Assembly: GCA_024103275.1 (NCBI GenBank)
Contig: JAGFIV010000041.1
Location: 1 to 64,000 of the forward strand
DNA from: Flavobacteriales bacterium
GTDB taxonomy: Bacteria; Bacteroidota; Bacteroidia; Flavobacteriales_F; PHOS-HE28
Length of the DNA stretch: 64,000 nucleotides
Direction of reading: 5' to 3'
The position numbers and the translations under genes were made by a program. The notes below the pieces were generated by a model. The model was not told the DNA's origin, searched no databases, and worked only from the letters and a program-made list of their open reading frames with translations. Shown here in pieces: positions 1 to 64,000 of this stretch (position 1 is the first letter of the stretch; each line of letters opens with the position of its first letter).

Positions 1-116
1 GGGAGCGTTTCAGCACCGTGCTGAACCTGCCGGGCGACATCGCCAGCGGGGTGTACCTGGTGAACATCACCGTGAACGGGGAGGTGACGACCAAGCGCTT
101 GAGCATCGTGCGGTAG
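1..116 (+). CDS. C-terminal end of a T9SS-secreted protein (partial)
   Basis: Only the last 37 codons are in the window, read in the frame whose codons start at position 3 and ending at TAG 114-116. The sequence has the shape of the type A T9SS C-terminal sorting domain: a turn with LPGDIASGVYLVNI, then VNGEVTTKRLSIVR at the very end. In the family this beta-sandwich tail directs export through the Por/Spr machinery and surface attachment. The body of the protein, and so its function, lies upstream. A strong hairpin follows directly, so transcription probably ends here and the complex I genes downstream form a separate unit. Confidence 0.8.
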   Translation, partial: ERFSTVLNLPGDIASGVYLVNITVNGEVTTKRLSIVR

Positions 117-130
117 GCGCAGGATAATTG

Positions 131-172
131 AACGAAAAGGGCTGCCTGGGGAACAAGGCGGCCCTTTTCGTT
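131..172 (+). terminator. Strong stem-loop terminator
   Basis: A perfect 12-bp inverted repeat (AACGAAAAGGGC at 131-142, GCCCTTTTCGTT at 161-172) encloses an 18-nt loop in which a further 4-bp stem (144-147 with 156-159) can form. The right arm carries a T-rich stretch. It lies 14 nt after the stop of the T9SS protein gene and separates that gene from nuoJ. Confidence 0.8.
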
Positions 173-429
173 TGGGTCCGATTGCTGGATGGAGGCCAGC
201 GTTCCACGCATGGGCGTCCACCCCGCGACGGGCCCATGGCCCCGGCAGGCGGGGTGCGGAAACCCGTGGCCCGGTTCCCTTGAGGTCCGGCTTTCGGGCG
301 ATCCATCCCCTTCCGGGCCGGGGCTGCGGCCCGGGCCGTTCACACCAGGGCGGACACATCCTGCCCATTGATCATCGCCAATTCACCTGAAGCATATACA
401 TTCGCCGCCGATACCCTTTTGGGTCCGTG
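173..429. other. Intergenic region upstream of nuoJ
   Basis: No convincing gene is seen here; the short reading frames lack family signatures. A weak match to the Bacteroidota -7 element, TACATTCG (one mismatch to TAnnTTTG), lies at 397-404, about 25 nt before nuoJ, without a clear -33 box. A small hairpin ACCCTTTTGGGT lies at 413-424. Confidence 0.4.
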
Positions 430-966
430 ATGCTTGTGCTTTTCTATCTCTTGGCCGCCGTATCCGTCATCGCAGCGCTGGTGGTGGTGGCGGCGAGGAG
501 CCCGGTGACGAGCGTGATCGCCCTGATCGTGTGCTTCCTGAGCATCGCCGGGCATTATGTGCTGCTGAACGCGCAGTTCCTGGCCATGGTGCACGTGATC
601 GTGTACACCGGCGCCATCCTGATCCTGATGCTTTTCGTGATCATGCTGCTGAACATGAACGAGGAGGTGGAGAAGCGCAAACCGCTGCTGGCGCGCATCT
701 CGGCGGTGGCCACGGGCGGGCTGCTGTTGCTGGTGCTACTGGCGGCCACGCGCCAAGGCCTCGACCTGCAGGCCCCGGCCTCCTTCAATGCAGGGGTGGG
801 CCTGGTGAAGAACATCGGCAACGTCCTTTTCAGGGATTACCTGCTTCCCTTTGAGCTGAGCAGCGTGCTGTTCCTCTCGGCCATGGCCGGTGCCATGATG
901 CTGGCCAAGAAGGACGGCACCGAACACATCAACCTGCCCCCGAGCAGCGAACCTGAGGAAGCCTGA
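430..966 (+). CDS. nuoJ: NADH-quinone oxidoreductase subunit J
   Basis: This is a membrane-arm subunit of respiratory complex I, about 178 residues, near the usual length for NuoJ. It has five hydrophobic segments, with the family hallmark around MVHVIVYTGAILILMLFVIM (TM3, which carries the pi-bulge in solved complexes). The ATG at 430 is used; a GTG lies one codon upstream at 427. Its TGA overlaps the nuoK ATG. It is the first gene of a five-gene nuoJKLMN run. NuoA-I are not upstream: a T9SS protein and a terminator are there instead. Confidence 0.95.
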   Translation: MLVLFYLLAAVSVIAALVVVAARSPVTSVIALIVCFLSIAGHYVLLNAQFLAMVHVIVYTGAILILMLFVIMLLNMNEEVEKRKPLLARISAVATGGLLLLVLLAATRQGLDLQAPASFNAGVGLVKNIGNVLFRDYLLPFELSSVLFLSAMAGAMMLAKKDGTEHINLPPSSEPEEA

Positions 967-1295
967 TGGAAGACGTGGTGACCGCCATACGCGTGGTGCC
1001 GTTGGGCCACTACTTCGTCCTGAGCTTCCTGCTCTTCGGCATCGGCGTGGCCGGTGCGCTGTTGCGCCGCAACATCCTCATCATCATCATGTGCCTGGAG
1101 CTGATGCTCAACAGCGTGAACCTGCTGCTGGTGGCGCTGAGCGCCTGGTACGGCGACGCGGGCGCGCAGGTGATGGTCTTCTTCATCATGCTGGTGGCCG
1201 CCGCGGAGGTGACCGTGGGGCTGGCCATCCTGGTGCAGCTCAAGCGCAATGCCGAAGGCGTGGACATCAACCAACTGAACCGGCTGAAATGGTGA
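966..1295 (+). CDS. nuoK: NADH-quinone oxidoreductase subunit K
   Basis: A 109-residue protein with three membrane segments, the normal NuoK size. It shows the conserved carboxylate-bearing stretch IMCLELMLNSVNLLLVA (Glu in TM2) and a second Glu in AAAEVTVGLAI (TM3), both of which take part in the proton channel of complex I. The ATG overlaps the nuoJ stop by one base (TGATG), typical of translational coupling. The 3' end abuts or overlaps the nuoL start region. Confidence 0.96.
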   Translation: MEDVVTAIRVVPLGHYFVLSFLLFGIGVAGALLRRNILIIIMCLELMLNSVNLLLVALSAWYGDAGAQVMVFFIMLVAAAEVTVGLAILVQLKRNAEGVDINQLNRLKW

Positions 1296-1297
1296 GG

Positions 1298-3174
<1,877 letters not shown>

Positions 3175-3175
<1 letters not shown>

Positions 3176-4620
3176 TGGAATTGTTGGCCCTGCTCCTCAT
3201 CCCCTTGGTCGCCGGCAGCATCCTGCTGGTGGCACGCCCGGCGGCCGCCACCGCGCGGGGGCTGGCGTTCACCTCCACGCTGCTCACCCTGGCGGTTGTG
3301 CTTTGGCTGTGGTACAACTGGACCGGCGATGCCGTCACCGTGCTCTCGCGCGACTGGGTGCCCGCCTGGGGCCTGCGGCTGTCCTTCGGGTACAGCGGCA
3401 TCGGCCTGCTCATGCTGGTGCTCACCGGCGTGCTCTATCCCTTCATCATCGCCACGGGCTACAAGCAGCCGGTGGGCGACGCCTCCCTGGTGAACGCGCT
3501 GCTGCTCTATTGCCAGGCCGCGCTCTTCGGCGTCTTCATGGTGCAGAACGCCATCCTGTTCTACATCTTCTTCGAGACCTCGCTGATCCCCATCTTCTTC
3601 CTGTTGTTGCGGTGGGGCGGCGAGCACAAGCGCGCCATCACCGTGCGCTTCTTCCTCTATACCCTCATGGGCGGGCTGGCGCTGCTGTTCTCCATCGCCT
3701 ACACCACGTTGCAGGCGCCCGGCCACAGCGCCGACTTCAGCGCGCTGGCCGCCGCGAACATCCCCTTGGCCACACAGAAGTGGTTGTTCTGGACCATGTT
3801 CCTGGCCTTCGCCATCAAGATGCCGGTGTTCCCCTTCCACAGTTGGCAGCCCGAGACCTATACCATGGCCCCCACGCAGGGCACCATGGTGCTCAGCGCC
3901 ATCATGGGCAAGATGGGCATCTACGGCATCGTGGCCTTCCTCTATCCCATCCTGCCCGAAGGCACGGCCTATTGGCAGGACTTCGTCATCTGGCTGTGCC
4001 TCATCGGTGCGCTTTATGCCGCGGTGATCGCCTTCCGGCAGGAAAACTTCAAGCGCCTGGTGGCCTACTCGTCCATGAGCCACCTGGGCCTGATGGCCGC
4101 CGCGCTGTTCACCTGGAACGCCTACGGCATCAGCGGCGGGCTGTACCAGACCTTCGCCCACGGCGTGCTGATGATCTGCCTGTTCTACATCGTGGGCATG
4201 ATGAACCTGCGGGTGGGCAGCAACCGCTTCGCCGACATGGGCGGGCTGAAGACGAGGATGTTCCGCTTCGCCCTGATGTTCATGCTCATCGTGGGCAACG
4301 CCATCTCCATGCCGCTCACCCAAAGCTTCCCCGGGGAATGGCTCATGTTCAACGGCCTGTGGCAGCTCAACCACTGGATGGCCCTGGCCGGGGTGGTGCT
4401 GATCATCCTCGGGGCCGTGTACATGCTTTATGCCTACCAGCGCGTGCTACTGGGCCCGGACCGGGACGTGCCCATCGCCGATGCCGACGACCAGGAGCAT
4501 TTCTTCCTGGTGCCGTTGATCCTGATCATCTTCCTGGTGGGCCTGTTCCCCAACCTGGCGCTGTCGCTGGTGGACGGGCCGGTGCAGCACTTGTTGAACG
4601 CAATCCCCCCGCTGCCATAA
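3175..4620 (+). CDS. nuoM: NADH-quinone oxidoreductase subunit M
   Basis: An antiporter-like subunit of complex I, 481 residues and many membrane helices. The motif FFETSLIPIFFLLLRWGGE carries the conserved Glu, and KMPVFPFHSWQPETYTMAPT followed by GTMVLSAIMGKMGIYG is the NuoM version of the channel helix with its Lys. YSSMSHLGLM and FAHGVLMICLFYIVG are also typical. It starts at ATG 3175 inside the nuoL stop (TGATG) and ends one base before nuoN, so the five nuo genes are tightly coupled. Confidence 0.96.
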
Positions 4621-4621
4621 G

Positions 4622-6004
4622 ATGAGCGCGCTGATCCTGATCTCCGTGCTGGGCGTGGTGCTGCTCTACCTGGGGCTCTTCGCGCGAAAGGGCATCCTGG
4701 CGCCGGTGGGCATCATCGGGCTGCTGGGCGTGATGGCCTTGTTCTGGACGGGCTGGCACATCCCCCACGCGTGGCTGGGCGGCATGCTGGAGTTCGACCG
4801 GTTCAGCATCGCGTTCAACCTGGGCATGGCGGCCATCACCGTGCTCATCTTCCTCTTCGGCCCGGACTACTACGAGCGCATGGAACGCCATGTGGCGGAG
4901 CAGTATGCGCTGATGCTGTTCTCCCTGGCCGGGGGCTTCATCCTGAGCGCGTACCACAACCTGCTGATGCTCTTCCTGGGGTATGAGATCCTGAGCATCC
5001 CGTTGTACGTACTGGCCGGTGCCAAGAAGTACAGCCTGCGCAGCTCGGAGGCCTCGCTGAAATACTTCCTGCTGGGCTCCTTTGCCTCGGCCCTCATGCT
5101 CATGGGCGTGGCCCTGCTGTACAGCCTCACCGGCAGCTTCGACCTGGCCAGGCTGGGCGAATACATGGCCGGGCACGGGGAAGGCAACCTGGTGCTGGGC
5201 TTCGGCCTCTTCTTCGTGGTGGTGGGGCTGGCCTTCAAGGTGGGTGCGGTGCCTTTCCACTTCTGGGTGCCCGATGTGTATACCGGGTCGCCCACGCTGA
5301 TCACCACCTTCATGGCCTCGGTGGTGAAGATGGCGGCCTTCGCGGGCTTCTACCGCCTGATCGCGGCCACGGGCATGCCGGGCAGCCTGGCCACCACGAT
5401 GGCGCTGCTGGTGCTGGCCACCCTGCTGGTGGGCAACGTGGCGGCGCTGCGCCAGACCAACTTCAAGCGCCTGATGGCCTATTCCAGCATCAGCCATGCA
5501 GGTTTCCTGCTGTTGGCGCTGCTCTCCCACGGTGGGACCCAAGGCGGCGGCCTTTCGGTGGGCGGCACGCTGCTGTTCTACACCTTCACCTACTCGCTGG
5601 CCACGGTGGGCCTGTTCATCCTGTTCATCATCGCCAAGCGGGCCAATCTGGGCGCCGAGCACAACGGCATCTTCCAGGGCCTGTGGCACGCCAACCCGTG
5701 GCTGGCCCTGTGCGGCCTGGCGCTGCTGCTGTCCATGGCGGGCATCCCGCTCACGGCGGGCTTCATCGCCAAGTACCAGGTCTTCCTGCTGGCCATCGGG
5801 GCCGGTTGGCTGAAGGTGATGGGCTTCGGGGTGCTGATGGCGCTGCTGGGGGTGTACTACTACATCATGGTGGCGAAGGAGATGTTCACCCCGGCCGCCC
5901 AGCCCACCACCTTCGTGGCGGCACGGCTGAACTGGCTGGTGATCACCCTGTGTACCGCCGGCATCCTGTTGCTGGGCCTGTGGCCTTCGCTGGTGACGCT
6001 GTGA
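4622..6004 (+). CDS. nuoN: NADH-quinone oxidoreductase subunit N
   Basis: The third antiporter-like subunit of complex I, 460 residues. Recognised by GYEILSIPLYVLAGAKK with SSEASLKYFLLGSFASALML, FKVGAVPFHFWVPDVYTGSP (channel Lys) and RLMAYSSISHAGFLLLAL. It is the last gene of the nuo run. The next gene, scoA, starts 138 nt downstream with its own likely promoter, so the operon probably ends here, although no clear terminator hairpin is visible. Confidence 0.96.
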   Translation: MSALILISVLGVVLLYLGLFARKGILAPVGIIGLLGVMALFWTGWHIPHAWLGGMLEFDRFSIAFNLGMAAITVLIFLFGPDYYERMERHVAEQYALMLFSLAGGFILSAYHNLLMLFLGYEILSIPLYVLAGAKKYSLRSSEASLKYFLLGSFASALMLMGVALLYSLTGSFDLARLGEYMAGHGEGNLVLGFGLFFVVVGLAFKVGAVPFHFWVPDVYTGSPTLITTFMASVVKMAAFAGFYRLIAATGMPGSLATTMALLVLATLLVGNVAALRQTNFKRLMAYSSISHAGFLLLALLSHGGTQGGGLSVGGTLLFYTFTYSLATVGLFILFIIAKRANLGAEHNGIFQGLWHANPWLALCGLALLLSMAGIPLTAGFIAKYQVFLLAIGAGWLKVMGFGVLMALLGVYYYIMVAKEMFTPAAQPTTFVAARLNWLVITLCTAGILLLGLWPSLVTL

Positions 6005-6100
6005 CGCCATTTCCGCAGGGCCGCCACACCGGGGCCTTATGGGGCCCGGGCCGTGTTCATGCGCGCCGATCGGCGATCCTTGCCCTTCCCCCGCAGGTCC

Positions 6101-6108
6101 TATCTTCG
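6101..6108 (+). promoter_or_regulatory. Possible -7 element for scoA
   Basis: TATCTTCG matches the Bacteroidota -7 consensus TAnnTTTG at all but one defined position. It lies 34 nt before the scoA ATG. No convincing -33 box was found. Confidence 0.4.
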
Positions 6109-6142
6109 CTGCACCGCCTGAAGCAAACCACGGCGGGCATAG

Positions 6143-6841
6143 ATGAGCAAAGTAGTGAGCGGTGCGGATGCGGCCCTGGACGGCTTGCAGGACGGCATGA
6201 CGTTGATGGTGGGCGGCTTCGGCCTGTGCGGCATCCCCGAGAACCTGATCGCGGCACTGGTGCGCAAGGGTGTCACCGGCCTCACCTGCATCAGCAACAA
6301 TGCGGGCGTGGACGATTTCGGCCTGGGCCTGCTGCTGAAGAAGCACCAGATCAAGAAGATGATCGCGAGCTACGTGGGCGAGAATGCCGAGTTTGAGCGG
6401 CAGCTGCTCTCGGGCGAGCTGGAGGTGGAGCTGACCCCGCAGGGCACCTTGGCCGAGCGCTGCCGGGCCGGCGGGGCGGGCATCCCCGCCTTCTTCACCC
6501 CCACGGGCTTCGGCACCGAGGCGGCCGAGGGCAAGGAGACCCGCGAGTTCGACGGCAAGATGTACGTGATGGAGCGCTGGCTGCGTGCCGACTTCAGCCT
6601 GATCAAGGCCTGGAAGGGCGATACCAACGGCAACCTGGTGTACCGCCATACCGCACGCAACTTCAACCCGCCGATGGCCATGGCCGGCAGGATCACCGTG
6701 GCGGAGGTGGAGCACCTGGTGCAGCCCGGTGAGCTGGACCCCGACCAGGTCCATACGCCCGGCATCTTCGTGCACCGCATTTTCCAAGGCGAGGCGTACG
6801 AAAAGCGCATCGAGCAGCGCACCGTGCGCAAGCGCGCCTGA
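6143..6841 (+). CDS. scoA: 3-oxoacid CoA-transferase subunit A
   Basis: The alpha subunit of succinyl-CoA:3-ketoacid CoA-transferase (232 residues), which with subunit B moves CoA from succinyl-CoA to acetoacetate in ketone-body or short-chain acid use in the cytoplasm. The N-terminal [13 protein letters not shown] and the block [20 protein letters not shown] plus FTPTGFGT are characteristic. The catalytic Glu lies in subunit B, which here is encoded 33 kb away (39667-40323, opposite strand) instead of directly downstream as is usual. An unrelated hypothetical gene follows after 4 nt. Confidence 0.93.
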
Positions 6842-6845
6842 GGCC

Positions 6846-7343
6846 ATGGCAGCGGGCCCCCGGTACCGAACGCCTCACTTTCGTGCCGGCCGCTGCGGTA
6901 CCCCGGCGACCGCCGCAGGCGGCCACGTGGCCCTTTCCAAGCGGGAAAGCCCCGCGCCCAGGGAGCGGGTGCCCGACTCGGTGGTGGTGAAGCCGCAGGG
7001 CGACGATGAGTTCCTCGAACGATGGCACACCGCCCCGGCGGACGTGCGGGGCCATGCGTTCCGGGTGGAACTGATGCTCCGGCTCCACGCCGACCGGCCG
7101 CCCTTGACGGGCAACAGCATGGTGGAGGTGAACGCCCATGGGGAAGCGGTGCACCGCGACGATGCCTTGGTGCGGTGCATGCGCAACACCGAGGCCCCGG
7201 ACAGCCTCACCACCGTGCGGGCCATTCCGCAGGTGCCCGTGGATGCCGAACGGGTGGTGGTGTACCTGTGGGGCTGGAACCCGCACCACCAAGGCTCGGC
7301 GGGGTCGGGGTGCCTGCGCGTGTACCGGATGGCCGGGAACTGA
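6846..7343 (+). CDS. Hypothetical protein
   Basis: An open frame of 165 codons starts 4 nt after the scoA stop. I do not recognise the family. The N-terminal 45 residues are compositionally biased (Arg, Ala, Pro, Gly), while the C-terminal two thirds look like a folded domain with alternating hydrophobic strands (HAFRVELMLRLHAD, ERVVVYLWGWNP). No signal peptide or membrane segment is seen. The tail resembles secreted or cytoplasmic proteins of the lineage ending in a strand that closes a beta-sheet, but that is only an impression. A downstream start such as the GTG codons near 6980 is possible. Confidence 0.5.
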   Translation: MAAGPRYRTPHFRAGRCGTPATAAGGHVALSKRESPAPRERVPDSVVVKPQGDDEFLERWHTAPADVRGHAFRVELMLRLHADRPPLTGNSMVEVNAHGEAVHRDDALVRCMRNTEAPDSLTTVRAIPQVPVDAERVVVYLWGWNPHHQGSAGSGCLRVYRMAGN

Positions 7344-7475
7344 CAAAGGTTAATCGCGTTCCTGCCGTTGCTCAGGCCCCGGCCGGGCGAATGGGGCCAA
7401 CTTTGGGCTGAAGGCTGAAGCGTCCGCCCCAGCGCGGCCACGGCCGGCCCTGTTGAACGCAAAAAATCCGGACAG

Positions 7476-8555
7476 ATGGACCACAACACAAGGGAAGAAC
7501 TGAAGAAGGCCGCCGCCATTCGCGGCGAGGCCTGCGTGACGATCTCGCTGAACACGCACCGCACGGCGCCGGACTACCTGAAGGACCCGATCCTGCTGAA
7601 GAACCTGCTCAAGGAGGCCGGGGACCGGCTGGAGGACGAATTCGGCAAGAAGGTGGCGGAAACGGTGATGGCCAAGCTGAACGCCATGGCGGACAAGATC
7701 GACCATGCGCACAACCTGGAGGGCCTGGTGCTCTTTGCCAACCAGGAAGTGTCCGGCCATGTGAAGCTGCCGGTGGCGGTAACGGACCGGGTTTCCGTGG
7801 ACGACCACTTCACCACGCGCGACCTGGTGCGCGCCCTGCAGCAAGGGGCGGAGTACTACATCCTGTGGTTGAACCGCGACTGGGCGCGCCTGGTACACGC
7901 CTTCAACGGCCGGCTGGTGGAGGAGGTCAAGGGCGGGTTCCCGATGCGCAACCACGTGGCGGGCCACGACGCGGCCAAGCAGGTGATGGACCGGGACTAC
8001 GGGGCGCTGATCAAGGAATTCTTCAACCGGGTGGACAAGGCCCTGGTGAAGGTGTTGAACAGCGATCCGCTGCCCGTGGTACTGGCCACCGAGGCCCGGA
8101 ACGTGGAGCATTACCGGGCCGTGGCCGACAAGCAATCCTTCCTGAAGGGCGATTTCAACCCCACCCACGACAACCTCGCGGTGCACCACTTGGTGGAAGA
8201 AGCCTGGAAGGTCTACGCGCCCATCGTCCGTGAACGGTACAACGCGCGGGTGCAGGTGCTGGACCAGGCGGTGTCGGCGGGCAAGTTGCACAGCGACCAC
8301 AACGATGTATGGCAGGCGATCAACGAAGGGCGCGGGGATACCTTGTTCATCAAGGAAGGGCTGTTCCAGCCGGCCATGCTGGTGGAGGAGGGCATCGAGC
8401 TGCTGCCCGCCGGAGAGCGCGAACGCCACGGCGCCGTGGACGACATCATCAACGAGATGGTCCAGCGCAACCTGGCATTCGGCGGCGATGCCGTCTTCGT
8501 GGAGGGCGATGAGCTGGACCGCTTCAACGGCCTGGCCCTGGTGACCCGCTACTGA
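7476..8555 (+). CDS. baeRF-type (eRF1-like) protein, family 3 probable
   Basis: A 359-residue protein built like the bacterial-archaeal eRF1-related (baeRF) proteins. The N-terminal part ACVTISLNTHRTAPDYLKDP with the LKNLLKEAGDRLE helix fits baeRF family 3, and the C-terminal end VFVEGDELDRFNGLALVTRY has the closing G-x-A-x-x-x-RY strand of the third eRF1-like domain. No GGQ peptide-release motif is visible, so peptidyl-tRNA hydrolysis in the classical way is not implied. Members are suspected to act on stalled ribosomes or in conflict and stress responses, but no function is established. It stands alone between a hypothetical gene and tonB; no promoter element was identified. Confidence 0.7.
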   Translation: MDHNTREELKKAAAIRGEACVTISLNTHRTAPDYLKDPILLKNLLKEAGDRLEDEFGKKVAETVMAKLNAMADKIDHAHNLEGLVLFANQEVSGHVKLPVAVTDRVSVDDHFTTRDLVRALQQGAEYYILWLNRDWARLVHAFNGRLVEEVKGGFPMRNHVAGHDAAKQVMDRDYGALIKEFFNRVDKALVKVLNSDPLPVVLATEARNVEHYRAVADKQSFLKGDFNPTHDNLAVHHLVEEAWKVYAPIVRERYNARVQVLDQAVSAGKLHSDHNDVWQAINEGRGDTLFIKEGLFQPAMLVEEGIELLPAGERERHGAVDDIINEMVQRNLAFGGDAVFVEGDELDRFNGLALVTRY

Positions 8556-8685
8556 GGCCACGGGGTGATCGGGGCCGTGGCCCGACGAACGGTGGCTGCG
8601 GGCCGGGCATCGGTGCAATGAACGGCGGCTCCCGGGAGTTGTACAGGGGCATGGACCTTGTTGAACACCCCAAACCGCCCCGCCC

Positions 8686-9564
8686 ATGGCCGCCGCGATC
8701 GTCCTCATCCTGTTCACCCTGCTGAGCCTGCTCATGGCCCCCGGCCATGCCTGGGAGAACCTCACCTTCGCCGACCGCAATGCCATGGTGTTCGAGCACC
8801 GGCACCGGGCCTACGGGGCCTACCGGCTGCGAAGGCGCTATGATCGGCACCTGGCCGCGGGCCTTTGCGCGGCCCTGGGCCTGCTGGCCTTGGTGGCCCT
8901 GGGCGCCAAGTGGCTGTCCTCGGGCACGGCAACGCTTCCGCCGGTGAACAAGGGCCCGGTCATCGACGATCGGCTGGCCCGCATGGTCTACTTCCCGCCC
9001 GGGCCGCCCGCCCCCGCGATGCCGGCGGCTGCCCCGGCCGTCAAGCCGAAGGCCGTCGGGAACAAGGAAGTGCCCCCGTTGGTGGAAGGCGGGGTCGGGA
9101 GCGCCATTCCCGCGCCCCCGCCCGTGGATCCCACCATGCTCGGCACGGGTGGCGCGGCGGAAGGCCAAGACCCCGGTAACGGTGGGCAGGCGGGGATCGG
9201 CTGGGAACCCGGGGTCATGGGGGACGGCGCGAACGCGGGCGGATGGGGCGCGAAGGTGTACGAAGGCATCGAAGTGCAGGAGCTGCCGGAGTTCCCGGGC
9301 GGCGAGGCGGCGTTGGCGCAATGGGTCAACGGGAACCTGGACTACCTGCCCGATCGGCCCGGCCTGGAGCTGGTCTTCGTCCAGTTTACCGTGATGCGCG
9401 ATGGCCGCGTGGAAAACGTGCAGGCCGTCAAAGGCCGCAACAAGGCCCTCCGCGCGGCCGCCGAACGGGCCCTTCGGCGCATGCCGCGGTGGCGGCCGGC
9501 GCGCATGAACGGCGAGGAGGTGCCTTGCCGCCTCACCTTGCCCATCAGGCTGGAGACGCGGTAG
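8686..9564 (+). CDS. TonB-family energy transducer
   Basis: A 292-residue protein. After a first hydrophobic segment (about residues 1-20) and a short cytoplasmic box (FADRNAMVFEHRHRAYGAYR, seen in many Bacteroidota TonB proteins) comes a transmembrane helix near residues 60-80. A Pro/Ala-rich periplasmic linker follows, then a C-terminal TonB domain: LPEFPGGEAAL, FTVMRDGRVENVQAVKG, LRRMPRWRPARMNGEEVPCR. TonB proteins pass proton-motive energy from ExbBD to outer-membrane receptors; no exbBD is nearby. The stop codon TAG (9562-9564) is part of the TAGCTTTG promoter element of the next gene. The start at ATG 8686 precedes the first hydrophobic segment directly. Confidence 0.85.
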   Translation: MAAAIVLILFTLLSLLMAPGHAWENLTFADRNAMVFEHRHRAYGAYRLRRRYDRHLAAGLCAALGLLALVALGAKWLSSGTATLPPVNKGPVIDDRLARMVYFPPGPPAPAMPAAAPAVKPKAVGNKEVPPLVEGGVGSAIPAPPPVDPTMLGTGGAAEGQDPGNGGQAGIGWEPGVMGDGANAGGWGAKVYEGIEVQELPEFPGGEAALAQWVNGNLDYLPDRPGLELVFVQFTVMRDGRVENVQAVKGRNKALRAAAERALRRMPRWRPARMNGEEVPCRLTLPIRLETR

Positions 9565-9569
9565 CTTTG
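9562..9569 (+). promoter_or_regulatory. -7 promoter element, start-proximal
   Basis: TAGCTTTG is an exact match to TAnnTTTG. Only 4 nt (CCCC) separate it from the ATG at 9574, so a transcript starting 5-7 nt downstream would be leaderless or nearly so. It overlaps the stop codon of the TonB-family gene. Confidence 0.6.
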
Positions 9570-9573
9570 CCCC

Positions 9574-9765
9574 ATGAAATGGTTCGCCTTGATCATGAGC
9601 CTGATCTACGTGGTGGTGGGGGCCTTGCTCTTGCTGGATGAGACCTTCTTCGCCCAGATCACCCGCTTCCGCGCACCCTTGGGCATCCTCCTGGTGGTCT
9701 ATGGGGTGGTCAGGGGTTTCATGTGGCGGCGCAAGGTGGCCGAAAGCCGGAAGAAGAGTGGGTAG
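9574..9765 (+). CDS. Small two-helix membrane protein, unknown function
   Basis: A 63-residue protein with two hydrophobic segments (about residues 4-21 and 34-49) joined by a short loop containing TRFRAPLGI, and a basic C-terminal tail (MWRRKVAESRKKSG) that should face the cytoplasm. Its position between a TonB-family protein and a PstS-like lipoprotein, with overlap of the latter, suggests a shared operon. The function is unknown. Confidence 0.75.
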   Translation: MKWFALIMSLIYVVVGALLLLDETFFAQITRFRAPLGILLVVYGVVRGFMWRRKVAESRKKSG

Positions 9766-10663
9766 CCGGGGGGTGGTCCTGTGTTGCACGGGCATCCTGC
9801 TGCTGGCGGGTTGCCGCTTTGAGGCACCCGACCCCACCAAGGACGACAAGCCCACGCAAGGGCGGGTGATGATCTTGGCCGATGCGGATTGCCGGGCGGT
9901 GGTGGAGCAGGAGCTGGGGACCTTCCATGCGTTCTACCGCAAGGCGGAGATCACCGTGCGGTACCTGGATGAGGGTGACCTGCTGAAGGCGATGATGAAC
10001 GACAGCGTGCGCTGCGTGATCACCACGGTGGAGCCCGGCCGCGAGCAGGATGCCTACTACCGGGGGCGCAACATCAGCACGCCCATCGTGCCGCTGTACC
10101 GCTCGGCCATCGCCGTGGTGGTGGGTCCCGCCAGCAGGTTGGGGCCATTGGACGTGGCGGGCGTGGCCCGGCTGCTGGGCAAGGCCGGCGGCACCCCCGG
10201 CGCGGACACGCTGCAGGCCATCTTCCCCGGGAAGGGCAGCGGACTGGCCCGGCTGCTGAAGGACTCCCTGGGCATCGGCCACATGCAGGCCCGGGCCTTG
10301 CCCGACATCAACGCCGTGGTGGAGCAGGTGGCGCAAAATCCCCGGGCCGTGGGGTTCCTGCCCTTTGAGGCCATCAGCGACCTGGACAACCCCTCGGTGC
10401 GCGCCCTGCGTGAACGGCTGCGGCTGGTGCCCGTCGCCAAGGTTCCGGGCGGCACGGCCGTCCTGCCGTCGCAGTCCACCGTGGCCGACGGTTCCTACCC
10501 CTTCCTGCGCACCGTCCATGCCATTGTTACAGAGGGGAAAAGCGGTCTTGGCACCGGTTTTGTTTCCTTTGTTGCCAACCATAAAGGACAAAAGATCATC
10601 CTCAAGCTGGGCATCGTCCCGATCACGATCCCTGAACGCATCATCGAGATCGTCCCGAACTAG
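9758..10663 (+). CDS. PstS-like substrate-binding lipoprotein
   Basis: About 301 residues. A lipoprotein signal ends in the lipobox LLAGC. The mature part has the layout of phosphate-type ABC substrate-binding proteins: VMILADADCRAVVEQELGTF, RNISTPIVPLYRSAIAVVV (the strand before the hinge), PGKGSGLARLLKDSLG, and PRAVGFLPFEAISDLDNP. No transporter genes are adjacent; in Bacteroidota such proteins occur next to TonB and TPR genes, where the ligand is unproven. The GTG at 9758 gives a short n-region and overlaps the upstream gene by 8 nt; GTG 9773 is the alternative. Confidence 0.75.
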   Translation: MGSRGVVLCCTGILLLAGCRFEAPDPTKDDKPTQGRVMILADADCRAVVEQELGTFHAFYRKAEITVRYLDEGDLLKAMMNDSVRCVITTVEPGREQDAYYRGRNISTPIVPLYRSAIAVVVGPASRLGPLDVAGVARLLGKAGGTPGADTLQAIFPGKGSGLARLLKDSLGIGHMQARALPDINAVVEQVAQNPRAVGFLPFEAISDLDNPSVRALRERLRLVPVAKVPGGTAVLPSQSTVADGSYPFLRTVHAIVTEGKSGLGTGFVSFVANHKGQKIILKLGIVPITIPERIIEIVPN

Positions 10664-10672
10664 CCACCCTGC

Positions 10673-12394
10673 ATGAAAGCCATCCTCACCATCGGCCTCG
10701 CCGCCGCCGCCCTGGGCACGTTCGCCCAATTCCCCGAAGCCGCCAAGCTCACGGAGCGGGAACAGTACGAAAAGGCCACCTCGGCCTTCAAGGCCATCCT
10801 GGAAGCCTCGCCGAACAACGGCGAAGCCTGGTTCTTCCTGGGCGAGAACAATTACGCCAACGACCGGCCGGACAGCGCGGAGGCTGCCTATCGCCGGGGC
10901 ATCGAGGTGAACCCGAGCTTCCCGCTGAACCACGCGGGGCTGGGCAAGGTGCTGCGCGGCGAAGGGAAGACCGCCGAGGCGCAGGCCCAGTTCGACCAGG
11001 CCATCGAGCTGGCCACATCGAAGGCCAACAAGTACACCAAGGCGCAGCAGGCATCGGCCTACCGCGAAGTGGCGGAGGGCCTGCTGGCCGGGGACCGGCC
11101 CGATTTCAACGCGGCGATGCCGCTGTTCGACCAGGCCATCAGCCTGAACCCCAAGGATGCCAAGGCATACATCCTCAAGGGGGACGCCTTGTTCCAACGC
11201 AATCCGCGCGATGGTTCGGCACCGCTGGAGAACTACAAGAAGGCGATGGCGCTGGAGCCGCTGTCGGCGCTTCCCGTGGCGCGCAAGGGCTTCATGTACT
11301 ACCGGGCGCAGAACTTCCCGGTCTCCATCGATGAGTATTCCAATGCCATCGCCCTGGACCCGCTGTACGCTCCGGCCTACCGCGGCCGTGCCGAGGCCTA
11401 CTTCAAGAACCGCGAGTTCGACAAGGCCACCGCGGACATGAAGAAGTACCTGGAGCTGAACGCAGGCAACACCAGTGCCCGGGTGCGCAACGCGCAGTTC
11501 CTGTTCCTGGTGGAGAAGTACGACGAGAGCCTGCAGGAGATCCAGGCGCTGGAAAAGGAGGGCGTCCACAACATGACGCTGAAGCGGCTGAAGGCGTTCG
11601 ACCTGCTGGAAAAGGGGGATGCCTGGGCGGCGGATGCGGCGATGAAGGCCTATTTCGCCGAGCAGCCCAAGGAGAAGGTGATCAGCGTGGACTATGAATA
11701 TGCCGCCAAGATCGACCAGGCCCTGGCCAAGGAAATCATGAAGGACAGTGCCGCTGCGGCGGCCAAGGGCATCCCGGCGGTGCCTTACGATTCGCTGGCT
11801 GGTGCGTTGTACCTGAAGGCCGCGGGGATGGATGCCTCCAAGGAATACCTGTACCTGGAGGCGGCCAAGGCCTTCACCGATGCGCGCTGCTATGCCCGGG
11901 CGGTGGATGCGATGCGGACCAAGGTGAAGGGCCCACGCCCCGAGGTGAACGACTGGTACTACCTGGGGGCCATGGCCAACCGGGCCAAGATGTTCCAGAC
12001 GGCCGACAGCGCCTGGGCGCAGTACATCAGCAAGCAGCCCAACATCTACCAGGGCTACCTCTACAGGGCGCGGTCCCTGGCCGGCATGGACACCGCCGAT
12101 GTGAAAACCTGGTCCGCGAAGCCGTACTACGAGGAGGTGATCCGCAAGATGAAGCCCACGGAGGTGGACCGCGCCAAGGCGGACCTGGAGGAGGCGTACA
12201 ACTACATGGGGCTCTATTGGCTGTACAATACCACGGCCCCGGACCGCGCGATGGCGAAATGCTGGTTCGAGAAAGTGGGCGCGCTGAATGCGGGCACCAG
12301 CATCACCAAGCAGGTGAACGACGTGTTCCTGAAGATGAAGGAGCTGAAGGACGTGAAGCCGGCCGAGGACTGCAGCGTGGAAGCGCAACCTTGA
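10673..12394 (+). CDS. Secreted or periplasmic TPR-repeat protein
   Basis: A 573-residue protein with a signal peptide (MKAILTIGLAAAALGTFAQ) followed by tandem tetratricopeptide repeats across nearly the whole length. Examples are GEAWFFLGENNYANDRPDSA, NHAGLGKVLRGEGKTAEAQA, APAYRGRAEAYFKNREFDKA and GLYWLYNTTAPDRAMAKCWF. TPR solenoids bind partner proteins. It starts 9 nt after the PstS-like gene, so the TonB, small membrane, PstS-like and TPR genes likely form one operon. The architecture is common in Bacteroidota but the partner is unknown. Confidence 0.8.
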   Translation: MKAILTIGLAAAALGTFAQFPEAAKLTEREQYEKATSAFKAILEASPNNGEAWFFLGENNYANDRPDSAEAAYRRGIEVNPSFPLNHAGLGKVLRGEGKTAEAQAQFDQAIELATSKANKYTKAQQASAYREVAEGLLAGDRPDFNAAMPLFDQAISLNPKDAKAYILKGDALFQRNPRDGSAPLENYKKAMALEPLSALPVARKGFMYYRAQNFPVSIDEYSNAIALDPLYAPAYRGRAEAYFKNREFDKATADMKKYLELNAGNTSARVRNAQFLFLVEKYDESLQEIQALEKEGVHNMTLKRLKAFDLLEKGDAWAADAAMKAYFAEQPKEKVISVDYEYAAKIDQALAKEIMKDSAAAAAKGIPAVPYDSLAGALYLKAAGMDASKEYLYLEAAKAFTDARCYARAVDAMRTKVKGPRPEVNDWYYLGAMANRAKMFQTADSAWAQYISKQPNIYQGYLYRARSLAGMDTADVKTWSAKPYYEEVIRKMKPTEVDRAKADLEEAYNYMGLYWLYNTTAPDRAMAKCWFEKVGALNAGTSITKQVNDVFLKMKELKDVKPAEDCSVEAQP

Positions 12395-12486
12395 TCCCGC
12401 CGGGTGCGACGGCCGGGGCATTGAACCTTGGCACAGGCGGCGCGTATGAGGTGCCTACCTTAGCGGCAAGGAGGGGACAGATAACA

Positions 12487-12494
12487 CACGTTTG
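12487..12494 (+). promoter_or_regulatory. Possible -7 element, start-proximal
   Basis: CACGTTTG differs from TAnnTTTG only at the first base and lies 5 nt before the ATG of the phosphosugar isomerase gene. Confidence 0.4.
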
Positions 12495-12499
12495 ACCAC

Positions 12500-13486
12500 A
12501 TGTATGAGCTTATCCGTGATTTTCCGGACCAACTGGACGAAGCGATCACCATTGGCCAGCAGGCCAAGCTGGGTGCCCGCAAGGGGCCTTATGCCCACGT
12601 GGTGATCACCGGCCTGGGCGGCAGCGGCATCGGCGGACGCATCGCGGCGCAAGCCGTGGCGCATGAAGCCATCTGCCCGATAGAGGTGTACAGCAACTAC
12701 TACCTGCCGGGCTACGTGGGCAAGCATACGCTGGTGATCGCGTGCAGCTACAGCGGCAACACGGAGGAAACGCTTGCCGCGATGCACCAGGCGCTGGAAA
12801 AGGGGGCGCACGTGGTGTGCATCACCAGCGGCGGCGCCATGCTGGAAGAGGCCAAGGCCAAGGGCTTGGACCACATCGTGATCCCCGGCGGCAACCCGCC
12901 GCGCACCATGCTGGCCTATTCGCTCACCCAGCAGTTCTTCGTGCTCAGCCATTTCGGCATTATCCACGGCGATTTCCAAGGTTCCATCGCCAAGGCGGCC
13001 GGCCTGCTGCGGAACGACCAGGAAGCCATCAAGGCGGCGGGCGAGGACCTGGCCAGGAAGCTGTTCGGCAAACGGGCCGTCATATACAGCGAGGCCTCCA
13101 CGGAGGCGGTCTGCGTGCGGTTCCGGCAGCAGCTGAACGAGAACAGCAAGGAACTGTGCTGGCACCACGCCATCCCGGAGATGAACCACAACGAACTGGT
13201 GGGCTGGGCCGGGGGCGACAAGGGCATCGCGGTGGTGATCTTCCGCCACAAGGACGACCATGAGCGGAGCCAGATCCGCATGGAGATCAACAAGGAGGTC
13301 TTCGCCAAGTACACCGCGGACATTCATGAGGTATGGAGCCAGGGCGACGACCGCTTGGGCCGGCAGATCTATTTGATCCACCTGGGCGACTGGGCCAGCT
13401 GGTACCTCGCCGAACTGAAAGGCGTGGACCCCACCGAGATCGCCGTGATCAACATGCTCAAGGGCAAGTTGGCAGGGATGAAGTGA
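12500..13486 (+). CDS. Bifunctional phosphoglucose/phosphomannose isomerase
   Basis: A 328-residue SIS-domain enzyme. The N-terminal half has the phosphosugar-binding loops GLGGSGIGG (about residues 36-44) and SYSGNTEET (about 85-93); the second half has the PGI/PMI C-terminal domain with LNENSKELCWHHAIPEMNHN. The family interconverts fructose-6-P with glucose-6-P and mannose-6-P, feeding glycolysis and the sugar-nucleotide supply for the polysaccharide genes found later in the window. ATG 12500 is the start; the gene stands alone and is followed by a hairpin before a convergent aldehyde dehydrogenase. Confidence 0.9.
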   Translation: MYELIRDFPDQLDEAITIGQQAKLGARKGPYAHVVITGLGGSGIGGRIAAQAVAHEAICPIEVYSNYYLPGYVGKHTLVIACSYSGNTEETLAAMHQALEKGAHVVCITSGGAMLEEAKAKGLDHIVIPGGNPPRTMLAYSLTQQFFVLSHFGIIHGDFQGSIAKAAGLLRNDQEAIKAAGEDLARKLFGKRAVIYSEASTEAVCVRFRQQLNENSKELCWHHAIPEMNHNELVGWAGGDKGIAVVIFRHKDDHERSQIRMEINKEVFAKYTADIHEVWSQGDDRLGRQIYLIHLGDWASWYLAELKGVDPTEIAVINMLKGKLAGMK

Positions 13487-13528
13487 CGCGCGCCACCCGG
13501 GAAAGCGCGGCCATGCGGGCCAAGACGT

Positions 13529-13551
13529 GCAAGGAAGGCCCATGGCCTTGC
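13529..13551. terminator. Possible bidirectional terminator hairpin
   Basis: GCAAGG (13529-13534) and CCTTGC (13546-13551) can pair, with an alternative inner stem AAGGCC/GGCCTT around CAT; CCCTTTTGG follows. It lies between convergent genes (the isomerase and an aldehyde dehydrogenase). Confidence 0.4.
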
Positions 13552-13577
13552 CCTTTTGGTGAAAGCGGCTTCAGGCT

Positions 13578-15056
13578 CTAATACACCATCAGCCGCGGCT
13601 CGGTCATCTCCTCCATCGCGTAGCGGACGCCCTCGCGCCCCAGTCCGCTGTCCTTCACGCCGCCGTAGGGCATGCTGTCGATGCGGAAGCCCGGCGTACC
13701 ATTGATGATCACGCCGCCGACCTCCAGTTCATCGTGGGCCCGCTTTACATGGGCGAGGTTGTTGGTGAACACGCCGGCCTGCAGACCGTAGCGGCTGTCG
13801 TTCACGCGTTGGATCGCCGCGCCGATATCCTTCACCGGTTCGATCACCGTGAGCGGGCCGAACACCTCGTCGCGGTCCACCTTCATCTGCGCGTTGGTGT
13901 TGGTGAGCAGCGTGGCGGCGAAGACGTGGTGTGCCTCATCCAGCACCTTTCCCCCGGTGAGCACGCGCGCGCCGCCCTGCACCGCTTCGGCGCACCAGTC
14001 CTGGATCCGTTGGAAGTGCCTGCCGTCGATGATGGGACCCACGGAAACTTCCGGGTCCGCGGGATCACCGGCCTTCAAGGCCTCGAATTCCTGGACCAGC
14101 ATTTTGCTGAAGGGATCGAACCGCGGTTCCGTCGCGAAGATGCGCTGCGTGCTGATGCAGGTCTGGCCCGCGTAGAGGTTGGCGCCCATGGCCACGGCCT
14201 TGGCCGCCGCGGGCAGGTCGGTGCCCTCGTCGATGATCACCGCCGCGTTGCCGCCTAGTTCCAGCGCCACCTTCTTCCTGCCGCTGATGGCCTTGAGCTT
14301 CCAGCCAACCGCGTCGCTGCCGGTGAAGCTGAGCATCGCCACACGATCATCCTTCACCAGCGATTCCGCCACGCTGTTGTCGCACAGGAGCACATTGAAC
14401 GCGCCTGCGGGCCAGCCGATCTCCGCGATGAGCCCCGCCAAGAGCAAGGCGCTGAGCGGCGTGGCCGATGCGGGTTTCAGGACCACGGGGCAGCCCGTGG
14501 CCATGGCGGGCGCCACCTTGTGCAGCACCAGGTTCAGCGGGAAATTGAACGGGGTGATCGCGGCGACCACGCCCACGGGCACACGCTTCGTGAAGGCTGT
14601 TTTGCCCGTACCCTTTCCGAAGTCGAGCGCCACGCTTTCCCCGGTGAAGCGCAGGGCCTCGGCCGCGGCGGTGCGCACGGTGACCAGCGCACGTTCCACC
14701 TCGCCGCGCGCGTAGCCGATGGGTTTGCCGGCTTCCTGCATGATGGTGTGTGCGAACAGCTCCGCCTTCTCCTCGATCCGTTGCGCCAGGTTTTCCAGCG
14801 TGGCGCTTCGTTCGCCGGCGCTCAGGGCCCGCAAGGCCGGTGCGCTGGCCGTGGCCGCCGCGATGGCCTGGTCCATCTGCGCGGCCGAGGCGCGCGGCAG
14901 CCGGGCCAGCTCGGTGCCGTGGTACTTGTCCAGGACGGTGATGAAGCTGCCGTCGCCCTCCGGCTCCCAACGCCCGTTGATGTAGTTCCCGACGGCGAAA
15001 GTGGCCGGCGTGCGGGTGGTCCGTTGCTTTTCAGGTGTGGGGATGCTGCTTGCCAT
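13578..15056 (-). CDS. Aldehyde dehydrogenase (NAD(P)-dependent, lactaldehyde/GAPN-like)
   Basis: A 492-residue ALDH-superfamily enzyme that oxidises an aldehyde to its acid in the cytoplasm. Visible are the cofactor-binding PFNFPLNLVLHKVAPA and VLKPASATPLSA, SFTGSDAVGW, the general base Glu in ALELGGNAAVI, the catalytic Cys in AGQTCISTQR, and the C-terminal GGVKDSGLGREG. The substrate cannot be fixed from sequence. ATG 15056 is preferred over an upstream in-frame TTG at 15080. A divergent small gene starts 78 nt away. Confidence 0.88.
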   Translation of the reverse strand: MASSIPTPEKQRTTRTPATFAVGNYINGRWEPEGDGSFITVLDKYHGTELARLPRASAAQMDQAIAAATASAPALRALSAGERSATLENLAQRIEEKAELFAHTIMQEAGKPIGYARGEVERALVTVRTAAAEALRFTGESVALDFGKGTGKTAFTKRVPVGVVAAITPFNFPLNLVLHKVAPAMATGCPVVLKPASATPLSALLLAGLIAEIGWPAGAFNVLLCDNSVAESLVKDDRVAMLSFTGSDAVGWKLKAISGRKKVALELGGNAAVIIDEGTDLPAAAKAVAMGANLYAGQTCISTQRIFATEPRFDPFSKMLVQEFEALKAGDPADPEVSVGPIIDGRHFQRIQDWCAEAVQGGARVLTGGKVLDEAHHVFAATLLTNTNAQMKVDRDEVFGPLTVIEPVKDIGAAIQRVNDSRYGLQAGVFTNNLAHVKRAHDELEVGGVIINGTPGFRIDSMPYGGVKDSGLGREGVRYAMEEMTEPRLMVY

Positions 15057-15134
15057 GGTGTGAAGGTACTTGGATGACAATCGTTAGGCCGGAATGTTCA
15101 GGTGATGGATCTTTGCCGTGTTATCGCCCGCCAC

Positions 15135-15365
15135 ATGCCCATCCTGCGCTTCCACTGGGATTTCCTCGGCCCCGACGCCGAGCCCACCGCCAAGCATTTC
15201 TGCCACCACCTGGAGGAGTTCTGCGAAATGCACGACATCGCCGATCCGCGCACGTTCACCACCATGGAAGGCAGGTGTTGCGTGGCCTCGCTGGAATGCG
15301 ACGAGAAGCACATGATCCTGGTGCGCGACCATCTGCGGCCGAAACGCGCGGAGCGGCTGGGGTGA
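15135..15365 (+). CDS. Small conserved-looking protein with HWDF motif
   Basis: A 76-residue protein beginning MPILRFHWDFLGPDAEPTA and containing HFCHHLEEFCEMHDI. Similar short HWDF-GPDA proteins occur in Proteobacteria and Bacteroidota as far as I recall; no function is known. It is rich in His and Cys (HWDF, HFCHHLEEFC, CC, EC), so metal binding is conceivable. Its last codons (AERLG stop) are partly duplicated near 16842, on the far side of the LamG gene. That shows this gene and the aldehyde dehydrogenase at 16892 were once convergent neighbours. ATG 15102 is an alternative start. Confidence 0.65.
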   Translation: MPILRFHWDFLGPDAEPTAKHFCHHLEEFCEMHDIADPRTFTTMEGRCCVASLECDEKHMILVRDHLRPKRAERLG

Positions 15366-15435
15366 AGGAGTGCAATTGGCAAATTGCCAAAGGAGCATCA
15401 GCCCGGCACCCGGCGCAGCACCTTCTGCTTCCGGC
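15348..15435. repeat. Direct repeat A, left copy (flanks LamG gene)
   Basis: This 88-bp segment aligns without gaps to 16842-16929; I count 73 of 88 identical bases by hand. It holds the true 3' end of the HWDF gene, the intergenic palindrome TTGGCAAATTGCCAA, and a decayed copy of the last codons of the aldehyde dehydrogenase (TSRKQKVLRRVPG stop versus TGWKEKVLRMVLG stop). The right copy holds the intact dehydrogenase end and a decayed HWDF-gene end. This is what a duplicated target site around an insertion looks like. Confidence 0.75.
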
Positions 15436-15791
15436 TTGTGGGATGCCGTAATACCGTTTCGAAATCCGCAAGGCCCTAACCTCACATCCGGCTCATGGGG
15501 CCACACGCTTACTCTCCCGCGCATCATCAATTTCAAGTCTCGATCGTCTGTCGGATGGATCCCAGCCAAGGATCGGCATAACCCGTGTTCTTGGTGTACT
15601 TCGTCCACGCCATCGCCACTCTCCCCAAGCTAAGGCCGTATGTGATGGTTCCATTCGCGGCCCGCAAGCCCGCCATGCCTTGTGGCCCGGCGCTCGAAGT
15701 TTCCCAGGCGGCAAGAAAGCCGAACCAGTAGTGGGATACGAGGCTTGCCCCATTCCATTACTTTCGACGGCCAGGATCAACTGGAACAGTC
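15436..15791. other. Gene-free leader of the LamG insert
   Basis: About 355 bp without a credible gene, visibly AT-richer than the chromosome around it. The only signal seen is TACTTTCG at 15759-15766, one mismatch from TAnnTTTG, 25 nt before the LamG gene start. Confidence 0.5.
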
Positions 15792-16829
15792 ATGAGGAAC
15801 TTGATACTCGCGTCAATGACAATCCTTGCCCTGATGGGCATACAGCCCAAAGCAAAAGCCCAGGCGCCGAATTATGTGATCGCACTGGACGGGAGCTCGG
15901 ACTACATCGATCTGGGAACAGCCGTCGCGAACAACATCCGGACCATCGAGTTCTGGTTCAAGCCCAACATGGATGTTTCACCGTCATCGAACATCACCGG
16001 CTATTCTTTCATCGTGCGCAACGATGGGAGTCAGTTGCACGAATATGGGTTCTATATCCGCGGAACGAATTGGCCCAGTGGACGCGGCTATTTGTATTTC
16101 TTCACCCGCGAGAGCGGTGCGCTGCATGAAATAAGGTCCGATACGAGCTATTGGGATGCCGGGAAATGGCACCACGTATGCGGCACCATCGATGCGTCCG
16201 CAGGAATGAAACTATACATCGACGGGTCCTTGCAGGGCCAGGCCGATCCCACCGGTACTGCGGCGATCATTTCAAGCGGGAACCCCACCCGGATCGGGAC
16301 CTGGGGCAGTGCCGGCATCCGGTATTTCAATGGGCAGGTTGATGAGTTCCGGTTCTGGAGCAGGGCCTTGTCGCAGGACGAGATCCAAGCGCGCATGTGC
16401 TATTGGCTGATCCCGGCCAATGAGGTAGGCCTTCTGGATTATTGGAAGATGAACGAGGGCGGCGGCACCGTGGTGATGGATGCCGGGGTTGGTGCCCACA
16501 ATGGTATGAACCACGGAGGGTCCTATGTCCAAGAGGACCTGTGTTTCATCGGCAACCTCGGGTTGGGGGAGCAGGTGGACCGGCAGGCCATGTACATTTC
16601 ACCCAACCCGCTTTCCGTACGGACCACCTTTTCGACCACGGGCTATTGGACGAATGCTTCCTTGACCGTTGAGGATCGCTACGGACGGATCGTCCTGCAA
16701 CACATGGGCATTACAGGGCGGACGGTCAACTTGGACCGTGGCAACCTTGCCAGTGGAATATACTTCGTGCGGATGATGCAAGGGGGGCGTGTCGTGTCCA
16801 CCGGGAAGATCGTGATTGCCGACCGCTAA
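15792..16829 (+). CDS. LamG-domain protein with T9SS sorting domain
   Basis: A 345-residue exported protein. A signal peptide (about residues 1-24, ending AKAQA) precedes a LamG/concanavalin-like domain: YVIALDGSSDYIDLG, IEFWFKPNMD, WHHVCGTIDASAGMKLYIDG and GQVDEFRFWSRALSQDEIQA. The C-terminal 80 residues are a T9SS type A domain: MYISPNPLSVRTTF, SLTVEDRYGRIVLQ, LASGIYFVRMMQGGRVVSTG, KIVIADR. It is probably a surface-attached glycan-binding protein. It lies inside a target duplication and is AT-richer than its neighbours, so it is likely a recent arrival. Confidence 0.88.
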   Translation: MRNLILASMTILALMGIQPKAKAQAPNYVIALDGSSDYIDLGTAVANNIRTIEFWFKPNMDVSPSSNITGYSFIVRNDGSQLHEYGFYIRGTNWPSGRGYLYFFTRESGALHEIRSDTSYWDAGKWHHVCGTIDASAGMKLYIDGSLQGQADPTGTAAIISSGNPTRIGTWGSAGIRYFNGQVDEFRFWSRALSQDEIQARMCYWLIPANEVGLLDYWKMNEGGGTVVMDAGVGAHNGMNHGGSYVQEDLCFIGNLGLGEQVDRQAMYISPNPLSVRTTFSTTGYWTNASLTVEDRYGRIVLQHMGITGRTVNLDRGNLASGIYFVRMMQGGRVVSTGKIVIADR

Positions 16830-16841
16830 GGCCGGGCGCTG

Positions 16842-16929
16842 GCGGAGCGGTTGGGGAGCCGGGGAGTAATTGGCCAATTGCCAAAGGAGGATCAGCCCAG
16901 CACCATCCGCAGCACCTTCTCCTTCCAGC
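16842..16929. repeat. Direct repeat A, right copy
   Basis: The partner of 15348-15435. It contains the intact 3' end of the aldehyde dehydrogenase gene (stop at 16892-16894), the intergenic TTGGCCAATTGCCAA, and a relic of the HWDF gene end that would read AERLG without its stop. Confidence 0.75.
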
Positions 16930-18277
16930 CGGTGTAGGGCGGATATTGCACGCCCGGCTCGGGCAGCCCACCTGCCTTTACGATGCTCTGATGGTGCGTG
17001 AACAGGTCGAAGCTGGCCTTGCCGTGGTAGCGCCCCATGCCGCTGTTGCCCACGCCGCCGAAAGGGAGGTTCACGTCGCCGAAGTGCAGCATGCAGTGGT
17101 TGATGCAGCCGCCGCCGAAGGCGATCCGTTCGGTGAAATGGCGCTGCACCCGGCGGTCCTTGCTGAACACGTACAGCGCCAGCGGCGTCGGGTTGCGGCG
17201 AATGATGGCTTCGGCCTCCTCCACGGTGTTCCATGGGATCACCGGCAGTACGGGTCCGAAGATCTCCTCGCGCATCACGGGACTGTCCAAGGGCACGTCG
17301 GTGAGCACCGTGGGCGCGATGTAGCGCTCGGCGGCATCGTGCTGCCCGCCCACGCGGACGGTGCCATCGGAGAGGAAGCGCTTCACCCGGTTGAAATGCT
17401 TGTCGTTCACCAGCCGCGCGTAGTCCGGTGAACGCTGCGGCTCCTTGCCGTAGAACACCTCCACCTGCTTGGCCATGGCCTCCAGGAACGGCCCCATCAC
17501 CTCGGTGTGTACCAGCGCGTAGTCCGTGGCGATGCAGGTCTGCCCGGCGTTGAAGAACTTGCTCCAGGCGATGCGCCGCACGGCACGTTCCAGGTCCACA
17601 CGGCGGTCCACGATGGCGGGGCTCTTGCCGCCCAGCTCCAAGGTGACGGGCACCAATTGTTTGGCGGCCTGTGCCAGGATGCTGCGGCCCACGGGCACGG
17701 AGCCGGTGAAGAAGATGTGGTCGAAATGAAAGCTGTCGATCAACGGTGGCACCACTTCACTGCCGATGCCTTGGACCACCATCACATGCTCCTTCGCGAA
17801 CGCCTGGCCGATGATCCGTTCCAGCACCTTTGCGGTTTGCGGGGCCTCCTCGCTGGGCTTCAACACGGCGCAGTTCCCGGCGGCCACCGCGCCGATCAAC
17901 GGGACCAAGGCCAGCACGGCCGGGTAGTTCCACGGGGCGATGAGGAGCACCACGCCCAAAGGCCGGGGATATACTGCGCCGGTGGCCGGCCACAGCGAAA
18001 GGTTGTTGGGCACGCCCTGGGGCTCCATCCAGGCTTGCAGGTTCCGCAGGGCATGATCCAGCTCCGCATGCACCTGGCCGATCTCCGCCATGTAGGCCTC
18101 GAAGCGCGGTTTGCGCATGTCGGCCTGCAGCGCGGCGAGCAGCGCCTCCTCGTTGTCCTTCAGGGCACGCTTCAGGGCACGGAGCACGTCGCGGCGGGCG
18201 CGGTAGGGAAGCGTGGCGCCGCTGTGGAAATGGCGACGTACTACTTCGAGGTCCGTGGGGAAGGAATTCTCGTGCAT
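16892..18277 (-). CDS. Class 3-type aldehyde dehydrogenase
   Basis: A 461-residue aldehyde dehydrogenase of the shorter class 3/fatty-aldehyde type, often made against membrane lipid-derived aldehydes. Motifs: LLIAPWNYPAVLALVPLIGA, VLKPSEEAPQTA, FFTGSVPVGRSI, the Glu of LELGGKSPAIVD, the nucleophile in NAGQTCIATDY, EEIFGPVLPV and LPFGGVGNSGMGRYHG. The end GWKEKVLRMVLG is where family members often carry membrane-anchoring residues. It is not closely similar to the ALDH at 13578. The start ATG is 34 nt downstream of the stop of the glycosyltransferase gene on the same strand. Confidence 0.88.
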   Translation of the reverse strand: MHENSFPTDLEVVRRHFHSGATLPYRARRDVLRALKRALKDNEEALLAALQADMRKPRFEAYMAEIGQVHAELDHALRNLQAWMEPQGVPNNLSLWPATGAVYPRPLGVVLLIAPWNYPAVLALVPLIGAVAAGNCAVLKPSEEAPQTAKVLERIIGQAFAKEHVMVVQGIGSEVVPPLIDSFHFDHIFFTGSVPVGRSILAQAAKQLVPVTLELGGKSPAIVDRRVDLERAVRRIAWSKFFNAGQTCIATDYALVHTEVMGPFLEAMAKQVEVFYGKEPQRSPDYARLVNDKHFNRVKRFLSDGTVRVGGQHDAAERYIAPTVLTDVPLDSPVMREEIFGPVLPVIPWNTVEEAEAIIRRNPTPLALYVFSKDRRVQRHFTERIAFGGGCINHCMLHFGDVNLPFGGVGNSGMGRYHGKASFDLFTHHQSIVKAGGLPEPGVQYPPYTGWKEKVLRMVLG

Positions 18278-18311
18278 GGCAGCAGGAGAGCAAGGTAGTC
18301 CGGGGCGGGGA

Positions 18312-19310
18312 TTACGCGGCCAACAGGAAATCCCCCCCTTCCACCAAGCCGCGCGAAGCCAGGAATGCCGCGATACGGTCGCCGGAACCGCGCTGGGAGA
18401 TCATGGAGATGATGAACGCCTGACCCGGGGGCGGGAGCTGGTGGTGTGGGATGAACGTATAGCCCGGCACCGCGCGCTGCCGCACGTCGGTGAAGGCTTG
18501 AACGGCAATGCCCTCGGCTTCCAGCAGGGCCGCCCTGTTCCGGCAGATGCCGCTTGTTCCGGCGATGATCACCGGCCTGCCGTTCAGGTGACGTTGCAGC
18601 CACCGGGACAGCCATTTCATCTTGGTGGCGTAGAAGACCTCGGTGCTGTAGTGGGGATGCGTGCGGCTAAGGCGTTGCGCATGGTCGTTCCAAGAGAGCA
18701 GCACCTCGGGCAGCTTGGCGAAGCGCACCCCGGCGTGCATCCAACGCAGCCACAGCTCGTGGTCTTCCGGCAGCGGTGCGGTGCTGTAGTTGCCGTGGTG
18801 TTCCACCAGCTCGCGACGGAACATCACGGAGGGGTGTGCGAGCGGAGCATCCACGAAGCGCTTCACGTAGTGCTGTTGCGGTGAGATGATGCCGTTCTGC
18901 CATTGCACGAACCATCGCATGCCGCTGCTGCGCTCCACCGTGGTGGCGAAGGCCGTGCGCGTGCCCAGCACGCCGATCTCGGGATGATCTTCAAGGAACT
19001 CGATCTGCTTGGCCAAGCGCTCGGGATGGCTGCTGTCGTCCGCGTCCATGCGGGTGATGTAGCGCCCCCGGGCCTGCTCCAGCCCGCGATTCAACGCATG
19101 GGCGATGCCCACCCGCTCTTCCTGCACCAGCCGGATGCGCGGATCACACTTCGCCCAAGTTTCCGCCATGGCGGTACCTGCATCCGATGAGGCGTTGTCG
19201 ATCAGCAGCAGCTCCCAGTCGCGGAAGGTCTGCCTGGCCATGCTCGCGATGGCCGCATCCAGCGTGGCCGCCGCGTTGCGGAAGGGAAGGAGGATGGTGA
19301 TGGCGGGCAT
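18312..19310 (-). CDS. Family 2 glycosyltransferase
   Basis: A 332-residue GT-A enzyme: MPAITILLPFRNAAATLDAA (nucleotide-binding strand), LLIDNASSD, ARGRYITRMDADDSSHPERL with the metal-binding DxD (MDADD), and EDHELWLRWMHAGVRFAKLP. It transfers a sugar from a nucleotide donor, probably for a surface glycan. The C-terminal 70 residues (RPVIIAGTSGICRNRAALLE onwards) look like a small Rossmann-type extension. The first 63 bases of the gene are duplicated exactly at 21007-21077, beyond the restriction-modification genes. Confidence 0.85.
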   Translation of the reverse strand: MPAITILLPFRNAAATLDAAIASMARQTFRDWELLLIDNASSDAGTAMAETWAKCDPRIRLVQEERVGIAHALNRGLEQARGRYITRMDADDSSHPERLAKQIEFLEDHPEIGVLGTRTAFATTVERSSGMRWFVQWQNGIISPQQHYVKRFVDAPLAHPSVMFRRELVEHHGNYSTAPLPEDHELWLRWMHAGVRFAKLPEVLLSWNDHAQRLSRTHPHYSTEVFYATKMKWLSRWLQRHLNGRPVIIAGTSGICRNRAALLEAEGIAVQAFTDVRQRAVPGYTFIPHHQLPPPGQAFIISMISQRGSGDRIAAFLASRGLVEGGDFLLAA

Positions 19311-19318
19311 GGATGTGC
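19248..19318. repeat. Direct repeat B, left copy (71 bp, perfect)
   Basis: Identical over all 71 bases to 21007-21077. It spans the first 63 bases of the glycosyltransferase gene (ATG at 19310) plus 8 bp upstream. The 1,688 bp between the copies carry only the methyltransferase and HNH nuclease genes. Confidence 0.9.
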
Positions 19319-19438
19319 GGCAGGGCGAAGGTGGGGTTTCCAGGGGTGCTGAAAACTTGTTGATCAGTGGTTACGGTTGCTATGGGATTGGGTCTATCTT
19401 GCTGCCAGACCTTTGACGGCAATTTCGCCAACTGCAAC

Positions 19439-20392
19439 ATGACGAGTGTAGAGATCTGCGCCGGGGCTGGCGGCCAATCCATAGGCTTGGAGCGAGCGGG
19501 ATTCGGGCACGAAGCCTTGGTTGAGATCGATGATGCTTGTTGCGCTACCCTGCGCATGAATCGCCATGAATGGAACGTGCTGCATGGCGATGTCACCCGC
19601 TTTGACGGTCGCCCCTACCAAGGTGTTGAATTACTGGCCGGGGGCGTTCCCTGCCCTCCGTTCTCCGTGGCGGGAAAGCAGCTCGGGGCAAAGGACGAAC
19701 GCGACTTGTTCCCGGAAGCGCTGCGTCTGACGGACGAGATACGGCCTCGTGCCGTCATGTTGGAGAATGTGCGCGGCTTTCTTGACCCGGCCTTTGAGAG
19801 TTACCGGACCAAATTGTTCAGCCAGTTCCGGAAACTCGGCTACAAGCCTGCTATCAAGTTGTTCCAAGCTTCGGATTTCGGCGTGCCGCAATTACGGCCG
19901 CGCGTGGTGATCGTGGCTTTACGATCCGAGGATGCGGACCACTTCGACTGGCCGGAGAAACATCCTTATGCAGCACCTACCGTAGGTGATACGTTGGTGG
20001 ACCTGATGGCCTCTAATGGTTGGGCCGGTGCAAGGCCTTGGGCGGCCGGAGCCCAAGCCATTGCGCCCACCATCGTGGGTGGAAGCAAGAAACATGGAGG
20101 GCCCGATCTTGGTCCGACACGTGCGCGCCGCGCTTGGGCAGAGCTGGGCGTGGATGGACGGACGATCGCCGATACTGCGCCTGGGCCGGATTTCACGAGC
20201 ATGCCGCGCCTCACCGTGCGCATGGTTGCACGGATCCAAGGATTTCCTGACAGTTGGCATTTCAGCGGGCGAAAGACGGCTGCCTACCGGCAAGTTGGCA
20301 ATGCTTTCCCTCCACCAGTGGCAGAGGCGGTGGGGCGTAGCATCATTGAGGCGTTTGAATTTGCGGCTCACCGAAGTATGTTGGTAGCCTAA
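19439..20392 (+). CDS. C5-cytosine DNA methyltransferase (restriction-modification)
   Basis: A 317-residue m5C methyltransferase that transfers a methyl group from S-adenosylmethionine to cytosine in a target site. Conserved motifs in order: I, EICAGAGGQSIGLERAGF; IV, LLAGGVPCPPFSVAG with the catalytic Cys; VI, MLENVRGF; VIII, QLRPRVVI; X, QVGNAFPPPVAEAVG. A modest target-recognition region lies between VIII and X. MTSVEICAGAGG at ATG 19439 is the natural start; the frame is open upstream to 19367. Its TAA overlaps the ATG of the HNH gene, so this is a compact type II-like module. Confidence 0.92.
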   Translation: MTSVEICAGAGGQSIGLERAGFGHEALVEIDDACCATLRMNRHEWNVLHGDVTRFDGRPYQGVELLAGGVPCPPFSVAGKQLGAKDERDLFPEALRLTDEIRPRAVMLENVRGFLDPAFESYRTKLFSQFRKLGYKPAIKLFQASDFGVPQLRPRVVIVALRSEDADHFDWPEKHPYAAPTVGDTLVDLMASNGWAGARPWAAGAQAIAPTIVGGSKKHGGPDLGPTRARRAWAELGVDGRTIADTAPGPDFTSMPRLTVRMVARIQGFPDSWHFSGRKTAAYRQVGNAFPPPVAEAVGRSIIEAFEFAAHRSMLVA

Positions 20393-20979
20393 TGGCGAAA
20401 ACAGGCAAAGGCGCTCGGGCGAAGCTCAGGAGCTTCTTTTTGGAGCATGTAGGCGTAGTGCTGGATAGCGAGAGATTGCGTGAAGTGTCGGGAGGGATCA
20501 GTGAATGGGCACGCCGAGTTAGGGAGTTGCGGGATGAGGAGGGTTTTGATATTCAGACCCATAATGACCGAAGTGACCTGAAGCCGGGGCAATATGTCTT
20601 GGTATCCACCAAGCCGAAACCTGCATTTGAACGAGGGATTTCCAAAGAAACAAGAGCATTCGTCCTTGACCGGAATGGGTTCACCTGCCAGATGTGCGGA
20701 ATGGCGGCCGGCGAACCACATCCGTATGATCATGGTCGAAAAACGCGCTTACACATCGGCCACATCATCGACAAGTCCATGGGAGGTGATGACAGTCCGG
20801 GGAATTTGCGGGCAATCTGTTCAGTATGCAATGAGGGTGCTTCCAATTTGACCCTGAACCGCCCCGATGCCATCAAGCTGATCGCCCAGATCCGCCGTGC
20901 ATCCGGGAAGGATCAACTTGATGTATTGGACTGGCTGATCGGGAAATTCCCGGACCAAGCAAGGAGGAGACTGAAATAG
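20392..20979 (+). CDS. HNH endonuclease, probable restriction partner
   Basis: A 195-residue protein with a C-terminal HNH nuclease: CQMCG zinc ligands near residue 100, then LHIGHIIDKSMGGDDSPGNL (first His and Asn) and the second Cys pair RAICSVCNEGASNL. The N-terminal 80 residues are helical (EVSGGISEWARRVRELRDEE) and may hold the specificity function. Overlap with the methyltransferase stop (TAATG) argues that the two are a restriction-modification pair. The recognition sequence is not deducible. Confidence 0.88.
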   Translation: MAKTGKGARAKLRSFFLEHVGVVLDSERLREVSGGISEWARRVRELRDEEGFDIQTHNDRSDLKPGQYVLVSTKPKPAFERGISKETRAFVLDRNGFTCQMCGMAAGEPHPYDHGRKTRLHIGHIIDKSMGGDDSPGNLRAICSVCNEGASNLTLNRPDAIKLIAQIRRASGKDQLDVLDWLIGKFPDQARRRLK

Positions 20980-21006
20980 TTGACCTTGGGGCAGTCACTT
21001 GTTGGT

Positions 21007-21077
21007 GATGGCCGCATCCAGCGTGGCCGCCGCGTTGCGGAAGGGAAGGAGGATGGTGATGGCGGGCATGGATGTGC
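21007..21077. repeat. Direct repeat B, right copy
   Basis: An exact copy of 19248-19318, including the start codon and first 20 codons of the glycosyltransferase, in the same orientation but cut off from the rest of the gene. It marks the right edge of the restriction-modification insert. Confidence 0.9.
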
Positions 21078-21107
21078 TGGTGGATCTATCGGCAATTGCA
21101 CGTCGGC

Positions 21108-21527
21108 TCATTTGAAAGCACGCAGGAATGCTGATGGACTGATAATGCGTATGCCTCGGAAGGGGTCCATGGAAAGCAAGTCCAAGTCACCGGTAATGAT
21201 CAAGTCGGCCGATCCGTCCAATGCGGTGTTGAGCAGATGATCGTCCTTGGGATCTCGGCACATGGGTTGCCTTGAGCGTGGGTGGATCATGTTGCCGGAG
21301 AGGTACAATAAGGCGATAAATGCCGACCCCAATTCCGGTGGCACCAGCTTCTTGAACTTTGGCCGATCTAGAACATCTTGAAGTTCCGCGATTGAACCCT
21401 CTGAGATCAATAGCACGGCTCTTCCTGATCTGATGATGTGGACAAGGCCGGGAAAAGAGCGGGTGGGCAGATAGCTCACCCAAACATTCGCATCGACAAC
21501 AAGCCTAGGCCTTCTTGGAAGCAGCAT
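21108..21527 (-). CDS. PIN-domain toxin
   Basis: A 139-residue PIN ribonuclease of the COG1569-like type. Acidic metal ligands are visible in RLVVDANVWVSYL (first Asp), SEGSIAELQDVL (Glu), CRDPKDDHLLNTAL (Asp pair) and LIITGDLDLL (last Asp). As a type II toxin it would cleave RNA unless bound by the upstream-encoded antitoxin, whose gene it overlaps by 23 nt. All catalytic acids are present, so this module looks intact, unlike the two other toxin-antitoxin loci in the window. Confidence 0.85.
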   Translation of the reverse strand: MLLPRRPRLVVDANVWVSYLPTRSFPGLVHIIRSGRAVLLISEGSIAELQDVLDRPKFKKLVPPELGSAFIALLYLSGNMIHPRSRQPMCRDPKDDHLLNTALDGSADLIITGDLDLLSMDPFRGIRIISPSAFLRAFK

Positions 21528-21735
21528 AACGCTTTGCCCTCACGGCATCCACTTCTTCGAGGACCTCCTGTACGGTGAGTTTATCCTTGACCTGGGAGCG
21601 GATGGCCAGCATCACGTCCGCGAGATGCGTGTGCGGTTTCTTCAATTCTTCCGCTTCGATCACACCCAGGTCCACCAATTGGCTGATCAAGGCTTCCGCC
21701 TTATTGGTCTTTGCCCGTACCGCATAGGTTTTCAT
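21505..21735 (-). CDS. Antitoxin of the PIN toxin
   Basis: A 76-residue, mostly helical, charged protein (MKTYAVRAKTNKAEALISQL; VKDKLTVQEVLEEVDAVRAK) encoded just upstream of and overlapping the PIN toxin gene. Order, size and overlap fit a type II antitoxin, though the DNA-binding family is not obvious. ATG 21735 is supported by a near-consensus -7 element 4 nt upstream. Confidence 0.75.
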   Translation of the reverse strand: MKTYAVRAKTNKAEALISQLVDLGVIEAEELKKPHTHLADVMLAIRSQVKDKLTVQEVLEEVDAVRAKRYAASKKA

Positions 21736-21739
21736 GTGG

Positions 21740-21747
21740 TAAAGATA
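21740..21747 (-). promoter_or_regulatory. Possible -7 element for the PIN module
   Basis: On the minus strand TATCTTTA differs from TAnnTTTG only at the last base; 4 nt separate it from the antitoxin ATG at 21735. Confidence 0.4.
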
Positions 21748-21796
21748 CAGGTTGGCCTGCTGCGGTAATGGGCCATGCCTGTTGCAACACGGCGCA

Positions 21797-22303
21797 TTAC
21801 TTCCCCAGCTCCCCCGGATCAAAACCGGCGCGGATCAACGCGTTCCGGGCGGAGATGAAGGCCTTGTCCGACACGTTATGCGGATGTACCGGCACTTCGG
21901 TGGCCCGGCGCAGTTGCTCCAGCAGTTCCTCGGTTTCCTCTGCGGTGAGCTTTTCGCAGACATCGTACATGCCGCCGGGGGCTTCCTCCAGTTCATCGTG
22001 CTGTTCCAACACCTGGCGCACCAGGCGGAGCACCTCGGGCGTGGGCGGCGTCACCATCAGGGCGGTGAGCGCGCCGTGGTCCAGGCGCAGCTTGGCGGCC
22101 AAGGGGAGCGGCTCGCCGCCGTTGGCCTTCTGCGCCGCCGGGAAGAAGATCTTCTCCTCCATCTTGATGTGCTTCAGGAGGCCCGTACGGAACTGATGGT
22201 AGAGGTCCATTTGCACGGCATCAGGCCGTGCGGTGGCCTTATCGAGCAGATCGTCCAGCCGCCGATGGTCCTCGGTGAAGAATTGATGGAGGGGCTTGTT
22301 CAT
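21797..22303 (-). CDS. Hemerythrin HHE domain protein
   Basis: A 168-residue four-helix protein with hemerythrin-type ligands: FTEDHRRLDDLLD, LLKHIKMEEKIFFPAA, LRLDHGALTALM and VLEQHDELEEAPGGMYDVCE. Such proteins bind a di-iron centre and sense or buffer oxygen, NO or iron. The C-terminal 40 residues (AFISARNALIRAGFDPGELG) are an added helical segment. ATG 22303 is chosen; GACCTTTG at 22312-22319 (one mismatch from TAnnTTTG) lies 8 nt upstream. Confidence 0.85.
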   Translation of the reverse strand: MNKPLHQFFTEDHRRLDDLLDKATARPDAVQMDLYHQFRTGLLKHIKMEEKIFFPAAQKANGGEPLPLAAKLRLDHGALTALMVTPPTPEVLRLVRQVLEQHDELEEAPGGMYDVCEKLTAEETEELLEQLRRATEVPVHPHNVSDKAFISARNALIRAGFDPGELGK

Positions 22304-22311
22304 GGCGGTGG

Positions 22312-22319
22312 CAAAGGTC
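22312..22319 (-). promoter_or_regulatory. Possible -7 element, hemerythrin gene
   Basis: Minus-strand GACCTTTG matches TAnnTTTG except at the first base and sits 8 nt before ATG 22303. Confidence 0.4.
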
Positions 22320-22373
22320 GCCATGCAAAGGGAAGAGCCGAGGGATGCACACAGGCAGCACGGTGATCATTGA

Positions 22374-22442
22374 TCACCAAGTGGCTTCAATGGCATCCAG
22401 CATGTGCAGCAACCGGGCCTTGTCCGCCTCAGCTGCGCGCAT
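22374..22442 (-). pseudogene. Stub of a HepT-type HEPN toxin gene
   Basis: Starting inside the MntA gene end (14-nt overlap, as in intact MNT-HEPN operons), an ATG opens a 22-codon frame MRAAEADKARLLHMLDAIEATW that then stops. The segment KARLLHMLDAIEA resembles the first helix of HEPN toxins, which are normally well over 100 residues. The catalytic RX4-6H region is absent. The stop falls inside a perfect palindrome, GGTGATCA T TGATCACC at 22362-22378. I infer a deletion that removed the toxin body. Confidence 0.65.
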
Positions 22443-22725
22443 AGATCAATTGCTTGTCCCGGTCCACGAAGGATTTCACATAAGGGCTCAGTGCCTTGGT
22501 GGTCACCGGGTCCACACGACGGTTCAGCAGGGCTTCGATGTCTAGGCACATTTGGATGAAATGCAGGCCGATGGGCCTGGAATGGTCCAGTTCCACCAGG
22601 ATGTCCACGTCGCTTTCCGCATCCGCCACACCCCGGGCGAACGACCCGAACAGATGGGCCTGTTTCACGGGCTGTTCGGCGAAATACGCGCGGAGCATGG
22701 CCAAGGATTCCTCATCCAGCCTCAT
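22429..22725 (-). CDS. MntA-type nucleotidyltransferase antitoxin
   Basis: A 98-residue minimal nucleotidyltransferase with the hallmark AHLFGSFARGVADAESDVDI (GSF...D-x-D), followed by LVELDHS and HFIQMCLDIEALLNRRVDPV. In MntA-HepT systems this enzyme adds AMP residues to the HEPN toxin and neutralises it. Here the toxin partner is a 22-codon stub, so the antitoxin is orphaned. ATG 22725 is chosen from the natural beginning of the fold (MRLDEESLAML). Confidence 0.85.
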   Translation of the reverse strand: MRLDEESLAMLRAYFAEQPVKQAHLFGSFARGVADAESDVDILVELDHSRPIGLHFIQMCLDIEALLNRRVDPVTTKALSPYVKSFVDRDKQLIYARS

Positions 22726-22788
22726 GATACGAAGGTGGCGCCACTGCGGGCCCGCCATGCGCCCGTAGCAAGTCCGGCACACTGTCGC

Positions 22789-24603
22789 CTATTCCCCGAG
22801 CCGTTCCGAGTGACCCAAATTGCGCATCAGCACCTCGGCCTTCTTCGCGCCGATCTCCTGCGCCACCTCTTCCGCCTTGGCCTCGCGGATGCCCTGGATG
22901 GAGCCGAAGCGTGTGAGCAGCTTCTGCGCGGTGGCGGGCCCGATGCCGGGGATGTCCTCCAGGCCGGTGCGTATGATGCGCTTGCTGCGCCGGCCCCGGT
23001 GGTGGGTGATGCCGAAGCGGTGTACCTCGTCCCGCATCTGCTGGATCAGCCGCAGGCTGGTGCTGCGTTTGTCGATGTGCAGCGGGTAGGGGTCATCGGG
23101 GAAATAGATCTCCTCCAGCTTCTTCGCAATGCCGATCAGCGCCACCTTGCCGCGCAGGCCGAGGCGGTCAAAGACATTCAGCGCCGCGTGCAGCTGGCCT
23201 TTGCCGCCGTCGATCACCACCAATTGCGGCAGCGGCTCGCCTTCGGTGATCAGCCGTGCATAGCGCCGTTCCACCGCCTCTTCCATGGTGGCGAAGTCAT
23301 CCGGGCCCTCCACGGTGCGTACGTTGAAATGGCGGTAGTCCTTCTTGCTGGGCTTGGCATCCTTGAACACCACGCAGGCGCTCACCGGGTCGGTGCCCTG
23401 GGTGTTGCTGTTGTCGAAGCATTCGATGTGGCGCGGCAGCTCGGTGAGGCGCAGGTCCTGCTTCAACTGCTCCAGGATGCGGTCCGTGGCGGCCTCGGGG
23501 TCCACCAGCGCCTCCTGCTTCTGCTTCTCCAGCATGAAGTAGTTGGCGTTGCGCTCGCCCATTTCCAGCAGGTGCTTCTTGTCGCCGCGTTGCGGAACCG
23601 TGAAGGAGAGGCCGGGCATCTCAATCCCCGGGTCCATGGGCACGATGGCCTCGGGCGCGTTGCTGCGGAAACGCTGCCGCAGCTCGGCGATGGCATATTG
23701 CAGCACCTCCTCGTCGGGCTCTTCCAGGCGTCGCTTCAGTTCCACCGTCACGCCGTGCACCACGGCGCCGTCGATCACCCGCATGTAGTTCACGAAGGTG
23801 CTGGTGGAGTTGCGCACGAAGCTGAACACGTCCACGTCGCCGATGTCGGGGTTCACCACGGTGCTGCGCGCCTGGTATTTTTCCAGTTGCTCCAGCTGGG
23901 CACGCAGCTCCGCGGCCTCCTCAAACTCCAGCTTTTCCGCATGCGCCAGCATCCGTTGCCGCAGCAACTTCACCACCCCGCCGATGCGGCCCTTCAGGAT
24001 CTGGCGGGCCTGCGCCACGTTGGCATCGTAATCCTCCTCGCTCTGCAGCCCCTCGCAGGGCCCGCGGCAATTGCCCATGTGCCACTCCAGGCAGCGCTTG
24101 TACTTGCCCTTGGCCACGTTCTCCGGCGAAAGGTCGTAGTTGCAGGTGCGCAGCTTGAACAACTGGTGCACCAGTTTCAGGGCGGTGCGCATGGCACCCA
24201 CCGAGGCGAACGGACCGATGTATTCCGAACCGTCGTCCACCGGGTTGCGCATGCCTTCGATGCGCGGGTAGTGCTCGTTGCGGATGCGGATCCAGGGGTA
24301 GCTCTTGTCGTCCTTCAGCAGGATGTTGTAGCGTGGCTGGTATTCCTTGATCAGCGAGTTCTCCAACAACAGCGCGTCGTAGGGTGTTTCGGTGACGATG
24401 GTGCGCAGGTCCGCGATCTTGCCCACCAGCAGGCGCGTCTTGCCGTCGGGGTGGTTCTTGGCGAAGTAGCTGCCCACACGGCTGCGCAGGCTGGTGGCCT
24501 TGCCCACGTAGATCACCGTGCCCTCCGCGTTGAAGAACTGGTACACCCCCGGTTTTTGCGGCAACAACGCCACTTTCCCCCGGACATCGAATTGGTCGGA
24601 CAT
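22789..24603 (-). CDS. uvrC: Excinuclease ABC subunit C
   Basis: A 604-residue nuclease that makes both incisions in nucleotide excision repair together with UvrAB. N-terminal GIY-YIG domain: PGVYQFFNAEGTVIYVGKAT, LLENSLIKEYQPRYNILLKD. Cys cluster: YKRCLEWHMGNCRGPCEG. UVR motif: RMLAHAEKLEFEEAAELRAQ. The RNase H-like C-terminal nuclease has IECFDNSNTQGTDPVSACVV and LVVIDGGKGQLHAA. C-terminal helix-hairpin-helix: LEDIPGIGPATAQKLLTRFG. MSDQFDVRG at ATG 24603 is the start; a consensus -7 element lies 9 nt upstream. Confidence 0.96.
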   Translation of the reverse strand: MSDQFDVRGKVALLPQKPGVYQFFNAEGTVIYVGKATSLRSRVGSYFAKNHPDGKTRLLVGKIADLRTIVTETPYDALLLENSLIKEYQPRYNILLKDDKSYPWIRIRNEHYPRIEGMRNPVDDGSEYIGPFASVGAMRTALKLVHQLFKLRTCNYDLSPENVAKGKYKRCLEWHMGNCRGPCEGLQSEEDYDANVAQARQILKGRIGGVVKLLRQRMLAHAEKLEFEEAAELRAQLEQLEKYQARSTVVNPDIGDVDVFSFVRNSTSTFVNYMRVIDGAVVHGVTVELKRRLEEPDEEVLQYAIAELRQRFRSNAPEAIVPMDPGIEMPGLSFTVPQRGDKKHLLEMGERNANYFMLEKQKQEALVDPEAATDRILEQLKQDLRLTELPRHIECFDNSNTQGTDPVSACVVFKDAKPSKKDYRHFNVRTVEGPDDFATMEEAVERRYARLITEGEPLPQLVVIDGGKGQLHAALNVFDRLGLRGKVALIGIAKKLEEIYFPDDPYPLHIDKRSTSLRLIQQMRDEVHRFGITHHRGRRSKRIIRTGLEDIPGIGPATAQKLLTRFGSIQGIREAKAEEVAQEIGAKKAEVLMRNLGHSERLGE

Positions 24604-24612
24604 CGGCTGCCG

Positions 24613-24620
24613 CAAAGTTA
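24613..24620 (-). promoter_or_regulatory. -7 promoter element of uvrC, start-proximal
   Basis: Minus-strand TAACTTTG is an exact TAnnTTTG match, 9 nt before the uvrC ATG. Confidence 0.6.
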
Positions 24621-24739
24621 CGGAGGCGGTGCAGGGATGGCCCCCGCGACGAATACGGCGGGGCGATGGCCCGGGCCACCTGGCCGGTGTGCCGCATGGA
24701 CATCTTGCCTCCTCCAAGCCGCCATCGTGGACTGATCCA

Positions 24740-24747
24740 CACCTTTG
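24740..24747 (+). promoter_or_regulatory. -7-like element of lipB, start-proximal
   Basis: CACCTTTG has one mismatch to TAnnTTTG and lies 4 nt before the GTG start of lipB. Confidence 0.45.
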
Positions 24748-24751
24748 CATC

Positions 24752-25456
24752 GTGGGAACCATTCATTTTCATGACCTGGGCCTGGTGGACTACGCCGAGG
24801 CCTGGGAGTACCAGAAGCGCCTTTTCCAGGCCATCCAGGACCGTAAGCAGGCCAACCGCGAACTGCCGGAGGAACGGCGGACGCCCACGGAGGATCACCT
24901 GCTCTTTTGCGAGCACCCGCACGTGTACACCTTGGGCCGGAACGGGCGGCCGTCGCACCTGCTGATGGACCGCCGGCAATTGCAGGAGGCGGGCGTGGCG
25001 TTCTTCCCCATCGACCGGGGCGGCGACATCACCTACCACGGGCCGGGCCAGATCGTGGGCTATCCCATCTTCGACCTCGACCACCATTTCCACGACATGC
25101 GCCGTTTCATCGCCACGCTGGAGGAAGCGGTGATCGGCACCTTGGAAGCCTACAAGATCAAAGCCGGACGCATCGAGGGGCTCACTGGTGTATGGCTCGA
25201 TCCGGAAGATCCCGCCAAGGCGCGGAAGATCTGTGCGATCGGGGTGAAGGCCAGCCGCTGGGTGACCATGCACGGCTTCGCGTTCAATGTGAACACCGAC
25301 CTTTCCTTCTTCGACCACATCGTGCCCTGCGGCATCGCTGACAAGGGCGTCACCTGCATGGCGAAGGAGCTGGGCGGGCTGGTGGGCATCGAGGGCGTGA
25401 AGGAGCGGCTGAAGCTGGAGCTTGCCGACCTGTTCGAGGCGGAGTTGGCCGGTTGA
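24752..25456 (+). CDS. lipB: Octanoyl-[acyl carrier protein]:protein octanoyltransferase
   Basis: A 234-residue LipB that moves octanoyl groups from acyl carrier protein to lipoyl domains, the first step of endogenous lipoate synthesis. Conserved blocks: HVYTLGRNGRPSHLL, DRGGDITYHGPGQIVGYPIF, ICAIGVKASRWVTMHGFAFN (catalytic Lys) and NTDLSFFDHIVPCGI (catalytic Cys). The only in-frame start that gives a normal N-terminus (MGTIHFHDLGLVDYAEAW) is GTG 24752, supported by the -7-like element just upstream. It is divergent from uvrC. Confidence 0.95.
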   Translation: MGTIHFHDLGLVDYAEAWEYQKRLFQAIQDRKQANRELPEERRTPTEDHLLFCEHPHVYTLGRNGRPSHLLMDRRQLQEAGVAFFPIDRGGDITYHGPGQIVGYPIFDLDHHFHDMRRFIATLEEAVIGTLEAYKIKAGRIEGLTGVWLDPEDPAKARKICAIGVKASRWVTMHGFAFNVNTDLSFFDHIVPCGIADKGVTCMAKELGGLVGIEGVKERLKLELADLFEAELAG

Positions 25457-25573
25457 GGGCCGTGGACCGGCAGGGATCCGGGCCTCCGACATCCGTTCCT
25501 CGCCATGGCATGGCCTTTCCAACCGGCCTCCGTGCCCATCTCCGGTTATCTTCGAGGCGCAACCCGATCGCCC

Positions 25574-26740
25574 ATGCGCATCCTGTTCAAGATCCTTTCG
25601 TGGCTACTGGGCATCCTGGCCGTGCTCACCGCCGCCTGCTACGTCACCGGCAACGGACACATCCCCCGGGGGGTGATCTACACCTACCTCAAGGGGCGCA
25701 CAGGTCCGGAGATCGATGACCGCAACTTCTTCCCCTACGCCAGCATCCCCGCGGAAAACCCGCAACCCTGGCCCAAGAGCGCCCGCTACGGCACACTGTC
25801 CCTTTCCGATGCCCAGGTGAAGGCCTTGAACCGCCTGAACACCGTGGGCTTCGTTGTGATCAAGAACGACAGCCTGCTCTTCGAGGACTACTTCGAGGGC
25901 TGGCGCGATGATTCGGTGAGCAATTCGTTCAGCGTGGCCAAGAGCTACATCAGCGTGCTCACCGGCGTGGCGATGCAGGAGGGCCGGATCACCGACCTGC
26001 AAACGCCCGTGGGCCAATACTTGCCGGAATTCGACCGGTTCGATCCCTGCCACAAGGGCATCACCCTGTGGAACCTGCTCACCATGAGCACCGGCCTGGA
26101 CTGGAGCGAGAGCGGCAGCAGCCCCTTTAGCGACAACGCCAAGGGCTATTACGGCTACAACGTGCGCAAGCTGGCCATGGACCAGCCCTGCCGCGAGGAG
26201 CCCGGCAAGGAGTTCGACTACATCAGCGGCAGCACGCAGATCATGGCCGACGTGCTGCAGAAGATCTACGGCAAGCCCTTGCCGGAGCTGATGCGCGGGA
26301 AAGTGTGGGGGCCGCTCGGTGCGGAACACGAGGCCTTCTGGGGAAAGGACCGCAAGAAAGGCGATTTCAAGGCGTTCTGCTGCCTCTATGCCACCGCCCG
26401 CGACTTCGCGCGCATCGGACAACTCTGGCTGGACAGCGGCCAATGGAAGGGCACCCGCATCGTGCCGTTGGAGTACTGGAAGGAATCCATCACCCCGGCC
26501 AAGCTGATGGACAAGGGCGAGCCCAACGCGCGCTACGGCTACTACTGGTGGCTGGCCACGGTGGACGGCATGCCCATGTACTACTGCCGCGGCTTCCACG
26601 GCGAGTACGTGGTGGTGGTCCCGCAGGAACGGCTGGTGATGGTGCGCACCGGTGCGAAATGGGAGGAACACAACGACACCGGGCACCCGAAGGACGTGTT
26701 TGAGTGGACGGAGATCGCGCGGAGTTTGGCTGGACGTTGA
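25574..26740 (+). CDS. Serine hydrolase (class C beta-lactamase-like fold)
   Basis: A 388-residue protein with one N-terminal membrane helix (about residues 6-26), so anchored with the domain outside the cytoplasm. Active-site signatures of the beta-lactamase/DD-peptidase family: SFSVAKSYISVL (S-x-x-K), FDYISGSTQIMADVL (Y-x-S in place of Y-x-N), and CRGFHGEYVVVV (H-x-G). The substrate is unknown; relatives include esterases, peptidases and amide hydrolases. TATCTTCG at 25547-25554 is a possible -7 element 19 nt before the ATG. Confidence 0.85.
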   Translation: MRILFKILSWLLGILAVLTAACYVTGNGHIPRGVIYTYLKGRTGPEIDDRNFFPYASIPAENPQPWPKSARYGTLSLSDAQVKALNRLNTVGFVVIKNDSLLFEDYFEGWRDDSVSNSFSVAKSYISVLTGVAMQEGRITDLQTPVGQYLPEFDRFDPCHKGITLWNLLTMSTGLDWSESGSSPFSDNAKGYYGYNVRKLAMDQPCREEPGKEFDYISGSTQIMADVLQKIYGKPLPELMRGKVWGPLGAEHEAFWGKDRKKGDFKAFCCLYATARDFARIGQLWLDSGQWKGTRIVPLEYWKESITPAKLMDKGEPNARYGYYWWLATVDGMPMYYCRGFHGEYVVVVPQERLVMVRTGAKWEEHNDTGHPKDVFEWTEIARSLAGR

Positions 26741-26781
26741 TAGTGCGCTCTGGGGAGGTGATGGGGGTGGTAATGGAAGTA

Positions 26782-26943
26782 GGGAAGTAAGGGAAGCAAG
26801 GGAAGTAAGGGAAGCAAGGGAAGCAAGGGAAGCAAGGGAAGTAAGGGAAGCAAGGGAAGTAAGGGAAGTAAGGGAAGCAAGGGAAGCAAGGGAAGTAAGG
26901 GGTGTAAGGGAAGCAAGGGAGGTAAGGGATGTAAGGGAAGTAA
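26782..26943. repeat. 9-bp minisatellite, 18 units
   Basis: Eighteen tandem units of 9 bp, consensus GGGAAGYAA with Y alternating between T and C; units 14, 16 and 17 are degenerate (GGGGTGTAA, GGGAGGTAA, GGGATGTAA). It is purine-only on the plus strand apart from the Y position. Since the unit is a multiple of three, a plus-strand frame stays open through it, joining to the four-helix-bundle gene downstream and reading as repeated REV/REA. It lies 41 nt after the serine hydrolase stop. Confidence 0.95.
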
Positions 26944-26999
26944 GGGACGAGATGGGTGGGAAGCATTCCCGGTACAAAATCACAGGCAACAGCATACGG

Positions 27000-27485
27000 A
27001 TGACGACTGAAGAGCAGTTTTCCAGCTACGACCCGAAGGAGTTTGACTGGGACTTGGCGGGGTATTTTGAAGAGGGCCCTTCCATCTCCACCGTGTCTGA
27101 GCCCGGAGGGCATCCTGTGAAGGGGTTCAAGGACCTTTGGGTCTGGTCGCAGGGAATGGAGTTGACCACAATGGTCTATCAACACACCAGCGCCTTTCCC
27201 AAGGAGGAGATGTATGGCCTTACCTCGCAGCTGAGGAGGGCGGCGGTTTCGGTGCCCTCAAATGTGGCCGAAGGATGGGCGCGGAACAGGATGGGGTACT
27301 TGCAGCTTGGCCTGACCTATGCCAGAGGCTCCGTCGCGGAAATTGAAACGCAGGTCCTGATCGCCATCAACCTGGGCTACGTTGGTGAGGGGAATGCCCA
27401 ACCCGTACTTCGTTTGTTGAATGGGTTGAGCAGCGCCCTGCTGAAGTTCATGGTGAACCTGGAAGCGAAGAAAAGAAAGCGGTAG
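27000..27485 (+). CDS. Four-helix-bundle protein (23S rRNA IVS-type)
   Basis: About 161 residues. The core from residue 40 onward (FKDLWVWSQGMELTTMVYQH, FPKEEMYGLTSQLRRAAVSV, PSNVAEGWARNR, YARGSVAEIETQVLIA) matches the family of four-helix-bundle proteins first noted inside 23S rRNA intervening sequences. In Bacteroidota these are common free-standing genes of unknown, possibly mobile, nature. The N-terminal 38 residues (MTTEEQFSSYDPKEFDWDLA onwards) are an acidic extension. It is framed by two minisatellites. Starts further upstream, even through the repeat array, remain open in frame; ATG 27000 is taken as the simplest. Confidence 0.85.
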   Translation: MTTEEQFSSYDPKEFDWDLAGYFEEGPSISTVSEPGGHPVKGFKDLWVWSQGMELTTMVYQHTSAFPKEEMYGLTSQLRRAAVSVPSNVAEGWARNRMGYLQLGLTYARGSVAEIETQVLIAINLGYVGEGNAQPVLRLLNGLSSALLKFMVNLEAKKRKR

Positions 27486-27514
27486 CACCCACCACTACAC
27501 TTTCCTTGCCCGCC

Positions 27515-27595
27515 TTACCCACCTCACCCACTTTACCCACCTTACCCACTTTACCCACCTTACCCACTTTACCCACCTTACCCACTTTACCCACC
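27515..27595. repeat. 9-bp minisatellite, 9 units
   Basis: Nine tandem 9-bp units, TTACCCACY, where Y alternates C and T so that the true period is 18 bp; the second unit begins TC. It lies between the four-helix-bundle gene and the exonuclease gene, ending 9 nt before the latter's ATG. A plus-strand frame is open through it (PTLPTLPTL) in phase with the exonuclease, so an upstream start would add a Pro/Thr/Leu tail. Confidence 0.95.
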
Positions 27596-27604
27596 CCCAC
27601 CGCC

Positions 27605-28333
27605 ATGCGACCCGACCACCCCACCGACCTCTCCAAGATCCTCTTCGTCGACATCGAGACCGTGCCGGCCGTTCCCTCCTTCGGCGAGCTGGACCCGCAC
27701 ATGGCCAAGCTCTTCGGCGACAAGACCCGCTTTGAGCAGGAGCGCAGCGGCAAGGGCGTGGAGGAGGTCTACGATGAGCGCGGCGGCATCTTCGCCGAGT
27801 TCGGCAAGATCGTCTGCATCGGCGTGGGCGCATTGAAGAAGGAGGGCAACGGCCACGCGCTGCGCGTCACCTCCTTCCACGGCGATGACGAACGCGACAT
27901 CCTGGTCCGCTTCACCGAGCTGCTCAACAAGAGCTACAGCACCGACGACCACTGGCTGTGCGGCCACAACGGCAAGGAGTTCGATTTCCCATGGATCGCG
28001 CGGCGCTGCGTGGTGCACGGCATCAAGCTGCCGAAGCTGCTCGATGTGGGCGGCCTGAAGCCCTGGCAGGTGGGCTTCCTGGACACCATGCAAATGTGGA
28101 GCTTCGGCGACCGCAAGAACTTCACCTCGCTCGCGCTGCTCACGCACCTGCTCGGCATCCCCACGCCCAAGGACGACATCAGCGGCGCCGATGTGGCACG
28201 GGTGTACTACGAGGAAAAGGACGTGGAGCGCATCGCCGCCTATTGCCGGAAGGACGTGGTGGCCACGGCCCAGCTCTACCTGCGGCTGACGGGAAGGGAA
28301 ATGGTGCGGCCAGGGAACGTGGTCCCGGTATAA
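27605..28333 (+). CDS. PolB-like 3'-5' exonuclease
   Basis: A 242-residue DEDD nuclease of the type related to family B polymerase proofreading domains. ILFVDIETVPAVPSF carries the first Asp-Glu pair, HWLCGHNGKEFDFPWIARR the second Asp (ExoII), and ERIAAYCRKDVVATAQLYLR the ExoIII Asp with its Tyr. FLDTMQMWSFGDRKNFTSLA is also typical. Its role is unknown; it likely trims DNA or RNA ends. ATG 27605 gives the natural N-terminus; the frame remains open upstream through the minisatellite to a TTG at 27506. Confidence 0.87.
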   Translation: MRPDHPTDLSKILFVDIETVPAVPSFGELDPHMAKLFGDKTRFEQERSGKGVEEVYDERGGIFAEFGKIVCIGVGALKKEGNGHALRVTSFHGDDERDILVRFTELLNKSYSTDDHWLCGHNGKEFDFPWIARRCVVHGIKLPKLLDVGGLKPWQVGFLDTMQMWSFGDRKNFTSLALLTHLLGIPTPKDDISGADVARVYYEEKDVERIAAYCRKDVVATAQLYLRLTGREMVRPGNVVPV

Positions 28334-28356
28334 GAACAGTTGTGGCCACGGGAAAT

Positions 28357-29667
28357 ATGCCTGCTGCTTCTCCCATGGAAGTACCTATGACCTGGAATCC
28401 GGGCCGCCATTTCGTTGAATGGATGCTCTTCCTGTTGGTGTTCGTGATATCGTTCCACGACGCCTGGGTCATCGGCGGCGGCAATACCTACGACTTTTTC
28501 TGGTGCTCCTGGGACGGGCTGGGCTACTACCAATGGCTGCCGGCCGCCTGCATCGATCGGAACCTCGACTGGATGATATGGACCTATCCGGTGGCGGAGG
28601 GCAGGGCCATCAGCTTGTTCACCTTGGGGGTGGCCTGCTTGCAACTTCCGTTTTTCCTGGCAGCCCATGGTCTTGCCCTGTTTTTCGGCTATCCGGCCAT
28701 GGGGTTCGACCCCCCTTACGCGGTTGCCATGATGGCTGCAACAGCAACCTATGCGGGCATGGGCGTGGTGCTTGCCTACCGACTGGCGGCGCGTTTTGCC
28801 GACCGGACCAGTGCACTATTGGCCGTGCTGGCCATTTATGGGGGCAGCAATTTGTTCTTCTATGCGGTGCACCAACCATTGATGTCGCACGTGTACTCCT
28901 TTTTCCTGGTCACCTTGTTCTGTTGGACGGCCCTGCGGGTGATCGATGGACCGAAAGGGGCGGATGTCGTGTTGTTCCTGGTGTCCGGGGCGCTGCTGGT
29001 GCTGGTCCGGCAGGTCAATGTCTTCGTGTTTGCCTTCCCGTTCTGGATGGCGTGGACCTCTCCGGGAGGGCTTTGTGGTGCCTGTGGGAACCTGGTCCGC
29101 AGGCGTGGCCCATTGATCCTGGGCATCCTGCTCGCCTCACTGCCCTGGATACTCCAGTCCATGTATTGGCACCATATCACCGGCCATTGGTACGCCAATG
29201 GCTACGCTTACAAGCAAGAGTTCTTCGAGTTTGGCAAGATGGTACCTGGCATGGTGCTGTTCAGCCCGCGGAACGGCTGGTTCGTGTACAGCCCGATCTT
29301 CCTGCCGATGATGGCCATCCTGTTGGTGCATGCATGGCGGAACACGGCAACGGCCAGGCCGGTCTTGTTGATTTTCCTGCTGACGGTGCTGCTGTACAGC
29401 GCGTGGTGGTGCTGGTGGCTTGGGGGAGCGTATGGCTACCGGGGGTTGGTGGACCTGTATGGCTTGTTTGCGATTCCCATGGCTTGGCTCTTCCGTTCCG
29501 TGGTCCGCCGCACTTGGGCCGTCCGTGTGGTTGCCGCGCTCTGTCTGTGGGCGCTTGTCAGCCTGAACTTCGGGATGATGCGGCACTACGAATTCTATTT
29601 GTACAGTGAGTACGGCCATTGGCCGGAGATCTTGGCGATCGTTGGTAAGATCGCAGCGGGCAATTGA
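28357..29667 (+). CDS. GT-C-like multi-span membrane protein
   Basis: About 436 residues with roughly ten hydrophobic helices. The layout is that of GT-C glycosyltransferases, which use polyprenyl-phosphate sugars outside the inner membrane: a first helix, then a loop with acidic residues (FFWCSWDGLGYYQWLPAACI, then DRNLDW), and a later extracytoplasmic loop with YKQEFFEFGKMVPG and SPRNGWFVYSPIF. The family is not certain and the acceptor is unknown. Possible starts are ATG 28357, 28375 and 28387. The next GT-C gene follows after 10 nt, suggesting co-transcription. Confidence 0.75.
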   Translation: MPAASPMEVPMTWNPGRHFVEWMLFLLVFVISFHDAWVIGGGNTYDFFWCSWDGLGYYQWLPAACIDRNLDWMIWTYPVAEGRAISLFTLGVACLQLPFFLAAHGLALFFGYPAMGFDPPYAVAMMAATATYAGMGVVLAYRLAARFADRTSALLAVLAIYGGSNLFFYAVHQPLMSHVYSFFLVTLFCWTALRVIDGPKGADVVLFLVSGALLVLVRQVNVFVFAFPFWMAWTSPGGLCGACGNLVRRRGPLILGILLASLPWILQSMYWHHITGHWYANGYAYKQEFFEFGKMVPGMVLFSPRNGWFVYSPIFLPMMAILLVHAWRNTATARPVLLIFLLTVLLYSAWWCWWLGGAYGYRGLVDLYGLFAIPMAWLFRSVVRRTWAVRVVAALCLWALVSLNFGMMRHYEFYLYSEYGHWPEILAIVGKIAAGN

Positions 29668-29677
29668 TCTGGATTGA

Positions 29678-31720
29678 ATGGGGCTGAACAGGATGACCGA
29701 ACGCATTTCGTGGTGGCGGTCCGGGTTGGGCCTGTTGGTGGCGATCCTGCTCTTCGCCGCTGGTATTTGGTCGGTACCGTTGGCCATCTTCGGTCCCGAC
29801 CGTGCCCTGATCCCTGGCGACCTGGGCGATGCGCGGTTCAACAATTACATCCTGGAGCACGGCTACCGGTGGATGACCGGCCAGGAGAGGTCCTTCTGGG
29901 ATGCGCCCTTCATGTTTCCGTGGCAGAACACGGTGGTCTTGTCGGACAGCCACTTGGGCACCATGCCCTTCTATTCGACCTTGCGCGGCATGGGCTTTTC
30001 CCGCGAAGGGGCGTTCCAGGGTTGGCTCCTGCTGATGTTCGCGCTCAACTATTGGATGTGCCTGCTGGCCATGCGTAAATGGGCGGGCCATTGGGCATTG
30101 GCGGCTTGTGCGGCGTTCATCTTCGCCTTCGGCATCTTCAACATCGGGCAGATCAACAACCTGCAGATGATGCCGCGGTTCATGGCCCCGCTGGCCTTCC
30201 TGTTCCTCTGGAGGCACCTCTCCACCGGTGCGTTGAAATACGTGTTGCTCACCACGCTTGCCGTGGTCTACCAATTCTACTGCGGTGTTTACCTGGGCCT
30301 TATGTTGGTGTATGGCTTGTTCTTCCTGGCCGTGGCGCATGCTGTGGCCTTTCGCGGGCCGTCCTTCCTCCACCGGTTCAGGCAATGGCGGTACAGCGTT
30401 GCATGGCTGGTCGCCCTGGCGGGCGGCCTGTTGCTTTTGGCCCCAATGATGCTGCATTACCTGGAGCTGCCCAAGGATGTGGGGGATCGCACGTTCGCCT
30501 CCATCCTGCCTTCCCTTCCGCGGCCTTCATCCTATTTCTTCACGCATCCGGCGGCCATGTCGTGGCGGTCCCTTTCGTATCACGGGGTGGATGCCATCCC
30601 GGAATGGTGGCGCCACTTTCACTTCATAGGCATCCTGCCTTGGCTGGCCGTGCTGGCTGCGCCGTTCGTGTTGTTGTCCAAACGGGTCGCGGCCCGGCAC
30701 CGGCGCATGGTCGCGGCCGCTGGGGCCGGATTGGTCCTCAGCATCCTGTTCACCTTGCATGCCGGGGATTTCACGCTGTACCGCCTCTTCTTCGCCCTTC
30801 CTGGCTTTTCAGCGGTCCGGGCGGTGGACGGGTTCATCAATGTGGAAGTGCTTTTCTTCCTGGTCCTGTTCGTATTGGTGCTGCGCCCCTTGTTCCGTGG
30901 GAAATGGACGGCCGTGGTCCTCAGCCTGGTGTTGCCGGTGGCCGTGGTCCAGGACAATCGCTGGGATGTGGGATGGCTGAAAAGCTTCGACAAGCATGAC
31001 TCCAGTGCGCGGGTGCAGGACGTGGGGCGGCGGATCCTGCGGGAGTATGGTGGACCGGAAAGGTGGGATGCCATCGCCTATGAACCACCGATCGGATGGA
31101 AGACCAGCGGGGAAGAGTCCCACTTCCGCTTGATCACCCTCCACATCGATGCCATGCTCGCCGCCCAGGAACTGGGCATCCCGGTGGTGAATGCTTACAC
31201 CAGCGGCTACCCGGGCAACTACCTGTCATTCTTCGACCACATGGACCACAGGGCGCTTGCCGAATGGTGCGCATACAATGGCGTGGCCACGGACCGCATC
31301 CAGGAGATCCATGGCCTGGCCGTTCCCGTGGCTAGGATGGACACGGTGGCCATCCGGGCTTCCAATGGGAAATACCTGTGCGTGGAACCGGACGAAGACA
31401 CGGTCAAGGCCGACCGGAACAAGCCATTGGAATGGGAGACCTTCATCCGGTTACGGATGGAGGACGGCAGGGTGGCTTTCCTGGCCCATACCGACCGGTT
31501 CCTGTTCGCCGACCTGGAAGGCGAGGGATACCTGCGGGCAAACGGGTTGGACCTGGGTGATTTCGGATTGTTCATGCCCGGACCCCGGCCGGACGGGGCG
31601 ATGGTCCTGAGAACTTTTGATGGACGCTATTTGGCGCTGGACCCGGCCACTACACGGCTTCAGGCCGTCGCAGACACGGCGGGGCGATCGGCGGCATTCA
31701 CGGTAGGACCGGCATACTGA
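29678..31720 (+). CDS. GT-C-like membrane protein fused to fascin-like beta-trefoil
   Basis: A 680-residue protein. Residues 1 to about 430 are a multi-helix membrane region of GT-C type, with an early acidic loop (LIPGDLGDARFNNYILEHGY). A soluble region without membrane helices follows. Residues 557-680 (31346 to the stop) form three repeats of about 40 residues of the pattern hydrophobic strand, G-[KR]-Y-L, L-x-A, F: VAIRASNGKYLCVEP, then VAFLAHTDRFLFAD, then MVLRTFDGRYLALD. This is the signature of a fascin-like beta-trefoil, a carbohydrate- or protein-binding fold. I know of no GT-C protein with that tail; the fusion is continuous in frame and not at a contig edge. Confidence 0.75.
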   Translation: MGLNRMTERISWWRSGLGLLVAILLFAAGIWSVPLAIFGPDRALIPGDLGDARFNNYILEHGYRWMTGQERSFWDAPFMFPWQNTVVLSDSHLGTMPFYSTLRGMGFSREGAFQGWLLLMFALNYWMCLLAMRKWAGHWALAACAAFIFAFGIFNIGQINNLQMMPRFMAPLAFLFLWRHLSTGALKYVLLTTLAVVYQFYCGVYLGLMLVYGLFFLAVAHAVAFRGPSFLHRFRQWRYSVAWLVALAGGLLLLAPMMLHYLELPKDVGDRTFASILPSLPRPSSYFFTHPAAMSWRSLSYHGVDAIPEWWRHFHFIGILPWLAVLAAPFVLLSKRVAARHRRMVAAAGAGLVLSILFTLHAGDFTLYRLFFALPGFSAVRAVDGFINVEVLFFLVLFVLVLRPLFRGKWTAVVLSLVLPVAVVQDNRWDVGWLKSFDKHDSSARVQDVGRRILREYGGPERWDAIAYEPPIGWKTSGEESHFRLITLHIDAMLAAQELGIPVVNAYTSGYPGNYLSFFDHMDHRALAEWCAYNGVATDRIQEIHGLAVPVARMDTVAIRASNGKYLCVEPDEDTVKADRNKPLEWETFIRLRMEDGRVAFLAHTDRFLFADLEGEGYLRANGLDLGDFGLFMPGPRPDGAMVLRTFDGRYLALDPATTRLQAVADTAGRSAAFTVGPAY

Positions 31721-31733
31721 CCGGTTGACGGCA

Positions 31734-33227
31734 TCAGTTCCCGTCCTCGTCCAGATGTAGCCGCTCCAGGACGATCTCGCCCAAGTAATAGCTGGCCGTA
31801 CCATCGGAACCGGTCACATAGGCACCCGGCTGGCAATCCCCGCGCACCATGGAATATCGGGTGGCACTGGCCATCCAATGATGATACCGGAAGTTGCCGT
31901 GCAATTCGAAAGTCCCATCCTCCTTGGCGATGGTGTACCACGGTACCGACCAATCCTCGTTCCAGCCGTAAACGGCTCCTCCCGGTACCGGCTTCCGGTC
32001 CCGGTCAACAAGGCGTCCATAGATCTTCGCCGTGTGGAACGAGGAGTAATTGTAGTAGTTCGGCAAGGCTTCACAATGGCCTTTACGGGCCGTCAGGTCA
32101 AATTCCTGGAAGGCCTTCGCCACCGGTTTCACGGTTCCTTCCAATGGCGGCAGCGCCGGATCCACTTCCGTCCAACCCTTCCGGTCCATCACTCCCATGT
32201 AGCTGGGATGGAACCGCTGCCAGGCCACATCCTTGAACTGCCACCAGGAATAGCCGATCCCCCCGCAGGCTAGCGTTTGTGCCACGGTTTTCCGGGCAAA
32301 AGCCAATTGGGTGCTGTAAGGCACGGAGTCATTGTCCGCGGGAATGGCCGTTTCACCGATCATCCACGGTTTCTTCACGTATTCCCCGTACCAATGGATT
32401 TCGTTGCGCACCTGTTCGGGTTCATACTCGTAGGGGTGGAATGAGATGAAGTCCACGTCCAGGATGTTGGGGTCCCACGAAAAAACTTCGGGCAAACCTG
32501 CCAGACCGATGGTGGTTAGCTGATCGGGCGCATGCTTTCGCATCAGGCCTCGCCAGTGCTTGACGATGCGGTGGACCTCATCCTTGGGACGATGATGGGG
32601 CCTGTCGAAGTAAAGCGGTTCATTGAACAGGTCGTAGGCCATGATCACCGGCCGATCCCTGAACCGGTCGGCCAGGAGCAGGCATTGCTCCACGAACCTG
32701 GGCTGGTCCACCCGCAGCCGCACCAACAAGATCACCTTCAGCCCCGTGCGTTCCGCCACTTGCAACAACTCGTCCATGGCTTGGAGGTACCGGTCTTCAT
32801 GTTCCCTTGACAAGGCGAACAAGGAATCCACGCCACTGCCATACCGGGCTTGGAGATATACGGGTTCATCGGGGCCCAGCTCAACGAGGTCCGATGCGAT
32901 GCCCACGATCCGGACGGTATTGAATCCCAATTGCCTGATCAAGCGGAATTCGGCTTCTATCAGCTTCAGGGTGGAGTCACGTGTGCTGAACCGGAAAAGA
33001 TCCGCCCTCTCATAGTTGCGGCATGGTGCGGCCCAACAGGCGGTGTCGTTCCACTGCAGGTCGGCGATGTAGTTGAGTGCTATCGGAAAGAATGGTTTGC
33101 CGTCCAGTTCCATGTGGCCATCGGCCATCCGGATGAAGGATGAAGGGCCCGGCTGGCCACAACCCGGGAGGTACAACCAGGCACAAAGCGCGGTGGACAA
33201 CAAGATCCAGTACTTGCCGGCCGCCAT
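31734..33227 (-). CDS. Lipoprotein glycoside hydrolase (GH5-like)
   Basis: A 497-residue protein with a lipoprotein signal (lipobox LPGC, Cys 23), hence tethered outside the inner membrane. A TIM-barrel follows: LRQLGFNTVRIVG-like strand region, AYDLFNEPLYFDRP with the proton donor Glu 203 in NEP, SFHPYEYEP, and KPWMIGETAIPADND with the likely nucleophile Glu 292. It is most like GH5 or GH2-type clan A enzymes such as mannanases; the substrate is not predictable. Residues 400-497 form a carboxypeptidase-regulatory-like beta domain (KIYGRLVDRDRKPVPGGAVY). It overlaps the upstream glycosyltransferase stop by one base. Confidence 0.82.
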   Translation of the reverse strand: MAAGKYWILLSTALCAWLYLPGCGQPGPSSFIRMADGHMELDGKPFFPIALNYIADLQWNDTACWAAPCRNYERADLFRFSTRDSTLKLIEAEFRLIRQLGFNTVRIVGIASDLVELGPDEPVYLQARYGSGVDSLFALSREHEDRYLQAMDELLQVAERTGLKVILLVRLRVDQPRFVEQCLLLADRFRDRPVIMAYDLFNEPLYFDRPHHRPKDEVHRIVKHWRGLMRKHAPDQLTTIGLAGLPEVFSWDPNILDVDFISFHPYEYEPEQVRNEIHWYGEYVKKPWMIGETAIPADNDSVPYSTQLAFARKTVAQTLACGGIGYSWWQFKDVAWQRFHPSYMGVMDRKGWTEVDPALPPLEGTVKPVAKAFQEFDLTARKGHCEALPNYYNYSSFHTAKIYGRLVDRDRKPVPGGAVYGWNEDWSVPWYTIAKEDGTFELHGNFRYHHWMASATRYSMVRGDCQPGAYVTGSDGTASYYLGEIVLERLHLDEDGN

Positions 33228-33943
33228 TACGCCATGCCGTACTTAAGGATGCACCAGATCGCCCGGAAGCCGTCCCGCCAGCCGATCTTCTTGCCTTCCG
33301 AATAAGTGCGCCCGTAATAGCTGATGCCCACCTCATAGATGCGGACGCCCTTTACCCGGGCCAGTTTGGCCGTCACCTCCGGTTCGAAGCCGAAGCGCTG
33401 CTCCTTCAGCTCAAGGCCCTGCGCGATGTCCGTGCGGATCAATTTGTAGCAGGTCTCCATGTCGGTCAGGTTCAAATTGTTGAACGCATTGGAGAGCTGC
33501 GTGAGGAACTTGTTGCCGATGCTGTGCCAGAAGAAGAGGATGCGGTGTGGATGGTGGCCCATGAAGCGCGAGCCGAAGACCACGTCGGCGAAGCCTTCCA
33601 CCACGGGACGGAGCAGGTCGTTGAATTCGCGCGGGTCGTATTCCAGGTCGGCATCCTGCACGATCAGGTATTCGCCCGTGGCCTCCTTGATCCCGCGGTG
33701 GATGGCCGCACCCTTGCCCATGTTGCGCGGCTGCTGCACGAAGCAGATGCCCATGCCGGGATTTGCCGCCATGTAGTTTTCCACAGCCTGTACCGTGCCA
33801 TCGGTGCTGCCGTCGTTCACAATGATCACCTCCTTGGCGATGCCGTTCACCAGCTCCACCTGCCGCACCTTGTCCAAGATCAAATGGATGGTACGCTCCT
33901 CGTTGTAAGCGGGGATAATGATGGAGAGGCGGCGTATCGCCAT
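33227..33943 (-). CDS. DPM1-like polyprenyl-phosphate glycosyltransferase
   Basis: A 238-residue GT2 enzyme: LSIIIPAYNEERTIHLILDK, VIIVNDGSTDGT, NMGKGAAIHRGIKEATGEYL, VQDADLEYDP (DxD), GSRFMGHHPHRILFFWHSIG and NNLNLTDMETCYKLIRTDI. This set is typical of enzymes that load mannose or glucose onto dolichyl/undecaprenyl phosphate. No C-terminal membrane helices are present, as in the short soluble class. Set among five GT-C proteins, it is the obvious supplier of their lipid-linked sugar donor. It is the first gene of a two-gene operon with the lipoprotein hydrolase. Confidence 0.9.
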   Translation of the reverse strand: MAIRRLSIIIPAYNEERTIHLILDKVRQVELVNGIAKEVIIVNDGSTDGTVQAVENYMAANPGMGICFVQQPRNMGKGAAIHRGIKEATGEYLIVQDADLEYDPREFNDLLRPVVEGFADVVFGSRFMGHHPHRILFFWHSIGNKFLTQLSNAFNNLNLTDMETCYKLIRTDIAQGLELKEQRFGFEPEVTAKLARVKGVRIYEVGISYYGRTYSEGKKIGWRDGFRAIWCILKYGMA

Positions 33944-34034
33944 GGTCGTCCTTCCGGCGCCCCATCATGGTTGCGCCTGCTTATGGTCCTGCAAGGTTAC
34001 TTCTGATCTGCTTACCCGGAGCGTTCGACCCTGA

Positions 34035-35495
34035 TCATTCCTCCCTTCGCTGGAAGAGATGGATGGAATACGGGCCACCGCCAAGCGTGGTGGTGGGCGT
34101 GTCGGGCCTGATGTCGGCCACGCTGTGGAATCGGGGGTTGTCCGCCAGTGCGTCCAATCCCATGCGTCCTTCGTTTGCCGCGAAATGCGCGTCCCAGACG
34201 ATCCAGTCGCCGGGCCGCATCAAAGGCCCGTCCAAGGCGGCCTGATCCAAAGGATGCACAGCCTCGTCGGGGTTCCATGGATCGGTCCTCGTCAGGAGGA
34301 AGATCAACGGGTCCCAGGCCACCAATCGTTCACCCGTCCTCCACTGTTGCAGGATGGTCTCCGCCGCACGGCGTTGCACGGGTTCCACGTCCCCCACAGG
34401 TACGGGAAGCGGTTCGCGCCTCACCAATTCATGATAGCCGGTATTGGCCGTAAAAAGGCAGAAAACACCGAGCAGTAGGCTGCTCCATTGCTTCACCGGG
34501 ATCCATAGGCGCCACAGGGCGGCAAAGGCGTGGATGGCGAACAACACCAGCAAGGGCACGGTGGTGGCGACTACGCGCAGCAGGCCCATGGAGCCCATCC
34601 CCCCGCGGTACCACGCAAAACTGTGCAACGCGAAGATCGCCACGGCGGGAACCAAGGTGAGCAGGGCCATTCGCAAATGCTCCTCCCGCCGCTCCTTGTC
34701 GCGCCAGATCAACACGGCCATGGCCGCCGTGGCGGCCATCAGGATCCGCACCATCACCACGCCGAAACGGCTGTCCAGGTTGTCCACGAACAGCCAGGGA
34801 TCCCCCCTGCCGTATAGCGTCTTCCCCAGGTACGTCCGGTCCGTGGCCAGCGCCCATGGCTCGCCCAGCAACAAGCCGCTGGCCATGGAGTACAGCACAG
34901 GCCCGGCCAACAGCCAGGGCAAGGCGCTGAAATCGCGGCGCAGTATCACCACGAGCATGACGCACGGCGCAAAGGCTGCGTATTCGGGGCGGACGAAAGG
35001 GAGCAACGAGGTTGCCGCCATGGCCGCGGCATGCCGATGGCGGAGCAGCAGGAGGATGATCCAGGTGCAGCACAGACCGAAGAGCACTTCCGTCATTCCG
35101 GCCACCAGCACGTGCACGTAAACCGGGACCATGAACAGGAAAATCGGGACCGGCCAGGCCCAAGCACGCTGCCCGGGCTTGTTGATGATGGCCATGATGA
35201 CGGCACACGTGGCGGTGGCACAGATCGCGTTGAACAGGGTGGTGCCCCAAGGGCCCATCAGGGCGAAGGGGGAGGCCAATAAGGAGAACAGGGGCTTGCC
35301 CCATAACGAGAGCGCCACTTCGGCATGCTGCCAGAAATAGCGGGCATGCAGGTAGTGCGCCGCTCCGTCGCCGGGTTCGGGGATCCCGGGGGACATCATG
35401 CGCGCCACCAGGAGCAGGGCTGCCAAACCTGCGGCCAACACCAAAGGCCCATAAAAGGACCTTGCGTTTGGGCGCTGTGTTATCGGGCCATCCAT
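34035..35495 (-). CDS. GT-C-like membrane glycosyltransferase
   Basis: About 486 residues with about ten membrane helices. After the first helix come PGDGAAHYLHARYFWQHAEV and LSLWGKPLFSLLASPFALMG, a pattern of the mannosyltransferase-like GT-C proteins (acidic loop, then W-G-K-P). The long C-terminal 100 residues (VGDVEPVQRRAAETILQQWR onward) are soluble and probably extracytoplasmic. MDGPITQRPNARSFYGP at ATG 35495 is chosen because it opens right before the first helix; the frame is open further upstream but that part is Arg-rich and unlikely. The acceptor is unknown. Confidence 0.78.
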   Translation of the reverse strand: MDGPITQRPNARSFYGPLVLAAGLAALLLVARMMSPGIPEPGDGAAHYLHARYFWQHAEVALSLWGKPLFSLLASPFALMGPWGTTLFNAICATATCAVIMAIINKPGQRAWAWPVPIFLFMVPVYVHVLVAGMTEVLFGLCCTWIILLLLRHRHAAAMAATSLLPFVRPEYAAFAPCVMLVVILRRDFSALPWLLAGPVLYSMASGLLLGEPWALATDRTYLGKTLYGRGDPWLFVDNLDSRFGVVMVRILMAATAAMAVLIWRDKERREEHLRMALLTLVPAVAIFALHSFAWYRGGMGSMGLLRVVATTVPLLVLFAIHAFAALWRLWIPVKQWSSLLLGVFCLFTANTGYHELVRREPLPVPVGDVEPVQRRAAETILQQWRTGERLVAWDPLIFLLTRTDPWNPDEAVHPLDQAALDGPLMRPGDWIVWDAHFAANEGRMGLDALADNPRFHSVADIRPDTPTTTLGGGPYSIHLFQRREE

Positions 35496-35744
35496 GTCCG
35501 GGATGGTCAATGTGGTCCTTGCGGCCGCGCAACATCTGCGTTGCCGGCAGTGCCCAAGGCGTTTGTGGAAAGCCTCCTCCCGTGGATGCCGGTCACGCGT
35601 TCCGCTTGCCGGGCTTGGAACGGGACCGGGTTGGCGGAGCATACCGGGGAATGGATGGAAGGGTTGGAGGGGAATGTGCCCATGCCGCCAAAGCCGTGAT
35701 CTTCTGCAATGTGTGGACAGGTGCCGAACACGAGCCTGTCCGGA

Positions 35745-37319
35745 TCAAATGGGTGGCTGCTTGAATCCATTTCCTTCCGTGCGGAAATAAAGTACGCCAT
35801 CCGGCATGGCTGCCTCCAATTCCCCCGGTGGGTCCACGATGATGACCTTGCGGCCCAGCCGGATGAGCTTTTCCGCCCTATCGGGTTCGGGCAGCAAGGT
35901 CAGGACTTGGTGGCCATGCAGGTACATCATGTCCATGGTGGCCGGGAAGGGAACGTTGTACACGACCACCCCGGTACCGTGGTCGGGGCCGACGAACGCC
36001 TCCAATCGATCGATCACCTCCAGGTTGTGGAGATTGTCGCCGCGCAACCACCAGATGAACCCGTCCCGCCGGGCCTGTTCCGTATGCCATTTTTGGATGC
36101 GCTCCAGATCCAGCAATGCTGCTGAGGTGGCTATGGTGAGCACGATCATGGCCCCCGCGCGGGTCCGCGCGGAGGGGAGGAGCTTCGCCAGTGCCTGGAT
36201 CACGACGGCCATTCCCACGAAGAAGAATGGAATGATCAACATCGGGAATGCACTCATCTTGGTGGCGGCCACGGTGTAAAATCCGTAGGTAAGCACCACG
36301 CTGACCAGGGCCATCAACCGGACATCCCGGCGGATGCTGGCCGCGATGCCCAGGAGCAGTGCGCCAAACATCATCCAGCCCGGGAATCCATGGAATTGTT
36401 CCTGGATGGATCGGAAGTAGAAATCCCAACCTCCGCCATGGTCCTCGACGGCGGTCCATAGATGGAGGGAATTGAGCTCCATCTCATAGGCCATCACGTC
36501 GGGGAAGCGGACCCATGCGCTGATCTGCCATGGGATCAACACCGCGATCCCCGTCAAGAAAGCTATCGTCATCCACCGGAATTCTTCCTTGCGCTCTGCC
36601 TTGCTGGTCGCGGCCATTACCGCCCATCCGCCCATCAGCAGAAAGCCCGGAAGCCATTTGGTAAGTGCGGCGCAGCCCATGAACAGCCCGATCACCACGG
36701 CCTTCCACCAGGTCATGGAACCGCGCCAGTGCATCCACCCCCAAAAGGAACCGCCCACCAGTGTAATGAAGATGGCATCATTGTGGTCCAGCATGGCCGA
36801 CCCCAGCACCAGCATCAGGATCCAGTAGGACCAGGCCATGAGCACTGCGGCGATGAAGGCGACCCGGCGGCCGTGCATGGCCCGGCCGATCCCGTACGTG
36901 AAAAACACCAGCGCGGTCGTGAACAGGGCACTCGCCATGCGCGCAGCCCAAACCGAGTTGCCGAACGCTTTAATGCCGAGTGCCATCATCCACAGGAAGA
37001 AGGGTTGCTTATGCAGCCAGATGTGGGTGCGGTCCCAAGGCACGATGTCCAACCCCAGGGCCGGGTCGGTGTACAGCATCGGCGTGAACGGGTGTTCAAT
37101 CATGTTCTTGGCCACCACGGCATGGATGCTTTCATCCCAATTGTTCAAAAAGGGGTCCAGCTGGGCCACCATGGCCCGCATGCAAAAGGCGGACAGGAGC
37201 ACCAGGCCCAGGGCCCAATGATCACGGTTCTTCAAATGGGCAAGACAAGCCAACAACGTGGCTGCGGCCGAACCGGCGATCACGCCCTGTTCAACCGGAC
37301 TGAAGTAGGAACCAAGCAT
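35745..37319 (-). CDS. ArnT/PMT-type (GT39/83-like) glycosyltransferase
   Basis: A 524-residue membrane protein. The first periplasmic loop has LNNWDESIHAVVAKNMIEHP with the catalytic-type Asp-Glu, then WDRTHIWLHKQPFFLWMMAL and AARMASALFTTALVFFTYGI, a layout shared with ArnT (lipid A aminoarabinose transferase) and protein O-mannosyltransferases. The C-terminal portion (about residues 390-524) is soluble. Such enzymes move a sugar from an undecaprenyl-phosphate donor to lipid A, a glycan or protein. It starts 32 nt from the stop of the scoB fragment. Confidence 0.82.
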   Translation of the reverse strand: MLGSYFSPVEQGVIAGSAAATLLACLAHLKNRDHWALGLVLLSAFCMRAMVAQLDPFLNNWDESIHAVVAKNMIEHPFTPMLYTDPALGLDIVPWDRTHIWLHKQPFFLWMMALGIKAFGNSVWAARMASALFTTALVFFTYGIGRAMHGRRVAFIAAVLMAWSYWILMLVLGSAMLDHNDAIFITLVGGSFWGWMHWRGSMTWWKAVVIGLFMGCAALTKWLPGFLLMGGWAVMAATSKAERKEEFRWMTIAFLTGIAVLIPWQISAWVRFPDVMAYEMELNSLHLWTAVEDHGGGWDFYFRSIQEQFHGFPGWMMFGALLLGIAASIRRDVRLMALVSVVLTYGFYTVAATKMSAFPMLIIPFFFVGMAVVIQALAKLLPSARTRAGAMIVLTIATSAALLDLERIQKWHTEQARRDGFIWWLRGDNLHNLEVIDRLEAFVGPDHGTGVVVYNVPFPATMDMMYLHGHQVLTLLPEPDRAEKLIRLGRKVIIVDPPGELEAAMPDGVLYFRTEGNGFKQPPI

Positions 37320-37351
37320 TTACTGCGCTGGTGTGTCCCTGATGGTCGATC

Positions 37352-37663
37352 CTAAAGCACCATCTCCTTCACGCCTTCGGCCACCACCAGCTTCCCTTCG
37401 GTCTTCGCCCGCACGTCGTCCACGCTCACCCCGGGGGCCAGTTCCTTCAACACGAACGCACCGTCGGTGATATCGAAGAAGCCGAGGTCGGTGAGCACAC
37501 GTTTCACGCAGCCCACGCCGGTGAGCGGCAGGCTGCAGGGTTTGAGCAGCTTGCTCTCGCCGTGCTTGTTGGTATGCATCATGCACACGATGATGTTCTG
37601 GGCGCTGGCCACCAGGTCCATGGCGCCGCCCATGCCCTTCACCATCTTGCCGGGGATCTTCCA
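37352..37663 (-). pseudogene. 3' fragment of scoB (direct repeat C, left copy)
   Basis: The last 103 codons plus stop of a CoA-transferase subunit B gene. They align without gaps to 39667-39978 in the intact scoB. By hand, 195 of 200 bases match at 37464-37663, while the 112 bases nearest the stop have diverged (GKLVVAEGVKEMVL versus [14 protein letters not shown]). The active-site region SENGILGMG is missing, so it cannot be functional. Homology stops sharply at 37663, where a 2.0-kb AT-richer insert with one membrane-protein gene begins. A short open frame runs 21 bases beyond the junction. Confidence 0.88.
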
Positions 37664-37824
37664 ACCCTGAGCTTTTCTGTACATGTTCCGGAATCCATTT
37701 TTTCCTGCTCAACTTGATGGAAGTGTCAATCAGGTCTATAGGTGAATCATTGGCGAATGTAGTAGTTCGTCTATACAACCCATATCAAATGACGATCAGG
37801 GAGCTGGCCTGCGCTTTTCCGACC

Positions 37825-39636
37825 TCATGGACAAGTAATCTCGATTTCCCGGATATGGGTGTTTGAAAGGTGGTAACGCGTTCTTCGCTGATTCCATAGG
37901 TAGAAGCCGCATTTGCCGCCAGGAGGAACGGGTTGGACATAGCGGGCAACCTCTATTCGGGTTCCGGAAGCCAACCGGACCCAATACCTCAATTCAACGG
38001 CATCGTATCGGATGTAAGCCCCGGTACTATCGAGGACCTCCGTTACCAGCATAATGTGGGAAACGGGATCCTCGGTTTGGACCTGCGCATCAAAAATGAG
38101 GCAGACACCTGATGCACCCCTTGGGCAAGAAATGGGCAAGTGAATCCATTCTGCATTGCTTACAGTCGAGGGAACGGTAATTTCCGGACCCGCAGTCCAC
38201 ACGCAAGGTGTGTCGCGTACCAAGAGGTAGGCCCCACTTGAAGAACTATCTGAAATTTGGTATCCATCCAAGTATTCATTCAGAATTTCCCGGTTAACGA
38301 TGCGAACATCGTCCGGGTCGTTCTTGTTCAGGTCAGTGCGCATTACAATAGGTGGATAGCCTTCGGCGATCTGGTGGAAAGCCCAGGCCGGTGCGAAGTG
38401 TTCGGACCCGGAAAGCAATAACGGACGGCCAAGCTGGCGTCGCAACACTTCCACCTCATCCATGAATCGCAGAGGGAAGGTCTTTTCATACGAATCCACC
38501 ATTCGGCTGAAATTCAAGGTTTGAAGTGTTCGAGCTGGGAATACAAGCAGCAGAATTGCCATATATCGCCAAGCCGATGAGTACTTGCCCAGCACTTCCA
38601 GTGTATGTGCCACGATAAGGATATACAAGGGGATAAAATGCAATGCAGCCCGATCCTGCGGGTAATTAGTTCCAATGAATCCGGCCATTGCCCAACGTGA
38701 AAGCACATCCATGGCAAGTACGGCAATTAGTAAAACGAATGTTGATCGCCAAATGCGGGTTCGGGAAAGCTGCCAAATGGCAACTCCCGTGCAAATAAAA
38801 ATCGGAGCCACTAGTATTCGTATAAAGGAATTGCTTCCATGGTTGAAAATGGCATTGGCCAGGGATTGCACCGTTACATGCATGAACCCCTGTGTTCCTC
38901 CGAGATAAAGCAGACCTTTACTGCGCAAGTCAAACGCAATAATGGCGGAAATGGCCAGCACTGCAACTAAAGGAGTCAAGTATAATGCCAAGTTAACGCA
39001 GTTCCTTGTCTGCTTCAAGGGGGGGCTGATGCAGGAAAGCAGCACGGACAACAGGAGCAACACGGCAGCAGTAGGCAAGAGTGATAAGTCCGCCAGAACG
39101 GACAGTGAAGCGGCCGTGACCATCAATATTAGCTCCCGGGTGCGGCCTTGGCGGGAATAGGCGGCAAGACCGTATAATGCCCAGATCCAGCCGGCCATAG
39201 CGGGTCCATATCCACGGAACAAGGCAAAAAAATCCAACAGGAACGGGCAGAGCGCCAACGCAAGAAAAGTACACCATCGCAGAATTGAGGTGAAATTCCT
39301 AGAAAAGGCCCAGCATCCCCACGCATAGATGGGAAAGGAAAGCACACTTCCCCAGCGGATGCCCAATGGGAAATAGCCCCAAAAGCGATAGCCAAGGGCT
39401 CCGAATAACGAGTTCAGGAAGTGATTCCCGGCATCCGTATGGGACAAAAAGGGAAGAAACTCACCCGTGTATGCATAGAACCAAAATGAGTTACCCTCGT
39501 CTTGGATGAAAGGAACCAGAATGGCACGCGCTATTACGTACGCCCACACCGCCAAGATTGTGGCAACAAGAAGGAGGGCCTCACACCGGGCCAATCCCTT
39601 ACCGGCCTCTCCATCGGCTTTGGCTTTAGTGCCCAT
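37825..39636 (-). CDS. GT-C-like membrane protein, likely acquired
   Basis: About 603 residues: some ten to twelve membrane helices in the first 400 residues, then a soluble C-terminal domain of about 190 residues with beta-strand character (LRFMDEVEVLRRQLGRPLLL; CLIFDAQVQTEDPVSHIMLV). The first loop, VPFIQDEGNSFWFYAYTGEF, holds the acidic pair expected of GT-C enzymes. The gene is clearly AT-richer than its neighbours and lies wholly inside the scoB target duplication, so transfer is likely. ATG 39636 is preferred to TTG 39648. It ends 161 bp short of the scoB fragment. Confidence 0.75.
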   Translation of the reverse strand: MGTKAKADGEAGKGLARCEALLLVATILAVWAYVIARAILVPFIQDEGNSFWFYAYTGEFLPFLSHTDAGNHFLNSLFGALGYRFWGYFPLGIRWGSVLSFPIYAWGCWAFSRNFTSILRWCTFLALALCPFLLDFFALFRGYGPAMAGWIWALYGLAAYSRQGRTRELILMVTAASLSVLADLSLLPTAAVLLLLSVLLSCISPPLKQTRNCVNLALYLTPLVAVLAISAIIAFDLRSKGLLYLGGTQGFMHVTVQSLANAIFNHGSNSFIRILVAPIFICTGVAIWQLSRTRIWRSTFVLLIAVLAMDVLSRWAMAGFIGTNYPQDRAALHFIPLYILIVAHTLEVLGKYSSAWRYMAILLLVFPARTLQTLNFSRMVDSYEKTFPLRFMDEVEVLRRQLGRPLLLSGSEHFAPAWAFHQIAEGYPPIVMRTDLNKNDPDDVRIVNREILNEYLDGYQISDSSSSGAYLLVRDTPCVWTAGPEITVPSTVSNAEWIHLPISCPRGASGVCLIFDAQVQTEDPVSHIMLVTEVLDSTGAYIRYDAVELRYWVRLASGTRIEVARYVQPVPPGGKCGFYLWNQRRTRYHLSNTHIREIEITCP

Positions 39637-39666
39637 AGGGGCAAGCAAAATGGGAGAGCATCTGTG

Positions 39667-40323
<657 letters not shown>

Positions 40324-40373
40324 GTATTGATCGGTAGTGTGGGGCCGCAGGGGCCGTATGCATTGGAAGTAGC

Positions 40374-40381
40374 CAAATGTA
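40374..40381 (-). promoter_or_regulatory. -7 promoter element of scoB
   Basis: Minus-strand TACATTTG is an exact TAnnTTTG match, 50 nt before the scoB ATG, giving a leader of roughly 45 nt. Confidence 0.5.
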
Positions 40382-40410
40382 CGGTTGTCCGGAACAGCGG
40401 CTGGTCGCGG

Positions 40411-41577
40411 CTACGGATGTCGCAGGACCGCCAGCCCCGCCCACCGCCCCATGGCAAAGCAGCCTTGCAGCAGGAAGCCGCCCGTGGGCGCATCCCAGTC
40501 CACCATTTCGCCGATGGTGAAGAACCGCGGATGATCGCGCAGGGAGAAATCCGGGTTGAGCGCATCGACGGGGATGCCGCCCACGGTGCTGATCGCTTCG
40601 CCGACCGGTCGCAGGCCGGTGACGGGAATGTGCAAGGCTTTCGCGTACCGGGCAAAGAGTTCCGGATCCCGCGATGCCTCCTTCGGCGTGAACGCCTTGA
40701 GCAGCGCGTGCTCCATGCGGCCGAGGTGAACGGCCTCCGCAAAATGCCCCGCGGCCTTGTTGCCGATCCGCTCCAGCAAGCGGGCCTCGGTGCTGTCCGG
40801 CTTCAGGTCGATCACCAGTTCCTGCACGCCATCGCGCAGCGCAGGCACCACGGGATAGATCGCATTGCCCTCCAGCCCGTGCCGCGTGATGGTGGCCTCG
40901 CCCCACGCGCTGTTGGAGCCCGCGGTGATGCGCACGTTCTTCAATGGCTTGCCCTCATGCGCCTGGATGAACGCCGCAGGCCACGCCACTTTCACGCCGC
41001 AGTTCGAGGGGCGGAACGGCAGGACCTCCACACCGATCCCGCGGAACAGCGCGGGCCAGATGCCCGTGGAACCCGTGACCGGCCAGGATGCGCCGCCCAA
41101 GGCAAAGATCACGCGGTCGGCCTCCGGCAGGAATGCTCCTTCCTTGTTCTCCACGCGCACCTTCCCCTCGTGGAAACCGGTGAACGCATGCTCCGTGTGG
41201 ATGCGCACGCCCAATTGGCCCAACCGGTCGAGGATGCGCTCCAGCACCTGCACCGGCTTGATCCCCTTCCGCGGGAACACCCGCCCGCTGCTGCCTTCCC
41301 AGGTCCCCACGCCCAAGCCGTCCAGCCATTCGCGGAAGGCTCCGCTGCCGAATGCGCGCAAGGCTTCATCGAGAAATCCGGGCGGGGAGTAGTGCTTCAT
41401 CAACTCGTCTCCATCCACCGCGTTGGTGAGGTTGAAGCCGCCCTGCCCCGCCACCAGGAACTTGCGGCCAGGCTGCTTGCCATGCTCGTAGAGGTCCACC
41501 TCGGCGTGCGGCGCCAGGGTGGAGGCCGCCATCAGCCCGGCCGGGCCGCCGCCGATGATCGCGATCCGCAACGCCAT
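40411..41577 (-). CDS. BaiN/HI0933-like FAD-dependent oxidoreductase
   Basis: A 388-residue flavoprotein of the HI0933/YhiN type (TIGR03862-like subset). FAD-binding MALRIAIIGGGPAGLMAAST (Rossmann GxGxxG variant), GRKFLVAGQGGFNLTN, GSSGRVFPRKGIKPVQVLER, and the C-terminal ISTVGGIPVDALNPDF with PTGGFLLQGCFAMGRWAG. The physiological substrate of this branch is not established. ATG 41577 is right at the Rossmann strand and has a -7-like element 4 nt upstream; it diverges from the DUF481 gene with only 52 nt between the starts. Confidence 0.88.
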   Translation of the reverse strand: MALRIAIIGGGPAGLMAASTLAPHAEVDLYEHGKQPGRKFLVAGQGGFNLTNAVDGDELMKHYSPPGFLDEALRAFGSGAFREWLDGLGVGTWEGSSGRVFPRKGIKPVQVLERILDRLGQLGVRIHTEHAFTGFHEGKVRVENKEGAFLPEADRVIFALGGASWPVTGSTGIWPALFRGIGVEVLPFRPSNCGVKVAWPAAFIQAHEGKPLKNVRITAGSNSAWGEATITRHGLEGNAIYPVVPALRDGVQELVIDLKPDSTEARLLERIGNKAAGHFAEAVHLGRMEHALLKAFTPKEASRDPELFARYAKALHIPVTGLRPVGEAISTVGGIPVDALNPDFSLRDHPRFFTIGEMVDWDAPTGGFLLQGCFAMGRWAGLAVLRHP

Positions 41578-41581
41578 GGTG

Positions 41582-41589
41582 CAAATGAA
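41582..41589 (-). promoter_or_regulatory. -7-like element, flavoprotein gene
   Basis: Minus-strand TTCATTTG, one mismatch to TAnnTTTG, 4 nt before ATG 41577. Confidence 0.45.
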
Positions 41590-41614
41590 ACGCCAACGAT
41601 CCTTCACGTGTGGC

Positions 41615-41622
41615 CATTTTTG
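41615..41622 (+). promoter_or_regulatory. -7-like element, DUF481 gene
   Basis: CATTTTTG, one mismatch to TAnnTTTG, 7 nt before ATG 41630. Confidence 0.45.
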
Positions 41623-41629
41623 CACGCGC

Positions 41630-42388
41630 ATGGTTTTTCGGGCAACGTATTCCCTGCTGCTTGTATTGGCCTTGACCTGGGGAGGTGCCGCCCAAGCGCA
41701 GGTGGTGAACATCGAGAGCCGGCGCTTCATGATCGACACCGTGCCGTGGACGGGCTTCGTGAACTTCCGCTTCAACGTTTCCGAGAACGGACAGCGTTCG
41801 TTGAACTTGGGCCTGAACGGCGCGGTTCAGCACATCGATGGGCCGCACCGTTGGATCTTCATCAACGACCTTGCCTTCAGCCAGGTGGAGGCGAATGACT
41901 TCCTCAACACCGGCTTCCAGCACCTCCGCTACAACTACCGCAAGGATTCGCTGTGGACGGGCGAGGCCTTCGCGCAGGCCCAGTACAACAAGCCCCTGAA
42001 GTTGGACCTGCGGCTCACGTTGGGCGCCGGCCCGCGCCTCACCGCGCTCAACACCAGGAAGTGGCAGGTGAACCTCGGCACCGCATTGATGCTGGAACGC
42101 GAGACCATCACCGACGGGCCGGTGGAGGTGGCGGGCCGCAGCAGCAGCTATGCCGCGGTCACGCTCAAATTCTCCGCCATGGTCAGCCTCACCGGCGTGG
42201 TGTACTATCAGCCCAAGGTCTTCGATGCGAGCGACCACCGTGTGGCGTTGGAAGGCGCATTCCTGGTACACGTCACGAAAAGGATCACCATGGAGAGCCG
42301 CATGAACCTGTTGCGGGACACGGAACCTCCGGAGGGCGTGACCGGCCTGACCTACAGCTGGACCAACATGTTCGGCTACCGGTTCTGA
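41630..42388 (+). CDS. DUF481 family outer-membrane beta-barrel protein
   Basis: A 252-residue protein with a signal peptide (about residues 1-25, ending GGAAQAQ) and a series of alternating-pattern beta strands: FVNFRFNVSENGQRSLNLGL, YRKDSLWTGEAFAQAQYNKP, LRLTLGAGPRLTAL and SSSYAAVTLKFSAMVSLTGV. It ends in an aromatic residue (SWTNMFGYRF), as outer-membrane barrel proteins do. The domain resembles DUF481/YdiY-like barrels. The function is unknown. An in-frame ATG upstream adds an unlikely Cys/His-rich tail. Confidence 0.78.
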   Translation: MVFRATYSLLLVLALTWGGAAQAQVVNIESRRFMIDTVPWTGFVNFRFNVSENGQRSLNLGLNGAVQHIDGPHRWIFINDLAFSQVEANDFLNTGFQHLRYNYRKDSLWTGEAFAQAQYNKPLKLDLRLTLGAGPRLTALNTRKWQVNLGTALMLERETITDGPVEVAGRSSSYAAVTLKFSAMVSLTGVVYYQPKVFDASDHRVALEGAFLVHVTKRITMESRMNLLRDTEPPEGVTGLTYSWTNMFGYRF

Positions 42389-42401
42389 AGCGATGGCCTT
42401 C

Positions 42402-42431
42402 AGTAGGGGCCGACGATCGTCGGTCCTTACT
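42402..42431. terminator. 30-bp hairpin between convergent genes
   Basis: A perfect 14-bp palindrome CCGACGATCGTCGG (42410-42423) is extended on both sides to 15-bp arms with two non-Watson-Crick positions (AGTAGGGG against CCTTACT). It lies between the DUF481 stop (42388) and the stop of the convergent acyl-CoA dehydrogenase (TAA at 42427-42429), which lies within the right arm. No run of T follows, so termination is likely but not certain. Confidence 0.55.
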
Positions 42432-43641
42432 TGAAGGCCGCGATCCCGGTCACGTCGTGGCCGGTGATCAGCAGGTGGATGTCGTGCGTGCCTTCGTAGG
42501 TCACCACGCTTTCCAGGTTCATCATGTGGCGCATGATGGGGAACTCGTTGGTGATGCCCATGCCGCCGAGCATCTGCCGTGCCTCGCGTGCCACGGTGAG
42601 CGCCAGATGCACGTTGTTGCGCTTGGCCATGCTGATCTGCGCCGTGGTGGCCCGGCCTTCATTGCGCAATGTGCCCAGGCGCCAGGTGAGCAGCTGTGCC
42701 TTGGTGATCTCGGTGATCATCTCGGCGAGCTTCTTCTGCTGCAACTGGAAGCTGGCGATGGGTTTGCCGAACTGGATGCGTTCCTTGCTGTAGCGCAAGG
42801 CCACATCGTAGCATTCCATGGCCACGCCCAGCGTGCCCCACGCGATGCCGTAGCGCGCGCTGTCCAGGCAGCTCATGGGTGCGCCGAGGCCGTTGCGGCC
42901 GGGCAGCAGGTTGGCCTTGGGCACCTTCACGTTGTCGAACACCAGCTCGCCGGTGGGGCTGGCGCGCAGGCTCAGTTTGCCGTGGGTGGTGGGTGTGGTG
43001 AAGCCCTCCATGCCGCGCTCCACGATCAGGCCATGGATGCGGCCCTCGGTGTTCTCGGCCTTGGCCCACACCACCGCCAGGTCGGCGAAGGGCGCATTGC
43101 TGATCCACATCTTGGCACCGTTCAGCAGGTAGTGGTCGCCCTTGTCCTGGAAGGTGGTGACCATGCCGCCGGGGTTGCTTCCGAAGTCGGGCTCGGTAAG
43201 GCCGAAGCAACCGATCTTCTTGCCCTGTACCATGTCCGGCAGCCACCTCTTCTTCTGCTCCTCGCTGCCGTACTTCCAAATGGGGTACATGGCCAGCGAG
43301 CCCTGCACGCTGCACAGGCTGCGCAGGCCGCTGTCGCAGCGCTCGATCTCCTGCATGATCAGGCCGTAGCTGATCTGGTCCAGGCCGGGCCCGCCATACT
43401 CGGCCGGGATGAAGGGGCCGAAGGCACCCACGTCCGCCAGGCCGGGGATGATGTCCTTGCTGAACTCCGCCTTCTCGAAACGCTCCTCGATGATGGGCTT
43501 CAAGTGCTTGCTCACATGCTGGCGCACGGTGTCGCGGATCATCTTCTGCTCCTCGGTGAGCAGTTCGTCCACCAGGTAGTGGTCGTGCGCTTGGAAGAGG
43601 TCGGTGGCGGTGCGCGGTGTGGCTTGGGCGGTCGTGCTCAT
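42427..43641 (-). CDS. Acyl-CoA dehydrogenase (glutaryl-CoA dehydrogenase-like)
   Basis: A 404-residue FAD enzyme of the acyl-CoA dehydrogenase family. Features: CFGLTEPDFGSNPGGMVTTF (flavin/substrate loop), KMWISNAPFADLAVVWAK, SLRASPTGELVFDNVKVPKA, SCLDSARYGIAWGTLGVAME, AREARQMLGGMGITNEFPIM, and the catalytic Glu in VVTYEGTHDIHLLITG. The ARYGIAWG and TYEGTHDIH pair is most like glutaryl-CoA dehydrogenase (lysine/tryptophan breakdown). ATG 43641 (MSTTAQAT) is chosen; TAATTTCG at 43662-43669 is a possible -7 element (one mismatch). Confidence 0.9.
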   Translation of the reverse strand: MSTTAQATPRTATDLFQAHDHYLVDELLTEEQKMIRDTVRQHVSKHLKPIIEERFEKAEFSKDIIPGLADVGAFGPFIPAEYGGPGLDQISYGLIMQEIERCDSGLRSLCSVQGSLAMYPIWKYGSEEQKKRWLPDMVQGKKIGCFGLTEPDFGSNPGGMVTTFQDKGDHYLLNGAKMWISNAPFADLAVVWAKAENTEGRIHGLIVERGMEGFTTPTTHGKLSLRASPTGELVFDNVKVPKANLLPGRNGLGAPMSCLDSARYGIAWGTLGVAMECYDVALRYSKERIQFGKPIASFQLQQKKLAEMITEITKAQLLTWRLGTLRNEGRATTAQISMAKRNNVHLALTVAREARQMLGGMGITNEFPIMRHMMNLESVVTYEGTHDIHLLITGHDVTGIAAFK

Positions 43642-43835
43642 GGGTTTCCTGAATGAGGGTGCGAAATTACTCAGCCCGTGCCAAGGGCTTTGGAACGAAG
43701 GAGGCGGGGATCGGTGGAGGCCCTGTGGCAGCTTGGCCCTGGCGGCCATGCCCCCGCTCCAGGGTCTCCCCGGATGGCGGCCGCGTCCCCAGGCAGACAG
43801 AATCGGCCCCGGAAACCGGGCGGCCGCGCACCGGT

Positions 43836-43843
43836 TATTTTTG
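43836..43843 (+). promoter_or_regulatory. -7 promoter element, start-proximal
   Basis: TATTTTTG is an exact TAnnTTTG match, 7 nt before the ATG of the DUF4271 gene. Confidence 0.6.
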
Positions 43844-43850
43844 CATTCCG

Positions 43851-44534
43851 ATGGACCAGCTTCGGGCGGTGGATGCCTTGTCGACGGGATGGGTGGCCGG
43901 CATATTGCTGTTGGCGGTGGGCGTGCTGGCGTGGGTGAACATGGTGTCGCACCGCCAGTGGGTGGTGTTGCTGCGGTCCTTTGGCGCCATGCGCCTGGGG
44001 CGCCACCGCATGCGGGAGGAGCTCGACATGCGTGACCGCACGCTTACGGGCCTGGCGGTGATGTCCACCATGATCATCGCCTTGTTCGGGTACCAAGTGC
44101 TGGTGTTCCGGGGTTGGATCGGACCGGGGGTCCAGGGTTTCCTATGGTCATTCCTGGTGGTGGGAGGGGGGTTCCTGGCGCAGATGGGTTTGTTGGCCGC
44201 CGTGCGCCTGCTGCCCGCGCGCGACGGGGGGCTGACGGAGTATTTGTACACGATGATCGTCTTCCACGTGGTGCTTGGCCTGCTGCTGCTGCCCGTGGCC
44301 ACGGTGATGGCCTTTCCCGCCCGGGTGGCCTGGCGGGAAGGGGCCTGGCTGCTGGGCGTGGCGGTGGTGGCCGCCACATTGCTTTTCCGGTGGGTACGGG
44401 CACTGGCCACGGGGCTGGGCAACGGCACCCCCTTGCGATACATTTTCCTGTACCTTTGCGCGCTCGAACTCCTGCCTGCCGCACTGGCCTTGGAACAGGT
44501 CCGGGGTTTGGTTCCCCTGATGGCTCACCATTAA
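43851..44534 (+). CDS. DUF4271 membrane protein
   Basis: A 227-residue protein with six to seven hydrophobic helices. Features: LLLAVGVLAWVNMVSHRQWV, TGLAVMSTMIIALFGYQVLV, YTMIVFHVVLGLLLLPVATV and PLRYIFLYLCALELLPAALA. The last motif (F-x-Y-L-C-x-L-E-x-L-P) and the position directly before hemD are typical of DUF4271 in Bacteroidota. Its function is unproven; the linkage suggests an envelope or heme-related role. ATG 43851 is supported by the -7 element. Confidence 0.85.
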   Translation: MDQLRAVDALSTGWVAGILLLAVGVLAWVNMVSHRQWVVLLRSFGAMRLGRHRMREELDMRDRTLTGLAVMSTMIIALFGYQVLVFRGWIGPGVQGFLWSFLVVGGGFLAQMGLLAAVRLLPARDGGLTEYLYTMIVFHVVLGLLLLPVATVMAFPARVAWREGAWLLGVAVVAATLLFRWVRALATGLGNGTPLRYIFLYLCALELLPAALALEQVRGLVPLMAHH

Positions 44535-44546
44535 GCTCCGTGGAAC

Positions 44547-45386
44547 TTGAAGATCAAGAACATTCTCGTCACCCAACCGGCGCCCACCGACGAAAAGTCG
44601 CCTTACTTCGCCTTGGCCAAAAAGCACGGGTTGAAGATTGATTTCAAGCCGTTCATCAAGATCGAGGCCGTGCCGGGGCAGGAATTCCGGCAGGAACGCA
44701 TCAACATCCTGGACCACTCGGCCATCGTGCTCACCAGCCGCAATGCGGTGGACCACTTCTTCCGCATGTGCAAGGAGCTGCGGATCACGGTGCCGGAAAG
44801 CATGAAGTACTTCTGCGTGAGCGAGAGCGTGGCCTACTACGTGCAGAAGTACATCGTCTACCGCAAGCGCAAGGTCTTCATCGGAAGGCTCACCTTCAGC
44901 GACCTGATGGACGTGATCAAGAAGCACAAGGACGAAAGGTTCCTGGTGCCCTGCTCCGATATCCAGAAGGCGGAGATCCCCATCCTGCTGGACAAGGCGG
45001 GGGTCAATTACACGAACGCGGTCTTCTACCGCACCGTGGCCAGCGACCTGAGCGACATGCGCAACGTGCACTACGACATGCTCGTGTTCTTCAGCCCGGG
45101 CGGGGTGGAAAGCCTGAAGAAGAACTTCCCCGACTACAAGCAGAAGGACACGGTGATCGCCGCCTTCGGCCCCACCACGGCCAAGGCGGTGCGCGATGCG
45201 GGCCTGCGGCTGGACATCGAGGCCCCCATGCCCGAGGCCCCTTCCATGACCGGTGCCATCGAGCTGTATCTGAAGAAGGGGGAGCGGTCCGCCGACAAGG
45301 CTCCCAGGCCGTCCGCGGTGGGAAAGGCGGCGGCCAAGGCCAAGGCGGCCACCGTGAAGGTGGCGGCGAAGAAAGCGAAGAAGTGA
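44547..45386 (+). CDS. hemD: Uroporphyrinogen-III synthase with basic tail
   Basis: A 279-residue HemD-family protein that cyclises hydroxymethylbilane in tetrapyrrole synthesis. Core: KIKNILVTQPAPTDEKSPYF, AIVLTSRNAVDHFF, YFCVSESVAYYV, MLVFFSPGGVESLKKNFPD, VIAAFGPTTAKAVRDAGLRL and EAPSMTGAIELYL. The only start giving the normal N-terminus is TTG 44547, 12 nt after the DUF4271 stop. Residues from about 247 form a Lys/Ala-rich tail (AAAKAKAATVKVAAKKAKK), like a histone H1 tail, which is not part of the enzyme fold. Confidence 0.85.
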   Translation: MKIKNILVTQPAPTDEKSPYFALAKKHGLKIDFKPFIKIEAVPGQEFRQERINILDHSAIVLTSRNAVDHFFRMCKELRITVPESMKYFCVSESVAYYVQKYIVYRKRKVFIGRLTFSDLMDVIKKHKDERFLVPCSDIQKAEIPILLDKAGVNYTNAVFYRTVASDLSDMRNVHYDMLVFFSPGGVESLKKNFPDYKQKDTVIAAFGPTTAKAVRDAGLRLDIEAPMPEAPSMTGAIELYLKKGERSADKAPRPSAVGKAAAKAKAATVKVAAKKAKK

Positions 45387-45434
45387 CCGCGGGCCGCACG
45401 GGGTGCCCCGCTCCCGCATGGCAATGACCGGGCG

Positions 45435-45833
45435 ATGCGCGCCACATTCCGCAAACACGAACGATTGACCGGCCGCGACCGGTTGAAACGGGTGGCCACC
45501 ACGGGCCATGTGATGCGCGAGCATCCCTTCCGGCTGTCGGGCGTGGTGTTTCCCCCGGACGGGCCGTCCCCCGCCCCGGCCCAAGTGGCGTTCGCCGTGC
45601 CCAAGCGCCATGTGCCTTCCGCCGTGGACCGCAACCGGGTCCGCCGGCACATGCGCGAGGCCTATCGCCTGAACAAGCACCGCTGGCATGGGCAGCTGGA
45701 CCGCGCGCAGGTGCGGTGCGATTGGCTCGTGTCCTTCCACGGCGATGCACCGGTGGGCTGGGAGGCAACGTCACGGATACTGATCAATTTGTTCGATCGT
45801 TGGATCCAAAGGCATGTCGGCACTGGTCGGTAA
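45435..45833 (+). CDS. rnpA: Ribonuclease P protein component
   Basis: A 132-residue small basic protein that binds the catalytic RNase P RNA in tRNA 5' processing. Features: [18 protein letters not shown] at the N-terminus, [20 protein letters not shown] and [12 protein letters not shown] with the RNR signature of the family. The 3' end overlaps yidD by 20 nt, the usual rnpA-yidD arrangement. rpmH and yidC, often nearby in other bacteria, are not in view. Confidence 0.92.
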
Positions 45834-46035
45834 ACTGTTCATCCTGATCATCCGCGGCTACCAGATCATGATCTCCCCGCTGCTGCCCGGCGCCTGCCGC
45901 TATACGCCCACCTGCTCCCAGTACGGGGTGGAGGCCTTGCGCAAGCATGGGCCATGGAAAGGCGGGTGGCTGACGTTGAAGCGCTTCCTATCTTGCAATC
46001 CTTGGGGCGGCCACGGCCACGACCCGGTGCCCTGA
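45814..46035 (+). CDS. yidD: Membrane protein insertion efficiency factor YidD
   Basis: A 73-residue protein with the full YidD signature: [57 protein letters not shown]. An amphipathic helix at the N-terminus associates with the inner membrane and assists YidC-dependent insertion. It starts within rnpA and ends 13 nt before the S41 peptidase gene. Confidence 0.95.
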
Positions 46036-46048
46036 ATCGACCACGACC

Positions 46049-47722
46049 ATGAGCAATCCGTTCACAAACTGGAAGAAACCGGCCATCGGCCTGGCGATCA
46101 TCGCCGGGGGGGCCTTGGCCATCGCCGCCGGCGACAACTACTTCGAGGTGGGCAAGAACCTGGAGATCTTCAACGAGCTCTACAAGGACATCAACATCTA
46201 CTACGTGGATGACGTGAACCCCGGCGAGCTCATCGGCACGGGCATCGACGCCATGCTGGAGAGCCTGGACCCGTACACGCAGTACATCCCCGAGAGCGAC
46301 ATGGAGAACTACCGGATCATGACCACCGGCCAATACGGGGGCATCGGGGCCATGATCAGGAAGAAGGGCGACGGGGTAATGGTGAGCGAGCCCTATGAAG
46401 GCTACCCGGCGATGACCGGCGGCCTGCGCGCCGGCGACCGCATCCTGGAGGTGGACGGGCATGACACCAAGGGCATGGACACCGAGGAGGTGAGCAAGCT
46501 GCTCAAGGGACAGGCCGGCACCAAGGTGAAGGTGCTCACCTCCCGCAACGACCAGGCCCCCGAGGAGCATGTGCTCACACGCGAGGAGATCAAGATCCCG
46601 GACGTGCCCTACAAGGCGATCATCGATTCGGTGAACCACGTGGGCTACATCAAGTTGAACAGCTTCACCCAGACGGCGGGCCAGGAAGTGCGCAACGCGC
46701 TGAAGGAACTGAAGGAAAAGGGCGCCCGGAAAATGCTGTTGGACCTGCGCGGCAACGGGGGCGGCCTGTTGCGCGAGGCGATCAACATTGTGAACATCTG
46801 GGTGCCCAAGGGCCAGACCGTGGTGGAGACCCGCGGCAAGATCGCCGAGTGGGACAAGACCTACAAGACGCTCAGCGAGCCGATGGACGTGGAGATGCCG
46901 CTGATGGTGCTGGTGGACACGGGATCGGCATCGGCCAGCGAGATCGTGGCCGGTTCGTTGCAGGACCTGGACCGCGGGCTCATCATCGGCCACCGCACCT
47001 TCGGCAAGGGCCTGGTGCAGCAAACGCGCGACCTGTTCTACAACAGCAAGCTGAAGGTCACCGTGGCCAAGTACTACATCCCCAGCGGGCGCTGCATCCA
47101 AAAGATCGACTATGCCCAGCACGACAGCACGGGCAAGGCGGTGATCAAGGCCGACTCCACCATCCGCGCCTTCAAGACCGCCAACGGCAGGCCCGTGTAT
47201 GATGGCCGTGGCATAGCGCCCGACGTGGCCGTGGACCTGCCCGAGGTGCCGCGCGTGGTGGGCAGCCTCTACACCGGCGACCTGTTCTTCGACTTCGCCA
47301 ACCGCTACCAATGGAGCCATCCCTCCATTGATGCGCCGGGGAAGTTCCAGATCACCGACGCGATCTACCAGGAGTTCACCGACTTCGTTTCCGGCCAAAA
47401 GTTCGAGTACCACACCACCAGCCTGAACGACCTGGACAAGCTGGTGGCGGATGCCAAGAAGGAGCGGTACTACGACAAGGCCGAGAGCGCGATCGATGCG
47501 CTGCGGGAGCGGTTGGACCCGGACCTGCCGGAAACGCTCAAGCGGTTCCGGCCGGAGATCGAGGAGGTGCTCAAGAGTGAATTGGTGGGCCGGTACTATT
47601 TCCAGACCGGCAGGGCCCAGGCCATGCTGGGCAACGACCCGGTGGTGAAGCGGGCCTTGCAGGTGATCAACGGGCCTGAGTACGGCGGGTTGTTGTCGGG
47701 AACCGCCAAGGGCGGCAATTGA
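46049..47722 (+). CDS. C-terminal processing peptidase, S41 family
   Basis: A 557-residue protease with an N-terminal membrane anchor/signal (about residues 10-28), a PDZ domain (about 95-175; GGIGAMIRKKGDGVMVSEPY, GGLRAGDRILEVDGHDTKGM) and the S41 catalytic core. The core has LDLRGNGGGLLREAINIVNI, the nucleophile in LVDTGSASASEIVAGSLQDL and the base Lys in HRTFGKGLVQQTRDLF. It degrades or trims periplasmic proteins recognised by their C-termini. The last 150 residues are a helical extension common in Bacteroidota homologues. It likely ends the DUF4271-hemD-rnpA-yidD operon. Confidence 0.92.
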   Translation: MSNPFTNWKKPAIGLAIIAGGALAIAAGDNYFEVGKNLEIFNELYKDINIYYVDDVNPGELIGTGIDAMLESLDPYTQYIPESDMENYRIMTTGQYGGIGAMIRKKGDGVMVSEPYEGYPAMTGGLRAGDRILEVDGHDTKGMDTEEVSKLLKGQAGTKVKVLTSRNDQAPEEHVLTREEIKIPDVPYKAIIDSVNHVGYIKLNSFTQTAGQEVRNALKELKEKGARKMLLDLRGNGGGLLREAINIVNIWVPKGQTVVETRGKIAEWDKTYKTLSEPMDVEMPLMVLVDTGSASASEIVAGSLQDLDRGLIIGHRTFGKGLVQQTRDLFYNSKLKVTVAKYYIPSGRCIQKIDYAQHDSTGKAVIKADSTIRAFKTANGRPVYDGRGIAPDVAVDLPEVPRVVGSLYTGDLFFDFANRYQWSHPSIDAPGKFQITDAIYQEFTDFVSGQKFEYHTTSLNDLDKLVADAKKERYYDKAESAIDALRERLDPDLPETLKRFRPEIEEVLKSELVGRYYFQTGRAQAMLGNDPVVKRALQVINGPEYGGLLSGTAKGGN

Positions 47723-47747
47723 TCGGGGCCGTCACGGGAGGCCGGCC

Positions 47748-49322
47748 ATGGGCATCAGCGACGCCGGTGACAGGCACCGCCAGGTCCACATCGGGGCGCT
47801 GGCCATGGCGCTGGCCATGCTGCCCTGGTCCGAGTTCCTGCTCAGCTTGTCGCAGATCATCATGGTGGCCAACTGGCTGTGGGAAGGCGTGGCGCGCCGC
47901 GACCTGGGCGGACGCTTCAAGCGGTCCTTCGGCCGTGCGGAAAGCGCGGTGTTCATCTCGTTCCTGGGGCTGCATGCCTTGGGCCTGCTGTGGACCACCG
48001 ACCTGGCATGGGGCCTCGACCTCAACCGGATCCTGCTGCCGGTGCTGGTCTTCGGTGGGGTGCTGCCCTCCGTGCCCCGCTTGTCCGCCCGCGAGCTGAA
48101 GGGCCTGTTGCTGACCGGTGCGTGGAGTGCCACGGCCAGCACGCTGGCCAGCCTGGCCTTGCGCCACCAGGTGCTGGCGGAAGGCCTGTACCGGGACCTG
48201 TCGCCCTTCATCAGCCACATCCGCCTGGCACTGATGCTCTGCTTCAGCATCGCGGTGTTCGTGTACTACTGGCCGCGCCAGGCGGGCCTGCGCATCGCCC
48301 ATGTGCTGGCCGTGCTGTGGTGCCTGTGGTTCCTGGACCAGCTGCGCACCCTGATCGCCCTTCCGGTGCTGGCGGCCTTGGCCTTGTTCGCGCTGTGGCG
48401 CCTGGGCCGGCATGCGGGGCTGGCGTGGAGGCTGGGCGCCCTGCTGCTGTTGCTGGGCGCAACCGGTGCCGCCTCCCTCTTCCTATGGTCGGTATACAGC
48501 GACTATGTGCGGGTGGACCCGCGCGCCCTGGAACACCTGGATGAACGCAGCGCCGGGGGTGAGGTCTACTACCACGACCTGCGCAATCCCTTGCGGGAGA
48601 ACGGCCACTATGTATGGATAAACGTGGCCGACAAGGAGCTGGAACGGACTTGGGAACGGCGCAGCGCATTGCCTTTCTGGGGCGAGGACAAGCTGGGCCA
48701 GCCGCTGCGCTTCACGCTGGTGCGCTACCTGGCCAGCATGGGCCAGCGCAAGGATTCAACCGGTGTGCAGGCGTTGACGGATGCGGACGTGGCCCGGATC
48801 GAAAATGGCATGACCAGCGTGGTGCAGGGGCGAAGGGGGGCCATGCGGGCGCGCATCGGGCAGGTGCTGTACGAGCTGGAGGCCTATCGCACCCAAGGCG
48901 ACCCGAACGGCCATTCGGTGACCATGCGGATCGAGTTCGTGCGCGCGGGGCTGCACATCGCACGGAACAACTGGCTCACGGGCGTGGGTACCGGCGACAC
49001 CCAGCTGGCGTTCAATGCGGCCTTTGAGGAATTGCACAGCCCGTTGGCGCCGCGCTGGCGGTTGCGCGCACACAATGAATACCTCACGCTCTTCATCAGT
49101 TTCGGCGTGTTCGGCTTCCTGTGGAGCCTGTTCTCCTGGTGGTGGCCGGCCTTCCGCAACCGGGCCTGCGCCCATCCGCTCTTCATCGCCTGGGCCATCA
49201 CCTTCCTGCTGTCCTGCCTTTCGGAGGACACCATCGAGACGCAGATGGGGGCCACCTTCTTCGCGCTCTACTACGCGCTGTTCGTGTTCGCCGCGCCGCG
49301 TGTGCCGGCCAGCACGGACTGA
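47748..49322 (+). CDS. O-antigen ligase-family protein (Wzy/WaaL-like)
   Basis: A 524-residue membrane protein with about eleven to twelve helices and one large extracytoplasmic loop (roughly residues 250-400) near the C-terminus. After the loop come VRAGLHIARNNWLTGVGTGD and RAHNEYLTLFISFGVFGFLW; the G-x-G and H-N-E-Y/x-L motifs identify the Wzy_C/O-antigen ligase superfamily. It would join polysaccharide to lipid A core or polymerise it in the periplasm. Its last 52 bases overlap the end of the convergent glycosyltransferase gene. Confidence 0.85.
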   Translation: MGISDAGDRHRQVHIGALAMALAMLPWSEFLLSLSQIIMVANWLWEGVARRDLGGRFKRSFGRAESAVFISFLGLHALGLLWTTDLAWGLDLNRILLPVLVFGGVLPSVPRLSARELKGLLLTGAWSATASTLASLALRHQVLAEGLYRDLSPFISHIRLALMLCFSIAVFVYYWPRQAGLRIAHVLAVLWCLWFLDQLRTLIALPVLAALALFALWRLGRHAGLAWRLGALLLLLGATGAASLFLWSVYSDYVRVDPRALEHLDERSAGGEVYYHDLRNPLRENGHYVWINVADKELERTWERRSALPFWGEDKLGQPLRFTLVRYLASMGQRKDSTGVQALTDADVARIENGMTSVVQGRRGAMRARIGQVLYELEAYRTQGDPNGHSVTMRIEFVRAGLHIARNNWLTGVGTGDTQLAFNAAFEELHSPLAPRWRLRAHNEYLTLFISFGVFGFLWSLFSWWWPAFRNRACAHPLFIAWAITFLLSCLSEDTIETQMGATFFALYYALFVFAAPRVPASTD

Positions 49323-50401
49323 TATTCCCGCAGCGTTTTTTCCGCCATGGCCTGCTTGGTGAAAAGCGCGAGCCGCCGACGGGCACCCCCCGCCAGTCCG
49401 GTGCGCAGGGCATGGTCCGTGAGCAGTTGCATGACCGCCCGTGCCAGGGCGGCGGCATCGCCCACCGGGCAAAGCAGGCCGCTTTCGCCGTCCTGCACCA
49501 CCTCGGGGATGCCGCCCGCGGCGGTGGCCACCACCGGCACCCCGGCGGCGAAGGCATCCAGGATGGAGGTGCCCAGGCCCTCGGTGCGCGAGGTCATCAC
49601 CAGCATGTCCAGCTCCGGCAATACGCGGTCCACATCATCGCGGAAGCCGGTGAATTGCACGATCCCTTCCAAGCCCTTGTCCTTGGCATGCCGCTCCAGC
49701 CGGTCCCGCAGCCCCCCTTCACCGACGAGGGGGAAGCGCACATGCGGCATGCCCTTGTGGACCAGGGCGGCCATGTCGATGAAGGTGAACAGGTCCTTGT
49801 GCGGCGCCAGGGCAGCAACGTTGCCCACCAGCGGCACGCCCGCGTCCAGGCCGAGCAGGCGGTGCAGCCGCCCGTCGGGCCCCGCCGCGAAACGGGCGGG
49901 GTCGATGCCGTCATGCACGGTGCACAGCACCCCGGGGCGCGGCACCCCGCGCGCCATGATGGCCTTGATGGCATCGCTCACGCACAGGATGCGCTTCACC
50001 GAGGGATGGCCATATTTCCAGCGGGCGCTGAAGCCGCTGCTGATCGGGAAATCCACGCGGCGGCTCACCACCAGCGGCAGGCCCATGCCGAAAAAGGTGT
50101 TGGCCAGGATGGCCGCGGTGTGGCCGTGGGAATCGTGGGCATGCACCAGGTCGGCCTTCCACCGCCGGGCAATGCGCGCCAGCCGCCGGGCGTTGGGCGG
50201 GTCGAAGGAGGCCCGGAAGCCCAGGGCACGGTGGTCGATGCCGATGCGTGCACACTGCTCCTGCATGGGCGACCCGTGCGCGCACACCACCAGCTGGGGG
50301 ATGCCGGCGGCCTGCAATTCCCCGGCGAGGTAGGCCAGCTGCTGCTCGCCGCCGCGCCAGCTGCGCGCCGTGCTGAGGTGCAGGATGCGCGGGCGGCTCA
50401 T
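49271..50401 (-). CDS. Family 4 glycosyltransferase
   Basis: A 376-residue GT-B enzyme: RPRILHLSTARSWRGGEQQL with ADLVHAHDSHGHTAAI in the N-terminal acceptor domain, then VGNVAALAPHKDLFTFIDMA, RFPLVGEGGLRDRLERHAKD, IVQFTGFRDDVDRVLPELDM, and the donor-binding TSRTEGLGTSILDAFAAGVP and VVATAAGGIPEVV (the E-x7-E-like region). It is probably a cytoplasmic LPS or O-antigen sugar transferase. ATG 50401 overlaps the stop of the upstream GT2 gene by 4 nt, so the two are co-translated. Confidence 0.88.
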   Translation of the reverse strand: MSRPRILHLSTARSWRGGEQQLAYLAGELQAAGIPQLVVCAHGSPMQEQCARIGIDHRALGFRASFDPPNARRLARIARRWKADLVHAHDSHGHTAAILANTFFGMGLPLVVSRRVDFPISSGFSARWKYGHPSVKRILCVSDAIKAIMARGVPRPGVLCTVHDGIDPARFAAGPDGRLHRLLGLDAGVPLVGNVAALAPHKDLFTFIDMAALVHKGMPHVRFPLVGEGGLRDRLERHAKDKGLEGIVQFTGFRDDVDRVLPELDMLVMTSRTEGLGTSILDAFAAGVPVVATAAGGIPEVVQDGESGLLCPVGDAAALARAVMQLLTDHALRTGLAGGARRRLALFTKQAMAEKTLREYQSVLAGTRGAANTNSA

Positions 50402-51153
50402 GCCTGCTCGCGCCACAACTGGCGCAGTTTGGCATACTTCAGGAACGTGGCGTGGGCGCTGATCCTGGCGATGACAAAGCCGTACCACCCGTCGCGGAAG
50501 CCCCCGCGCAACAGGTAATCGCCGATGAACTTGGCCGCCGGGCTGAGGAACAGCTTGGTGAAACCGGCCCGCTTCCCCCGCCCGAACAGGCCTTGCGCCC
50601 CGATGGTGGTGAACAGGTCCACCTGCCGGATGTGGTCGCTGATGCTTCCGTAGCTGTAATGAAGCAGGTCTCCCCGCAGGGGCGTAACGGACACTCCCGG
50701 CCCCAGCTCCAGTGTTTCATGCACGAAGGCGCCTTCCCACCGCGCCTTGTCCTTGGGAAAGATCCTGATCTTCGTGTCCGGGTACCAGCCGCCGTGGCGG
50801 ATCCACGAGCCGCAGTAGTTCGTCATGCGCGACAGGCTGTACGCGCCGGAGAGCCCCTGTTTCCGCGCTTGGAGGATCGAATCCCGCAGCTGTGGCGAAA
50901 GCGCTTCGTCCGCATCCACGGAAAGGATGAAGCCGCCCCGTGCCAGCCCGTTGGCGAAGTTCTTCTGATCGCTGTAGTTGGTCCAGGGCCGGTGGGTGAC
51001 GGAAGCCCCGTGCGCCCGCGCCAGCTCCACGGTATGGTCGCTGCTTCCGGAATCCACGATGATCACTTCGTCGACGGCACCGGCCAACGAGGTGATGCAG
51101 CGGACGATGTGGGCCTCCTCGTCCTGGGTGATGATGACCGCGGAAAGTTCCAC
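50398..51153 (-). CDS. Family 2 glycosyltransferase, WaaE-like
   Basis: A 251-residue GT-A enzyme resembling LPS core beta-glucosyltransferases of the WaaE/KdtX type: LSAVIITQDEEAHIVRCITS, VDEVIIVDSGSSDHTVELAR, RPWTNYSDQKNFANGLARGG, ILSVDADEALSPQLRDSI (DxD), and NYCGSWIRHGGWYPDTKIRI followed by RWEGAFVHETLEL. The start is GTG 51153, directly after a -7-like element 5 nt upstream. It forms a two-gene unit with the following GT4. Confidence 0.88.
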   Translation of the reverse strand: MELSAVIITQDEEAHIVRCITSLAGAVDEVIIVDSGSSDHTVELARAHGASVTHRPWTNYSDQKNFANGLARGGFILSVDADEALSPQLRDSILQARKQGLSGAYSLSRMTNYCGSWIRHGGWYPDTKIRIFPKDKARWEGAFVHETLELGPGVSVTPLRGDLLHYSYGSISDHIRQVDLFTTIGAQGLFGRGKRAGFTKLFLSPAAKFIGDYLLRGGFRDGWYGFVIARISAHATFLKYAKLRQLWREQA

Positions 51154-51158
51154 GGCGC

Positions 51159-51166
51159 CGAAGTTA
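51159..51166 (-). promoter_or_regulatory. -7-like element, WaaE-like gene
   Basis: Minus-strand TAACTTCG, one mismatch to TAnnTTTG, 5 nt before the GTG start at 51153. Confidence 0.45.
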
Positions 51167-51186
51167 GACCGTCACGTGCTTTGGGT

Positions 51187-53802
51187 TCAGTGGGCCACCA
51201 CGAAGCTGCCCCGGGCCACCACGTTGCCTTCCCGGACGATGTGGTACACGTACATGCCCGCACCCCACCGGGCCGTGTTCAGCGTGAGCATGCCGCCGCT
51301 GAAGGCTTGGTCCGCCACGGTCCTGCCCGTCATGTCCACCACCCGGGCGTGCAGGGTGCCGGACATGGGCAGGGACAGGTGCAGCACCTGGTCGGCGGGC
51401 TGCGGGTACGGCAGGGCTGCCCCGGGGTGTTCAACCTGCGCCACCACGCTGGCGGGATCCACCAGGTTCACGCAGTAGTCCTCGGTCTCCCCATAATCGT
51501 ACATCAGGCACCCCGTGGATGCAGGGGAGGAATCCTTCATCAGGATCCGCATACGCGCCGGGCCGGGGGTGGCATTGGCCGGTACCACGACCGTTCCGTC
51601 CAACGGCTGGGACGTGCTGTTGGTCGTGCCTTGGTACATCAGTTCGTCCGGCGTGAATTGGCCGTTGCGGTCCAGGTCGATCCACACGGTGAAGGATTCC
51701 TGGTAGGCAAACCAGGAATAGCCCGGGAGCAGGTGGATGCTGTGGCTGTCGCCGATCCGCAGGTCGGTGGATTGCCCGGTGACATCGACCCCGGCGTAGC
51801 CCCCGTCGCTTCCCGAAGGGCGGTTGATGTCCCCGATCTCCACCAGGGCGATCCATTCGTATGCGGTGGTGCCGCCCTTGCTCGTGCAGAACACCCCCTC
51901 CAGGCACTGGCCGCAGCCGGGGATGTGGAGCACCACGCTGGCGGACCATCCCGAACCGTCCCCCGCGCAGGTACTGCCCATCTGGATCTCGATGTCCGAG
52001 CACGGGTCCAGCCCGGTAATGGCCGTGCTGTTGCCTGTCAGGGCGGACAGTTCGGTCCAATCCGCGGCCCCCACTTCGCGGTAGCGCAGGTCATACGTGT
52101 CGGACGCGAGCACGGTGCCCCAGGTGATGGTGGCGCCCGTGGTGTCCACGGCCTGTGCGGTGATCGACAGCGGGGCGGTGCAGCACCCTTCGCTGGTATA
52201 GAAGAAGGAGGGGCCGAAGTCTCCTTGGCCTTCGCCGCAGTCGGCGGCCATTTGGAATTCATAGGCTTGGCAAGTGGCCAGCCCCGACAGGTCCAGGCTG
52301 TTTCCGGACAGGCCGGGCAACACGGTCCAGGCGCCGTTGCCTTGCTGGCGGTAGCGCAGCGTATAGGTGCCCGGCATGGCGCTCCAGTTGACGGTTGCCG
52401 AACCGATGGCATCGCTGGCGGCGGACAGGTTGTAGGGTGCGGGGCAAGCCTCGCAACTGTCCATCAGGATCTGCACGCTGTTGTACGCGTTGATGCGCCC
52501 TCCGGTCACGGTCTGCCCGCCCAGGTTGCCCACGTGGTCCACCCCGGCGAACAAGGCCTGGCGGATGCGCAGGGCCGCCTCCACCGGATCGTTATGGGCC
52601 AGGGCGGCCAAGCTGGGGCAAGGGACGCTGTACATCAGGGCGATCACTCCGGCCGTAAGGGGGCTGGCGAAGGACGTGCCGCTGGGTGTACCGGTACCCC
52701 CGCCCATGCTGGTGGTGAGCACGCCCTGCCCCGGTGCGCCCAGGTCCACCGTGGTGGCCCCGTACCCGGAGAAGGTGCGCATGTCCTGATTGTTCGTGGC
52801 GGTCACGCTGATCATGAAATCGCTGGGGCAGGCCGTGGGCAGGTCGCCCACTTGGTCCACGTCCACGTTGCTGTTGGTGGTGGAACCGCAGTTCAGCACG
52901 CCGGCCGCGCCCAGGGTATCATACATGGCGCACCAGAGCGGCGCCTCCGACGGCTGGCCGCCGTTCACGCCCCAGCTGGCGTTGGTGGCCACCACGAATG
53001 CACCGCGCGCACCGCCGCTGCTGTTGTACAGGCGGCGCATCACCAACGGATAGGTATAGGATTCGATCACGTTGGCCTCTTGGGTGTTGCGGTAGTGCAC
53101 GGGCATCATCTTCACATGCCAGTTGGCACCGGCCACCTGGTTGCCGTTGTTGCCCGTCGCACCGATCATGCCGGCCACTTGGGTGCCGTGGCTGCCGCTG
53201 TACACCTGGTCGTTCCCGGACTGCGGGTTCCAGCCCCGCACATCGTCCACGTAGCCGTTGCCGTCATCGTCGATGCCGTTGCCCGGTATCTCGGCCCGGT
53301 TGGTCCAGGCATTGGCCGACAGGTCGGGATGCGCCAGGTCCGCTTGTTCGATAATGGCCACCACAATGGTGTCGCCTGTGGCCGTTACCCCGCCCGTGGT
53401 GATGTCCCAAGCCAGTTCGCTCTGGATGTTCTGGTGCCACCATTGCTGGGTGAACAGGGGGTCGTCCGGGGTGGTTTGCCGTTCTTCGATCACGTGGTTG
53501 TTCTGGGCCAGTTGCACGCCCGGGTGTGCCTGGAAGGCCCTGACCATCTCGGCCTGGCCGATGGCCTGGGGATTGAACCGGTACAGCCAGGCCCGCATGG
53601 GGGCGGACACTTCACGTTCCACCTGTACGCCGGTGGCCAGGCCATGGATGCGGGCCAGGTCGTCGGCCACGGCCTTGGCTTCCACGCCGGGCCGCAGCAT
53701 CACCAGCACATCGCCGGGCACAATGGGGGCTTGTGCGCGCGCCTGTGGCGCAGGCGATAAGAGCAACAACAAGGGGAATAGAGGGGTCAGTATCCGGTGC
53801 AT
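51187..53802 (-). CDS. T9SS-secreted subtilisin-like protein (S8)
   Basis: An 871-residue exported protein. In order: signal peptide (1 to about 24), a propeptide-like region, the S8 domain (about 140-420), fibronectin-III-like repeats (APYNLSAASDAIGSATVNWS; APLSITAQAVDTTGATITWG), a GEVED-type domain (FTVWIDLDRNGQFTPDELMY to YDYGETEDYCVNL) and a T9SS sorting domain. His 205 (GSHGTQVAGM), oxyanion Asn 274 (NASWG) and Ser 377 (TPSGTSFASP) are present. The usual catalytic Asp is replaced by Glu 152 in VVAIIEQADLAHPDL. ATG 53802 follows a consensus -7 element by 4 nt; a GTG one codon upstream is the alternative. Confidence 0.9.
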   Translation of the reverse strand: MHRILTPLFPLLLLLSPAPQARAQAPIVPGDVLVMLRPGVEAKAVADDLARIHGLATGVQVEREVSAPMRAWLYRFNPQAIGQAEMVRAFQAHPGVQLAQNNHVIEERQTTPDDPLFTQQWWHQNIQSELAWDITTGGVTATGDTIVVAIIEQADLAHPDLSANAWTNRAEIPGNGIDDDGNGYVDDVRGWNPQSGNDQVYSGSHGTQVAGMIGATGNNGNQVAGANWHVKMMPVHYRNTQEANVIESYTYPLVMRRLYNSSGGARGAFVVATNASWGVNGGQPSEAPLWCAMYDTLGAAGVLNCGSTTNSNVDVDQVGDLPTACPSDFMISVTATNNQDMRTFSGYGATTVDLGAPGQGVLTTSMGGGTGTPSGTSFASPLTAGVIALMYSVPCPSLAALAHNDPVEAALRIRQALFAGVDHVGNLGGQTVTGGRINAYNSVQILMDSCEACPAPYNLSAASDAIGSATVNWSAMPGTYTLRYRQQGNGAWTVLPGLSGNSLDLSGLATCQAYEFQMAADCGEGQGDFGPSFFYTSEGCCTAPLSITAQAVDTTGATITWGTVLASDTYDLRYREVGAADWTELSALTGNSTAITGLDPCSDIEIQMGSTCAGDGSGWSASVVLHIPGCGQCLEGVFCTSKGGTTAYEWIALVEIGDINRPSGSDGGYAGVDVTGQSTDLRIGDSHSIHLLPGYSWFAYQESFTVWIDLDRNGQFTPDELMYQGTTNSTSQPLDGTVVVPANATPGPARMRILMKDSSPASTGCLMYDYGETEDYCVNLVDPASVVAQVEHPGAALPYPQPADQVLHLSLPMSGTLHARVVDMTGRTVADQAFSGGMLTLNTARWGAGMYVYHIVREGNVVARGSFVVAH

Positions 53803-53806
53803 CACG

Positions 53807-53814
53807 CAAAGTTA
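53807..53814 (-). promoter_or_regulatory. -7 promoter element, start-proximal
   Basis: Minus-strand TAACTTTG, an exact TAnnTTTG match, 4 nt before ATG 53802 of the subtilase gene. Confidence 0.6.
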
Positions 53815-53903
53815 GACGCGGACCGGGTGCGACGCGTGGCCCGGCCTGCCAGCATGGCCGGTCGGTTGAAAGGCTGAAGGTGCCGCCAATGTGGGGGAGG
53901 CGG

Positions 53904-54896
53904 TCACCCGCCGATGCTCACCATCGGGCGCGAGCTCAGGTCGTGAAGCACCTCCGCCTGCTTGTCGGGCTGGAAGCGTGGCAAACCGCCGAGCATTTGG
54001 TGTTTGGCCAGCACGTTGGCCTCGATCAGTGCCGAGAGGTCCTGGCCGCTGCGCAGCGGGGTTAACAGGTCGGTCTCTTCCCGTGCGAAGAGGCAGTTGC
54101 GCATCTTGCCCTCGGCCGTCAGGCGCAGGCGGTCGCAGCTGCCGCAGAACGGTTCGGTCACCGTGCTGATCACGGCGAAGGTGCCTTGCCAGCCTTTCAC
54201 GCGGTAGGCCTTTGCGGTGCTGTGCGGTTCATCATCCAGCTTCTCGATGGGGAAGGCGCTGCCGATGCGGCCGAGCATCTCGGCGTAAGTGTACACCTTG
54301 TCGCGGCCCCAATGGTTGCCCGCGAAGGGCATGAACTCGATGAAGCGCACATGCACGTTGCGGTCGCGGGTCAACCCCACGAAGCGCGGCAGCTCGTCCT
54401 CGTTCACGCCGCGCATCACCACGGTGTTCAGCTTCACGCGCAGGCCGCTGGCGATGGCCGCCTGGATGTTGGCCCACACCTGGTCAAAGCCCTCGCGCCG
54501 CGAGATGGCGCGGAAGCGGTCGGGATTGAAGGTGTCCAGGCTGATGTTCACGCTTTTCAGCCCGGCGGCGATCAGCGGCTCCAGGAAAAGGTGCAACCGC
54601 ATCGCGTTGGTGGAAAGGCCCAGCTTCACGGGCAGCTTCGCCAGGTCGGCCACGATCCCCGCCACGTCGCGCCGCATCAGCGGCTCGCCGCCGGTAAGGC
54701 GCACCTTGGTGATGCCGTACCGCTCCACGAAGAGCGTGGCCAGCGTGCGGATCTCCTCGCGCGTCATCAGCGCCTCGTTCTTCAGGAACTGCTGTTCCTC
54801 GGGCATGCAGTAGGCACAGCGCAGGTCGCACTTGTCCACGATGCTGATGCGCAGGCTGCGGTGCGTGCGGTTGAAGCGGTCGGTAAGCGCGGGCAT
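53904..54896 (-). CDS. moaA: GTP 3',8-cyclase MoaA
   Basis: A 330-residue radical SAM enzyme that starts molybdopterin synthesis from GTP. The N-terminal cluster motif is CDLRCAYCMPEEQ (CxxxCxxC). VRLTGGEPLMRRDVAGIV, NISLDTFNPDRFRAISRREG and FIEFMPFAGNHWGRDKVY are typical. The second 4Fe-4S site is FCGSCDRLRLTAEGKMRNCL. The protein ends in the double Gly needed for activity (SIGG). ATG 54896 is preferred; the frame extends 4 codons further. FdhD, also linked to Mo enzymes, lies 2.4 kb away. Confidence 0.96.
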   Translation of the reverse strand: MPALTDRFNRTHRSLRISIVDKCDLRCAYCMPEEQQFLKNEALMTREEIRTLATLFVERYGITKVRLTGGEPLMRRDVAGIVADLAKLPVKLGLSTNAMRLHLFLEPLIAAGLKSVNISLDTFNPDRFRAISRREGFDQVWANIQAAIASGLRVKLNTVVMRGVNEDELPRFVGLTRDRNVHVRFIEFMPFAGNHWGRDKVYTYAEMLGRIGSAFPIEKLDDEPHSTAKAYRVKGWQGTFAVISTVTEPFCGSCDRLRLTAEGKMRNCLFAREETDLLTPLRSGQDLSALIEANVLAKHQMLGGLPRFQPDKQAEVLHDLSSRPMVSIGG

Positions 54897-54905
54897 GGCG
54901 GGGAC

Positions 54906-54913
54906 CAAAGGTA
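54906..54913 (-). promoter_or_regulatory. -7 promoter element of moaA, start-proximal
   Basis: Minus-strand TACCTTTG, an exact TAnnTTTG match, 9 nt before the moaA ATG at 54896. Confidence 0.6.
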
Positions 54914-54958
54914 GGGAGGGCCATGTGCGGCTACCTTTCCTGCCTGAAACGCACCGGC

Positions 54959-56125
54959 ATGGACCGCGCTGATCTCTCCTTTATCCTGAACCATCTGGGC
55001 GAGGACCGCGAGGCCGGCTACCGCGCAGTGGTGCCGCCCATCGTGCAGAGCGGAAACTTCACCTACCCCAACGTGGCCGGGTTGCGCGCCGCCATGCGGC
55101 AGGAGTTCGACAGGCCCGTGTACACACGTGGCGCCAACCCCACGGTGACGATGGTGCGCCGCAAATTGGCGGCCTTGGAGCACGCGGAGGATGCGTTGTT
55201 GTTCGGCAGTGGCAGCGCGGCCATGGCAGCGGGGATCCTGGGCTTCGTGAAGGCGGGCGACCACATCGTATGTGTGAAGAAGCCTTACAGCTGGACCGCC
55301 AAATTGCTGGGCCACCTGCTACCGCGCTTCAATGTGGAAACGGACTTCATTGATGGCACCAACCCGGAGAACTTCCGCAAGGCCGCCCGGCCCAACACGC
55401 GGATGTTCATCACCGAAAGCCCCAACTCCGTCACTTTCGAACTGCAGGACCTGCGCGCCGTGGCGGCCATTGCCAAGGAACGCGGCATCCTCACCCTGTG
55501 CGACAACAGCTACAGCAGTCCGCTGTTCCAGAACCCGATCGACCTGGGCATCGACCTGGTGGCACACTCCGGCACCAAGTACCTCAACGGCCACAGCGAC
55601 GTGGTGTGCGGCGTGCTGGCGGGAAGCCGCGAACACATCCGCCAGGTGATGGCCGGTGAGTTCATGACGCTCGGCGCCATTCCCTCGCCGCACGATGCCT
55701 GGCTGGTGATGCGCGGCCTGCGCACCTTGGAGCTGCGCGCCCACCGCAGCGCGGACAGTGCCGAGAAGGTGGCGCGTTTCCTGGAGGCGCACCCCAAGGT
55801 GAAGCAGGTGAACTGGCCCTTCCTGGAAAGCTTCCCGCAGCACGGTCTCGCGAAGCGGCAGATGAAGCGCTGCGCCGGCCTGATGAGCATCCGCGTAGCC
55901 GCCGCTGACGTTGCCGCCGTGGAGCGCTTCTGCGACACCCTGCAGCGCTTCCTGCTTGCCGTGAGCTGGGGCGGGTACGAATCGCTGCAGTTCCCCACCG
56001 CCGCCGTAGTGGACCCCGCCGCGCCGTCCGGCGAGCTGCCCTGGGACCTGGTGCGGCTCTACGTCGGCTTGGAAGACCCCGAAGTGTTGATGCGGGACCT
56101 CGACCAAGCCTTGGCCAAGGTCTGA
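54959..56125 (+). CDS. Transsulfuration-family PLP enzyme
   Basis: A 388-residue Cys/Met-metabolism PLP enzyme (cystathionine gamma-synthase, beta- or gamma-lyase type). Features: PPIVQSGNFTYPNVAGLRAA, FDRPVYTRGANPTVTMVRRK, LFGSGSAAMAAGILGFVKAG, LCDNSYSSPLFQNPIDLGID, the PLP-binding Lys in AHSGTKYLNGHSDVVCGVLA, and the C-terminal SWGGYESLQFP and LVRLYVGLEDPEVLMRDL. Which reaction it performs cannot be decided from sequence alone. ATG 54959 is chosen; TACCTTTC at 54930-54937 may be a -7 element on this strand. It is divergent from moaA. Confidence 0.88.
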   Translation: MDRADLSFILNHLGEDREAGYRAVVPPIVQSGNFTYPNVAGLRAAMRQEFDRPVYTRGANPTVTMVRRKLAALEHAEDALLFGSGSAAMAAGILGFVKAGDHIVCVKKPYSWTAKLLGHLLPRFNVETDFIDGTNPENFRKAARPNTRMFITESPNSVTFELQDLRAVAAIAKERGILTLCDNSYSSPLFQNPIDLGIDLVAHSGTKYLNGHSDVVCGVLAGSREHIRQVMAGEFMTLGAIPSPHDAWLVMRGLRTLELRAHRSADSAEKVARFLEAHPKVKQVNWPFLESFPQHGLAKRQMKRCAGLMSIRVAAADVAAVERFCDTLQRFLLAVSWGGYESLQFPTAAVVDPAAPSGELPWDLVRLYVGLEDPEVLMRDLDQALAKV

Positions 56126-56176
56126 TCCGCAACCAAGGAACGCCGTGCCATCCAATGATGGCGGAATGCCGGAAGT

Positions 56177-56409
56177 TCAACTCTCGAGGGCCGAAATGAA
56201 CTGCTCCGGTGCAACTTGGATCTCGTTCAAGATCTTCCGGATCAACGGACGGCTGATGTCCTGGCCTTTATATGGTGCGGCAACGTGGTGTACCGTCCAT
56301 CCGGATGCCGATAGAAGACATGACTTCCCTTCCGCCGGACGATCACAAAACCCCAGCTTAGCAAACAACGCTCAAGGGTTTTCGCGCCAACGATGGGCAG
56401 GCTGCTCAT
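56177..56409 (-). pseudogene. hicA: Frameshifted HicA-type toxin gene
   Basis: From ATG 56409 the frame reads MSSLPIVGAKTLER, then GFVIVRRKGSHVFYRHPDGR, the HicA fold with its catalytic His in GSH. The natural continuation KGQDISRPLIRKILNEIQVA lies in another frame (ending at 56177). Two extra bases near 56270-56273 (CATAT before AAAGGC, minus strand) shift translation, which then stops at 56242-56244 after 55 residues. A second, compensated pair of indels changes the expected RLFAKLGF to RCLLSWGF. The dsRNA-binding C-terminus is therefore lost. The gene overlaps hicB by 4 nt. Confidence 0.75.
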
Positions 56410-56636
56410 ACCGCGATGGAGAACGACTGCAGGCCGACGAACTGGGGAAGGCCATCAATATCTTCCGGAGTCATTTCCTCCATGCACAATTCCACCACCT
56501 CCTTCAGGTTCGCCTGCAATTCATCCAAGCTTTTCGCTTGCGTGTGGGCTCCCGGTATGCTGGGTACCATGCCGATGTAAAGGCCGGTCTCCGGGTCGCG
56601 CTCGACGTGTGCCGTCAGCTGTATTTGGCGCATCAT
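56406..56636 (-). CDS. hicB: HicB-type antitoxin
   Basis: A 76-residue partial-RNase-H-fold antitoxin: QIQLTAHVERDPETGLYIGM, VPSIPGAHTQAKSLDELQAN, LKEVVELCMEEM. In HicAB systems it sequesters the HicA ribonuclease. This is the hicB-first gene order with an ATGA overlap into hicA. The antitoxin is intact although the toxin gene is frameshifted. Two adjacent ATG codons (56636 and 56633) are possible starts. Confidence 0.85.
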   Translation of the reverse strand: MMRQIQLTAHVERDPETGLYIGMVPSIPGAHTQAKSLDELQANLKEVVELCMEEMTPEDIDGLPQFVGLQSFSIAV

Positions 56637-56708
56637 GATCAGCTTCGCTCAAGGGTAACGCGAATCCGAGGTGCCTGCCATGCCGGCCGTTTTCACCAAC
56701 TTTCGCCC

Positions 56709-57281
56709 ATGCCCTGTGCTGAAAAACCCCGCTGCCCCTGGTGCTTGAAGGATGACATCTACAAGCGCTACCACGACGAGGTGTGGGGCGTGCCCGAGCA
56801 CGACGACCGCAAGCTCTTCGCCAAGTTGATCCTCGATGGGGCGCAGGCCGGGCTCAGTTGGTACACGATACTGATCCGCAGCGAGGGCTACCGCAAGGCA
56901 TATGAGAACTGGAACGTGGGGAAGATCGCACGCTACGGTGAGAAGGACATTGCACGGTTGATGAACGATCCCGGCATCATCCGCAACCGGGCGAAGATCA
57001 AGGCCTCCATCGCCAATGCGCAGGCGTGGCTGAAGATCATGGAGGACGGCCCCGGCAGCTTCGACCGCTTCCTCTGGAAGCACGTGGATGGCAGGACCAA
57101 GGTGAACCGATGGAAGGAATCATCGCAAGTGCCGGCCTCTTCACCGGAAAGCGATGCCCTGAGCAAGGACCTGAAGAAGCACGGATTCAAGTTTTGCGGC
57201 ACCACCATCGTCTATGCCTTCATGCAGGCCTGCGGCCTGGTGGACGACCACTTGGAGGGGTGCTGGCGCCGGGGCGCGTAA
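56709..57281 (+). CDS. tag: DNA-3-methyladenine glycosylase I
   Basis: A 190-residue base-excision repair enzyme that removes 3-methyladenine. The N-terminal zinc/active region RCPWCLKDDIYKRYHDEVWG, then PEHDDRKLFAKLILDGAQAG, LSWYTILIRSEGYRKAYENW, GIIRNRAKIKASIANAQAWL, and the C-terminal HGFKFCGTTIVYAFMQACGL with DDHLEGC cover the family profile. ATG 56709 is chosen. It stands between the hicBA remnant and fdhD. Confidence 0.95.
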   Translation: MPCAEKPRCPWCLKDDIYKRYHDEVWGVPEHDDRKLFAKLILDGAQAGLSWYTILIRSEGYRKAYENWNVGKIARYGEKDIARLMNDPGIIRNRAKIKASIANAQAWLKIMEDGPGSFDRFLWKHVDGRTKVNRWKESSQVPASSPESDALSKDLKKHGFKFCGTTIVYAFMQACGLVDDHLEGCWRRGA

Positions 57282-57314
57282 TTTTCCCGGCCTTCCGCGA
57301 GGTTGGTGCAGCCC

Positions 57315-58184
57315 ATGCGTATCCCCGTTGCCCATAGCCGCATCCGGCGTTACCAACGCGGCACATGGAGCGGCCCCGATGATATCGTGGTGGTGGAGGA
57401 GCCCTTGGAGATCCGCCTGGGCCATGGCCCCATGGAGGATCGCAAGGAGATGCGCCTGAGCGTGACCATGCGCACCCCGGGGCAGGACGAGGAGCTGGCC
57501 TTGGGCTTCATTTTTACCGAGGGCATCATCATCGCGTTTTCAGAGGTGCTTCGGGTGGAATACTGCGAAAACGTGAAGGAGGAGGAGCGGGGCAACGTGG
57601 TGCGGGTGGAACTGCACCCCGACGTGCAGTTGGACCAGGCGCGCTGGCAGCGCAACTTTTACACCACCAGCAGCTGCGGGGTGTGCGGCAAGACCAGCAT
57701 TGAGGCGGTGCATGCGCAGCGCGTACGCACCATTCGGCCATGGGGCCCGGTTGACCCCGCGGTGGTCACCGCGTTGCCGGGGCGCATGCGCGAAGCACAG
57801 GTGATCTACAAGCACACGGGCGGCATCCATGCGGCGGCGCTTTTCGACCGGGAGGGCAAGCTCCTGCTCATGCGCGAGGATGTGGGCCGCCACAACGCCG
57901 TGGACAAGGTGATCGGAGCATGGCTGTTGTCAGGGCGATCGGATCCAGCAGGCGACCCCGGACAACCGGCAACCAACAACTGCCAGCTGCTCGTCAGCGG
58001 CCGGGCCGGCTTCGAGCTGGTGCAGAAGTGCATCATGGCAGGCCTTCCCCTGATGGCCGCCGTAGGGGCGCCATCCTCCTTGGCGCTGCAGCTGGCGCGG
58101 GATTCCGGGCTCACGCTTATCGGCTTCCTCAGCGGCGACCGCTTCAACATGTATTCCCCTGCGGGAGAGCTGGATACGAATTGA
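57315..58184 (+). CDS. fdhD: Formate dehydrogenase accessory sulfurtransferase FdhD
   Basis: A 289-residue protein that delivers sulfur to the molybdenum centre of formate dehydrogenase-type enzymes. Features: EEPLEIRLGHGPMEDRKEMR, SVTMRTPGQDEELALGFIFT, the essential Cys pair in TTSSCGVCGKTSIEA, HTGGIHAAALFDREGKLLLM, REDVGRHNAVDKVIG, and LVSGRAGFELVQKCIMAGLP. No formate dehydrogenase genes are in the window. In-frame TTG 57303 and GTG 57306 lie upstream; ATG 57315 is used. Confidence 0.94.
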   Translation: MRIPVAHSRIRRYQRGTWSGPDDIVVVEEPLEIRLGHGPMEDRKEMRLSVTMRTPGQDEELALGFIFTEGIIIAFSEVLRVEYCENVKEEERGNVVRVELHPDVQLDQARWQRNFYTTSSCGVCGKTSIEAVHAQRVRTIRPWGPVDPAVVTALPGRMREAQVIYKHTGGIHAAALFDREGKLLLMREDVGRHNAVDKVIGAWLLSGRSDPAGDPGQPATNNCQLLVSGRAGFELVQKCIMAGLPLMAAVGAPSSLALQLARDSGLTLIGFLSGDRFNMYSPAGELDTN

Positions 58185-58363
58185 CGATCACCGGACACGC
58201 CTTCCGGGAGGGGCGTGATAACTTGCAGGCCCGGCGGAGCTTGTCGCACCGGCAGGCAGGCGGGGCGAACAGGTCCGCCGATGGGATGTTTCCTGTTGAA
58301 CACGACGCACGGAGCCACGGCTCCGCCAAACGCATCGGCCTGCATGAACCAACTGAACGCACC

Positions 58364-59098
58364 ATGGAAATAACACCGGAACGGACCGTGGGGTCCATCG
58401 TGGCCGAAGACTACCGCGCCGCAGCCGTCATGGACCGATACCGCATTGAATATTGCTGCCACGGTGGGCGGTCGTTGCAGGAATCCTGCGAACGCCTGAA
58501 ACTCGACCCGCGGCAATTGATGGACGAGATCCGTGCAGCATTGGCGGCCATGCCTGCAGGCGTGGATGATGCAGGCACATGGCCACTGGACCAGCTGGCG
58601 GACCACGTGGAGACTGTGCACCACCGCTATGTGGAGGAGCGCGGCCCCATCCTCAAGAACAACCTCGCCAAACTCTGTGAGGAGCATGGGGAAGCACACC
58701 CGGAGCTCTTTACCATCCAGGACGAATTCAGTACCTGCCTGGGTGCCATGGCGATGCACATGAAGAAGGAGGAATTGCTGCTGTTCCCCTTCGTGCGCAA
58801 GTTGGCCAAGGGAGCGCGGACGGGCGAGCCGATCAAGGCCGCCCGCTTCGGCAGCGTGGAAAACCCGGTGAAGGCAATGATGGAAGACCACAACGACGAA
58901 GGTGCCCGCTTCCGGCGCATGCGCGCCGTGAGCGACAACTTCACCGTGCCCGCCGATGGCTCTCCGCTCTACACAACCACATTCAACATGCTCAAGGAGT
59001 TCGAGCACGACCTGCACCGCCACATCCACCTGGAGAACAACATCATGTTCCCCCGGGCCATTGAAATGGAGAAGCACGTGACGTATGTCCCCCAATAG
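58364..59098 (+). CDS. ric: Iron-sulfur cluster repair di-iron protein Ric (ScdA/YtfE)
   Basis: A 244-residue protein. The N-terminal ScdA_N domain has VGSIVAEDYRAAAVMDRYRI followed by EYCCHGGRSLQE; the hemerythrin-like di-iron domain has LADHVETVHHRYVEERGPIL, CEEHGEAHPELFTIQDEF, MAMHMKKEELLLFPF, MMEDHNDEGARFRRMRAVSD and FEHDLHRHIHLENNIMFPRA. Ric repairs clusters damaged by nitric oxide and oxidants. A second hemerythrin gene overlaps its end by 14 nt. The 179 bp upstream hold no clear -7 element. Confidence 0.93.
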   Translation: MEITPERTVGSIVAEDYRAAAVMDRYRIEYCCHGGRSLQESCERLKLDPRQLMDEIRAALAAMPAGVDDAGTWPLDQLADHVETVHHRYVEERGPILKNNLAKLCEEHGEAHPELFTIQDEFSTCLGAMAMHMKKEELLLFPFVRKLAKGARTGEPIKAARFGSVENPVKAMMEDHNDEGARFRRMRAVSDNFTVPADGSPLYTTTFNMLKEFEHDLHRHIHLENNIMFPRAIEMEKHVTYVPQ

Positions 59099-59540
59099 GC
59101 TCCCGGAGCTGCAAGGCATCAGGCATGACCACCAGGATGTGCTGGAACTGAGCCGGAAGATCCGGGCGGGCATGGGGGCGGATGTGGCACCGGACCGCAT
59201 CCAGCGATACTGCCGCCGCTTTCTCAAGTGGCACCTCCGGCCGCATTTCGAGGTGGAGGAACGGGCGCTGTTCCCCATCATCGGCATGGACCATCCCTTG
59301 GTGCGCAAGGCCATGGCGGGCCACCGGCGGCTGCAGCGCCTGATCAACGGCCGCGGCGACCCCGAAGTGGCGCTTTCGCTGATCGAGGAGGAATTGGAGG
59401 CCCAGGTACGGCTGGAGGAGCGGGAATTGCTGGCCTGCATCCTGGATGCGGCCACGCCCGGCCAGCTGGCCGAGGTGATGAGGGCCCATGCAGCCCTGCC
59501 GGAGCATGCCCTCCACGGGCACGACGTATTCTGGAAGTAG
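59085..59540 (+). CDS. Hemerythrin domain protein
   Basis: A 151-residue four-helix protein: QGIRHDHQDVLELSRKI, FLKWHLRPHFEVEERALFPI, MAGHRRLQRLINGRGDPEV and LEAQVRLEERELLACILDAA. His/Glu ligands fit a di-iron hemerythrin fold. Overlap with ric suggests a shared role in handling NO or oxygen. The third helix motif is slightly degenerate, so ligand occupancy needs structural checking. Confidence 0.85.
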   Translation: MSPNRLPELQGIRHDHQDVLELSRKIRAGMGADVAPDRIQRYCRRFLKWHLRPHFEVEERALFPIIGMDHPLVRKAMAGHRRLQRLINGRGDPEVALSLIEEELEAQVRLEERELLACILDAATPGQLAEVMRAHAALPEHALHGHDVFWK

Positions 59541-59579
59541 GCGCGGCGGCCGGGATCCCGAACGTCGGCGACACGGCTT

Positions 59580-59963
59580 TTACCGGGTCTTCAGCAGCCA
59601 GGCGTGGCTTTGCCGGCCATCGGCGCTGGACCACAGGTAGCACACGCAGGACGACGGATCATCAGTCAGGGCCACCACGTCGGGGTGGTCGGCGCTGGCG
59701 AAGAACAGGTGGATGCGCCCCTTCTCACGGTCGATCCAGGCCTGCGGCAGCTCGCCCTGTTCCACGATGGTGACCAGGACGCTCTTGGCGATGCTGAGCC
59801 CCGAGGCCGGCTCCCCCTTGAACAACAGCAACCCGGGATGCTTGCGCGACCGCCTCCGAAGCTTCACGGCCTCCACTTGGCCAATGGACCGCTGCCCGGC
59901 CCTTCGGGCGGCAGGCTTTTCGCGCATGGCAGGCCCGGAGGGGAGGTCTTTATCACCAGTCAT
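59580..59963 (-). CDS. Hypothetical protein
   Basis: A 127-residue frame. The N-terminal 45 residues are basic and low in order (AARRAGQRSIGQVEAVKLRR), and the rest looks like a compact alpha/beta domain: SGLSIAKSVLVTIVEQGELP, RIHLFFASADHPDVVALTDD, CVCYLWSSADGRQSHAWLLK. I do not recognise it. CATATTTG at 59983-59990 on the minus strand (one mismatch to TAnnTTTG) supports a real gene starting at ATG 59963. It has no membrane segment or signal peptide. Confidence 0.6.
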   Translation of the reverse strand: MTGDKDLPSGPAMREKPAARRAGQRSIGQVEAVKLRRRSRKHPGLLLFKGEPASGLSIAKSVLVTIVEQGELPQAWIDREKGRIHLFFASADHPDVVALTDDPSSCVCYLWSSADGRQSHAWLLKTR

Positions 59964-60005
59964 GTGCAGGGGCCGCTTGGGGCAAATATGGGAGATCGCC
60001 GCCGA

Positions 60006-61226
60006 TCAGTCCGTGGCCGCGGGTGCATGTCCCTTGGACCGGCGGTCCTTGGCCGTGCGCCGCAGCCAGCCCGGTGCCACCGCCGCGCCCACGAAGAGGT
60101 AGAAGTAATAGGTGAACAAACGCCACAGCAGGGCCACCACCACCAGCAGGGCGCCGGCGGGCATCAGGTCGCGCATGAAGCCCACGAACGCGAATTCGGC
60201 GGCACCGCTGGCACCCGGCGTGGGGCTGATCAGCAGGATCACCCACAGCACGATCTGCCGGGCATACATCAGGATATGGCTGCTCACCGGGAAGAAGGCG
60301 GCGACGATGAAGTTGAGCACCAGGAAACGCGAGCCCCACGAGCACCAGGTGGCCGCAATGGCCTTCAGCCAGAAGGAAAGCGGCCTGCCCTTGTAAGCCG
60401 CACTGGCAGCGATCAGGTCGTCGCCCGCCTTGGCCATGTGCGGCCGCAGGCGGCGCACCCAGCGGTGCTTGAAAAGGCTCACCAGGAAGTATTTGATGGC
60501 GCGCGGGCGGAAGAACACCGAATAGAAGATGGCGATCTTCATCACCGCGATCAGCGCATAGCCGATCCAGAACAAGGCTTGCACGGGCAGGCCCCACAGG
60601 GCCTCGTCCAGCTCGGGCGGGAACAGGCGGTCCATGCCCACCAGGAGGAACACGGCCGGGGCCACCACCAGGAAGAAGATCTCGTCCAGCATGGCCGTCA
60701 CCAGCGCGATGGCGGCGCTGCGGCCCAGGGGCATGCCGTCCTTGGCCATCACATACACGGCCACGCTGGTGCCGCCCACCACCGCAGGGGCCGCGGCCGT
60801 GGCGAACTCCCACAAGGCGATCACCTGGAAGGAACGCTTCCAGCCAAACTCGCCGTTGGTGAGGATGCGCAGCCGGATGATGTAGCCCAAGTCGCGCAGC
60901 ACGTTGGCGGCCAGCGCCGCCGCCAGCAACCACCAGCCCCAGCGCGCCAGCCGCACGCTGCGCAGGCGCTCCAGGCCGCTCATCAACCGGTAATCGCCGC
61001 GCATGGCGGGAACGAACTCCGCAGGGTCGCCCAGGTCGGGCACCCCGTTGCCATTATGGTCCACCCAGGCGTGGTCGCCCATGCCGTCGGCCACCCGTTC
61101 GAAACCCTGCTCGCGCAACTCGCTCCACAGCAGGAAGACCACGGCCAGCAACCCCAGCGCCACAGGCAGCAAGGTGCGCCAAAAGCGGAACGACCGGCGT
61201 ACCTGCTGCTCCTCGCGGGCATCCAT
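60006..61226 (-). CDS. LPG synthase-type membrane protein (UPF0104 fold)
   Basis: About 406 residues with eight to nine helices, matching the lysylphosphatidylglycerol synthase transmembrane family: RDLGYIIRLRILTNGEFGWK, SFQVIALWEFATAAAPAVVG, GGTSVAVYVMAKDGMPLGRS and ISPTPGASGAAEFAFVGFMR. The aminoacyl-transfer domain is absent, as in flippase-like members of this family. Between the first two helices lies an EF-hand-like loop DHNGNGVPDLGD (residues 56-67), an unusual insert. ATG 61226 is used; an in-frame ATG at 61310 would overlap the start of the divergent EamA gene. TACCTTGG at 61261-61268 is a possible -7 element. Confidence 0.82.
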   Translation of the reverse strand: MDAREEQQVRRSFRFWRTLLPVALGLLAVVFLLWSELREQGFERVADGMGDHAWVDHNGNGVPDLGDPAEFVPAMRGDYRLMSGLERLRSVRLARWGWWLLAAALAANVLRDLGYIIRLRILTNGEFGWKRSFQVIALWEFATAAAPAVVGGTSVAVYVMAKDGMPLGRSAAIALVTAMLDEIFFLVVAPAVFLLVGMDRLFPPELDEALWGLPVQALFWIGYALIAVMKIAIFYSVFFRPRAIKYFLVSLFKHRWVRRLRPHMAKAGDDLIAASAAYKGRPLSFWLKAIAATWCSWGSRFLVLNFIVAAFFPVSSHILMYARQIVLWVILLISPTPGASGAAEFAFVGFMRDLMPAGALLVVVALLWRLFTYYFYLFVGAAVAPGWLRRTAKDRRSKGHAPAATD

Positions 61227-61308
61227 GCCCAGCTCTTCCTGTGCCACCTTTGCCACGGGGCCAAGGTATTCCGTGTCCGGGGTCCTTGTCCATCCACCCA
61301 CGCCATTC

Positions 61309-62193
61309 ATGGACCGCCGATCGTTGGCCCTCGCCGCACTCTTCCTCGTCAACCTGCTGTTCGGCATCAACTACGTGGTGGCCAAGGACCTGATGCCCCG
61401 GGTGATCGACCCTTCGGGGTTCGTGGTGCTGCGCGTGGCGGGGGCCAGCCTGCTGTTCTGGCCGATGTGGATGATCAGGCGGGAACGGGTGGCCCGCTCC
61501 GACATCAAGCGGCTGGTGCTGTGTGGGCTTACCGGCGTGGCCATCAACCAGCTGATGTTCTTCCACGGCCTGATGCGCACTTCGCCCGTGCATGCCAGCA
61601 TCATCATGGTGGCCACGCCCATCCTGGTGCTGGTGCTCAGCGGGGTGCTTATCGGGGAGCGCATCACGCGGGCCAAGGCGCTGGGCGTGGCGCTGGGCGC
61701 CGCCGGTGCCCTGGTGCTCATCTTCATGGGATCGCGGGCCGATGGCACCGCCTCCGTGGCGGGCGACCTCTTCATCTTCATCAATGCTGCATCCTACGCG
61801 CTGTTCCTGGTGATGGTAAAGCCCCTGATGGCCAAGTACGAGGCCACCACGGTGATGAGCTGGTGCTTCCTGGTGGGCAGTCTGGTGATCATTCCGTTCG
61901 GTGCGGGCAACCTGGGGGCCGTGGACTGGCATGGCCTGACCACGGCCGACATCGGCGGGCTGCTCTTCGTGGTGGTCATGGTCACCTTCGTGGCCTACCT
62001 GCTGAATACCTGGGCCCTGCGCGCCGTGCAGCCCAGCGTGGCCGGTTCGTTCATCTACCTGCAGCCGGTGCTGGCGCTGGTGGTCACCTGGCTGTGGCTG
62101 CCGGACGAACTGGGCCTTGGCTGGCCGCAAGCGCTGGGTGCCGCCTGCATCTTTCTGGGTGTTTGGCTGGTGGGCAAACGGGAGCGGGGGTGA
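61309..62193 (+). CDS. EamA/DMT-family transporter
   Basis: A 294-residue protein with ten membrane helices in two homologous halves of five, the drug/metabolite transporter plan. Features: LALAALFLVNLLFGINYVVA, HGLMRTSPVHASIIMVATPI, LIGERITRAKALGVALGAAG, and in the second half WALRAVQPSVAGSFIYLQPV and ALGAACIFLGVWLVGKRERG. The substrate is unknown. Its start codon is on the edge of the divergent LPG-synthase-type gene region. Confidence 0.9.
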   Translation: MDRRSLALAALFLVNLLFGINYVVAKDLMPRVIDPSGFVVLRVAGASLLFWPMWMIRRERVARSDIKRLVLCGLTGVAINQLMFFHGLMRTSPVHASIIMVATPILVLVLSGVLIGERITRAKALGVALGAAGALVLIFMGSRADGTASVAGDLFIFINAASYALFLVMVKPLMAKYEATTVMSWCFLVGSLVIIPFGAGNLGAVDWHGLTTADIGGLLFVVVMVTFVAYLLNTWALRAVQPSVAGSFIYLQPVLALVVTWLWLPDELGLGWPQALGAACIFLGVWLVGKRERG

Positions 62194-62201
62194 GGAAGTT
62201 G

Positions 62202-62225
62202 CCAATTCGCCAATTCGCCAATTCG
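62202..62225. repeat. Short tandem repeat CCAATTCG x3
   Basis: Three exact 8-bp units CCAATTCG just after the EamA gene. GCCAATT-type sequences also occur in the intergenic parts of direct repeat A (near 15374-15390 and 16868-16885). Confidence 0.85.
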
Positions 62226-62329
62226 CCGGTCCGGCAATGTGACGAAGGCCATCGCTACCTGATCCATCGGGGCACCGGCCTTACCTCCTTACCACCCCCA
62301 CCCCATCACGCCATCACCCGCAGCGCGGC

Positions 62330-62337
62330 TACATTTG
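62330..62337 (+). promoter_or_regulatory. -7 promoter element, start-proximal
   Basis: TACATTTG, an exact TAnnTTTG match, 6 nt before the ATG of the yicC-family gene. Confidence 0.6.
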
Positions 62338-62343
62338 TGGCCC

Positions 62344-63213
62344 ATGCTACGCTCCATGACCGGCTTTGGCCGGGCCGAAGGCCTTGTTGGTGGGAAAAAG
62401 GTCACCGTGGAACTGCGTTCCCTGAACAGCAAGCAGCTGGACCTGCAGGTGAAGCTGCCTGCCCTGTGGCGCGAGAAGGAGATCACCCTGCGCCAGTGGG
62501 CCGGGGAGCGCGTGCTGCGCGGCAAGGCCGACCTGTACATCGGCATGGAGAATGCCCAGGAGGCCAAGCGCACGGCCTTCAACGCCGACCTGATCCGCGC
62601 CTACTACGCGGAGCTATCCGACGTGGCGCGCACGGTGGCACCCGGCCAGGAAACCGACCTGCTGGCCCAGGTGCTGCGCCTGCCTGACGTTGCCGCGCCG
62701 GTGAAGGAGGAGTTCGACCCCGCCGAATGGGAAGCCGTGACCGCCTTGGCTGAACAGGCCTGGAAGGCCTTCGAGGGGTTCCGCGTGGCGGAGGGCACCA
62801 AGCTGCACGCCGAGCTGAAACAGCGCACGGCCAATATCACCGCGCTGCTCGAGGAGGTGGCAGCCATGGACGGCGGCCGCATCCGCCGCACGCGCGAACG
62901 CCTGCACGCCCGCCTGGAGGAGCTGCAGGCCACGGTGGACCAGGAGCGCTTTGAGCAGGAACTGGTGTACTACCTGGAGAAATTGGACGTCACTGAGGAG
63001 AAGCTGCGCCTTTCCACCCATTGCACCTATTTCCTCTCCACCATGGCGGAAGAGGAGGGGCAGGGCCGCAAGCTCGGCTTCATTGCCCAGGAGATGGGGC
63101 GCGAGATCAACACGCTCGGCTCCAAGGCCAACGATGCGGCCATGCAGCAGCGGGTGGTGCTGATGAAGGACGAGTTGGAGAAGATCAAGGAGCAGGTGCT
63201 GAACGTGCTGTAG
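62344..63213 (+). CDS. yicC: YicC-family endoribonuclease-type protein
   Basis: A 289-residue YicC/YloC-family protein. N-terminal MLRSMTGFGRAEGLVGGKKV and ELRSLNSKQLDLQVKLPALW are the family signature; the C-terminal domain has LSTHCTYFLSTMAEEEGQGR, KLGFIAQEMGREINTLGSKA and NDAAMQQRVVLMKDELEKIK. E. coli YicC is reported to act on RNA as an endoribonuclease. The gene order yicC-gmk-nadD is common in Bacteroidota. ATG 62344 is chosen because of the -7 element and the conserved N-terminus. Confidence 0.93.
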   Translation: MLRSMTGFGRAEGLVGGKKVTVELRSLNSKQLDLQVKLPALWREKEITLRQWAGERVLRGKADLYIGMENAQEAKRTAFNADLIRAYYAELSDVARTVAPGQETDLLAQVLRLPDVAAPVKEEFDPAEWEAVTALAEQAWKAFEGFRVAEGTKLHAELKQRTANITALLEEVAAMDGGRIRRTRERLHARLEELQATVDQERFEQELVYYLEKLDVTEEKLRLSTHCTYFLSTMAEEEGQGRKLGFIAQEMGREINTLGSKANDAAMQQRVVLMKDELEKIKEQVLNVL

Positions 63214-63219
63214 GCAAGG

Positions 63220-63792
63220 ATGGAGCAGGGCAAGTGCATCATCGTTTCGGCCCCGTCCGGCGCGGGAAAGACCACCATCGTACACCACTTGCTGGGGTGC
63301 GGCCTCGGGCTGGACTTCTCCGTCAGCGCCACCAGCAGGCCCCGGCGCGGCCAGGAGGAGGACGGCAAGGACTACTTCTTCATCACGGCCGGGGAATTCC
63401 GCCGCCGCATCGCGGCCGGTGCCTTCGTGGAATGGGAGGAGGTGTACCCGGGCCGCTTCTATGGCACGCTGCGCAGCGAGGTGGAGCGCATCTGGGCCGC
63501 CGGGCAGCATCCCATCTTCGACGTGGACGTGGTGGGCGGGCTGCGCCTGAAGGACATCTTCGGGGCGCGTGCCTTCTCCATCTTCGTGTCGCCGCCCACC
63601 ATCGAGGCCCTGGAACAGCGGTTGCAGCTGCGCGGCACCGAGACGCCGGAATCGCTGCGCACCCGGATGGGCAAGGCGGCCGAGGAGCTGGCCTACAGCG
63701 TGAAATACGATCACGTATTGATCAACGACGACATGGGCCAGGCATGCCGGGAGGCGTACGAGGCCGTGCGCGGTTTCCTGCAAGCACCATGA
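63220..63792 (+). CDS. gmk: Guanylate kinase
   Basis: A 190-residue nucleotide kinase that makes GDP from GMP. P-loop: IVSAPSGAGKTTIVHHLL; GMP-binding region: SVSATSRPRRGQEEDGKDYF, FVEWEEVYPGRFYGTLRSEV; then FDVDVVGGLRLKDIF and RTRMGKAAEELAYSVKYDHV. It starts 6 nt after yicC and overlaps the nadD start (ATGA), so the three are one operon. Confidence 0.95.
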   Translation: MEQGKCIIVSAPSGAGKTTIVHHLLGCGLGLDFSVSATSRPRRGQEEDGKDYFFITAGEFRRRIAAGAFVEWEEVYPGRFYGTLRSEVERIWAAGQHPIFDVDVVGGLRLKDIFGARAFSIFVSPPTIEALEQRLQLRGTETPESLRTRMGKAAEELAYSVKYDHVLINDDMGQACREAYEAVRGFLQAP

Positions 63793-64000
63793 AGATCGGC
63801 TGCCTCTTCGGAAGCTTTGACCCCCCGCATGCGGGCCATGTGGCCCTTGCGCGCCACGTCAGGCAACGTCAGGGCCTGGACGAGGTGTGGCTGGTGGTCA
63901 CCCCGCAGAACCCCTTCAAGAAGGACCGGCGGCTCAGCCCCGAAAAGCACCGCTTGGCCATGGTGCGCCTGGCGGTCCAGGGCATCGAGGGCCTCGGCGC
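63789..64000 (+). CDS. nadD: Nicotinate-nucleotide adenylyltransferase (5' part)
   Basis: The first 70 codons of NadD, cut off by the window end. MKIGCLFGSFDPPHAGHVAL has the nucleotidyltransferase GSFDPPHxGH motif, and LDEVWLVVTPQNPFKKDRRL is the NadD-specific follow-up. NadD makes deamido-NAD from nicotinate mononucleotide. It starts within the gmk stop codon. Confidence 0.94.
   Translation, partial: MKIGCLFGSFDPPHAGHVALARHVRQRQGLDEVWLVVTPQNPFKKDRRLSPEKHRLAMVRLAVQGIEGLG

Follow-up and report, generated by a model that had tools for sequence, protein, structure and literature searches.

The window, a stretch of 64,000 nucleotides from a Flavobacteriales bacterium, encodes a membrane protein of 680 residues in which a core of predicted GT-C superfold is joined to a C-terminal β-trefoil of the bacterial fascin-like kind, related to the CBM92 carbohydrate-binding modules (Table 1). 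Other genes also have this fusion, which recurs on several GT-C-type families. With moderate confidence, and by analogy to better known enzymes, we propose that the protein acts as a GT-C transferase on the periplasmic side and uses its tail to hold the glycan that serves as acceptor or arises as product.

In such a mechanism the neighbouring GT2 enzyme would probably load the polyprenyl-phosphate carrier that supplies the sugar, and the inner-membrane protein would transfer this sugar, in the periplasm, to a glycan or glycoprotein of the envelope. The trefoil would lie next to the active site on the same side of the membrane. There its Trp-Glu pocket could bind the acceptor, or the product as it grows, which would concentrate acceptor locally and bias the choice of the chain that is modified. 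This role is modelled on proposals made for the MIR domains in Pmt2 and for the carbohydrate-binding modules in EmbC, AftD and GT136.

Table 1. The window gene with its parts and neighbours, and tailed proteins of other loci (window positions unless a locus is named)
Feature	Position	Strand	Basis or remark
GT-C membrane protein with C-terminal β-trefoil, 680 aa	29678..31720	+	open frame, conservation, AlphaFold2 model
Predicted GT-C transmembrane core, residues 1-427, ~11 membrane helices, N-terminus inside	29678..30958	+	core model, loop charges
PGDLGDAR motif, residues 46-53, first outside loop	29813..29836	+	candidate catalytic acids D48/D51
Small predicted extracytoplasmic domain, residues 428-548	30959..31321	+	also in tail-less homologues ending near query 532-546
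CBM92-type (bacterial fascin-like) β-trefoil, residues 551-680	31328..31717	+	12 strands, CBM92-B fold and profile match
Trp586-Glu587, sole remaining WExF site, subdomain α	31433..31438	+	β and γ without Trp-Glu pair
Upstream membrane protein, without tail here	28357..29667	+	relatives with trefoil elsewhere (cluster 0)
GH5-like protein, lipobox-like start	31734..33227	-	PF00150 E 1.3e-6; homologues 40-66% identical in related loci
GT2, dolichol/undecaprenyl-phosphate sugar synthase-like	33227..33943	-	PF00535 E 6.1e-33; 66-89% identical across loci
Polytopic membrane protein, possible GT-C	34035..35642	-	homologue of 36% identity close to the same genes in L035
PMT_2/ArnT-type GT-C, without tail here	35745..37319	-	PF13231 E 3.7e-10; relatives with trefoil (cluster 2)
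Membrane protein (cluster 7), different C-terminal tail	37825..39648	-	relatives carry trefoil instead
AlgX/AlgJ-like proteins with trefoil tail	L101 3480-5021; L102 4076-5602, 7054-8610; L099 12456-14108		PF16822 tested for the L101 protein
N-terminal trefoil behind lipobox-like signal, then PMT_2-type core (cluster 2)	L109 8065-10167; L117 8420-10495		
Small single-trefoil proteins, lipobox-like starts	L044 7492-7965; L133 6058-6588; L132 7417-7917; L138 5030-5560		

Conservation of the fusion

The 680 codons are free of internal stops, and a sequence search counted one copy of the gene in its own genome. Among 197 related genomes, homologues reaching the end of the query were found in ten genomes of the genus, the window included. 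The proteins of the nine other members align across all 680 residues, tail included, are 39-58% identical to the window protein and end alike, which bears out the continuous frame of the original prediction. Most homologues from other families of the class stop at query residue 532-546. A scan of species genomes with the window protein as single sequence found zero relatives; the same scan with the ten-genome alignment reached 39 loci and added tailed homologues in further Bacteroidota, including records named Flavobacteriales and Chitinophaga, together with many tail-less ones. A chance frame fusion or an assembly error is ruled out by the presence of the fusion in the ten genus genomes and in other lineages.

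The history of the fusion was followed in a tree of 42 core sequences, of which 17 have the tail and 25 lack it. The tailed cores all lie within a single well supported group of 20, whose other three sequences are tail-less, and the distribution of tails requires at least four changes, by gain or loss. The simplest reading of the tree would be an old fusion with later losses; several gains are also possible. As homologues without the tail exist, it appears dispensable for the reaction of the core.

The membrane core

Sequence families give little guidance on the core. No Pfam family lies above threshold for the core or its 25 relatives, the PMT family match that would give a GT39 signature is missing from the same set, neither Pfam nor NCBIfam gives a glycosyltransferase family for the core, and its profile has no match among solved structures. 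Because family searches gave no assignment, the core was modelled on its own (pLDDT 91.0, pTM 0.92), and Foldseek places OST STT3, PglB, ArnT and AftA as the best matches of this model. VIA-align 2, a re-ranking of Foldseek's matches and not an independent search, gives Z 18.0 over 358 residues for Pmt4, Z 17.1 over 424 residues for STT3, Z 15.6 for AftD and Z 15.5 over 420 residues for ArnT; PMT and AftA are also among the top rows, and Alg proteins and PimE follow lower down. All of the 45 best-scoring rows are GT-C proteins. On this comparison of the model, made with the core alone, the core has the GT-C superfold, as had been predicted for the membrane region. An AlphaFold2 run on the whole protein with an alignment of 31 sequences (mean pLDDT 90.4, pTM 0.90) yields a GT-C core at residues 1-545 followed by the trefoil at 551-680.

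The first outer loop holds conserved acids, a trait of GT-C enzymes. Within the PGDLGDAR motif G47, D48 and R53 are invariant and D51 is nearly so in sets of 31 and 26 homologues, and by analogy to these enzymes we infer a catalytic role for D48 and D51. With helix and loop boundaries drawn by hand from the model, the 11-helix reading gives 22 Lys and Arg per 100 residues in the inside loops; the outside loops, which are shorter, have 8 per 100. An N-terminus inside and 11 helices would place the C-terminus, and with it the trefoil, outside the cytoplasmic membrane, in agreement with the location first proposed for the tail.

The missing glycosyltransferase family would also suit a different GT-C-fold protein, one that handles lipids (for instance in lipid or glycolipid delivery) and uses the tail to bind a glycolipid head group. 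NCBIfam returns a weak, sub-threshold match of the core to the trehalose lipid delivery protein MmpA (E 1.2e-4, 20.9 against a cut-off of 210 bits), which points the same way. We regard such a lipid handler as highly improbable, given that the fold neighbours of the core are sugar transferases, that the acidic motif of the first outer loop is conserved and that neighbouring genes belong to the PMT_2 and GT2 families.

The trefoil tail

The AlphaFold2 model shows twelve strands at residues 551-678 with threefold symmetry. The three repeats reach a mutual score of 26.5, a value attained by none of 2000 shuffles (mean -22.8, sd 11.2). Three trefoil repeats had been read from the sequence, and structure prediction with a fold search, the check proposed at that time, confirms them. 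The module had been placed at 31346-31720; it does run to the end of the protein, and its start lies slightly further upstream, at about residue 551 (31328), with the end at 31717 plus the stop codon.

Foldseek ranks human fascin and CBM92 first for the whole model (probability 1.00), with OST/STT3, PglB and ArnT below them. In VIA-align 2 the tail superimposes on human fascin with Z 22.5 (1.3 Å, 122 residues) and on CBM92-B with Z 20.6 (1.6 Å, 124 of 125 residues). Kinship in sequence is seen between a profile of the tails and CBM92-B (E 1.5e-21) and, by phmmer with the window protein as single sequence, to the CBM92 structure 7zoi (E 3.6e-4); the Pfam Fascin family (PF06268) matches the tail at E 1.3e-4, slightly under its cut-off. 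The term fascin-like of the original prediction thus holds for the fold, but in bacteria it denotes the CBM92 class, and the link to the eukaryotic protein is one of fold and distant kinship only. Fascin, an actin bundler, shares the trefoil, but it consists of four in tandem and is cytosolic, whereas the window protein has one, predicted outside the cytoplasm on a GT-C core.

Bacterial fascin-like domains have been renamed CBM92 and are described as carbohydrate-binding modules on secreted hydrolases (PMC11039641). A WExF motif in each subdomain, forming a Trp-Glu pocket, is typical of them, and glucose was found bound in crystals; in some members Trp is missing from one or more sites, with WExF partly or wholly absent (PMC11039641). 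The window tail shares with CpCBM92A/B (7zoi, 7zoh; PMC11039641) the β-trefoil of about 125 residues, the sequence kinship and the WExF motif, but differs in its setting on an inner-membrane GT-C protein and in having one Trp-Glu site instead of three. Only subdomain α carries the motif, as WETF, so we use the name CBM92-type and do not assign formal membership. The most fitting name for the tail is CBM92-type bacterial fascin-like domain, and by analogy it is a putative glycan binder; binding to glucose or β-glucan is a trait of the CBM92 class.

The possibility that the trefoil is an ordinary GT-C C-terminal domain is ruled out twice over. Homologues stop at about residue 545 without a trefoil, and the same module is found attached to other proteins or by itself.

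Trp-Glu sites and their loss

The window tail reads WETF at site α (W586), FGLF at β and AAF at γ. Among the ten genus members the α Trp is kept in eight and the Trp-Glu pair in seven. In tails from other genomes site α or β is Trp-Glu in most cases, and at least one such site is present in 45 of 51 membrane-borne tails. The γ pair behaves differently: it is kept in 4 of the 51 membrane-borne tails versus 14 of 15 tails on soluble proteins (Fisher 5.5e-10), a contrast weaker than its p value because tails share ancestry and the proteins are not independent, and one from which families 4 and 8 depart. Sites α and β are likewise present and γ absent in Pmt2-MIR, where site α influences processivity (PMC7759382). 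The recurrent loss of γ, with this parallel, hints at a common geometry of trefoils on GT-C cores.

These losses also bear on whether the tail still works in the genus. It could be a fading remnant, inherited as an ancestral two-site tail and now losing function: a single canonical site is left, the α Trp is absent altogether in two of the ten members, the tail is the faster-changing part (28-47% identity, against 44-64% in the core), and the family tree demands its repeated gain or loss. Yet none of the ten genomes has a truncated tail, and the Trp-Glu pair persists in the majority. Moreover, third codon positions in the tail differ about twice as often as second positions between near relatives, from which we conclude that it is a protein domain still under selection. 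Such a decay is in our judgement improbable, and a tail kept to hold a glycan remains the preferred reading.

The same module on other proteins

A profile built from 15 tails was run against 395 genomes of the class and matched in 38. It matched in 8 of 395 genomes of a phylum-wide sample, whose loci are left out of the fetched and classified set described here. Forty stretches were fetched around matches, with helices counted by hydropathy, and hold 33 polytopic proteins with a C-terminal trefoil and two with an N-terminal one, next to 4 AlgX/AlgJ-like, 9 small and 10 other soluble carriers. The profile search for further GT-C proteins with the tail, as first suggested, has thereby uncovered several polytopic families.

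The tailed polytopic cores form eight BLAST clusters. PF13231 scores above its cut-off in clusters 2, 3 and 9 and slightly below it for a cluster 7 relative (L060 11978-13831); a relative in cluster 0 matches a putative glycosyltransferase model of NCBIfam below its cut-off, cluster 1 is linked to GT-C by fold comparison, and clusters 4 and 8 by helices alone. On evidence that differs by cluster, there is some support for GT-C in at least five tailed families, and the number could be as high as eight. Several of these GT-C-type families have no curated family at all.

In two cluster 2 proteins (L109, L117) the trefoil is N-terminal. In their cores the first outer loop appears to follow two helices, a start that resembles the window protein at 35745-37319 and would place both ends outside. 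Among the four small lipobox-like proteins three have all three Trp-Glu sites and the L044 protein has two. The AlgX-like tailed protein of L101 is covered by PF16822 (AlgX). In this locus the tails of three unrelated proteins are up to 66-67% identical to one another; across the similarity table copies from the same genome are not generally nearest, and are so in L101 and a few others.

Similar modules on several unrelated enzymes of one locus would also fit a protein-protein scaffold, in which the trefoils pack together or with a trefoil lipoprotein into an assembly complex and sugar binding is incidental. Fascin itself works through protein contacts, and membrane-borne copies have lost part of their canonical sugar sites, above all γ. 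Against this stand the Trp-Glu pairs kept at α or β in most copies elsewhere, and the window genome offers the module no like partner, as the tail profile detects only one copy there. We therefore think a scaffold unlikely.

That related genomes attach this module to further GT-C-type proteins, to AlgX-like acetyltransferases and to lipoproteins suggests that all of them address the same glycan. As a tentative extension, the trefoil may be a pathway-wide address tag with which a Bacteroidota locus directs its unrelated inner-membrane GT-Cs, its AlgX-like O-acetyltransferases and its small lipoproteins to one periplasmic glycan. If so, CBM92 modules would serve envelope glycan synthesis besides degradation; fold and motif on inner-membrane GT-Cs and O-acetyltransferases point to such a second use, in making or decorating the glycan. 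The common module would then help to tell which genes work on one and the same polymer, and the acceptor of orphan enzymes could be found from what the isolated module binds.

Relation to known systems

In PMTs the MIR domain is placed between membrane segments. These GT39 enzymes (Pmt1-Pmt2, Pmt4; PMC7759382) share with the window protein a GT-C core and an extracytoplasmic β-trefoil, the MIR domain, but the window trefoil is C-terminal, of another sequence family and with other site residues, and PMTs belong to the eukaryotic ER. EmbC, AftD and the GT136 enzyme ORF12 of Citrobacter youngae are GT-C enzymes in which extracytoplasmic carbohydrate-binding modules occur (PMC11127046). Like the proposed window protein, they are bacterial GT-Cs with a module that binds the polymer acceptor, and a polyprenyl-phosphate sugar synthase also takes part in the pathway. 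The GT136 module, which binds unmodified polymer and was dispensable for catalysis as tested, has an immunoglobulin-like fold, however (PMC11127046). The window core has no sequence match to any searched family. The holding of a glycan by the tail, as originally envisaged, stays the best guess by analogy with the MIR domains and these modules.

AlgX has a module of its own; in the AlgX-like PF16822 proteins of related genomes the appended module is the CBM92-type trefoil, and the window has no such protein. AlgX is the SGNH acetyltransferase of alginate (PMC4148444, PMC9734138).

The original prediction knew of no described GT-C glycosyltransferase with a fascin-like tail. For a CBM92-type module this stands within our literature search, to which subscription journals were largely closed: such a module on a glycosyltransferase is not described there, the combination of fascin-like, glycosyltransferase and Bacteroidetes leads to GH5 work, fascin domain with periplasmic glycosyltransferase gave nothing, and two papers name both CBM92 and glycosyltransferase, once each. 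It does not extend to trefoils or binding modules in general, as GT-Cs with a β-trefoil or other modules are known (PMC7759382, PMC11127046). So far as searched, what is not found described is a CBM92-type module on GT-Cs that is common to unrelated enzymes of one locus. Domain databases may already list the combination of GT-C and trefoil.

Gene neighbourhood

Locus L044 unites, side by side, a trefoil lipoprotein, the GT2, two membrane proteins with the tail (clusters 0 and 1), a cluster 4 protein that also has it and a GH5 homologue, and variants of this set are found in L060, L099, L101, L102 and L103. In L099, L101 and L102 the AlgX-like tailed proteins adjoin a candidate MBOAT membrane protein, judged from its start sequence. 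Genes of these kinds also flank the 680-residue gene in the window, the only one of them there that bears a trefoil. The GT2 protein resembles a Dol-P-Man synthase (5mlz, E 5.5e-16) and sll0501, a glycosyltransferase (E 1.2e-12), and from this kinship it is probably the donor maker for the GT-C protein. The GH5-like neighbour has no match among solved structures at 1e-5, and the protein at 34035..35642 has no notable family match in Pfam or NCBIfam. Of the 27 fetched loci in which a membrane protein bears the tail, GT2 (at least 60% identity) is present in eight and GH5 in seven; the linkage is frequent, not general. The frequent absence of both counts against a glycan-holding tail, as do the loss of two of three Trp-Glu sites, the fast change of the tail and the tail-less homologues.

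Several further features of the window were recorded. The membrane protein at 37825-39648 ends in a beta-rich-looking tail of ~140 residues where its L060 and L118 relatives have the trefoil, possibly another binding module. GC falls to ~53% over this gene, which looks acquired. It is flanked by a direct repeat of 300 nt (37353-37652 and 39668-39967, 89% identical), a truncated second copy of a gene for CoA-transferase subunit B. Two arrays of 9-bp tandem repeats lie at 26770-26947 and 27504-27595, with 19.9 and 10.2 copies of related units on opposite strands.
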